DNA of 33,223 bases from NCBI GenBank assembly GCA_902618245.1, contig CACMZR010000006.1, positions 82,501 to 115,723 on the forward strand, given 5' to 3'. Both the position numbers and the translations under genes were made by a program. This document shows positions 1-33,223 of the stretch, piece by piece (the first letter of the stretch is position 1; every line of letters begins with the position of its first letter). The DNA comes from an uncultured Bacteroidota bacterium. GTDB lineage: Bacteria; Bacteroidota; Bacteroidia; Flavobacteriales; Flavobacteriaceae. The notes below the pieces were generated by a model. That model made no database searches and was not told where the DNA came from. It worked only from the letters and a program-made list of their open reading frames with translations.

Positions 1-1447
1 CAGCTTTATTTTTTTTAGGAAGATCTGATTTACCCATCAAATAATTGTCAACTTGGTGAGCTACTTCCCTACCTTCTGAGATTGCCCACACAATAAGTGA
101 CTGACCTCTTCTACAATCTCCAGCAGTAAATATTGATTTCTTATTAGTCTGATAATTATTTTCACCATTGATATTTCCTCTCTCATCAAAACTTAAACCA
201 AACTGTTCGGGTAGATTTTTTTCAGGTCCTGTAAATCCAAGGGCTAATAATGCCATATCACAAGGCCACATTTTTTCTGAACCCTCTTTTTCGATAAGTT
301 TTGCTCTTTCTCCTGGAATTTTTTTCCATTGAACCTCAACTGTCTTTAAGGCTTTAACACGACCTTTTTCATCTCCAATGAATTCTTTTGTTAAAATACT
401 CCATTCTCTGTGACTTCCTTCTTCATGAGATGAAGATGTCTTTAATTTAAAAGGCCAATAAGGCCAAGGATGCTCGTCAGTCCTTCCTTCAGCAGGTTTT
501 GGCATTATTTCAAAATTTGTCACACTTTTAGCACCGTGTCTATTTGAAGTTCCAATGCAGTCAGACCCAGTGTCGCCTCCGCCAATAACAATAACATGAA
601 GGTCTTTAGCTGAAAATTTTGTGTCAAGTTTGTGTTGACCATCTACAGCCTTATTATTGTGTGGAAGAAAATCCATTGCCTGAATAACACCTTCTAACTC
701 TGATCCTGGAATAGGCATTTCCCTTTTGATTGTAGCTCCAGTTGCTAAAACCACTGCATCAAATTGCTTCTCAAGTTCTTTAGTTGAGATTGTTTTACCG
801 ACTTCAACATTACATTTGAATTTTATTCCCTCGGATTTAAGAATTTCTAGGCGCCTATCAATTACTTTTTTTTCCATTTTGAAATCAGGAATTCCGTAAC
901 GTAGTAGTCCTCCTATTTTATTTTCACGTTCAAAAACAGTCACTGAATGTCCTACTCGATTTAATTGTTGAGCAGAAGAGAGACCAGCAGGCCCTGACCC
1001 AATAATGGCAACTTTTTTACCCGTTCTAAATTTGGGGACTTCAGGCTTAATCCAACCTTCATTGAAACCTCTTTCAATAATATATTTTTCAATTAGTTCT
1101 ATTGATACAGGGGGATTTACTATTCCAAGAACACATGCCTCTTCACATGGTGCTGGACAAAGCCTTCCAGTGAATTCAGGAAAATTATTTGTACTATGTA
1201 ATATATTTAAAGCACGTTGCCATTCATTATTATAAACTGCATCATTAAAGTCTGGGATTAAGTTACCAAGAGGGCAGCCACTATGACAAAAAGGAACCCC
1301 ACAGTCCATGCATCGAGCTCCTTGTTCTTGCAATTCGCTTTTCTTCGGAGGAAGTGTGAATTCGTTGTAGTTTTTAACTCTTTTTCGGGGCTCGATGACT
1401 GATTCTTTGAGGCGGTCGTATTCCATAAAACCTTTAATTTTTCCCAT
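1..1447 (-). CDS. gltD: Glutamate synthase (NADPH) small subunit, partial
   Basis: The small (beta) subunit oxidises NAD(P)H on FAD and passes electrons through Fe-S clusters to the large subunit, which makes glutamate from glutamine and 2-oxoglutarate. The ORF opens with an ATG at 1445-1447 and is open to the left edge, giving 482 codons. Family members are about 480-490 residues, so only a few C-terminal residues are missing. The N-terminal cysteine pattern for [4Fe-4S] clusters is present: C46, C49, C54, C58 (CMDCGVPFCHSGC) and C97, C101, C105 (CPAPCEEAC). An FAD-binding GSGPAG motif lies at about residues 150-155, and a second dinucleotide fold (VIGGGDTGSDC) for NAD(P)H lies further on. 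It starts one base after the gltB stop, so the two genes are surely co-transcribed. Confidence 0.96.
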   Translation of the reverse strand, partial: MGKIKGFMEYDRLKESVIEPRKRVKNYNEFTLPPKKSELQEQGARCMDCGVPFCHSGCPLGNLIPDFNDAVYNNEWQRALNILHSTNNFPEFTGRLCPAPCEEACVLGIVNPPVSIELIEKYIIERGFNEGWIKPEVPKFRTGKKVAIIGSGPAGLSSAQQLNRVGHSVTVFERENKIGGLLRYGIPDFKMEKKVIDRRLEILKSEGIKFKCNVEVGKTISTKELEKQFDAVVLATGATIKREMPIPGSELEGVIQAMDFLPHNNKAVDGQHKLDTKFSAKDLHVIVIGGGDTGSDCIGTSNRHGAKSVTNFEIMPKPAEGRTDEHPWPYWPFKLKTSSSHEEGSHREWSILTKEFIGDEKGRVKALKTVEVQWKKIPGERAKLIEKEGSEKMWPCDMALLALGFTGPEKNLPEQFGLSFDERGNINGENNYQTNKKSIFTAGDCRRGQSLIVWAISEGREVAHQVDNYLMGKSDLPKKNKA

Positions 1448-1448
1448 A

Positions 1449-4400
1449 TTATATCGACTTTTCAAGTTTATTTTTTGCTATCATCTCGAGAGCATTTTTA
1501 TAATCTGTTGGCATCACTTTAATAAAGTTTTTTAAAGATTTTGACCAGTTTCTCAAAATCTCGTTTGCCTTGGGGCTTTTTGTATACTTGATATGATTTT
1601 CAAGTAATTCTTTAATAATTTCCATATCATTTTTTTGAGGGTTTTCTAGTTCAATCATTTCAAGGTTGAATTTCTTTTCATCGAAAGTACCATTATCATG
1701 ATAAATGTATGCAATTCCACCACTCATGCCAGCTGCAAAATTTCTACCAATATCACCTATAATAAGTGCTACACCACCAGTCATATATTCACATCCGTGA
1801 TCTCCAACTCCTTCTACAACTGCTTTTGCTCCAGAATTTCTAACACAGAAACGCTCACCTGCAATCCCATTAATATAAGCTTCTCCAGAGGTTGCACCAT
1901 ATAATGCAACATTACCAATTATAATATTCTTGTGGGGGATAAAGCTCGCATTATCAGGTACTTTTGCAATTAACTTTGCACCTGAAAGACCTTTTCCAAA
2001 ATAATCGTTAACTGTACCCTCAATTTTCATTGAGAGGCCTTTAGTCGCAAACGCTCCAAAACTTTGACCTGCTGTACCCGTAAAGCTTAAATTCAGTGTA
2101 TCTTCTGGAAGGCCCTGGGAACCGTATATTTTTGAAATTTCGTAACTCACTATTGCTCCGATAGTCCGATTTGTATTCTTGATGTGAAATTTTAATTCTT
2201 GTTTTTTCTTTTTCCTTATAGCGTGCTTTGCTTTTTCTAATATTTTAATATCAAGAACATTTTCCAAATTATGATTTTGCACTATAGTGTTACGTTCCTT
2301 TATTTGATTAGGTACTTTTGGCTTATGCAAAATATTCGATAAATCAATTCCTTTTGCTTTATAATGATTAATCGCATTCTTCATATTCAATTTTTGAGAC
2401 TGACCAACCATATCATTAACTTTTCTAAAACCTAAGTCAGCCATTATTCGTCTTAATTCCTCAGCTACAAAATGCATATAGTTAATAACATGTTCGGGCT
2501 TGCCTTTAAAGTTCTTTCGTAACTCAGGGTCTTGTGTAGCAATTCCTACAGGACATGTGTTAAGGTGACAAGCACGCATCATAATACATCCCGAGGCTAT
2601 AAGTGGAGCTGTAGAAAATCCAAATTCTTCTGCACCAAGTAAACAGGCAATAGCAACATCTCTACCAGTTTTCATTTGACCATCGCATTCAAGTACAATA
2701 CGACTTCTTAAATCATTCATTACTAATGTTTGTTGAGCCTCAGCTATTCCTAACTCCCAGGGAAGACCAGCATGTTTTAAAGAGGTTAAAGGAGATGCTC
2801 CAGTACCTCCATCATAACCTGAGATTAAGATTACATCTGCTTTAGCTTTTGCTACTCCAGCTGCAATTGTTCCTACTCCAACTTCTGAAACAAGTTTTAC
2901 ATTTATTCTGGCATTTCTATTTGCATTTTTTAAATCGTAAATTAACTGAGCTAAATCTTCTATTGAATATATATCATGGTGAGGAGGGGGTGAAATAAGA
3001 CCTACATAGGGAGTAGAATTTCTGACTGAAGCAATATAGGGATTTACTTTTGGACCTGGAAGCTGCCCGCCTTCACCTGGTTTTGCTCCTTGAGCCATTT
3101 TTATTTGAATCTCTTCAGCTGTACTTAAATAATGACTCGAAACCCCAAAACGGCCAGAGGCAACCTGCTTAATTGCGGAATTTTTAAAATTTCCGTCTTT
3201 ATCGGGTGTAAATCGATTAGGATCTTCACCTCCTTCTCCCGAATTGCTTTTACCTCCAATTCTATTCATTGCAACTGCTAAATTTTCGTGTGCCTCTTGG
3301 CTAATTGAACCTAAAGACATTGCACCTGTTTTGAAACGTTTAACAATTTCTGTCCAAGGCTCTACCTGATCTAATGGAATCGGGTCATAGCTTGAAAATT
3401 CAAATAAACCCCTTAACGTCATTAATTTTTCATTCTGGTCATTGATCATTTTTGAAAAGACCTCATAGCTTTCAGTTTTATTTTTTCTTACAGCTTGTTG
3501 TAATGATGCGATTGTCGTAGGATTGACAGCATGAGCCTCTCCATCTCTTCTCCATCGGTAATCACCTCCTATTTCAAGTGGCAGTCCAAGCTTGGACTCA
3601 TGAATATAAGCTTTAGTGTGCCTTTTACTGATTTCCTTCTCGATTTCATACAAATTAATTCCTTCTATCCGAGTCGGAGTATTACAAAAAAATCTATCAA
3701 TTAGCTTTTTAGACAATCCCAAGGCTTCATAAATCTGTCCTCCTCTATAAGAATGCAATGTAGAAATACCGATTTTGTTCATCACTTTTATTATACCTTT
3801 AGCGATTGCTTTATTAAAATTATTGATTGCTTTTTCTGCACTTTCTATAATAAAGTTATTATTACATTGATAAGTAATAATCTCATTTACTAAGTATGGA
3901 TTAATAGCACTTGCTCCATATCCAAATAACAATGAAAAGTGGTGTGGCTCTCTTGGTTCAGCTGACTCTACAATGATTCCAAATTGAGATCTTTTTTTAA
4001 ACCGTTTGAAGGCGTGGTGTACATGAGATGTGGCTAATAACATTGGAATAGGAGCAAGCGAAGGAGATACACCACGATCAGATAGTATGATAATATTCAC
4101 ACTTTTTGCAAGAGCATTTTCAACTTCACCAATCATATCATCTAGTGCGTCTTCTAGACCATTTAATCCATTATTAATTTCGTAGAGTGTTGAAATTGTG
4201 GTTGTCTTGAAATCGTCTGTCTCTAAGTATCTAATTTTATCTAAATCTTCATTTGATATTACTGGATTCTGTATAGATAGTTTTTTTGCATGTTCTGGAC
4301 TGATTTCAAAAAGATTGAATTCTGGCCCTAGACTAAGGCTAATGTCGGTTACAATTTCTTCTCTTATTCCATCAAGTGGAGGGTTTGTTACTTGAGCAAA

Positions 4401-5951
4401 AAGTTGTTTAAAGTAGTTATACAGTAGTTGAGGACGATCTGAAAGTACGGCAAGCGGTGTGTCAGTTCCCATTGATCCAATTGCTTCTTTTCCATTGATA
4501 CTCATTGGGGTAATAATTGTTTTCAAATCCTCTTGAGTATATCCAAAAATCCTCATTCTAGTTTCAAAATCTTCACTTTCAATTCTAGTATTATTACCTG
4601 TATAGGGTATATCTCTAAGATGAAGAAGGTTTTCTTTTAACCATTTACCATATGGCTTATCAAGTGAGATTTGTTTTTTTATTTCATCGTCCTCAACAAT
4701 ACGCCCCTCATCCATATTTACCAAAAACATTTTTCCTGGTTCAAGGCGTCCATGCATTTGAATATTTTCTGGATCAATTTCAAGTACTCCAGTTTCGGAA
4801 GACATAACCACATATCCGTCTTTTGTTACAGTATAACGAGAAGGGCGAAGTCCGTTTCGATCTAAAAGTGCTCCAATATATTTCCCATCTGTAAATGGAA
4901 TTGAAGCAGGACCGTCCCAAGGTTCCATAATGCAAGAATTATATTGATAAAAAGCTTTCTTATTTTCATCCATAAACGTGTGTTTTTCCCAAGCCTCTGG
5001 GACTAACATCATCATCGCTTCTGGTAGTGATCTTCCAGTAGCAAGGAGAAGCTCCAATGTCATATCCATTGAAGCAGAGTCAGACTTATCAGGTATTACT
5101 ATTGGTAATATATTTTGTAAATCAGAACCGAAAATTTCACTTTTTAAAAGCTCTTCTCTAATTTGCATCCTACTAAAATTTCCCTTGTATGTATTAATTT
5201 CTCCATTATGGCACATATAACGAAATGGCTGGGCAAGATCCCATGTCGGAAATGTATTTGTAGAAAACCTTTGATGCACTAATGCCAAACGAGTTACTAC
5301 AGCTGGATCTTCAAGATCATTATAATACCCCTTTATATCCTCAGGGGTCAATAAACCTTTATAAATTAATGTATGAGTCGAGAGGCTAGGTAAGTAAAAG
5401 TAAGAGGATTGTGAAAGCTTAGAGTCTGATATTGTGTGCTCAGCTATTTTTCTTGCACAATATAGCTTTATATTGAATTCATAATCAGAAAGGTTAACAG
5501 TTCCTCTACCCACAAAGATTTGCATTATATTCGGCTCAGTTAGCGCTGCAATATTTCCCACAACATTGTGATTTACAGGAACTTTTCTCCACCCCAAAAC
5601 TTCAAGTCCCTGATTTTTAATTTCATTTTCTAATACACCGATACAATAAGTTCTTTGATTTTCTTTTTTTGGTAGGAAGACCATACCGACTGCATATTGA
5701 TGGGATTCAGGAAGTTTAAAGGCACATTTTTTTTTAAGAAAATCATGTGGTATTTCAATTAGTATACCAGCCCCATCGCCTGTTTTACCGTCTGCACTTA
5801 CAGCTCCACGATGTTCAAGACAATCTAGAATATCTAGTGCTTTATGTATTATATCATTAGTTTTTTTCCCCTGAAGACTACATATAAATCCTGCCCCACA
5901 GTTATCGTGTTCAAATTGTGGATCGTAAAGGCCCTGTTTTGGTGGTAGCAT
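1449..5951 (-). CDS. gltB: Glutamate synthase large subunit
   Basis: This 1,500-residue protein is full length for bacterial GltB. It has the usual four parts: an N-terminal class-II glutamine amidotransferase (about 18-420), a central domain, an FMN-binding TIM-barrel synthase domain (about 800-1200) and a C-terminal beta-helix with GGxA-type repeats (about 1250-1450). Cys18 in HDNCGAGF is the expected catalytic residue, exposed after removal of a 17-residue propeptide. The [3Fe-4S] motif CIMMRACHLNTCP places cysteines at about 1122, 1128 and 1133 with the classical x5/x4 spacing. The enzyme hydrolyses glutamine and channels ammonia onto 2-oxoglutarate in the cytoplasm. It is first in a gltB-gltD operon; a promoter-like element lies just upstream at 5969-6001. 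Confidence 0.98.
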   Translation of the reverse strand: MLPPKQGLYDPQFEHDNCGAGFICSLQGKKTNDIIHKALDILDCLEHRGAVSADGKTGDGAGILIEIPHDFLKKKCAFKLPESHQYAVGMVFLPKKENQRTYCIGVLENEIKNQGLEVLGWRKVPVNHNVVGNIAALTEPNIMQIFVGRGTVNLSDYEFNIKLYCARKIAEHTISDSKLSQSSYFYLPSLSTHTLIYKGLLTPEDIKGYYNDLEDPAVVTRLALVHQRFSTNTFPTWDLAQPFRYMCHNGEINTYKGNFSRMQIREELLKSEIFGSDLQNILPIVIPDKSDSASMDMTLELLLATGRSLPEAMMMLVPEAWEKHTFMDENKKAFYQYNSCIMEPWDGPASIPFTDGKYIGALLDRNGLRPSRYTVTKDGYVVMSSETGVLEIDPENIQMHGRLEPGKMFLVNMDEGRIVEDDEIKKQISLDKPYGKWLKENLLHLRDIPYTGNNTRIESEDFETRMRIFGYTQEDLKTIITPMSINGKEAIGSMGTDTPLAVLSDRPQLLYNYFKQLFAQVTNPPLDGIREEIVTDISLSLGPEFNLFEISPEHAKKLSIQNPVISNEDLDKIRYLETDDFKTTTISTLYEINNGLNGLEDALDDMIGEVENALAKSVNIIILSDRGVSPSLAPIPMLLATSHVHHAFKRFKKRSQFGIIVESAEPREPHHFSLLFGYGASAINPYLVNEIITYQCNNNFIIESAEKAINNFNKAIAKGIIKVMNKIGISTLHSYRGGQIYEALGLSKKLIDRFFCNTPTRIEGINLYEIEKEISKRHTKAYIHESKLGLPLEIGGDYRWRRDGEAHAVNPTTIASLQQAVRKNKTESYEVFSKMINDQNEKLMTLRGLFEFSSYDPIPLDQVEPWTEIVKRFKTGAMSLGSISQEAHENLAVAMNRIGGKSNSGEGGEDPNRFTPDKDGNFKNSAIKQVASGRFGVSSHYLSTAEEIQIKMAQGAKPGEGGQLPGPKVNPYIASVRNSTPYVGLISPPPHHDIYSIEDLAQLIYDLKNANRNARINVKLVSEVGVGTIAAGVAKAKADVILISGYDGGTGASPLTSLKHAGLPWELGIAEAQQTLVMNDLRSRIVLECDGQMKTGRDVAIACLLGAEEFGFSTAPLIASGCIMMRACHLNTCPVGIATQDPELRKNFKGKPEHVINYMHFVAEELRRIMADLGFRKVNDMVGQSQKLNMKNAINHYKAKGIDLSNILHKPKVPNQIKERNTIVQNHNLENVLDIKILEKAKHAIRKKKKQELKFHIKNTNRTIGAIVSYEISKIYGSQGLPEDTLNLSFTGTAGQSFGAFATKGLSMKIEGTVNDYFGKGLSGAKLIAKVPDNASFIPHKNIIIGNVALYGATSGEAYINGIAGERFCVRNSGAKAVVEGVGDHGCEYMTGGVALIIGDIGRNFAAGMSGGIAYIYHDNGTFDEKKFNLEMIELENPQKNDMEIIKELLENHIKYTKSPKANEILRNWSKSLKNFIKVMPTDYKNALEMIAKNKLEKSI

Positions 5952-5968
5952 AATTTTTTAAAAGCTAA

Positions 5969-6001
5969 CAAAAATAGTAAATCAACTCTCTTAAATTACA
6001 A
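5969..6001 (-). promoter_or_regulatory. Putative promoter of gltBD
   Basis: On the minus strand, TATTTTTG (5969-5976) fits the Bacteroidota -7 consensus TAnnTTTG. A TTG (5999-6001) lies 22 bp further upstream, near the expected -33 position. This would start transcription about 10 bp before the gltB ATG. The match is by eye and the sequence is AT-rich, so this is tentative. The rest of the 5952-6152 gap is AT-rich with nothing else recognisable. Confidence 0.4.
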
Positions 6002-6152
6002 TAAAACTTCCTAAATCTAGCTATTTTTCATGAACACAAAATTTTATTCATTAAACTAAGAGATCTTTAAATTTTTAATCAGTTTTTTTAAAAAAAAATG
6101 AAAAATTAACAATTTTCACTTCCTTTGTTTTTAATAATATAAAAAAATACAA

Positions 6153-7214
6153 TTGTTAAAAAATAGATACAAAGTTATAGGAGTTATGTCAGGAACTTCT
6201 TTGGATGGAATAGATCTAAGTTGTGTGAATTTTAGGCTCGATAAATTTTGGAATTTTGATGTTGAGGCTACAAAAACAATTAGCTATTCAAAACAATGGA
6301 TTACTAGATTAGAAGAATTGTTTCATGCAACTAAAGAATCTATTGAAGCAGGAGATGAATCCTATACTTTATTTTTAGCAGAAAGTATTAATTCATTTGT
6401 TAAAGAATATAAATTATCTAAAATCGATGCAATATGTTCACATGGACATACCCTATTTCATGATCCGAAAAAGGGATTAACTTTTCAATTAGGAAATAGA
6501 AAGATCTTAGCTACACTAACAGGTTTAAATGTTGTTTGTGATTTTAGGACTCAAGATATCAAGTTAGGGGGTCAGGGAGCACCTTTAGTGCCAATTGGCG
6601 ATAAATTTTTATTTCGTAAATATGAGGCATTCCTTAATTTAGGTGGATTTTCAAATGTCTCTAAAATTTCAGATGAAACTACCATTGCTTACGATATTTG
6701 TGCTGTAAATACTGTTCTTAATTTTTTGGCCAAAAAAAAAGGGAAATCATATGATTTGAATGGTGATATGGCTAAACAAGGTAAATTGATTTCACCCTTA
6801 TTTAATGAATTAGAATCATTTGAATATTATCAAAGGACTCCTCCAAAATCTTTGGGAGTTGAATGGGTGAATTCTAAAGTACTTCCACTTCTAGAAAAAT
6901 ATAGTTCAAACAGTGTCGAGAATTTATTAAACACGTACACTATTCATATTGCTTCATTGATTGGAAAAAACTTTGATTATGGACAAAATGTGCTAGTAAC
7001 TGGTGGAGGGGCTAAAAACAATTTTTTGATAAAAAAAATTAGAGAAAATCAATTTGCAAATTTCATAGTGCCGTCAGAAGTTATAATTGATTATAAAGAA
7101 TCAATTATATTTGGTTTTTTAGGGGTTTTGAGGTTAAGAAATGAAGTTAACTGCTTAGCTTCAGTAACAGGAAGTGTAAGGAACCATAGCTCAGGAAACA
7201 TTTTTACGCCCTAA
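6153..7214 (+). CDS. anmK: Anhydro-N-acetylmuramic acid kinase
   Basis: AnmK phosphorylates and opens 1,6-anhydro-MurNAc released during cell-wall turnover, giving MurNAc-6-phosphate for peptidoglycan recycling. The 353-residue length is normal for the family. The ATP-binding signature GVMSGTSLDGIDL is at residues 10-22, followed by GGFSN, the NTVLNFLA segment and a C-terminal VTGGGAKNNFL motif, all typical of the ASKHA-fold kinase. The start is TTG at 6153. The first ATG (about 6185) would fall inside the MSGTSLDG signature and remove the first beta strand, so TTG is preferred. It is divergent from gltB and precedes nhaD by 69 bp. Confidence 0.93.
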   Translation: MLKNRYKVIGVMSGTSLDGIDLSCVNFRLDKFWNFDVEATKTISYSKQWITRLEELFHATKESIEAGDESYTLFLAESINSFVKEYKLSKIDAICSHGHTLFHDPKKGLTFQLGNRKILATLTGLNVVCDFRTQDIKLGGQGAPLVPIGDKFLFRKYEAFLNLGGFSNVSKISDETTIAYDICAVNTVLNFLAKKKGKSYDLNGDMAKQGKLISPLFNELESFEYYQRTPPKSLGVEWVNSKVLPLLEKYSSNSVENLLNTYTIHIASLIGKNFDYGQNVLVTGGGAKNNFLIKKIRENQFANFIVPSEVIIDYKESIIFGFLGVLRLRNEVNCLASVTGSVRNHSSGNIFTP

Positions 7215-7283
7215 TTTTTTTAGGATACTTGAGTATTGGGTATAGATTTTTTTATTTTTAACAAACAAACCGATAATTGACTC

Positions 7284-8615
7284 ATGGAAACCATTATTAT
7301 AACCATTTTTGTTCTAGGCTATCTAGCTATTACTCTTGAGCATAGCTTAAAAGTTGATAAACTCATTCCCGCATTAGCTATGATGGCCCTAATGTGGGCT
7401 ATCATATCCCTTTCCCATTTACCTGTTTTTGATGTTAATACAGAATTAAAACAACTTGAGCCTACCCATATTGATGAAATATTATTGCATCATCTTGGTA
7501 AAACAGCTGAGATAATAATCTTTCTTTTGGGCGCAATGACTATCGTTGAAATCATTGATTATTTTAATGGATTTTTTACAATCAAAAACTTTATCAAAAC
7601 AAGAAGTAAAAAAGGTTTATTATGGATTTTTTCAATTTTAGCATTCATTCTTTCAGCTATAATTGATAATTTAACTGCAACCATCGTGCTTATTACAATT
7701 TTACAGAAAGTTGTAGTCAAAAGAGAGACACGTCTTTGGTTTGCAGGACTTATAATTGTAGCAGCTAATGCAGGTGGTGCTTGGTCACCAATTGGCGATG
7801 TCACTACAACTATGCTTTGGATTGGTAATAAAGTAACAACCCTCAACTTGATCACTTACGTTTTACTCCCATCAATTTTTTGTTTAGGGATCCCAGTTGG
7901 TATAGCTTCTTTTTTACCTGCTTTTCAAGGTGAAATTGATGAACCGGTTGTGGATGAAACAGATGTTGGTTTTCATAAACATGGATCAAGCATTTTATAC
8001 CTAGGCCTTTCAGCAATAATTTTTGTTCCTGTTTTTAAAACAATAACCCACTTGCCACCATATGTTGGTATGATGCTTTCTTTAGCAGTTGTTGCAACAT
8101 TTGCTGAAATCTTTAGTAAAGCTAAAATTAATATTACATCCTTTGACGAAGAAAGTGACGCTCATCAAACAAGTAGCCCTGTTCATCGATCATTATCAAA
8201 AATAGAATTACCAAGTATATTATTTTTTTTAGGGATTTTACTTGCAGTTGCAGGACTTGAATCACTGGGATTATTATTTAATTTTGCTGAGGGTCTCAAT
8301 AAAACAATACCCAACACTGACATTGTTTTAGGATTGCTTGGTGTAGGATCTGCTGTCATTGATAATGTTCCATTAGTTGCAGCGAGTATGGGTATGTTTT
8401 CAAACCCAGTAGATGATCCAGTATGGCACCTTATTGCCTACTCAGCAGGAACTGGCGGAAGTATGCTAATTATTGGTTCTGCTGCAGGTGTTGTTGCAAT
8501 GGGAATGGAAAAAATTGATTTTTTCTGGTATTTAAAAAAAATTGCTTGGCTAGCCTTTTTAGGATTTTTATCTGGGTTTATCGTTTTTGTTGTTATGAGA
8601 GATTTTCTATTCTAA
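7284..8615 (+). CDS. nhaD: Na+/H+ antiporter, NhaD family
   Basis: This is a 443-residue polytopic inner-membrane protein with roughly a dozen hydrophobic segments and no signal peptide. It belongs to the NhaD branch of the ion transporter superfamily. The internal two-fold repeat shows in the paired motifs IIDNLTATIVL (about 125-135) and VIDNVPLVAAS (about 357-367), each with the Asp-Asn pair expected near the ion path, and in AANAGGAWSPIGDVTTTMLW at about 157-176. It likely exports Na+ in exchange for protons, fitting a marine lifestyle. It heads a same-strand run with exbB 40 bp downstream, so co-transcription with the TonB energising genes is plausible. Confidence 0.92.
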   Translation: METIIITIFVLGYLAITLEHSLKVDKLIPALAMMALMWAIISLSHLPVFDVNTELKQLEPTHIDEILLHHLGKTAEIIIFLLGAMTIVEIIDYFNGFFTIKNFIKTRSKKGLLWIFSILAFILSAIIDNLTATIVLITILQKVVVKRETRLWFAGLIIVAANAGGAWSPIGDVTTTMLWIGNKVTTLNLITYVLLPSIFCLGIPVGIASFLPAFQGEIDEPVVDETDVGFHKHGSSILYLGLSAIIFVPVFKTITHLPPYVGMMLSLAVVATFAEIFSKAKINITSFDEESDAHQTSSPVHRSLSKIELPSILFFLGILLAVAGLESLGLLFNFAEGLNKTIPNTDIVLGLLGVGSAVIDNVPLVAASMGMFSNPVDDPVWHLIAYSAGTGGSMLIIGSAAGVVAMGMEKIDFFWYLKKIAWLAFLGFLSGFIVFVVMRDFLF

Positions 8616-8655
8616 ATATTTAACCATTAAATAAATAATAAAATAAGATTTTAAA

Positions 8656-9330
8656 ATGATTTTAAGTCTCCAGCAACCATCGCCATTTCAAACTCAAAAA
8701 ACACTTTCATTAATAGAATTAATTGAAAACGGAGGCTTAGGGGGACAAGTTATTATTGGTCTTTTATGTACTCTCTTATTGACTGTTGTTTACATCTACT
8801 TTGAAAGGATTTTTGCAATTCGTTCTGCAGTTAGGATGACACCAACATTCATGTCTCAAATTAGGTCTTTTGTAATACAAGGAAAAGTAGAAGAAGCTCA
8901 AAAATTGTGTTTGAAAGAAAATGTTCCAGTATCAAGGTTAGTTTCTAAGGGATTGTCTAGAATTGGTAGACCATTGGAAGATATAAATACTGCTATCGAA
9001 AATGCAGGTCGTTTAGAGGTATATCAACTAGAAAAAAATATTAGCATTTTAGCAACTATCGCTGGTGCTGCACCGATGCTTGGATTTTTAGGTACTGTAG
9101 TTGGAATGATCATTTCCATTTTTGAAATTTCTAATGCAGGAGGAAATATTGATATGCAATTACTTGCAGATGGGCTTTATACAGCGATGACAACAACTGT
9201 TGCAGGATTGATAGTCGGTATAGTAGGTTACGTGTCTTACAATCACTTAGTTGTAAAAACAAATAATGCAGTTTATATTATGGAATCTACCAGTTTGGAG
9301 TTTTTGGACTTACTAAACGAACCAGCTTAG
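8656..9330 (+). CDS. exbB: MotA/TolQ/ExbB proton channel family protein
   Basis: This 224-residue protein has the ExbB/TolQ layout: an N-terminal transmembrane helix (about 33-53, GLLCTLLLTVVYIYFERI), a cytoplasmic segment of about 90 residues, then two transmembrane helices (about 131-155 and 173-200) with the conserved core AGAAPMLGFLGTVVGMI and TAMTTTVAGLIVG. It forms the inner-membrane proton channel with ExbD that drives TonB. Its stop codon is directly followed by the exbD ATG with no spacer, indicating coupled expression and stoichiometric assembly. The start at 8656 gives the usual length. Confidence 0.95.
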   Translation: MILSLQQPSPFQTQKTLSLIELIENGGLGGQVIIGLLCTLLLTVVYIYFERIFAIRSAVRMTPTFMSQIRSFVIQGKVEEAQKLCLKENVPVSRLVSKGLSRIGRPLEDINTAIENAGRLEVYQLEKNISILATIAGAAPMLGFLGTVVGMIISIFEISNAGGNIDMQLLADGLYTAMTTTVAGLIVGIVGYVSYNHLVVKTNNAVYIMESTSLEFLDLLNEPA

Positions 9331-9726
9331 ATGAACCTTAAAGGAAGAAATAAAATAAGCCCTGAATTTAATATGTCTTCAATGACAGATGTTGTTTTTC
9401 TATTATTGATTTTTTTCATGATAGCCTCAACATTAGCAAAACAATTGAATACAATAAAAGTTAAACTTCCTAAGGCTGAAGGTAAAAGTGAAAACAGAAA
9501 TGCTTTTGCAGTTACAATAACAAACTCAAAAAAATTTTATATTGATTCTAATATTACGCCAAAAAGTAATTTAGAGGGTATGATTATTTCTACTTTTTCG
9601 TCCTTGAATTCACCTTCTTTAATTTTAAGAGCTGAAGAAAAAGTGCCAATAGATGAAGTTATTTTTGTAATGAATATCGCAAATAAAAATGGAATTAAAG
9701 TAGTACTTGCTGTAGATAGTCAATAA
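9331..9726 (+). CDS. exbD: Biopolymer transporter ExbD/TolR
   Basis: This is a 131-residue single-pass membrane protein. A short cytoplasmic N-terminus leads into a transmembrane helix (about 18-36) that contains TDVVFLLLIFFMIAS. Asp20 is the conserved protonatable residue of the ExbD/TolR family. The periplasmic part (about 40-131) has the family's small alpha/beta fold. With ExbB it converts proton flow into movement of TonB. It is fused head to tail to exbB with no gap and is 16 bp before the TonB-like gene, completing a standard exbB-exbD-tonB operon. Confidence 0.95.
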   Translation: MNLKGRNKISPEFNMSSMTDVVFLLLIFFMIASTLAKQLNTIKVKLPKAEGKSENRNAFAVTITNSKKFYIDSNITPKSNLEGMIISTFSSLNSPSLILRAEEKVPIDEVIFVMNIANKNGIKVVLAVDSQ

Positions 9727-9742
9727 AGTTTAAACTTATTAG

Positions 9743-10591
9743 ATGATAATTTTTGATTCTCCACACAAAAAAAAATCTGCTAGTATCACATTTATTGTGG
9801 CTTTACTTCTAATTATTCTTTTTTTTGGTTTGGGATTAACTTATTATGATCCACCTATAGATTATGGAATGGAAATTAATTTTGGAAACACTGTACAAAA
9901 TTCTGGAAATATCAAAGAGCAAAATCATGAATTAAACAATTTAGATGTTATTGAAGAAGATCAAAGTTCAGTTAAACCCGCTACCAAGTCAAATACTGAA
10001 ATTAATGCGTCTATGAAATCAAAATCTGTTTTAACAGAAAGAAAATCTTCAGTATCCATTTCTAAAAAAGAAAGTTTAAAAAAGCGAAATCAAAAAAAAG
10101 TAAAAAAAGGCAAGAAAATAGAAAAACTTACCATCAAAAAAGATATCCCAAAGGTATCGAAAACTACTAAAAATATAGTATCAAATCTGCTCAACAAAAA
10201 AAAGCAAGTAAATGACAATCAACCTAATAATAGTCAAAGCCTAGTAAATAAAAATAGCCGCAATCAAAGCGCTTATTCTTCCACTTATTATAACAGTTCC
10301 ATTTCTGGATCAGATATTAAGAGCTATGGTTTGAATGGTAGAAGTTTGCAATCTAAAGGCAAAGTATTGCAAGAATGTAATGAACAAGGATTAGTTGTAG
10401 TTAGAATAAGTGTTAATCGCAAGGGAGAGGTTGTCACTGCTGAACCAGGTGTTAAAGGGACTACAAACACTCATCCTTGTCTGCTTAATCCAGCAAAAAA
10501 AACAGCTCAACTACATAAATGGTTTCCAGACAACGAAGCACCTGAACTGCAATTTGGGTTTGTTGTAATTCAATTTAAACTTGGAGAATAA
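9743..10591 (+). CDS. TonB-type energy transducer
   Basis: This 282-residue protein spans the periplasm to energise outer-membrane TonB-dependent receptors. It has a short cytoplasmic N-terminus, one transmembrane helix (about 14-35), the DPPIDYGMEINFG segment common in Bacteroidota TonB proteins, a long Lys/Ser/Asn-rich linker (about 50-190) and a C-terminal TonB-like domain (about 195-282) with VVVRISVNRKGEV, GTTNTHPCLL and the terminal FVVIQFKLGE. The linker is rich in lysine rather than the Pro-Lys/Pro-Glu repeats of E. coli TonB. Two cysteines in the C-terminal domain (QECNEQG and HPCLL) are spaced so that they could pair. It lies directly after exbD. Confidence 0.9.
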   Translation: MIIFDSPHKKKSASITFIVALLLIILFFGLGLTYYDPPIDYGMEINFGNTVQNSGNIKEQNHELNNLDVIEEDQSSVKPATKSNTEINASMKSKSVLTERKSSVSISKKESLKKRNQKKVKKGKKIEKLTIKKDIPKVSKTTKNIVSNLLNKKKQVNDNQPNNSQSLVNKNSRNQSAYSSTYYNSSISGSDIKSYGLNGRSLQSKGKVLQECNEQGLVVVRISVNRKGEVVTAEPGVKGTTNTHPCLLNPAKKTAQLHKWFPDNEAPELQFGFVVIQFKLGE

Positions 10592-10595
10592 AAAT

Positions 10596-11828
10596 TTGGA
10601 CACTTACAAAGAAACATTAAAATGGATGTTTTCGAAACTTCCAATGTATCAGCGTCAGGGAGCTGCAGCTTATCGCTCAGGATTAGATAAAATCAAACTA
10701 TTAGACCTTTATCTTGGCCATCCTCATAAAAATTTTAAATCGATTCATATTGCAGGTACAAATGGTAAAGGTTCTACAAGCCATATAATAGCTTCTATAC
10801 TGCAAACAGCAGGCTATAAAACGGGTCTTTATACTTCCCCTCATCTGTTGGATTTTAAAGAACGCATTAAGGTCAATGGTAAAGAAATTTCTCCAGAGGA
10901 AGTCATGATCTTCATAAATTCAAATAAGCCTTATTTTGAAAAAGAGAATTTTACATTTTTTGAGATGTCTGTAGCCCTGGCATTTTGGCATTTTAGTAAA
11001 GTTAATGTTGATTATGCTATAATTGAAGTAGGATTGGGAGGAAGATTAGACGCAACAAACATAATTACACCAGTATTATCAATAATCACAAATATTGGTC
11101 TTGACCATACTCAGTTTTTAGGCAAAACACACCAAAAAATAGCTTTAGAAAAAGCAGGAATTATCAAGAATGGAGTTCCAATAATCATTGGAGAAAAAGA
11201 TATCAAAACAGAAAAAATATTTAAAGACGTATCAAGAAAGTCAAAAGCACCTTTATATTTTGCCAAAAAGACCACAAAATATTTTGCTTCAGACCTAAAA
11301 GGATTTTACCAAAAAAAAAATATTCAAACAGTAATTACTGCATTGAATCAATTGCCTAGTTTTAATTTAGATAACTCAATAATTAAAAAAGGACTTAAGA
11401 GAGTTGTTGATAATACAGGATTAAAAGGACGTTGGCAAGTTTTACAGAATTCACCTAAAGTAATTTTAGATGTTGGACACAATAAAGAGGCATTAAGATC
11501 AATAGCCAGACAGATTAATGAAATTTCATATAATAAATTATATTTAGTTATGGGATTTGTTAAAGAAAGAGAAGTAGATTCTTTGCTTTCACTTTTCCCA
11601 AAAGAAGCAAGCTTTTATTTGAGTAGCCCCAACGTTGAAAGGGCCATGCCTCTTCCAATTTTAAAAAAATTATTAAAACCTTTAGATCTAAAAATAAATT
11701 ATTTTAAATCTATTCCTATTGCATATCAAACAGCCATATCAAATTCAGATACAGATGATTTGATATTTGTAACTGGAAGTACTTTTGTTGTGGCAGATAT
11801 TCTAGAATATTTAGAAATTAAAAATTAA
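10596..11828 (+). CDS. folC: Folylpolyglutamate synthase / dihydrofolate synthase
   Basis: FolC adds glutamate to dihydropteroate and folates in the cytoplasm. The Mur-ligase-type P-loop GTNGKGSTSHIIAS is at about residues 52-65. The second signature (IIEVGLGGRLDATN) and the C-terminal LDVGHNKEALR motif are present, and the length of about 410 residues is normal. The chosen start is TTG at 10596, which gives an N-terminus of MDTYKETLKWMF, the usual flavobacterial beginning. An in-frame TTG at 10581 would add five residues and overlap the tonB-like gene. There is no nearby in-frame ATG that keeps the N-terminus. It is the last gene of the nhaD-exbB-exbD-tonB-folC run. Confidence 0.93.
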   Translation: MDTYKETLKWMFSKLPMYQRQGAAAYRSGLDKIKLLDLYLGHPHKNFKSIHIAGTNGKGSTSHIIASILQTAGYKTGLYTSPHLLDFKERIKVNGKEISPEEVMIFINSNKPYFEKENFTFFEMSVALAFWHFSKVNVDYAIIEVGLGGRLDATNIITPVLSIITNIGLDHTQFLGKTHQKIALEKAGIIKNGVPIIIGEKDIKTEKIFKDVSRKSKAPLYFAKKTTKYFASDLKGFYQKKNIQTVITALNQLPSFNLDNSIIKKGLKRVVDNTGLKGRWQVLQNSPKVILDVGHNKEALRSIARQINEISYNKLYLVMGFVKEREVDSLLSLFPKEASFYLSSPNVERAMPLPILKKLLKPLDLKINYFKSIPIAYQTAISNSDTDDLIFVTGSTFVVADILEYLEIKN

Positions 11829-11837
11829 TTTAAAATT

Positions 11838-11872
11838 TTGAGTTTTAGTTTATACCATAAATTTTATCTTTA
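11838..11872 (+). promoter_or_regulatory. Putative promoter of tRNA-Val
   Basis: TATCTTTA at 11865-11872 is one mismatch from the Bacteroidota -7 consensus TAnnTTTG, with a TTG at 11838-11840 about 24 bp upstream, slightly wide for the -33 element. It lies 20 bp before the tRNA. It is supported by position and weak consensus only. Confidence 0.3.
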
Positions 11873-11891
11873 CGTTCCAAAATAAGTACTT

Positions 11892-11966
11892 GGGCGCTTA
11901 GCTCAGTTGGTTCAGAGCACCTCGTTTACACCGAGGGGGTCGGGGGTTCGAATCCCTCAGCGCCCA
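11892..11966 (+). tRNA. tRNA-Val (anticodon TAC)
   Basis: A full cloverleaf can be folded: acceptor arm GGGCGCT pairs with AGCGCCC (11959-11965); the D arm is GCTC...GAGC; the anticodon stem CCTCG/CGAGG encloses loop TTTACAC, giving anticodon TAC (Val, codons GUA/GUG). The T arm GGGGG/CCCTC encloses TTCGAAT with one G-U pair. The discriminator base is A at 11966. The following bases are CAT, so CCA is not encoded and must be added after transcription. Confidence 0.97.
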
Positions 11967-12053
11967 CATTAAATTGTTTTTACTAAGCTTTATATTTACT
12001 CTTTACTAATTTTGGATTAAGCTTATTTTGCTAAATTGTATAAAAATGCCTTT

Positions 12054-12485
12054 ATGTTTAAAATCGGTATGACAGATCGATTGTCTTTATATATTATCAT
12101 ATTATTCTATTCGGGGGCATTTATTGTTGGATATAATTTTTTGAATAAAGATAATGATCAAAAAACTTTAGAAGTTAATAATAACAAAAGGCTTGTTCAT
12201 CTAGTTTTAATAAAATTCAAAGAACAAATTTCCTCTCAACAGTTTCAAAAACTTACAGATGGTGCATACAACCTGCAGGCTATCCCAGTTGTTGAGCAAT
12301 TAAATTTTGCAGCCAATATTTCCCCAGAAGGTTTAGGCAAGGGATATACACATAGTTTGACAATGAAGTTCAAGACAGCTAATGATAGAGATAGTGTTTA
12401 TTTACCTCATCCTATCCATAAAAAATTTGTTGATTATTTTCTTCCTTTAACAGAATCTGTTTTAGTTTACGACTTTTGGGAATAA
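12054..12485 (+). CDS. Dabb (stress-response A/B barrel) domain protein, membrane-anchored
   Basis: This small protein has an N-terminal hydrophobic helix (SLYIIILFYSGAFIVGYNFL) and then a Dabb ferredoxin-like domain. The domain begins at RLVHLVLIKFK and ends with HPIHKKFVDYFLPLTESV and VYDFWE, the family's characteristic closing motifs. Dabb proteins form dimeric beta-barrels; their biochemical role is mostly unknown. ATG 12054 gives 143 residues, ATG 12069 gives 138 and starts right at the hydrophobic helix, and TTG 12036 gives 149. The exact start is therefore uncertain. It converges on the coiled-coil gene, with one base between the stop codons. Confidence 0.82.
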   Translation: MFKIGMTDRLSLYIIILFYSGAFIVGYNFLNKDNDQKTLEVNNNKRLVHLVLIKFKEQISSQQFQKLTDGAYNLQAIPVVEQLNFAANISPEGLGKGYTHSLTMKFKTANDRDSVYLPHPIHKKFVDYFLPLTESVLVYDFWE

Positions 12486-12486
12486 A

Positions 12487-13263
12487 TTAACTACCAATAA
12501 GCTTATCAATTTTCTCACGCTCCTCTTTGGCTAGCTCTGCATCAACTAATATTCTTCCACTATGTTCGTCAGTTATTATTTTGTTTCGTGATGCAATTTC
12601 TAGTTGAACTTGAGGTGGAATTGAAAAATATGATCCTCCTGATGCACCGCGTTCAATTGATACAATTGCCAAACCATTTTTTACACTAGATCTAATTCTT
12701 TTGTAAGAATTTATGAGTGTTTCTTCAATATCTTTTTCAAATTCGGCAGATTTTTTTTGAAGTAAACCCTCTTCTTTGTGTGTTTCTTTAAGTATTGTTT
12801 CTAATTCAACTTTTTTGGAATCCAAGTGTTTTGATCTATCTTTAATTTTCTGTGTTATTTCTTCCAGTGATAATTCTTTTTGTTCAATATTACTTTTATA
12901 CTCGTTAATCTTCTTTTCAGCTAGTTGAGATTCCAAGTCTTGAAATTCCTGCTCTTTAACAATAGAATTGTACTCTCTATTGTTTCGAACATTTTTTAGT
13001 TTTTCCTCGTATTTTTTGTGGAGTTCTTTTGCGTTTTCAATAATCTGTTTTTGTTCTAGTACTTCTTTTTTGTTTTCATCTACGATTTCTTTTATCTTCT
13101 CAGATTTGGTTTCTAAGTCTTTAATTTCATTTTCCAAATCTTCAACTTCCAATGGGAGTTCACCTCTTAAGCTTACTATTTCATCAATTCTTGAATCTAT
13201 GAGCTGAAGATCGTAAAGTGCTCTAAGCTTTTTTTCTACAGTTGCTTCTTTTTTTTTGGCCAT
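12487..13263 (-). CDS. Coiled-coil 'C4-type zinc ribbon' family protein lacking the cysteines
   Basis: The 258-residue protein is mostly long coiled coil (about 10-185, rich in Glu/Lys/Leu heptads), followed by a compact C-terminal domain. The sequence GASGGSYFSIPPQVQ and the later TDEHSGRILVD align with the C4 zinc ribbon of the family (expected CGGC...PPQ... and CPxCGRILY), but the protein contains no cysteine at all, so it cannot bind zinc in that way. Its role is not established; homologues are often annotated as nucleic-acid binding. It lies two bases after the nif3-like gene on the same strand, a pairing typical of Bacteroidota, so a joint function is likely. Confidence 0.88.
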   Translation of the reverse strand: MAKKKEATVEKKLRALYDLQLIDSRIDEIVSLRGELPLEVEDLENEIKDLETKSEKIKEIVDENKKEVLEQKQIIENAKELHKKYEEKLKNVRNNREYNSIVKEQEFQDLESQLAEKKINEYKSNIEQKELSLEEITQKIKDRSKHLDSKKVELETILKETHKEEGLLQKKSAEFEKDIEETLINSYKRIRSSVKNGLAIVSIERGASGGSYFSIPPQVQLEIASRNKIITDEHSGRILVDAELAKEEREKIDKLIGS

Positions 13264-13265
13264 GT

Positions 13266-14360
13266 TTAAATGTAGTTAACAGGATTTGTTTTTGTTTTCG
13301 ATAAGGCGATTGCAAAATTAGGTAATTTTTTGGTAAGATAATCAAATATCAAATTTTTAGTATACTGTTCACTTTCATAGTGACCAATATCAATTAGTAA
13401 TATTTCCCCATCAGCTTGAAAAAACTGATGATATTTAAGATCTGCAGTTATAAATGCATCTGCTCCTTTTTTTTTAGCCTCTTCTATTGCGAAGCTTCCT
13501 GATCCTCCAAGTACTGCAATTTTATTTAATTTTTCTCCTTTATAATTGTTGTAGCGAATGTATCCCGTATTAAATATTTTTTTTAGATTTTTTAAAAAAT
13601 CAATCCTATTTGTTTCATTTTTTAAAAAGCCTATTTTTCCCATACCCACATTATTGTATGAATTCAGAAGGCCATACATCTCATAAGCAACTGTTTCATA
13701 AGGATGTGATTCAAAAAGAGCTTTTTGAACTTTTCCAGTTAAATAAGATTCAAAAACAACATTTATTTGAACTTCATCAACAGAAACTTTTTCTAATTTT
13801 CTGCCAATGTGAGGATCACTTTCCATATTACCTGTAAATTGACCTTTACCCTCTAGTAGGAAGCTGCATTCGGTATAATTTTCTAAATTACCAGCTCCTG
13901 CTTTATGAAGCGCCTTCAAAACCTTTTCAGCTTTATTTTTAGGAACATAAACAACGAGCTTTTTTAGTGTATCTTTTTTTGGAATTAAAGCCTCAGTCTT
14001 ATATAAACCAATTCGTTTACAAATTTCATAATTAACTCCTTTAGGATGGTTATCTAATCGGGTATGTAGAGCAATAATAGAAATGTTATTTTTTAATGCT
14101 TTCGAAACTATTCTTTCTACATAAGTTTCACCATTTATTTTTTTTAATTCAGAAAAAATTATTGGATGAAAACTTACAATTACGTTAAACTTTGTTTTAA
14201 TAGCTTCCTCTAAAACTTCCTCTGTTGTATCTAAGGAAATTAAAATGCCATTGCATTTGTCATTTGGATTTCCAACTAGTAGTCCAGTATTATCAAAATC
14301 TTCTGAATAAGCTGATGGCGCCCATTCATCAAAAATATCAAGAAGCCCTTGAACTAACAT
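13266..14360 (-). CDS. Nif3-like dinuclear metal centre protein (YbgI/DUF34 family)
   Basis: The 364-residue length marks the long form of the Nif3 family, in which a PII/CutA-like domain (about 125-235) is inserted into the Nif3 core. Visible core motifs are DNTGLLVGNP, the metal-binding SFHPIIF, TRLDNHPKGVNY and the C-terminal GADAFITADLKYHQFF and IGHYESE. The usual His-His pair of the first ligand motif (HHPLIF) is Phe-His here. Members form toroidal hexamers with two metals per subunit. Their activity is unclear; the name GTP cyclohydrolase 1 type 2 is a weak transfer. It is divergent from lpxK with 44 bp between the starts and precedes the coiled-coil protein in one operon. Confidence 0.92.
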   Translation of the reverse strand: MLVQGLLDIFDEWAPSAYSEDFDNTGLLVGNPNDKCNGILISLDTTEEVLEEAIKTKFNVIVSFHPIIFSELKKINGETYVERIVSKALKNNISIIALHTRLDNHPKGVNYEICKRIGLYKTEALIPKKDTLKKLVVYVPKNKAEKVLKALHKAGAGNLENYTECSFLLEGKGQFTGNMESDPHIGRKLEKVSVDEVQINVVFESYLTGKVQKALFESHPYETVAYEMYGLLNSYNNVGMGKIGFLKNETNRIDFLKNLKKIFNTGYIRYNNYKGEKLNKIAVLGGSGSFAIEEAKKKGADAFITADLKYHQFFQADGEILLIDIGHYESEQYTKNLIFDYLTKKLPNFAIALSKTKTNPVNYI

Positions 14361-14378
14361 ATTACAAATGAATTAAAA

Positions 14379-14386
14379 CAAATATA
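14379..14386 (-). promoter_or_regulatory. Putative -7 element of the nif3/coiled-coil operon
   Basis: On the minus strand this reads TATATTTG, an exact match to TAnnTTTG, 18 bp ahead of the nif3-like ATG within the short divergent gap to lpxK. No clear -33 TTG is visible at the expected distance, so only half of the promoter is supported. Confidence 0.35.
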
Positions 14387-14404
14387 ATATTTATCTTAAT
14401 CGCC

Positions 14405-15424
14405 ATGAAAAAGTTATCCTTCATATTAGCTCCTTTTGCAATTATTTATGGTGGTATTGTAGCTCTAAGAAACCTTTTGTTCGATTTGAAAATATTACCT
14501 AATATAATGCCTCAAATTCCAAGTATTGGTATTGGAAATTTAAATGTTGGAGGAACTGGAAAGTCTGTTTTGGTTGATTATTTAATAACTTATTTTAAAC
14601 AGAAAAAAAATCCTTTAGTAATAAGCAGAGGTTATAAAAGAAAAACTCGAGGTGTTATTATTGCAAATGATAAAAGTTCTGCCTTAACAATAGGAGACGA
14701 ACCATATCAATTTTTTTCCAAGCATAAGATTGATGTTATAGTGTGTGAAAAGAGGAAAGACGGACTTAATATTTTAATGCAAAAAAACCTCAAACCGGAT
14801 GTAATTATTTTTGATGACCTTATGCAGCATAGATACGTTACTCCTCACTGTCTTGTAGTAACGACTTCATTTAACCAAATTTTTTTTGATGATCATTTGT
14901 TGCCTTTAGGACGATTAAGGGAAAAAGCTAGCCAAGTAAAAAGAGCTAATATAATTTTAGTTACGAAATGCCCGGATGTTTTAAGTATTAAGGACCAATT
15001 AAAAATCAAGCATAAAATAAATCCAAAAAATTATCAAAAGGTTTTTTTTACAAAAGTGTTATATGGGAAAAATATCATTAATAAAAAAAATAAAAAAAGC
15101 CTCACAAAATTAAAATTACCTTTTTTGCTTATTACTGGAATTGCAAATTCTGATCATCTAGTCTCTTTTCTAAAAAATAAATCTTTAAGTTTTGAACATT
15201 TAAAATATTCAAATCACTATAATTTTAGTTTATCTGATATAAAAAAAATTAAACAAAAAAAGCAAAGTAAAATAATACTTACAACAGAGAAGGACTTTGG
15301 AAGGCTAGAACCATATTTTAATTCAAATGAACTTTTTTATTTACCAATTGAAATGGATTTTTTTACTAAAAAGAGGGAAGATGAGTTTAAACTTTTTCTT
15401 CAAAAAAAAATTAATGTTTTTTAA
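14405..15424 (+). CDS. lpxK: Tetraacyldisaccharide 4'-kinase
   Basis: LpxK phosphorylates the 4' position of the lipid A precursor at the inner membrane, the sixth step of lipid A synthesis. The 339-residue protein has an N-terminal hydrophobic anchor (about 5-25), a Walker A loop in GIGNLNVGGTGKSVLV (about 46-61) and downstream ISRGYKRKTRG and GDEPYQFF motifs that are diagnostic of the family. IFDDLMQHRYV is the usual DDgfQHR motif, with Leu-Met in place of the Gly-Phe pair. The gene ends on the palindrome TTAA, which also provides the stop of the convergent lipA, so the two genes overlap by four bases. Confidence 0.94.
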   Translation: MKKLSFILAPFAIIYGGIVALRNLLFDLKILPNIMPQIPSIGIGNLNVGGTGKSVLVDYLITYFKQKKNPLVISRGYKRKTRGVIIANDKSSALTIGDEPYQFFSKHKIDVIVCEKRKDGLNILMQKNLKPDVIIFDDLMQHRYVTPHCLVVTTSFNQIFFDDHLLPLGRLREKASQVKRANIILVTKCPDVLSIKDQLKIKHKINPKNYQKVFFTKVLYGKNIINKKNKKSLTKLKLPFLLITGIANSDHLVSFLKNKSLSFEHLKYSNHYNFSLSDIKKIKQKKQSKIILTTEKDFGRLEPYFNSNELFYLPIEMDFFTKKREDEFKLFLQKKINVF

Positions 15425-16296
15425 GCGACGTGTTTGTGAGCCTTATATGATGATCTTACAAGAGGTCCACTTTCAACATGCCTAAATCCTAAAGAAAGCG
15501 CAAATTCTTCATATTTTTTAAACTGCTCAGGTGTAATAAAGGATTGAACAGGAAGATGTTTTTTACTTGGCTGGAGATATTGCCCTATCGTCACTACATC
15601 AACTTTTACTTCTCTAAGATCTTTTAAAGTTTCTAAAACCTCTTTTTCATTTTCACCAAGGCCTAACATGATACCCGACTTGGTTCTATTTACACCTTGT
15701 CGTTTAAGATAATTTAATACATCTAAACTAGTATCATATTTAGCTTGAACTCTAACTTTTCGAGTTAAACTTCTAACAGTTTCAACATTGTGCGAAACAA
15801 CTTCAGGAGCAACTTCTATAATACGATCTAAATTACGACGGTTTCCCTGAAAATCAGGAATTAGTGTTTCTAAGGTAGTATTCGGATTTGTCCTTCTTAT
15901 AGCGTTTACTGTTTCGGCCCAAATAATTGAACCCATATCTTTTAGATCGTCACGATCAACAGAGGTAATCACAGCATGCTTTATTTTCATAATTTTAATG
16001 GAGTTTGCTACTTTCTCTGGCTCAGCCCAATCAACAGAAGAAGGCCTACCAGTTTGAACGCCACAAAAACCACAAGAACGTGTACATATATTTCCTAAAA
16101 TCATGAAGGTAGCAGTCCCTTCTGCCCAGCATTCTCCCATATTGGGGCAACTACCTGATGTACATATTGTATTGAGTTTGTAATTTTCAACTAGTCCACG
16201 AAGTTCTGTATATTTTTTACCAGTTGGTAATTTTACACGAATCCATTTGGGTTTTTTTGTGTGTTTAATTTCTTTTTCTTTAACCTCCACCATCAT
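15421..16296 (-). CDS. lipA: Lipoyl synthase
   Basis: LipA is a radical SAM enzyme that inserts two sulfurs into protein-bound octanoyl groups. The auxiliary 4Fe-4S cluster cysteines are C45, C50 and C56 (CTSGSCPNMGEC), and the radical SAM cluster cysteines are C71, C75 and C78 (CTRSCGFC). The C-terminal SGPLVRSSYKA supplies the conserved serine that ligates the auxiliary cluster. The length of 291 residues is normal, and the start is an ATG. It is the last gene of a minus-strand set, 28 bp after the Nramp-like gene, and shares its stop palindrome with lpxK. Confidence 0.97.
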   Translation of the reverse strand: MMVEVKEKEIKHTKKPKWIRVKLPTGKKYTELRGLVENYKLNTICTSGSCPNMGECWAEGTATFMILGNICTRSCGFCGVQTGRPSSVDWAEPEKVANSIKIMKIKHAVITSVDRDDLKDMGSIIWAETVNAIRRTNPNTTLETLIPDFQGNRRNLDRIIEVAPEVVSHNVETVRSLTRKVRVQAKYDTSLDVLNYLKRQGVNRTKSGIMLGLGENEKEVLETLKDLREVKVDVVTIGQYLQPSKKHLPVQSFITPEQFKKYEEFALSLGFRHVESGPLVRSSYKAHKHVA

Positions 16297-16324
16297 AAAC
16301 TTTTTTACAAAGATAAACGAATGA

Positions 16325-17536
16325 TTAAATACTTAAAAGATAAATTATCGTAAAACTTGATAAAAACAACAAACTTATTACACTTAGAATCTTTAGACCT
16401 TGGCTAGGCTGATATTTCTTTGGCATTTGATTGCTTAGAATTAAGCGAAAATTTAAATATGCATAGAGTGGAGCAGTTACAAATGAAAGTACTGTAGCAA
16501 TTTGAACGAGCTGCCCCATTTCCGATAATAAAAATAAAAAAATGGCTCCAGTACCTAAACCTAAAACTAAAAGCCATGGGAGATAATATGATTTATCCTT
16601 ATTAAAAAGAAGTTGAATGGTTTTTGACATTGCTCTTGGAGAGGCGTCTAGAGTTGTTATTGTTGTACTTAACATTGTAGAAAAAGTAGCCACCGCTATT
16701 AGAATATACGTTGTTTGACCAAGGCTAGAAGTATAAAGTTGAATTAATTGACCTGCAAATTCAACTCCTTGATTGGAAAATTCCATACCGGTACCAAACA
16801 TAACAAGTGCTCCAAGTCCTACGAAACATACTGCTAAAAAAGTAGTAGATACATATCCAACATTAAAGTCGAAAAGTGTTTCTTTAAATGAAATTTTTTT
16901 GGACTGTGTTTTATTTTTTTCAAGTGTCCATATCGAATGCCAGATTGAAATATCCAGAGGAGCGGGCATCCAGCCCAAAAAGGCAATCAAAAAAAGTAAT
17001 CCGCTTTCATTTGGTAAAATTTGATTTAGGGGAACTGTGTTATCATTTTTTAAAAAAGCAAAACCAACAGCAAGAATACTGCTTATCGCAAGACAAATCA
17101 TTATAATTTTTATAAACTTATCTAATAATTTATAACGTCCAATAATTAGCAAAACACTGCAGAATAATGTTATTAATAAACACCACACAACTATATTTTC
17201 TGAAATTCCGAACAATTTTGATGCTAAACCTGCGGTAACAACTGTCACTGCACTTTGTATCGTAAACATAGTCGCTAGATTAACAAAAAAATATGCCCAT
17301 AAGTAGCCCTTTCCAAGCTTATAATAGCCATCTAAAAGGCTTTCACCGGTTACCTGTGCATATCTAGGGCCATACTGGAAAAAGGGGTATTTGAATAGAT
17401 TAATTAACAAAAGAGCCCAAATTAGCCCCCACCCATATTCAGCTCCAGCTCGAGTTGATTGAACTAAATGCGAGACTCCAATTGCAGCTCCTGCAAAAAG
17501 AAGACCAGGACCCAGTTTGGATAATTTAAATGTCAT
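16325..17536 (-). CDS. Nramp-family transporter with non-canonical metal-site motifs
   Basis: A 403-residue membrane protein with about 11 hydrophobic helices and clear Nramp similarity at its N-terminus (KLGPGLLFAGAAIGVSH...). Canonical Nramp proteins carry DPGN in helix 1 and MPH in helix 6 for Mn2+/Fe2+. Here the aligned positions are GVSH in helix 1 (GAAIGVSHLVQSTRAGA, about 17-33) and MPA in helix 6 (WMPAPLDISIWHS). The transported ion is therefore unknown, and the name 'divalent metal transporter' should be treated as family-level only. The ATG at 17536 is preferred over the TTG at 17545. The gene overlaps the end of the sigma factor gene by 11 bp, so the two are translationally linked. 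Confidence 0.87.
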   Translation of the reverse strand: MTFKLSKLGPGLLFAGAAIGVSHLVQSTRAGAEYGWGLIWALLLINLFKYPFFQYGPRYAQVTGESLLDGYYKLGKGYLWAYFFVNLATMFTIQSAVTVVTAGLASKLFGISENIVVWCLLITLFCSVLLIIGRYKLLDKFIKIIMICLAISSILAVGFAFLKNDNTVPLNQILPNESGLLFLIAFLGWMPAPLDISIWHSIWTLEKNKTQSKKISFKETLFDFNVGYVSTTFLAVCFVGLGALVMFGTGMEFSNQGVEFAGQLIQLYTSSLGQTTYILIAVATFSTMLSTTITTLDASPRAMSKTIQLLFNKDKSYYLPWLLVLGLGTGAIFLFLLSEMGQLVQIATVLSFVTAPLYAYLNFRLILSNQMPKKYQPSQGLKILSVISLLFLSSFTIIYLLSI

Positions 17537-18086
17537 TTTGTTCAATTAAGCTAGCTAACATTTTTTTTGCTCGAAAAAGTTTTACTCTAATTGTAGTGGG
17601 AGGTTCTCCTAGAATCTTTTCAATTTCTTTTAAAGATAGGTCTTCAAAGTATCGCATTCTTATAAGATTTCTAAATTCCTTCTTCATCGATTTGATATGT
17701 TCTAAAACCTTATCCAAATTTTGATTTGAAATCATAAGTTCTTCAGGTGAAGGAACCTTATTTAAAATTTCTTTTTGAGAAATAGCATCAAATTCTTTAT
17801 GATTTTCATTTTGCTTTTTTAATTTTCGATAACGGTCAATCTGATGATTTTTGGCTATTGTAATTAGCCAAGAACCGAAAGAATGTTGATGATCAAATTT
17901 ATCTAGACGATCAAAGGCCTTTGTAAAAGATTCAATTGCTAATTCCTCCGCGATATTAGAGCCTTGCGTCCTTAAAAATAAGAAGGAGTAAACAGAATTC
18001 CAGTACTTGTCAAAAAGTAAATTGAAAGCAGTTTGATCTTTTGAAATAGCCTTTTTAATAAGTTCTTTTTCATCTTGAAAAACCAT
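17526..18086 (-). CDS. ECF-type RNA polymerase sigma factor
   Basis: The 186-residue protein has the two-domain sigma-70 ECF layout. Region 2 spans about 20-90, with FGSWLITIAKNHQIDRYRK as the region 2.3/2.4 promoter-melting and -10 recognition part. Region 4 spans about 120-180, with MRYFEDLSLKEIEKILGEPP and TIRVKLFRAKKML as a helix-turn-helix. It probably directs a specific regulon. There is no anti-sigma factor with a recognisable anti-sigma domain beside it; the only small membrane protein is the cysteine-rich protein 11 bp upstream. The ATG at 18086 is chosen over a TTG one codon earlier. Confidence 0.92.
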   Translation of the reverse strand: MVFQDEKELIKKAISKDQTAFNLLFDKYWNSVYSFLFLRTQGSNIAEELAIESFTKAFDRLDKFDHQHSFGSWLITIAKNHQIDRYRKLKKQNENHKEFDAISQKEILNKVPSPEELMISNQNLDKVLEHIKSMKKEFRNLIRMRYFEDLSLKEIEKILGEPPTTIRVKLFRAKKMLASLIEQNDI

Positions 18087-18097
18087 CAAAAGCCCAA

Positions 18098-18304
18098 TTA
18101 ATTATTAAATGTAACAGGGTTTTTACATTCCGCTTCATCAGGCATCTTACCGCATAATCCGCATGGTTTATTGTCTTTGTTTAGAAATGGACTTTGACTA
18201 GCACAGGTTCCAGCAAACTCACCGTCCTTTTTCGCCCAAATTTTAATTGAGATTCCTGCAAATGCTATTAAAAGGAGTAGAAATGATATTACAAATAAAG
18301 CCAT
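18098..18304 (-). CDS. Small four-cysteine membrane protein
   Basis: A 68-residue protein with one N-terminal transmembrane helix (about 3-23) and a short soluble tail carrying four cysteines at 34, 48, 51 and 60 (GTC...PCGLCGK...EC). The layout of one helix followed by a CxxC cluster recalls NqrM (DUF539), a maturation factor of the Na+-translocating NQR, and Bacteroidota proteins labelled 'membrane or secreted protein'. This resemblance is by eye and does not prove function. It is the first gene of the set with the sigma factor, Nramp-like transporter and lipA, which suggests a metal or redox theme. Confidence 0.75.
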   Translation of the reverse strand: MALFVISFLLLLIAFAGISIKIWAKKDGEFAGTCASQSPFLNKDNKPCGLCGKMPDEAECKNPVTFNN

Positions 18305-18321
18305 GAGATCAACCTATTATT

Positions 18322-18349
18322 CAAAAATACTAATCTTTATTTTAAACAA
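18322..18349 (-). promoter_or_regulatory. Putative promoter of the small protein-sigma-Nramp-lipA operon
   Basis: On the minus strand, TATTTTTG (18322-18329) fits TAnnTTTG, with a TTG (18347-18349) 17 bp upstream and a further TTG at 18352-18354. The element lies 18 bp ahead of the ATG of the small cysteine-rich protein. Spacing fits the Bacteroidota -33/-7 pattern. Confidence 0.45.
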
Positions 18350-18365
18350 AACAATTTGGGATACT

Positions 18366-18866
18366 TTAAAATAAAAGTTCTTCAGCATTCCACAAACTTC
18401 GAATGTAAATGAATCCAAAGGCTAAACCCGTTAAAAGCTTAATGAAGACTCCTACAAAAAATCCTAAAAATGCGCCAATAGCCGCTTTTAAAGCTCCTTT
18501 TTTATTGTCTTTATTAATAATTAATTCTCCTAAAAAAGCCCCCAAAAAAGGCCCTAATATCAAGCCAAATGGTCCTAGAAATAGAATACCAAAAATTAAT
18601 CCAATACTACTTCCGTAAACACTTCCTTTTCCGCCACCAAATTTTTTGGCACCCAAGCTTGGAATAAAATAGTCTAAAATAAATATTGCTAAGGCAATAC
18701 AAAAACTTAAGATTAATAAAGTAAAATCAATTGATATATGTGGTACAAAACTTAAAATCAAAATTCCAACCCAGCCAGTTATAGGTCCTGGTATAATTGG
18801 AAGAAAGCTTCCAGCAATTCCTAATAGGATAAAACATCCAGATAGTAGAATCAATAAATTATCCAT
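18366..18866 (-). CDS. DUF456 domain-containing membrane protein
   Basis: A 166-residue hydrophobic protein with several glycine-rich transmembrane segments. The hallmark pattern of DUF456 is present: GSFLPIIPGPITGWVGIL near the N-terminus, IPSLGAKKFGGGKGSVYGS in the middle and LGPFGLILGPFLGAFLGEL followed by a GAFLGFFVG segment. The family's function is unknown. ATG 18866 is preferred over a TTG two codons upstream. It has its own transcription unit on the minus strand, 61 bp from the start of the small cysteine-rich protein gene, and is divergent from the lipoprotein gene. Confidence 0.88.
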   Translation of the reverse strand: MDNLLILLSGCFILLGIAGSFLPIIPGPITGWVGILILSFVPHISIDFTLLILSFCIALAIFILDYFIPSLGAKKFGGGKGSVYGSSIGLIFGILFLGPFGLILGPFLGAFLGELIINKDNKKGALKAAIGAFLGFFVGVFIKLLTGLAFGFIYIRSLWNAEELLF

Positions 18867-18954
18867 AATCAAAAATATTCCTTTTTTCTCTCGGGTTGTA
18901 ATTTAAATATTGAAATAGATAAAAAAGTGTAATTTTAGGTTGAAATACTTGTTC

Positions 18955-19437
18955 ATGAAAAATATTAAGGTTTATATAATTATAATCAGCTTATCACTTT
19001 TAGCGACGGGATGCCACCTTTTTGAATCAACAAAGGTCTCTTCAAAAGAAATTAAGGCTGCATCCACTTGGTCAAAAAAAGACCAGGGGCCAACTTTCTC
19101 CGAATGTGAATCGATAGAGAGTACAGATGATAAAAAAGACTGTTTTGAGTCGATAGTTTCAAATTCAATATTAGACTATATAGACCAAAATCCATTGGAA
19201 TCATCCGAACCAATTTCTGAGGAAATAAGTGCTGTAATTATTATAGATAAAGAAGGATATTTTTCGTTAGACGAGATTGAGCGCTCTAGAAAGATGGACA
19301 ATGCAATTCCAAATTTAGAAGAACAACTTCTTGCTGCCATCAGTATGATACCTCAAGCAGAGCCTGCCATAAAAACAAATGTTGGAGCTTTTGTTTCTAC
19401 AAAAATAGTATTACCAATTATGATTGTTGCCGATTGA
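18955..19437 (+). CDS. Lipoprotein with TonB-C-like domain
   Basis: A 160-residue exported protein. Residues 1-20 form a lipoprotein signal peptide ending in LLATGC, so Cys20 would be lipidated. After a short linker there is a CESIESTDDKKDC segment, whose two cysteines may pair. The C-terminal part (about 85-160: SAVIIIDKEGYFSLDEIE ... IPNLEEQLLAAI ... VSTKIVLPIMIV) has the strand-helix-strand pattern of TonB C-terminal-like domains. ATG 18955 is chosen because it begins the signal peptide directly; a TTG at 18940 would add five residues. It precedes ruvC by 7 bp. Its function is unknown. Confidence 0.78.
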   Translation: MKNIKVYIIIISLSLLATGCHLFESTKVSSKEIKAASTWSKKDQGPTFSECESIESTDDKKDCFESIVSNSILDYIDQNPLESSEPISEEISAVIIIDKEGYFSLDEIERSRKMDNAIPNLEEQLLAAISMIPQAEPAIKTNVGAFVSTKIVLPIMIVAD

Positions 19438-19444
19438 CAACTCT

Positions 19445-19999
19445 ATGAATGAGGACAATATCATATTGGGAATTGATCCTGGAACTACAATAATGGGGTT
19501 TGGTATTATAAAAGCCACAAGTAAAGAAATGTCGTTGATACAAATGAATGAGTTGCAATTAAAAAAGTATGAAAATCATTTTTTAAAACTTCAAAAAATT
19601 TTTGAGAGAACTCAAGAAATAATTGATGAATTTCATCCCGATGAAATTGCAATTGAAGCTCCATTTTTTGGTAAAAATGTTCAGTCAATGTTAAAGTTGG
19701 GAAGAGCGCAAGGCGTTGCAATGGCTGCTGGATTATCAAGGGAAGTAGCCATAACGGAGTATTCACCAAAAAAAATCAAAATGGCAATTACAGGAAACGG
19801 AAATGCCTCCAAAGAACAGGTTGCGAAAATGCTTCAAAAGCTTTTTAAAATAGAAACTTTACCTAAGAATCTAGATGCTACTGATGGATTGGCAGCAGCA
19901 GTTTGCCATTATTACAATCGGGGTAAATTTAAAAGTGAAAAATCATATTCAGGTTGGAGTGCTTTTGTAAATAAAAATCCTCACAAGGTTAAGTCTTAG
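19445..19999 (+). CDS. ruvC: Crossover junction endodeoxyribonuclease RuvC
   Basis: RuvC resolves Holliday junctions with RuvAB by paired cuts. The 184-residue protein has the RNase H-like acidic active site: Asp11 in GIDPGT, Glu71 in IAIEAPFF, and the Asp144/Asp147 pair in DATDGLAAAVCHYY. The ATG at 19445 gives the usual N-terminus immediately before the first strand; an in-frame TTG at 19424 overlapping the lipoprotein gene is less likely. It is 7 bp after the lipoprotein and 21 bp before hemW, so all three genes are probably co-transcribed. Confidence 0.96.
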   Translation: MNEDNIILGIDPGTTIMGFGIIKATSKEMSLIQMNELQLKKYENHFLKLQKIFERTQEIIDEFHPDEIAIEAPFFGKNVQSMLKLGRAQGVAMAAGLSREVAITEYSPKKIKMAITGNGNASKEQVAKMLQKLFKIETLPKNLDATDGLAAAVCHYYNRGKFKSEKSYSGWSAFVNKNPHKVKS

Positions 20000-20020
20000 T
20001 AAATTCTTAAGCTATTAAAA

Positions 20021-21145
20021 ATGGCCAACCTTTATATACACTTTCCATTTTGTAAACAAGCCTGCCATTATTGTAATTTTCATTTTTCAACAAAAAAAAT
20101 AGATTCTGGTGGGATGTTAGATCTTATCAATAAAGAACTTAAAATAAGAGCAAGCGAGGTAAAGACTCCACTTGAAAGCATTTATTTTGGAGGTGGTACT
20201 CCGTCAATGATTGAACCGAAATCAATAAAGTCATTTATAAATTCTATTAAAGCACAATTTCAATTTATTCCCGAAATTGAAATAACACTTGAGGCAAATC
20301 CTGATGATATTAATGAAGACTATCTTTTAAACCTAAGAAGCTCTGGAATCAATCGCCTTAGTCTTGGCATCCAATCTTTTTTTGATGAAGATCTTAAATT
20401 AATGAATAGAGCTCATGATCAAAAGCAAGCCCTAGAGTCAATAAATATTGTAAGAAAATACTTTAATAACTATTCTATTGATTTGATTTATGGGATTCCC
20501 TACACAACTTTAAAGGACTGGAAAAAGAACCTTGATATTGCTTTAGATTTTAATCCACCTCATATTTCAGCTTATGTTTTAACTGTTGAAAAGAAAACGG
20601 CATTAGATTTTCTAGTTAAAGAAAAAAAAATCGCCCTTTTAGATGAAGAATTAGTAAAACAACAATATGATTTGCTTATCAAAAAGCTTGAACAGAAAGG
20701 TTATATAAATTATGAATTTTCAAGTTTTGGCAAACCAAATTATTTTTCAATAAATAACTTAAACTACTGGAATAATAAACCTTACTTGGGGTTAGGACCA
20801 TCTTCTCATAGTTTTGACGGGGCTTCAATAAGAAGTTGGAACATATCAAATAATCACCAATATAAAAAAGGTATTGAGTCGGGAAAATTATTTATAGAGC
20901 ATGAAGAATTGAGTAAAAAAGACAGATATAACGAGTATCTAATGACATCTTTACGTAAAAGGGAAGGTGTTTCTTTGTCTTATGTGGAGGAAAGTTTTGG
21001 AAGTACTTATGTCTCTTATTTGGAAGAGCAGGTCTCAAGACATTTGCATAAAAGAAACCTATTTTGGGATGGAAATTTTTTAAAAATTTCAAACAATGCA
21101 AAGTTTCTAACCGATGGAATAGCTGCTGATCTTTTTATCGTTTAA
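20021..21145 (+). CDS. hemW: Radical SAM heme chaperone HemW
   Basis: This is a 374-residue radical SAM protein. The CxxxCxxC motif is at C11, C15 and C18 (FCKQACHYCNF), and the HemW/HemN-like GGGTPS (about 65-70), EANPDD and NRLSLGIQSF motifs are present. A C-terminal HemN_C-like domain follows. The immediate start (MANLYIHFPFC) without the extended N-terminus of true HemN supports HemW, which delivers heme rather than oxidising coproporphyrinogen. Older annotations often call this family an oxygen-independent coproporphyrinogen oxidase. It converges on the dipeptidase gene with 8 bp between. Confidence 0.93.
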   Translation: MANLYIHFPFCKQACHYCNFHFSTKKIDSGGMLDLINKELKIRASEVKTPLESIYFGGGTPSMIEPKSIKSFINSIKAQFQFIPEIEITLEANPDDINEDYLLNLRSSGINRLSLGIQSFFDEDLKLMNRAHDQKQALESINIVRKYFNNYSIDLIYGIPYTTLKDWKKNLDIALDFNPPHISAYVLTVEKKTALDFLVKEKKIALLDEELVKQQYDLLIKKLEQKGYINYEFSSFGKPNYFSINNLNYWNNKPYLGLGPSSHSFDGASIRSWNISNNHQYKKGIESGKLFIEHEELSKKDRYNEYLMTSLRKREGVSLSYVEESFGSTYVSYLEEQVSRHLHKRNLFWDGNFLKISNNAKFLTDGIAADLFIV

Positions 21146-21153
21146 TAATTATT

Positions 21154-22530
21154 CTATTTTTTGTAAAGTTTGATAAAATGGTCATAAAACTTTGGTATAG
21201 TTTCTATGCCCTTAAAAAAATTAAATAAACCAAAATGCTCATTTGGTGAATGAAGTGCATCACTATCTAATCCGAAACCCATTAAAATAGACTTAACTCC
21301 AAGCTCCTTCTCAAACATAGGAACAATTGGGATACTTCCCCCACCTCTTTTAGGTATAGGTGAGGTTCCAAAGGTTTCCTTATATGCTTGGTGTGCAGCT
21401 TGATATCCAATAGTCGAAATGGGAGTAACATACGCATAACCACCATGATGAGTTATAACTTCAACGTTAACTCCTTTAGGTGCTAAAGATTTGAAGTGAT
21501 TAGAAAATAGTTCACTAATTTCTTCCCAGTCTTGATCAGGTACAAGACGCATTGATATTTTTGCATGTGCCTTGCTTGGAATTACAGTTTTAGCACCGTC
21601 ACCCATATATCCACCCCATATTCCATTCACATCTAGTGTCGGTCTTATTGAACGATGTTCTTCGGTTGTATAACCCTTTTCTCCATCAACATCGTCAATA
21701 CCAATAGAATCTTTTAATTCTTGCAGATTAAATGGAGCCTTTTCCATTTCGGAGCGTTCTTCTTTTGACAGTTCAACTACTTTATCATAAAACCCAGGGA
21801 TAGTAATTTTTTTATTTTCATCTTGAAGTTGCGAAATCATATCACACAAAACATTAATTGGATTAAGTACAGCACCACCATAAATTCCAGAATGTAAATC
21901 CCTGTTGGGTCCTGTAACGGATACCTCCATATAACTTAAGCCTCTTAGGCCAGTAGTTATTGAAGGTAAGTCTTGGGCAATCATACTTGTATCGGATATA
22001 AGAATCACATCGCATTTTAGTTTTTCTTTATTTCCTTTAACAAAATCTTCAAGATTATCACTACCAACTTCTTCTTCTCCTTCGATCATAAATTTAATAT
22101 TGCAAGGAATAGGGCCTTTAGCGAGCATAATTTCAAATGCTTTTATATGCATAAACATTTGACCTTTATCATCGCATGCGCCTCGAGCAAAGACAGCTCC
22201 ATTAGGGTGAATTTCAGTTTTTTTAATAACTGGTTCAAAGGGAGGACTTTCCCAAAGGTCAATGGGATCAGGAGGCTGAACATCATAGTGTCCATAGACT
22301 AAAACTGTAGGAAGCTCTACATCTTTTATATACTCACCGTAAACTATAGGATGTCCTGGGGTTGAAATAATTTCAGTTTTTGGGCAACCTGATTTTTTTA
22401 AAGCGTTTTCTACCCACTGTGCTGCCTGTTGCACATCTTTATTGTGAGTTGGATTTGCACTTACAGAAGGGATTTTTAGAAAATCCATCCATTCTTCTAG
22501 AAATCTGTTTTGATCTTTGGTTAATGTCAT
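21154..22530 (-). CDS. M20 family dipeptidase (carnosinase-like)
   Basis: The 458-residue protein belongs to the M20 metallopeptidases with two zinc ions. The metal and catalytic motifs are YGHYDVQPPDP (about 80-90), ARGACDDKGQ (about 114-123), MIEGEEEVGSDN and the C-terminal LHSPNEHFG. The lid-domain motif DLHSGIYGGAV is also clear. No signal peptide is seen, so it should act in the cytoplasm on di- or short peptides. ATG 22530 is preferred; a TTG at 22557 would add nine residues without family support. It is transcribed alone, divergent from the tRNA-Leu gene. Confidence 0.93.
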   Translation of the reverse strand: MTLTKDQNRFLEEWMDFLKIPSVSANPTHNKDVQQAAQWVENALKKSGCPKTEIISTPGHPIVYGEYIKDVELPTVLVYGHYDVQPPDPIDLWESPPFEPVIKKTEIHPNGAVFARGACDDKGQMFMHIKAFEIMLAKGPIPCNIKFMIEGEEEVGSDNLEDFVKGNKEKLKCDVILISDTSMIAQDLPSITTGLRGLSYMEVSVTGPNRDLHSGIYGGAVLNPINVLCDMISQLQDENKKITIPGFYDKVVELSKEERSEMEKAPFNLQELKDSIGIDDVDGEKGYTTEEHRSIRPTLDVNGIWGGYMGDGAKTVIPSKAHAKISMRLVPDQDWEEISELFSNHFKSLAPKGVNVEVITHHGGYAYVTPISTIGYQAAHQAYKETFGTSPIPKRGGGSIPIVPMFEKELGVKSILMGFGLDSDALHSPNEHFGLFNFFKGIETIPKFYDHFIKLYKK

Positions 22531-22608
22531 TTTAATATCTCTAAGTAATTCAAGCAAAGTTAACTCATGTATTTTTTTAGGAGAAGAAATTTTATTGAAA
22601 AACTTAAT

Positions 22609-22616
22609 TATATTTG
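22609..22616 (+). promoter_or_regulatory. Putative -7 element of tRNA-Leu
   Basis: TATATTTG exactly matches the Bacteroidota TAnnTTTG element and lies 9 bp before the mature tRNA 5' end. A TTG at 22595-22597 is too close to be a normal -33 element, so the upstream half is not resolved. Confidence 0.5.
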
Positions 22617-22625
22617 TCCACCTCT

Positions 22626-22707
22626 GCGGGTGTGGTGAAATTGGTAGACACGCTAGATTTAGGATCTAGTGCTTCACGGCGTGGGGGTTCGAGTCCCTTC
22701 ACCCGCA
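22626..22707 (+). tRNA. tRNA-Leu (anticodon TAG)
   Basis: A class-II tRNA of 82 nt. The acceptor arm GCGGGTG pairs with CACCCGC (22700-22706). The anticodon stem CTAGA/TCTAG encloses TTTAGGA, giving anticodon TAG (Leu, codon CUA). A long variable arm follows, as expected for leucine, and then a T arm with TTCGAGT in the loop. The discriminator is A at 22707; CCA is not encoded. Confidence 0.97.
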
Positions 22708-22710
22708 CAA

Positions 22711-22740
22711 AAAACCCCAATAGAGTTGGGGTTTTATTTT
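22711..22740 (+). terminator. Rho-independent, probably bidirectional terminator
   Basis: AAAACCCCAA (22711-22720) and TTGGGGTTTT (22726-22735) form a perfect 10-bp stem with a 5-base loop. On the plus strand it is followed by ATTTTTTTT, terminating tRNA-Leu. On the minus strand the stem is followed by T-rich sequence from the complement of the A-run at 22708-22714, so it can also stop transcription of the Asp-box protein gene that ends at 22785. Confidence 0.88.
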
Positions 22741-22784
22741 TTTTCTAAAATTTTGATTTACAAACTTAAATAAGAATTATTAAT

Positions 22785-25700
22785 TCAATCATTCATTATT
22801 ATTTGGGGTAACGAAGAATGAGAAGAACTTATTTGGTTTATACTTACTTTAAAATCCTCCATTTTTCTCAAGTGAACATCGAGCTCTTGCTTTAAACTTT
22901 TTATTCTTTCTTGCTGAGGAATTGTTGGTGGATTGGTTGTATTATCGATTGCTCGCATCAATGTTTTTATTTCCTCTTTCAGTCTTGGTTTTTGCCTGTA
23001 ACTCATTGAGGGAGGGGGCCTCATTAAATGATCATCCTTAAAGATTTTAATTTTATTGTGTAATCTTTCTAACTTTGGAAGGTCTTTACTAGACACAACC
23101 TTAAGTTTTATAGCTAAAGCCTCAATCTGTTCCTCTATAAACAGAATATTTTCTATTAATTTATGAGTATGATTTTGTAAGTCTCGTAAGCTAACTAAAG
23201 CTTCAGATTTTAGTTTATAATTCTCCACAGGCATTTCTATCCTATAATCACCACTTACTAAAAACTCAGAGACTTCAGTTGTGTTATTATATTTAATTTC
23301 AGCTTTATAAATTCCAGGAGCAACTTTTGGTCTAATTTCTTCACTTAAACCTTCATATGTTTTTCCAGGCTTAGTTTTTTTAATTTCCAACTTGCCTTGC
23401 TCATTTACATTTAATGGATTTACTGAATCATAACCAAGGTCCCATGTTAATCTATTAATTCCTTTATCTGGATTTTCATCTTCAAGAGTTGTAACCAAAT
23501 TATTTTGTTTATCAAAAATTTTTACCTCTATGGAACTTTTAGGTTTATGATTTAAATAATAATTTATGTAAGTGCCGTATTCTGGATTTTTCGCAGCATA
23601 CTTTTTATCTCCTAAATTTTCTAAACGCCAATACATATTCCATAAAACACCTTCTCTTATTGGGAAAAGATGAATAGGTTTATCCATTATTCCATCTAAC
23701 TCCTCTAAAGGTCTAATATCATCTAAAATGTAGGCTCCTCTTCCATGGGTACCAATAACTAGATCACGATCTCTTTTCTGAATCCTTAAGTCTCTCACTG
23801 AGACATTAGGAAGGTCAATGTTGATTTTTTCCCAATTTTTTCCACTATCCCAACTTGCATATATGCCGTGTTCCATTCCAGCAAATAATAATTTAGGATT
23901 ATGAGGATCTTGTCGAACTACCTTAACGTAATCATCTTGAGGAAGATTACCCGAAATTTTTTCCCAGGTTTTTCCAAAATTTTTGGTCATAAAAATGTAA
24001 GGTTTAAAATCATCCATACGATGTTGATCAACAGTGACAAATGCGGTTCCAGCATTGTGTTCTGAAGCATGTATTTTTGAAACCCATGAAAATTCTGGTA
24101 GACCTTTAATTCTGTTGTTTAAATTTTTCCAACTTGCTCCACCGTCCATAGTGAGTTGAACATTTCCGTCATCAGTACCAGCCCAGATGACTCCTTTTTG
24201 AATAGGCGATTCGGCTATATAGAGAACCGTACAATGGAATTCAGCTGCAGTATTGTCTTGATAAATAGTCCCTCCTGAAGATATTTGCTTTGACTTATCG
24301 TTAGTAGTTAAGTCTGGACTAATTACTTCCCAACTATTACCACGGTCTTGCGATTTAAATATTACATTTCCTCCAACATAAACAGTCTCTGGGTCATGAG
24401 GTGAAATATGAATTGGAGAATCCCAATTAAATCTGTATTTGTGTTTATCAATTGCATCTCCAGCGGAGCCTACAATTTTTGGATAAGGGTGAATAGTTCT
24501 AACATTACCGTATCTGCTGTCAACAAGAAAGGGAACACCCCCCTGTAGATTTGTATAAACTAAATGTTCATTACCCGGAATAGGTTCTGCAAAGTAACCG
24601 TCACCATAGGCGAGTCCCCTCCAATGGCGTTTTAAAATCCCTGCATTATACAGGGAGTTACTAGGTCCTACCCAAGTACCATTATCCTGAAGACCTCCAT
24701 AAACATTATAGGGTCTAAGGTTGTCAACTTGAATTTGATAAAATTGTGAGAGTTCAATATTATTTATTATTTCCCAGCTATCACCACCATCAAAGGATCT
24801 TTGAAAACCACCATCACTACCATTTAAAATGTATTTGGGATTTTTAGGATCTATCCAAAGTGATTGATGGTCACCATGAACAGATGTAGCGATTCGCTCC
24901 CAAGTATTTCCACTATCTTTTGATCGACTCAGCCATCCTGATATGGAGAACAGGATATTGGAATGCTGAGGATCAACTCTCACATCACTATAGTAAAAGG
25001 GTCTAAAATTAATGTTAGGATCGTCATTTACCATTTCCCAGTTTTCACCTTTATCATTTGAGCGAAAAACAGTACCACCTCCCTTAAATTCTGTCATTAG
25101 ATAAATAATATTTGGATCACTTTGTGCAATATAAATCCCTGGTCTTGCCATGTCAGTTTTTGGGAGGCCTTTCATTATTTTTTTCCAAGTGGCACCTCCA
25201 TCTGTAGTTTTATAAACAGCGGTATTTTTTCCACCATCATCAAAACGCCAAGGTCTTCTTCGAAATGTCCACATCCCTGCATACATAACTCTTGGATTTT
25301 TTATTTCCATAGCAATATCAGCACAGCCTGTATTTTCATCTATAAATAAAACTTTATCCCAAGTTTTACCTCCATCAGTAGTTTTAAATACGCCTCTTTC
25401 TTTATTTGGTCCCCATTGTTTTCCGAGTGCACAAACGCAAGCTATATCAGGATTACTTGGATCCACAACAATACGTTTTATTCGCTCTGTTTTTTTTAAA
25501 CCTAGATTTTTCCACGTTTGTCCACCATCAACAGATCTATACACCCCCCACCCATAGCCTACACTATTTCGAGGATCTCCTTCTCCAGTACCTACCCAGA
25601 GCACATTACTATCTGAGGGGGCTATGGTAAGTGCACCTATAGAGTAGGCTCTTTGATTTTCAAAAATAGGTTTGAAATTTACTCCTCCATCAATTGTTTT

Positions 25701-25916
25701 GTGAATGCCTCCATCTGCTCCACTAACATAAAAAGTTGAGGGATCTCCTGGCACTCCATCTATGTCAGTTACCCTTCCTCCCATGTTGGCAGGTCCTATT
25801 GCTCTCCAAGAATATTTTTTAAGGAGTTCAGCTTTTTGAGTATAACCTTCAACTATTATGCTAAAAAAAGCAACGATAGTAAGGATGTATTTCTTGATAA
25901 TATTTAAATTTTCCAT
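22785..25916 (-). CDS. Exported Asp-box (VPS10/BNR-like) beta-propeller protein
   Basis: This 1,043-residue exported protein begins with a signal peptide (about 1-27, ending GYTQ). Residues 30 to about 740 carry at least ten Asp-box repeats of the SxDxGxxW type, e.g. YRSVDGGQTWKNL, FKTTDGGKTWDKV, SRSKDSGNTWERI, FKSQDRGNSWEVI and YASWDSGKNWEKI, as in sortilin/VPS10, sialidase and xyloglucanase propellers. A beta-sandwich-like part and a helical C-terminus (about 930-1030) follow. Similar Bacteroidota proteins are labelled 'glycosyl hydrolase' or 'VPS10 domain protein'; no catalytic residues can be assigned here. There is no lipobox and no recognisable type IX secretion C-terminal domain, so the periplasm is likely. 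ATG 25916 is preferred over the upstream ATG at 26003, which would put 29 residues before the signal peptide. Confidence 0.86.
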   Translation of the reverse strand: MENLNIIKKYILTIVAFFSIIVEGYTQKAELLKKYSWRAIGPANMGGRVTDIDGVPGDPSTFYVSGADGGIHKTIDGGVNFKPIFENQRAYSIGALTIAPSDSNVLWVGTGEGDPRNSVGYGWGVYRSVDGGQTWKNLGLKKTERIKRIVVDPSNPDIACVCALGKQWGPNKERGVFKTTDGGKTWDKVLFIDENTGCADIAMEIKNPRVMYAGMWTFRRRPWRFDDGGKNTAVYKTTDGGATWKKIMKGLPKTDMARPGIYIAQSDPNIIYLMTEFKGGGTVFRSNDKGENWEMVNDDPNINFRPFYYSDVRVDPQHSNILFSISGWLSRSKDSGNTWERIATSVHGDHQSLWIDPKNPKYILNGSDGGFQRSFDGGDSWEIINNIELSQFYQIQVDNLRPYNVYGGLQDNGTWVGPSNSLYNAGILKRHWRGLAYGDGYFAEPIPGNEHLVYTNLQGGVPFLVDSRYGNVRTIHPYPKIVGSAGDAIDKHKYRFNWDSPIHISPHDPETVYVGGNVIFKSQDRGNSWEVISPDLTTNDKSKQISSGGTIYQDNTAAEFHCTVLYIAESPIQKGVIWAGTDDGNVQLTMDGGASWKNLNNRIKGLPEFSWVSKIHASEHNAGTAFVTVDQHRMDDFKPYIFMTKNFGKTWEKISGNLPQDDYVKVVRQDPHNPKLLFAGMEHGIYASWDSGKNWEKINIDLPNVSVRDLRIQKRDRDLVIGTHGRGAYILDDIRPLEELDGIMDKPIHLFPIREGVLWNMYWRLENLGDKKYAAKNPEYGTYINYYLNHKPKSSIEVKIFDKQNNLVTTLEDENPDKGINRLTWDLGYDSVNPLNVNEQGKLEIKKTKPGKTYEGLSEEIRPKVAPGIYKAEIKYNNTTEVSEFLVSGDYRIEMPVENYKLKSEALVSLRDLQNHTHKLIENILFIEEQIEALAIKLKVVSSKDLPKLERLHNKIKIFKDDHLMRPPPSMSYRQKPRLKEEIKTLMRAIDNTTNPPTIPQQERIKSLKQELDVHLRKMEDFKVSINQISSSHSSLPQIIMND

Positions 25917-26064
25917 TGGTCGTATTTGATTATTCAATTTAAAAAAAACTAAGTAAAATTCATATTGGAAATTATTTTGTAAATTTTTACTTTGAGGGAC
26001 CATAATTATATGTATTAGAGGACTTTAGTATTATTTTATGTTTTTTAAGCTATAATTATTAAAA

Positions 26065-26082
26065 TGCAGTGGAAATGCAGTA
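26065..26082 (+). promoter_or_regulatory. Putative operator, copy 1 (two TGCAGT half-sites)
   Basis: TGCAGTGGAAATGCAGTA contains two TGCAGT half-sites 11 bp apart, one helical turn. It lies 57 bp before the first ORF of the TPR-regulator series and about 150 bp before the divergent Asp-box gene. A near copy occurs in inverse orientation at 28119-28136. A direct repeat of this type could bind a LuxR-like regulator. Function is inferred from recurrence and position. Confidence 0.55.
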
Positions 26083-26138
26083 TAAAATGATTAAAATTTA
26101 TATTGGAAGTTCAATATATTAGCATCAAACAAATCAAA

Positions 26139-26273
26139 ATGGATTATAGTTACTTATATCATACCGATATACCAAAAGGGGTAAAGTCAGTTTATATTAA
26201 TGGAAAAAAGATAAGCAGAGAAGAATTTTTAAAAGAAAGGAAAAACTTTTTTTCAAAAAAAAGGTCAATTTGA
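26139..26273 (+). CDS. Hypothetical 44-residue protein
   Basis: A small ORF with an ATG start and TGA stop. It encodes a 44-residue, very basic and soluble peptide with a middle segment VKSVYINGKKISREEFLKE that looks like a short beta hairpin plus helix. No family is recognised. Support comes from its position: it is the first ORF after the operator-like repeat, and its stop overlaps the TTG of the next small ORF (TTGA). It could instead be a leader or chance ORF. Confidence 0.45.
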   Translation: MDYSYLYHTDIPKGVKSVYINGKKISREEFLKERKNFFSKKRSI

Positions 26274-26347
26274 ATTTAAGGACATGGATAGAGGTATTAA
26301 TAATCTTTTTAATAGTCTTAATCATTTTCCTCTACTTAAAAAAATAG
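26270..26347 (+). CDS. Hypothetical 25-residue membrane microprotein
   Basis: A 25-codon ORF from TTG 26270 to TAG 26347. Almost all of it is one transmembrane-type helix (WIEVLIIFLIVLIIFLYL) with basic ends (LNLR and KK). It overlaps the stop of the 44-codon ORF and is 6 bp before the start of the TPR regulator, which itself has a membrane helix. It could be a small regulator of that sensor. Shortness and a TTG start make this call tentative. Confidence 0.4.
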   Translation: MNLRTWIEVLIIFLIVLIIFLYLKK

Positions 26348-26353
26348 CAACCC

Positions 26354-28045
26354 TTGCTTAGAATAATTAATTTATCGCTCATCTTTTTTTATTCTCTTTC
26401 TTGTTTATCTCAACAGGATTTAGAATTAAGAGATTCCATCATAAAGTACCAATTTTCAAATCCCAGCCTCGCAATAGATTTTGGACTCAAATATGTTGAA
26501 TCGGTTCAATCTAAAACACCCGATAGTTTAGTTATTGGAACTCATGCTATGATTGGAGAAATCCTCTCAGATATGGGCCTTTATGCCTCAGCTATAGAAT
26601 ATCTTAATAGGGCTTTGGACCTTTATCAAACCATGCCAGACAAGAACAAGGCAAATCCAGAAATTACCCAACCTCCTTGGATTATATTAAACATTGGGAG
26701 CATTTATTTTAAAAATGGTGATTACAAAAAAGCAGAGGAAAAATTCAATCAGGCAAAAAGTATTTTTTTAAATCTTCCAGATAAGCAAAGTAGAGATTTT
26801 GGTTTGAATACAACAGATTCAAATCTGGGACTTATTGATGAGATTAAAGGGGATTACCAAAGTGCAGAAAAAAAATATTTTAGCGTTTATCAAAGAAGGC
26901 TTAAATCAAAAAAACCTGAAGATATGCTTTATTCAATTTCACAGCTTATAGCTGTCAATTTTTTAAAAGGTGATATAAATTCTGCCGAAAATAAATTTGA
27001 ACAGCTAAAGCAATACTACAGTGAAAATAAAAATAATCAAGAATCAAATTCTTTATTTACTAGAAATTACGGGTATGGTTATTTTGTTAGTGGGGCTTAC
27101 TATCAGTCGAAAAAAAACTATAAAAAAGCAATCGATTTTTTCACTCAATCTGAGAAAATCTTAAGCGGATTTCCTACAGAAGTAAGTGCACTAGGTTCAA
27201 GGTTTGCAGAATGCTATTTAGGACTAGGTGATCTAGTTAGAGCTGAAAAAAAAGCAAAGCAAAATCTTGAAACAAAAAATTTAAGTGACGCTGAAAAACG
27301 ATACAACTATAATGTACTTGAGAAAGTCTATTCAAAAAAGGGGATGAACTCTGAATTACTTAAAGTAAAAGATTCCCTGATTCTTATTTCAGCAGGAGGA
27401 TCAAGTGGAAAGATTTTTAAGTCTTTAAACAATCTTGAAACGCAAATTCAAATTTCTAAATCAGTAAGAGAATTAAATGAGAGTAAAATTAGATACAATA
27501 CATATCTGTACATATTAATAATATGCTCTGTCATTTTGTTTTTCTCACTCATGACAATTCGTGTAAATTACAATTATCAAAAAGAAAAGGGGAGTAGACT
27601 GGAATTGGAAAAGCTTGCAATAAAAAACGAACTTGATAAAAAAAATAGAGAGCTTGTCAGTAAATCAAATTTTATAATACAACGTAACGATTACCTTAAA
27701 AAATTAAAGAAAAAAATTGAAGTTCAAGACAATAAAAAAGAGGTCGCCTCAAAATTGTCAAAGGAATTAAATATGGTCATTTCCTCAGAAAAATCTTATC
27801 AGGATTTCGATAATATGTTTGTAGAAGTTTACCCTGATTTTTACAAATCAATAAACGATATAGCCAAGCTTTCAAAAACAGATTTAAGATTAGCCTCCTA
27901 TATAAAAATGAATCATAGCAATGATGAAATTGCAAAAATTTCAGGAGTATCGATCAGAACAATTGAAAGTCAACGCTATCGATTATCAAAGAAGTTTAAC
28001 CTAGAAAATGGCTACGAGTTAAACAATTTCATACATAACATTTAA
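26354..28045 (+). CDS. Membrane-spanning TPR regulator with C-terminal LuxR-like HTH
   Basis: A 563-residue one-component regulator. It has a signal sequence (about 1-19), a periplasmic tetratricopeptide region (about 40-340, with repeats such as YASAIEYLNRALDLYQ and YKKAEEKFNQAKSIFL), a transmembrane helix (about 385-405), a charged coiled coil (about 410-475) and a cytoplasmic C-terminal helix-turn-helix (about 495-563: LSKTDLRLASYIKMNHSND, then VSIRTIESQRYRLSKKF). This layout is common in Bacteroidota regulators that read an envelope signal and bind DNA directly. The start is TTG at 26354, 6 bp after a small membrane ORF; no ATG precedes the signal sequence. The likely target is the shared operator next to it and the downstream surface-protein genes. 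Confidence 0.85.
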   Translation: MLRIINLSLIFFYSLSCLSQQDLELRDSIIKYQFSNPSLAIDFGLKYVESVQSKTPDSLVIGTHAMIGEILSDMGLYASAIEYLNRALDLYQTMPDKNKANPEITQPPWIILNIGSIYFKNGDYKKAEEKFNQAKSIFLNLPDKQSRDFGLNTTDSNLGLIDEIKGDYQSAEKKYFSVYQRRLKSKKPEDMLYSISQLIAVNFLKGDINSAENKFEQLKQYYSENKNNQESNSLFTRNYGYGYFVSGAYYQSKKNYKKAIDFFTQSEKILSGFPTEVSALGSRFAECYLGLGDLVRAEKKAKQNLETKNLSDAEKRYNYNVLEKVYSKKGMNSELLKVKDSLILISAGGSSGKIFKSLNNLETQIQISKSVRELNESKIRYNTYLYILIICSVILFFSLMTIRVNYNYQKEKGSRLELEKLAIKNELDKKNRELVSKSNFIIQRNDYLKKLKKKIEVQDNKKEVASKLSKELNMVISSEKSYQDFDNMFVEVYPDFYKSINDIAKLSKTDLRLASYIKMNHSNDEIAKISGVSIRTIESQRYRLSKKFNLENGYELNNFIHNI

Positions 28046-28118
28046 ACCTAATTCTAGGATTAGATCTCTTAAATTATTGCTAGACACTGTAATTAATTTT
28101 TATTTTTTGATAAAATAT

Positions 28119-28136
28119 TACTGCATTTTTACTGCA
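28119..28136 (-). promoter_or_regulatory. Putative operator, copy 2 (two TGCAGT half-sites)
   Basis: On the minus strand this reads TGCAGTAAAAATGCAGTA, identical in 16 of 18 positions to the site at 26065-26082, with the same 11-bp half-site spacing. It lies 74 bp after the TPR regulator stop and 84 bp before the HTH protein start, upstream of a possible -7 element TATGTTTA (28175-28182). It is suited to control of the HTH/giant-protein pair. Confidence 0.55.
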
Positions 28137-28219
28137 AAAATCATTTTTTGATTAAAAAAATGGATTTTGGTCTCTATGTTTAATAATTTTATGATGTAAT
28201 TATAATTGCTATATACATC

Positions 28220-28486
28220 TTGAGTATTCAAACAAGTCAAAATTTTGAATTAGGGTTTGCTCAAACTTATCCAAACTTTACAAAAAATTTAGTTGATACC
28301 TGCGACGAATTATCTTTCCAAGAGATAAAGATATGCATGTGTATAAAGCTTAGTTATTCTAATGTTCAAATAGAAAAGCAGCTAAATATTTCGCCAAGCA
28401 CTCTTTCTAATATGCGCTCTAGCATTAGAAAAAAAATGGGACTCAGTAGAAGCCAAAATTTAACAACTACAATCCTAAAAATATAA
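28220..28486 (+). CDS. Stand-alone LuxR-like helix-turn-helix protein
   Basis: The 88-residue protein consists only of a DNA-binding output domain: a short FELGFAQTYPNFTKNL lead, then LSFQEIKICMCIKLSYSN, the turn VQIEKQLNISPSTLSNMR and IRKKMGL. By eye it aligns along its length with the C-terminal ~80 residues of the TPR regulator just upstream (shared F...F...YP.F.K, LS, IK..SN..I, S..T...R...KK..L), about two dozen identities. It starts with TTG at 28220, with no in-frame ATG nearby. Its TAA stop overlaps the ATG of the giant surface protein (TAATG), so the two are translationally coupled. It may bind the adjacent TGCAGT repeats. Confidence 0.8.
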   Translation: MSIQTSQNFELGFAQTYPNFTKNLVDTCDELSFQEIKICMCIKLSYSNVQIEKQLNISPSTLSNMRSSIRKKMGLSRSQNLTTTILKI

Positions 28487-31400
28487 TGGGAAAGATAGCT
28501 TTAAATTTTACGCTGAATAAAAAACTAGTACTAACATTTTTAGTTTCAGTTTTTAGTTTTCTATTTTCATATTCTCAAGACACTACAAGTCCTACTGTTG
28601 TGATTTCTGATAATGCTTCTGGTGACACTGTTGGAAATAATGAGACTATTAGAATTACGGGAACCTTCAGTGAGAATATGGCTGCAAGCCCTCAGATTAG
28701 TATTGGTAGTTTAATTACAAATGCTAATATGACCCAAGGGGGTAATGCTTCGATTTGGTATTACGACTGGGATGTATCTACTGGAAGCCCAAGTGAAGGC
28801 CCAGTTGTAGCTACAATCACAGGTACAGACCTTGCTGGAAATGGTTTGGGTTCTACAACAGCACTTAATAAGGCGCTTAACCTTAACGGATCTTCTTATA
28901 CAGCAATACAAAATAACGGTAATAATGATTCTTATCCACTTAGAAGAAGGCCCGGTGATGGCGTAACAAATGGTAATCAACCTTGGATGGTTAATGTGAT
29001 TTTTAATACTTCTGAAGAAAAAAACCAAACAGTTTGGGCTCAAAGGGAAACAGGAAGTAATGACAAAATAAAACTTAAAATAAATGGACAGAGATTAATC
29101 TTTAGATATGGAAGGAATAATCATTATAACAATTGGTCTTACCCAGGTTTTATTAATACAAATACTTGGTACTCTTTTACAGTTAAATACAATGGAGGAA
29201 ATGTAACTCTTCCTGCTTCATTTGATATTTACCAAACTGATTTTTCAAGTGGTATTACTTCAAAAATAACAAGTTTAGGGAGCTGGGCAACAATAGGAAA
29301 TCCTAGTAATTCTTTAGAAATACTTGGTAATTTTTATGCAGGGAACGATAATTCTGCTGAGTGGTTTAATGGCTATATAGCATCAGTAGTTGTTACAACC
29401 CTTAAACAAGGAGAGGATCCATCGCTTAATGAAATTTCTATGTTCAGTCAAGATCCATTGGCATGGCTGGCAAACTACAAAGAAGGTCAAACATTCAGAG
29501 CTCCTAATAAGGCAAGTGTTGAGTCAGTGAATTTCCAAAGCTTAAATAATAATAAAACAGGATCACAGCGAAGTGACTTTGCAACCTATTTGTGGTTAAT
29601 GGGTGATGGTAAAGCAGGAAGTGGTAGTAATGGTCTTGGAACAGGGAGCAGTAAGCATGTAAAAAATGAAGTTACCAACTCTAGTGAATCTAATAAAACA
29701 AGATTAAATTTTAATAATGCTCTGGAAGCCACAGGATATGATAATGTAGATGATGTAAACATAACTGTTCCAGCTAGAAGGCAATATTATATTACTGATA
29801 CTATTTCACCGACTGTAACACTTACCGATACAGACGCTGATAATATAATTTATACTAAACTTACACCTTCAAGTTCGGTCACAATTACTGCAAGTTTCTC
29901 AGAAGCAATGACTGCAACACCTGTAATAAATATAAGTGGTATTGTAACCAATGTGGCAATGACCAGAATTAGTGGAACAAATAATTATACCTACAATTGG
30001 AATACTTCAACTCCTACTCTTGCTGCGGGAGTGTATACTGCTACAGTAAGTGGAACAGATCTAGCTGGATTAGCCTATTCTGGTACAGATAGTATAACAT
30101 TTACTATAAGCCCTACTTTTTACCTGGCCTCTAATGGGGTGACTGTAAAGTGTTCTGGTTGTAGTGCCGGGGACCAGGGAGTAGTTGGTGGAGTGACCTA
30201 CACGGCACATGACAACACTTCTATTGCAGCTAAAAACAAAAATGATAATGATTGGAATAGGATAGTAACTACTCTTGTAACAGACATGAGTGATTTATTT
30301 CGTCATCAAAACACTTTTAATCAAGACATAAGTTCTTGGGATACTTCTAATGTTACCAATTTCCATGGAATGTTTGAGATGAATCTTGGAGTTAATAACG
30401 ATAATAGCTTCAACCAGAATATTAGTGCATGGGATACTTCCTCAGCCACTGACATGAGTTATATGTTTTATAATGCTGATGCATTTAACCAAGATATTGG
30501 TTCCTGGAATACATCAAGTGTAACAAATATGGAGAGGATGTTTGCCAGTACAACTAATTTTAATCAAAACATAGGAGCATGGAATTTATCAAGTCTAACT
30601 AATATTTCATACATGTTTAATAGCGCAGGGGCATTTAATAATGGTGGCAGTGGTACCATAAATAACTGGAACACTTCAAGCGTAACTACTATGAGAAATT
30701 TATTTAGTGGCGCTACTGTGTTTAACCAAAATATAGGTTCCTGGAATACATCAAGTGTCACTGATATGAAAGGTGCACTATCAGGCAGGGATTTTAACAA
30801 TGGGGGTAACGGTTCTATTGATAATTGGGATACTTCTTCTGTTACAAATATGGAAAGTATGTTTGGTCAATCATTTAACCAAGATCTAAACTCGTGGGAT
30901 GTTTCAAATGTTACAACCATGGATAGGATGTTTATGAACTCTTATGCATTTAATGGAAATATCTCTAGCTGGGATGTTTCCTCTGTAACCGACATGGAGG
31001 CGATGTTTGACACTGCTAGAGCATTTAACAGAAATATAGGTTCTTGGGATACTTCTAGTGTTACCAATATGAGATCAATGTTTGCAAATGCTTTTGCATT
31101 TAATCAAAATATAGGTGGTTGGGATGTTTCTAATGTAACTGATATGTTAGAAATGTTTAAAGTAGCTAGTGCATTTAACAACGGTGGCAATAGTTCAATT
31201 GGAAATTGGAATGTTTCTAATGTAACTAGGATGTTTAAGATGTTTTCCTCTGCTCAAGCTTTTAATCAAGATCTCTCTGGATGGTGTGTTACAAACATTA
31301 CTTCTTTTAGTGAGACCAATTATTTTAATGAGAATTCTGCTCTAACTGGTGCAAATCTTCCTGTTTGGGGTACCTGCCCGTCAAATGCGACACTTGTAAT

Positions 31401-33223
31401 TACCTCTGATGATTCAGATAATGTTATTACTACCGGTCAGGTAACCCTCACCGCAACCTTCTCAGAAAACATGGCTGCCTCGCCTACTATTTCTATAACA
31501 GGCGTGGTTACCAATGTTTCAATGACACAAAGCACTACTGCAGCAGTATGGACTTACTACTGGCAAGTACCTTCAAATATTTCTTCAGGTACAACACTCA
31601 ATGTTACCGCTACTGCAACCGATACTAATAGCAGATCCTACTCCGGAAATGCTTCCCTTACCCTTACTATAAGCCCTACTTTTTATTTGGCCTCTAATGG
31701 GGTAACTATAAAATGTTCTGGATGTAGCGCAGGAGATACGGGTATGGTAAGCGGGACGCTATATACTGCTGCTGCTAATTCTAATATTTCATCACTGAGA
31801 GCTGCAGGGAACTATAACTTAGCAACTACTCTTGTTACTAGTATGCAAGGTCTTTTTGCCAACAATAATTCTTTTAACACCGATATTGGTTTTTGGGACA
31901 CTTCTAATGTAACAATTATGCGAGAGATGTTTAACGGTGCAACTGCATTCAATCAAAATATTGGAGCCTGGGATACATCAAAAGTTATAAATATGAGTTA
32001 CATGTTCTATGGAGCTACTGCATTTAACAATGGTGGTAGTAATACCATAAATAATTGGGATACATCAAGTGTTACTGATATGAGTAAAATGTTTCAAATT
32101 GCGAGTGGATTCAATCAAAATATTGGATCTTGGGATACGTCAAAAGTAACAGATATGAATTATATGTTTGGCGCAGCTGATGCATTTAACAATGGTGGTA
32201 GTAATACCATAAATAATTGGGATACATCAGAAGTAACAAATATGTCTGCTATGTTTTATAATAATGACGTATTCAATCAAAATATTGGATCCTGGGATAC
32301 GTCAAAAGTAACAGATATGAATTATATGTTTGGTAATACGGGTGCATTCAATCAAAATATTGGGTCCTGGGATACATCAAATGTAATAAACATGTCAAAT
32401 ATGTTTTGGAGAGCAATTGCATTCAATCAAAATATAGGAGCATGGAATACATCAAAAGTTAGAAATATGAGAAGCATGTTTGAAGGTCAAGGTATAGGCA
32501 TCTACACCGTGTTTAATAACGGTGGAAGTAGCACAATAAATAATTGGGATACTTCTAGTGTTACCAATATGAGATCAATGTTCTATGCTTCTAATTTCAA
32601 TCAAAATATTGGTAGTTGGGACACCTCTAGTATTTCTGGTAGTGGTAATATGGCGAGTATGTTTGCTAATTCAACTAATTTCAATCAAGATCTCTCCGGA
32701 TGGTGTGTCTCACAATTTAGTAGTGAACCTTCTCTCTTTAAATTTAATGCTAATGCTACTTGGAGAAATGATGCTTCCAAACAACCAGAGTGGGGAGTAT
32801 GTAATTCCAATGTATCGGTAATTTTATCTGATACCGATGCGGATAATTTAATAACAGCATCAGATACGGTAACTATAACAGCTTTCTTTACCGAGGCAAT
32901 GACAGCTACTCCAAGGATTAGTATTTCAGGACTAGTGACTAATGTTGCAATGACTAAAATTTCCATAGGAGGAAATAGTTCGGTTGTGACTCAGGTAGGA
33001 GCAGATTTTGATGGACAAAGACTAAATGATGATACTGGTCGTTCAGTTTCTTTATCTTCTGATGGCTTAACGGTAGCTATAGGATCACCAGAATGGGAAA
33101 ACACAGGAATTATTCCTCTTCCATATAGTCAGGGTAGGGTAGCTATTTATAGATGGAACGGATCTGCTTGGACTCAATTAGGGTCTAATATCACGGGTGA
33201 AGCAAGAGATAATTATAGCGGTT
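28486..33223 (+). CDS. Giant secreted BspA-repeat surface protein, partial
   Basis: The frame is open from the ATG at 28486 to the right edge (1,579 codons) without a stop. The signal peptide is about residues 1-31 (ending FSYSQ). Modules in order: Ig-like domain (about 35-120, TFSENMAASPQISIG), LamG/concanavalin-like domain (about 126-310), linker with DPLAWLANYKEGQTF, Ig-like (about 440-540), a FYLASNGVTVKCSGCSAGD motif (from 543), 13 BspA/DUF285 repeats (604-943), Ig-like (966-1063), a second FYLASNGVTIKCSGCSAGD motif, 11 BspA repeats (1123-1411), Ig-like (1445-1500) and the start of a propeller-like domain (from about 1502, DDTGRSVSLSSDGLTVAIGS). It is likely an adhesin or surface-exposed protein; the C-terminus, where a type IX sorting domain might sit, is outside the window. 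It appears richer in G+C than the flanking genes, and it is coupled to the HTH gene upstream. Confidence 0.92.
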   Translation, partial: MGKIALNFTLNKKLVLTFLVSVFSFLFSYSQDTTSPTVVISDNASGDTVGNNETIRITGTFSENMAASPQISIGSLITNANMTQGGNASIWYYDWDVSTGSPSEGPVVATITGTDLAGNGLGSTTALNKALNLNGSSYTAIQNNGNNDSYPLRRRPGDGVTNGNQPWMVNVIFNTSEEKNQTVWAQRETGSNDKIKLKINGQRLIFRYGRNNHYNNWSYPGFINTNTWYSFTVKYNGGNVTLPASFDIYQTDFSSGITSKITSLGSWATIGNPSNSLEILGNFYAGNDNSAEWFNGYIASVVVTTLKQGEDPSLNEISMFSQDPLAWLANYKEGQTFRAPNKASVESVNFQSLNNNKTGSQRSDFATYLWLMGDGKAGSGSNGLGTGSSKHVKNEVTNSSESNKTRLNFNNALEATGYDNVDDVNITVPARRQYYITDTISPTVTLTDTDADNIIYTKLTPSSSVTITASFSEAMTATPVINISGIVTNVAMTRISGTNNYTYNWNTSTPTLAAGVYTATVSGTDLAGLAYSGTDSITFTISPTFYLASNGVTVKCSGCSAGDQGVVGGVTYTAHDNTSIAAKNKNDNDWNRIVTTLVTDMSDLFRHQNTFNQDISSWDTSNVTNFHGMFEMNLGVNNDNSFNQNISAWDTSSATDMSYMFYNADAFNQDIGSWNTSSVTNMERMFASTTNFNQNIGAWNLSSLTNISYMFNSAGAFNNGGSGTINNWNTSSVTTMRNLFSGATVFNQNIGSWNTSSVTDMKGALSGRDFNNGGNGSIDNWDTSSVTNMESMFGQSFNQDLNSWDVSNVTTMDRMFMNSYAFNGNISSWDVSSVTDMEAMFDTARAFNRNIGSWDTSSVTNMRSMFANAFAFNQNIGGWDVSNVTDMLEMFKVASAFNNGGNSSIGNWNVSNVTRMFKMFSSAQAFNQDLSGWCVTNITSFSETNYFNENSALTGANLPVWGTCPSNATLVITSDDSDNVITTGQVTLTATFSENMAASPTISITGVVTNVSMTQSTTAAVWTYYWQVPSNISSGTTLNVTATATDTNSRSYSGNASLTLTISPTFYLASNGVTIKCSGCSAGDTGMVSGTLYTAAANSNISSLRAAGNYNLATTLVTSMQGLFANNNSFNTDIGFWDTSNVTIMREMFNGATAFNQNIGAWDTSKVINMSYMFYGATAFNNGGSNTINNWDTSSVTDMSKMFQIASGFNQNIGSWDTSKVTDMNYMFGAADAFNNGGSNTINNWDTSEVTNMSAMFYNNDVFNQNIGSWDTSKVTDMNYMFGNTGAFNQNIGSWDTSNVINMSNMFWRAIAFNQNIGAWNTSKVRNMRSMFEGQGIGIYTVFNNGGSSTINNWDTSSVTNMRSMFYASNFNQNIGSWDTSSISGSGNMASMFANSTNFNQDLSGWCVSQFSSEPSLFKFNANATWRNDASKQPEWGVCNSNVSVILSDTDADNLITASDTVTITAFFTEAMTATPRISISGLVTNVAMTKISIGGNSSVVTQVGADFDGQRLNDDTGRSVSLSSDGLTVAIGSPEWENTGIIPLPYSQGRVAIYRWNGSAWTQLGSNITGEARDNYSG
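30295..31314 (+). repeat. BspA/DUF285 repeat block 1 (13 copies)
   Basis: Thirteen units of about 23-31 residues with consensus MFxxAxAFNQNIGSWDTSSV-TNM. Three units carry an FNNGG...NW variant with extra residues. The final unit changes to FNQDLSGWCV and is followed by PVWGTCP, a capping pattern. The block is preceded by the CSGCSAGD motif. It folds as a leucine-rich-repeat-like solenoid in the family. Confidence 0.9.
31852..32718 (+). repeat. BspA/DUF285 repeat block 2 (11 copies)
   Basis: Eleven units with the same consensus as block 1, again ending in FNQDLSGWCV and followed by PEWGVC. Units here often carry DTSKVTDMNY instead of DTSSVTNM. The same lead-in and the same cap as block 1 indicate duplication of a whole Ig-like plus BspA module. 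Confidence 0.9.
32019..32333 (+). repeat. 162-bp tandem duplication inside block 2
   Basis: Bases 32019-32067 are identical to 32181-32229 (49 bp), and 32131-32171 are identical to 32293-32333 (41 bp), all offset by 162 bp (54 codons, two BspA units). The roughly 42 bp between them (32068-32109 against 32230-32271) have diverged strongly, giving a mosaic. Confidence 0.85.

Follow-up and report, generated by a model that had tools for sequence, protein, structure and literature searches.

The two copies of an 18-bp sequence that flank a TPR-HTH regulator gene in an uncultured member of the Flavobacteriaceae are, with a probability that we put at roughly 0.78, tandem-heptamer operators of the membrane TPR-HTH regulator encoded between them, through which this protein would activate its own operon and control surface-protein genes. 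The exclusivity of the sites, their conservation, their 11-bp periodicity, the spacing to a -7-like box at sites oriented with their gene (same-orientation sites) and the covariation of a regulator residue with an operator base were all computed. The stretch of DNA analysed, hereafter the window, is 33,223 nucleotides long and belongs to a genome (G000) of 1,834,762 bases in 32 contigs that is 85.8% complete. Its relevant features are:

26065 to 26082, plus strand: operator 1, TGCAGTGGAAATGCAGTA, oriented with the regulator operon; relatives have an equivalent site at the same place
26115 to 26122, plus strand: candidate -7 box, TATATTAG, 32 nt after operator 1, with no TTTG at the expected -33 place
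26139 to 26273, plus strand: micro-ORF MP1, 44 aa, a strict pattern finds its peptide in at least 15 of 41 loci
26270 to 26347, plus strand: micro-ORF MP2, 25 aa with one hydrophobic segment, its TTG start overlapping the MP1 stop; found with a strict pattern in at least 18 of 41 loci
26354 to 28045, plus strand: TPR-HTH regulator, 563 aa, with predicted TPR helices at residues 2-347, a long helix at 350-458 that has a hydrophobic segment near 381-404, and the HTH at 462-562
27953 to 27994, plus strand: recognition helix of the regulator, residues 534-547, with the Ser539 codon at 27968-27970; it covaries with the operator
28119 to 28136, minus strand: operator 2, TGCAGTAAAAATGCAGTA, oriented against the next gene
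28220 to 28486, plus strand: small HTH protein, 88 aa, with a GerE domain, starting 83 bp after operator 2
28486 to 33222, plus strand: giant DUF285/PARCEL-repeat protein, cut by the contig end

Operators 1 and 2 are identical at 16 of 18 positions, the difference being GG versus AA at positions 7-8, and the TGCAGT half-sites are 11 bp apart in both. A check against the window sequence confirmed the coordinates, strands, degree of match and half-site distance given for the two copies by an earlier, sequence-only reading of this DNA, and its placement of one upstream of the regulator and the other upstream of an HTH/giant-protein pair was borne out. Its remark that the window holds no other copy is right for the exact pattern; at up to three mismatches there is one further match, TGAAGTTCCAATGCAGTC at 545-562, where 0.47 matches are expected by chance in the window. 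MP1 and MP2 are unannotated. They lie between operator 1 and the regulator and their peptides recur in relatives, from which operator 1 seems to serve a three-gene MP1-MP2-regulator operon, and the two microproteins may be part of a sensing complex. A sortilin/BNR-repeat gene (22785-26003, minus strand) also adjoins operator 1; it is present at this place in G000 and G154 and absent from it in the near relatives G176 and G183. Operator 1 was rejected as a site serving this divergent gene because G176 and G183 keep the site without it.

The repeated unit is TGCAGTA-N4-TGCAGTA, two heptamers at an 11-bp period. A direct repeat with this period had been recognized from the window alone and stands, but as a fixed 18-bp motif it was drawn too narrowly and was abandoned, since the 4-bp spacer is free and its letters vary among sites. 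When the 37.4 kb flanking 46 regulators were scanned with the pattern TG.AGTA N4 TG.AGTA (third base free, at most one mismatch), 56 sites were found at period 11 and from 0 to 6 at the other periods between 7 and 21; 20 rounds of dinucleotide shuffles gave a mean of 0.15 sites and a maximum of 1. The 46 regulators have distinct C-termini, but four of them belong to the species cluster of the window itself. A pair of sites 33 to 83 bp apart is seen in some promoters (L147, L253, L254, L261, L318/L322, L134), as if two regulator dimers cooperate.

For the promoter counts six near-identical loci (L223, L224, L225, L230, L255 and L261) were dropped, leaving 25 of 30 same-orientation sites and 31 of 37 sites oriented against their gene. 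A -7-like box, TAnnTT[TA][GAT], starts 30-32 nt after the site at 18 of the 25 same-orientation sites (19 boxes), versus on average 4.7 and at most 8 boxes in the best window of shuffled sequences, and the same spacing is seen at 15 of 17 same-orientation sites upstream of a regulator. The strict box TAnnTTTG accompanies 8 of the 25, six of these at 31-32 nt. If the -7 box is taken at -12 to -5, where it is mapped in F. psychrophilum (PMC9723704), same-orientation sites would span about -62 to -45, an activator position upstream of the promoter core. Strict promoters of the form TTTG-N17-21-TAnnTTTG occur at 1 of the 31 opposite-orientation sites and at none of the 25 same-orientation ones, an absence that is as expected of an activator-dependent promoter. 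Sites oriented against their gene, operator 2 included, have no fixed -7 spacing (best 7 boxes versus a shuffled mean of 5.0 and maximum of 8).

The lack of a fixed promoter distance at sites of the operator 2 type could suit a regulator that binds and represses, with negative autoregulation and derepression of the surface-protein genes, and negative autoregulation is common in general. Repression is nevertheless unlikely: same-orientation operators end upstream of the promoter core, at the constant distance from the -7-like box given above, and the missing strict -33/-7 promoters fit activation. We accordingly keep activation as the preferred mode of control at same-orientation sites. The earlier proposal of a shared operator in an autoregulated circuit is supported, autoregulation being suggested by the position of the operator.

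The regulator was modelled with AlphaFold (23 sequences; pLDDT 85.0, pTM 0.62). In the model, residues 350-458 form a single helix of 109 residues which carries the hydrophobic segment, and among the solved structures listed by Foldseek the best matches are TPR proteins and complexes, including LGN, MalT domain III and Rap. The N-terminus is signal-like and one hydrophobic stretch lies within the long helix, for which the predicted topology has the TPR part probably on the extracytoplasmic side. Ahead of the HTH there are TPR repeats alone by Pfam and TPR helices in the model; the receiver domain of response regulators is absent. The HTH itself is not listed by Pfam at E 0.001; in a profile comparison with solved structures it matches EsrB (E 2.4e-4) and EvgA (E 3.1e-4). 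The window's small HTH protein scores 26.9 bits with the GerE profile, above the cut-off of 23.5, and its C15 paralogue is just below at 21.3. In the alignments Ser539 lies inside the recognition helix, opposite a Thr of EsrB; the equivalent residue of NarL is one which we take to contact bases.

Regulators were found in 14 of 397 genomes of the family and 10 of 237 genera, and further loci were added from another search. Removal of identical C-termini, with the further demand that a frame exceed 150 residues and show a recognisable helix pattern, reduced 67 regulator frames to 46. The residue equivalent to 539 of the window's regulator is Ser in 33 of these, Thr in 12 and Gly in one, and sites stand beside 28 of the Ser-type, 9 of the Thr-type and none of the Gly-type regulators. 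The third base of the half-sites follows this residue: beside Ser-type regulators it is C in 78 cases, A in 8 and T in none, beside Thr-type regulators C in none, A in 7 and T in 19. Ser-type regulators thus go with TGCAGTA and Thr-type ones with TGTAGTA, with no exception among the 37 regulators that have sites. The T form was first met as two-mismatch matches in a scan for TGCAGT, and the pattern with a free third base was written afterwards. In the stretches scanned no site was found beside 5 of the 33 Ser-type, 3 of the 12 Thr-type and the one Gly-type regulator, among them L247, where the scan covered only 47 bp downstream, and L228, with a two-mismatch copy.

A tree of 42 regulators (four fragments of the 46 were left out), for which the trait residues had been masked, has two switches of the residue and two of the base, and both independent pairs agree. 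A single clade of Thr-type regulators was rejected (p-AU 1.4e-72, for a group named after the tree was seen and with long branches present). A sign test on the covariation gives p 0.5 and cannot reach significance, because the tree has only two independent switches. Both types of regulator occur together in G179 and G180. The regulator copies of G179 at L134 and L137 are broken, one being split into two frames and the other having internal stops, and sites adjoin both. From these sequence comparisons the sites are likely bound by the TPR-HTH protein with its transmembrane segment. The sequence-only reading had linked two HTH proteins of the same family in one circuit; the sites do track the TPR-HTH regulator, and the two proteins are probably not equal partners, as G162 has a regulator and a site with no small HTH found.

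TGCAGTN5TGCAGT occurs at three places in G000 and the reversed pattern at none in a whole-genome search. The third place, G000:C15:6458-6474, is 82 bp before a gene for an 88-aa HTH protein which overlaps the gene of a giant DUF285 protein (at least 2,039 aa); this locus is a second copy of the window's small-HTH/giant module. The possibility that the motif is frequent at random sites was not borne out, because the three matches in 1.83 Mb all stand at the regulator or at such modules. A one-mismatch site at G000:C12, between convergent genes, looks like chance and was discarded as an operator. When orthologous loci were compared, the site recurred where the regulators are 52-61% identical, although the letters of the spacer differ.

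Within the genus the exact site is present in 17 of 38 genomes, with 39 sites in total and none of the reversed pattern. The small HTH protein used as a query, which also catches the regulator's own HTH, matches 18 of the 38. Site and HTH homologue are both present in 16 genomes, the site only in one, the homologue only in two and neither in 19 (Fisher p 1.5e-7, a statistic that ignores relatedness); in other words, 16 of the 17 site-bearing genomes encode a homologue, and 19 of the 20 without one are also without a site. The genome with a site only, G166, is 56% complete and no regulator was found in it. Those with a homologue only, G156 and G167, each have a one-mismatch CGCAGT copy before a regulator or regulator fragment. 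The whole regulator as query also matches 18 of 38 genomes but a different set, which gains G158 (a partial match of 35% identity, no site) and loses G182. The union of both queries, with G158 included, changes the table to 16, 1, 3 and 18 (p 1.3e-6, relatedness again ignored).

By sequence the presumed targets are mostly surface proteins and lipoproteins. In the stretches listed, none of the 39 genus sites falls within a reading frame longer than 112 aa. Nine precede the regulator operon and 17 a small HTH gene. Five are just after a regulator without a visible small HTH gene, four of these near contig ends (G151, G179) and one in G162, where a SusC/SusD pair is next. Four precede members of one lipoprotein family of about 160 aa (in G166, G171, G172 and G176), and a one-mismatch copy does so in G154. 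For this family (L150, L152, L153, L176) the one member scanned has no Pfam or NCBIfam match. A homologue in G182 (63% identical) has no site at up to one mismatch, nor have six more distant homologues (39-46% identity) in five genomes including the regulator-less G152. Of the remaining four sites one is in G184, one precedes an Ig_7-domain protein of 1,036+ aa in G180, and two are in G171, where one precedes a secreted protein of 243 aa and the other is at the end of a contig. The site in G184 is exact and lies between gldK and gldL (L175 5503-5519), which belong to the type IX secretion/gliding machinery. G156 encodes a homologue of the 243-aa protein (48% identity), and a one-mismatch site stands 58 bp before it. 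The giant protein of the window consists largely of DUF285/PARCEL repeats, which are best known from families of Mycoplasma and Listeria.

The number of sites before small HTH genes raises the question whether the 88-aa protein, and not the TPR-HTH regulator, binds them as an autoregulated switch before each giant gene. In favour of this reading, G174, G177 and G182 (80, 68 and 79% complete) have a small HTH and a site with no full regulator found. We regard it as improbable. The recognition helix of the small HTH protein varies between species and the adjoining sites are constant, because of which it is the less likely main binder; the third base of the site tracks the regulator residue across genera; and the converse case, a regulator and site with no small HTH found, exists in G162. 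The TPR-HTH regulator is therefore retained as the likely binder.

The copies stand inverted around the regulator, and invertible promoters occur in Bacteroidota, so that recombination between them might flip the regulator gene as a means of phase variation. This is most improbable, since in every one of the six species examined (G000, G151, G171, G172, G175, G184) the two copies have unlike spacers, single sites are found elsewhere, and in the assemblies the regulator and small HTH genes are co-directional in all 11 genomes where a single contig carries the two, with the regulator first in 10; the other, G167, has an upstream small HTH gene with an in-frame stop.

Across 149 genomes of the family there are 22 sites versus about 18 of the reversed pattern, which shows no general enrichment in the family, as a chance resemblance of two AT-rich intergenic sequences would have it; chance is already refuted, however, by the genus counts and by the shuffles of the sequences beside regulators. 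One of the 22, an exact site in G099, proved in a blind check to be 185 bp before a regulator gene. In 12 chosen regulator-bearing genomes the refined pattern TGCAGTRNNNWTGCAGTA gives, at one mismatch, 45 sites versus 2 reversed. Seven copies of TGCAGTGTTGTTGCAGT in G117, a genome of the family (L022, L026-L031), are probably a dispersed repeat.

A second clade of six genomes, Arcticimaribacter and relatives, has 28 places that match TGCAGTANNNNTGMAGTA at up to one mismatch versus 3 reversed. Several one-mismatch places inside genes were not accepted as operators and are probably due to chance. In all six genomes a surface protein of one and the same kind is preceded by a site, or by two in the case of G542. 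Over the parts read, identity to the first of these proteins is 69-94%, and DUF7507 and DUF11 were found in the four of six that were scanned; in G099 the protein is open only as a 161-aa frame in the part read, and in G336, where the longest frame begins at the site, a later start was assumed. In G544 another site, adjoining a regulator, precedes a DUF285/laminin-G protein. On sequence grounds large surface proteins are again the theme in this clade, though the proteins differ.

We propose that the regulator is a one-component membrane protein, predicted to have its TPR sensor outside and its NarL-type HTH inside the cytoplasm, with a membrane helix between them that continues as a coiled coil. 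A pair of HTH domains would lie one helical turn apart on the same face of the DNA, immediately before a weak flavobacterial promoter, where the bound regulator would recruit RNA polymerase. At operator 1 it would activate its own operon, and at operator 2 and sites elsewhere it would control giant surface proteins, lipoproteins and other exported proteins. The signal, at a guess, would be either a peptide or the condition of the cell's surface. Binding, activation rather than repression, and membrane topology are each what we infer. More tentatively, Ser or Thr at 539 may set C or T in both heptamers as a DNA code by which paralogues within one cell run separate surface-protein regulons in marine Flavobacteriaceae, with the microproteins, one of them having a membrane helix, in the sensing complex and the expression of giant surface proteins coupled to the surface state or to type IX export; this extension is possible and distinctly less secure than the proposal itself.

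If the proposal is true, the operator, its candidate regulator and the recurring targets make the control of surface proteins predictable from sequence, and a class of membrane TPR-HTH proteins for which our literature searches found no DNA site would have one. For uncultured marine flavobacteria with small genomes, our literature search indicates that little is printed on the control of the giant surface proteins that meet particles and polymers. No such operator or regulator was found in the literature searched, in keeping with the earlier suggestion of a new operator motif for this class of regulators, and the searches returned nothing on point for DUF6377, for the NarL contact residues or for the heptamer. 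The combination of parts, the operator sequence and the rule that pairs Ser/Thr with C/T were likewise not found there.

With NarL/FixJ-type (LuxR-type, GerE) response regulators such as EsrB, EvgA, SsrB and VraR the regulator has its type of HTH in common; those proteins have a receiver domain, in place of which it has a TPR domain and a hydrophobic helix. The SARP regulators, whose DNA-binding fold is other than the NarL-type HTH, have operators of the same heptamer-repeat geometry with 11-bp units, a likeness that we regard as convergent in geometry only, claiming no relationship between the proteins. The Streptomyces SARP PimR has heptameric direct repeats with 4-nt spacers, giving 11-bp units, at an activated promoter (PMC5930380); its heptamer CGGCAAG and its phylum differ from those here. 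MalT joins a TPR-type sensor to a LuxR-type HTH, as the regulator does, and its domain III (1hz4) ranks 18 among the Foldseek matches listed. MalT is a STAND ATPase (PMC4381067); no nucleotide-binding ATPase domain of that kind is matched by Pfam in the regulator, whose TPR part starts near the N-terminus, and the hydrophobic helix between sensor and HTH is a further difference. In Bacteroidota, the BT_3442 family and the DUF6377 proteins likewise combine TPRs with an HTH region at the C-terminus, and BT_3442 is the first gene of a surface-lipoprotein cluster (PMC2954219). With DUF6377 (PF19904) the regulator scores 22.7 bits, far below the cut-off of 36.7, and G000 has no match at E 1e-20; in the BT3442 family (NF053779, cut-off 940 bits) the regulator is not listed and the small HTH protein scores 28.9 bits. 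The idea that DUF6377 proteins share the operator was dropped: the 10 usable of 12 loci, two being excluded for a wrongly chosen frame, were without a site and their recognition helix is different. NarL-type HTHs, TPR sensors, operators of tandem heptamers and a TPR protein at the head of a surface-lipoprotein cluster are each already known singly.
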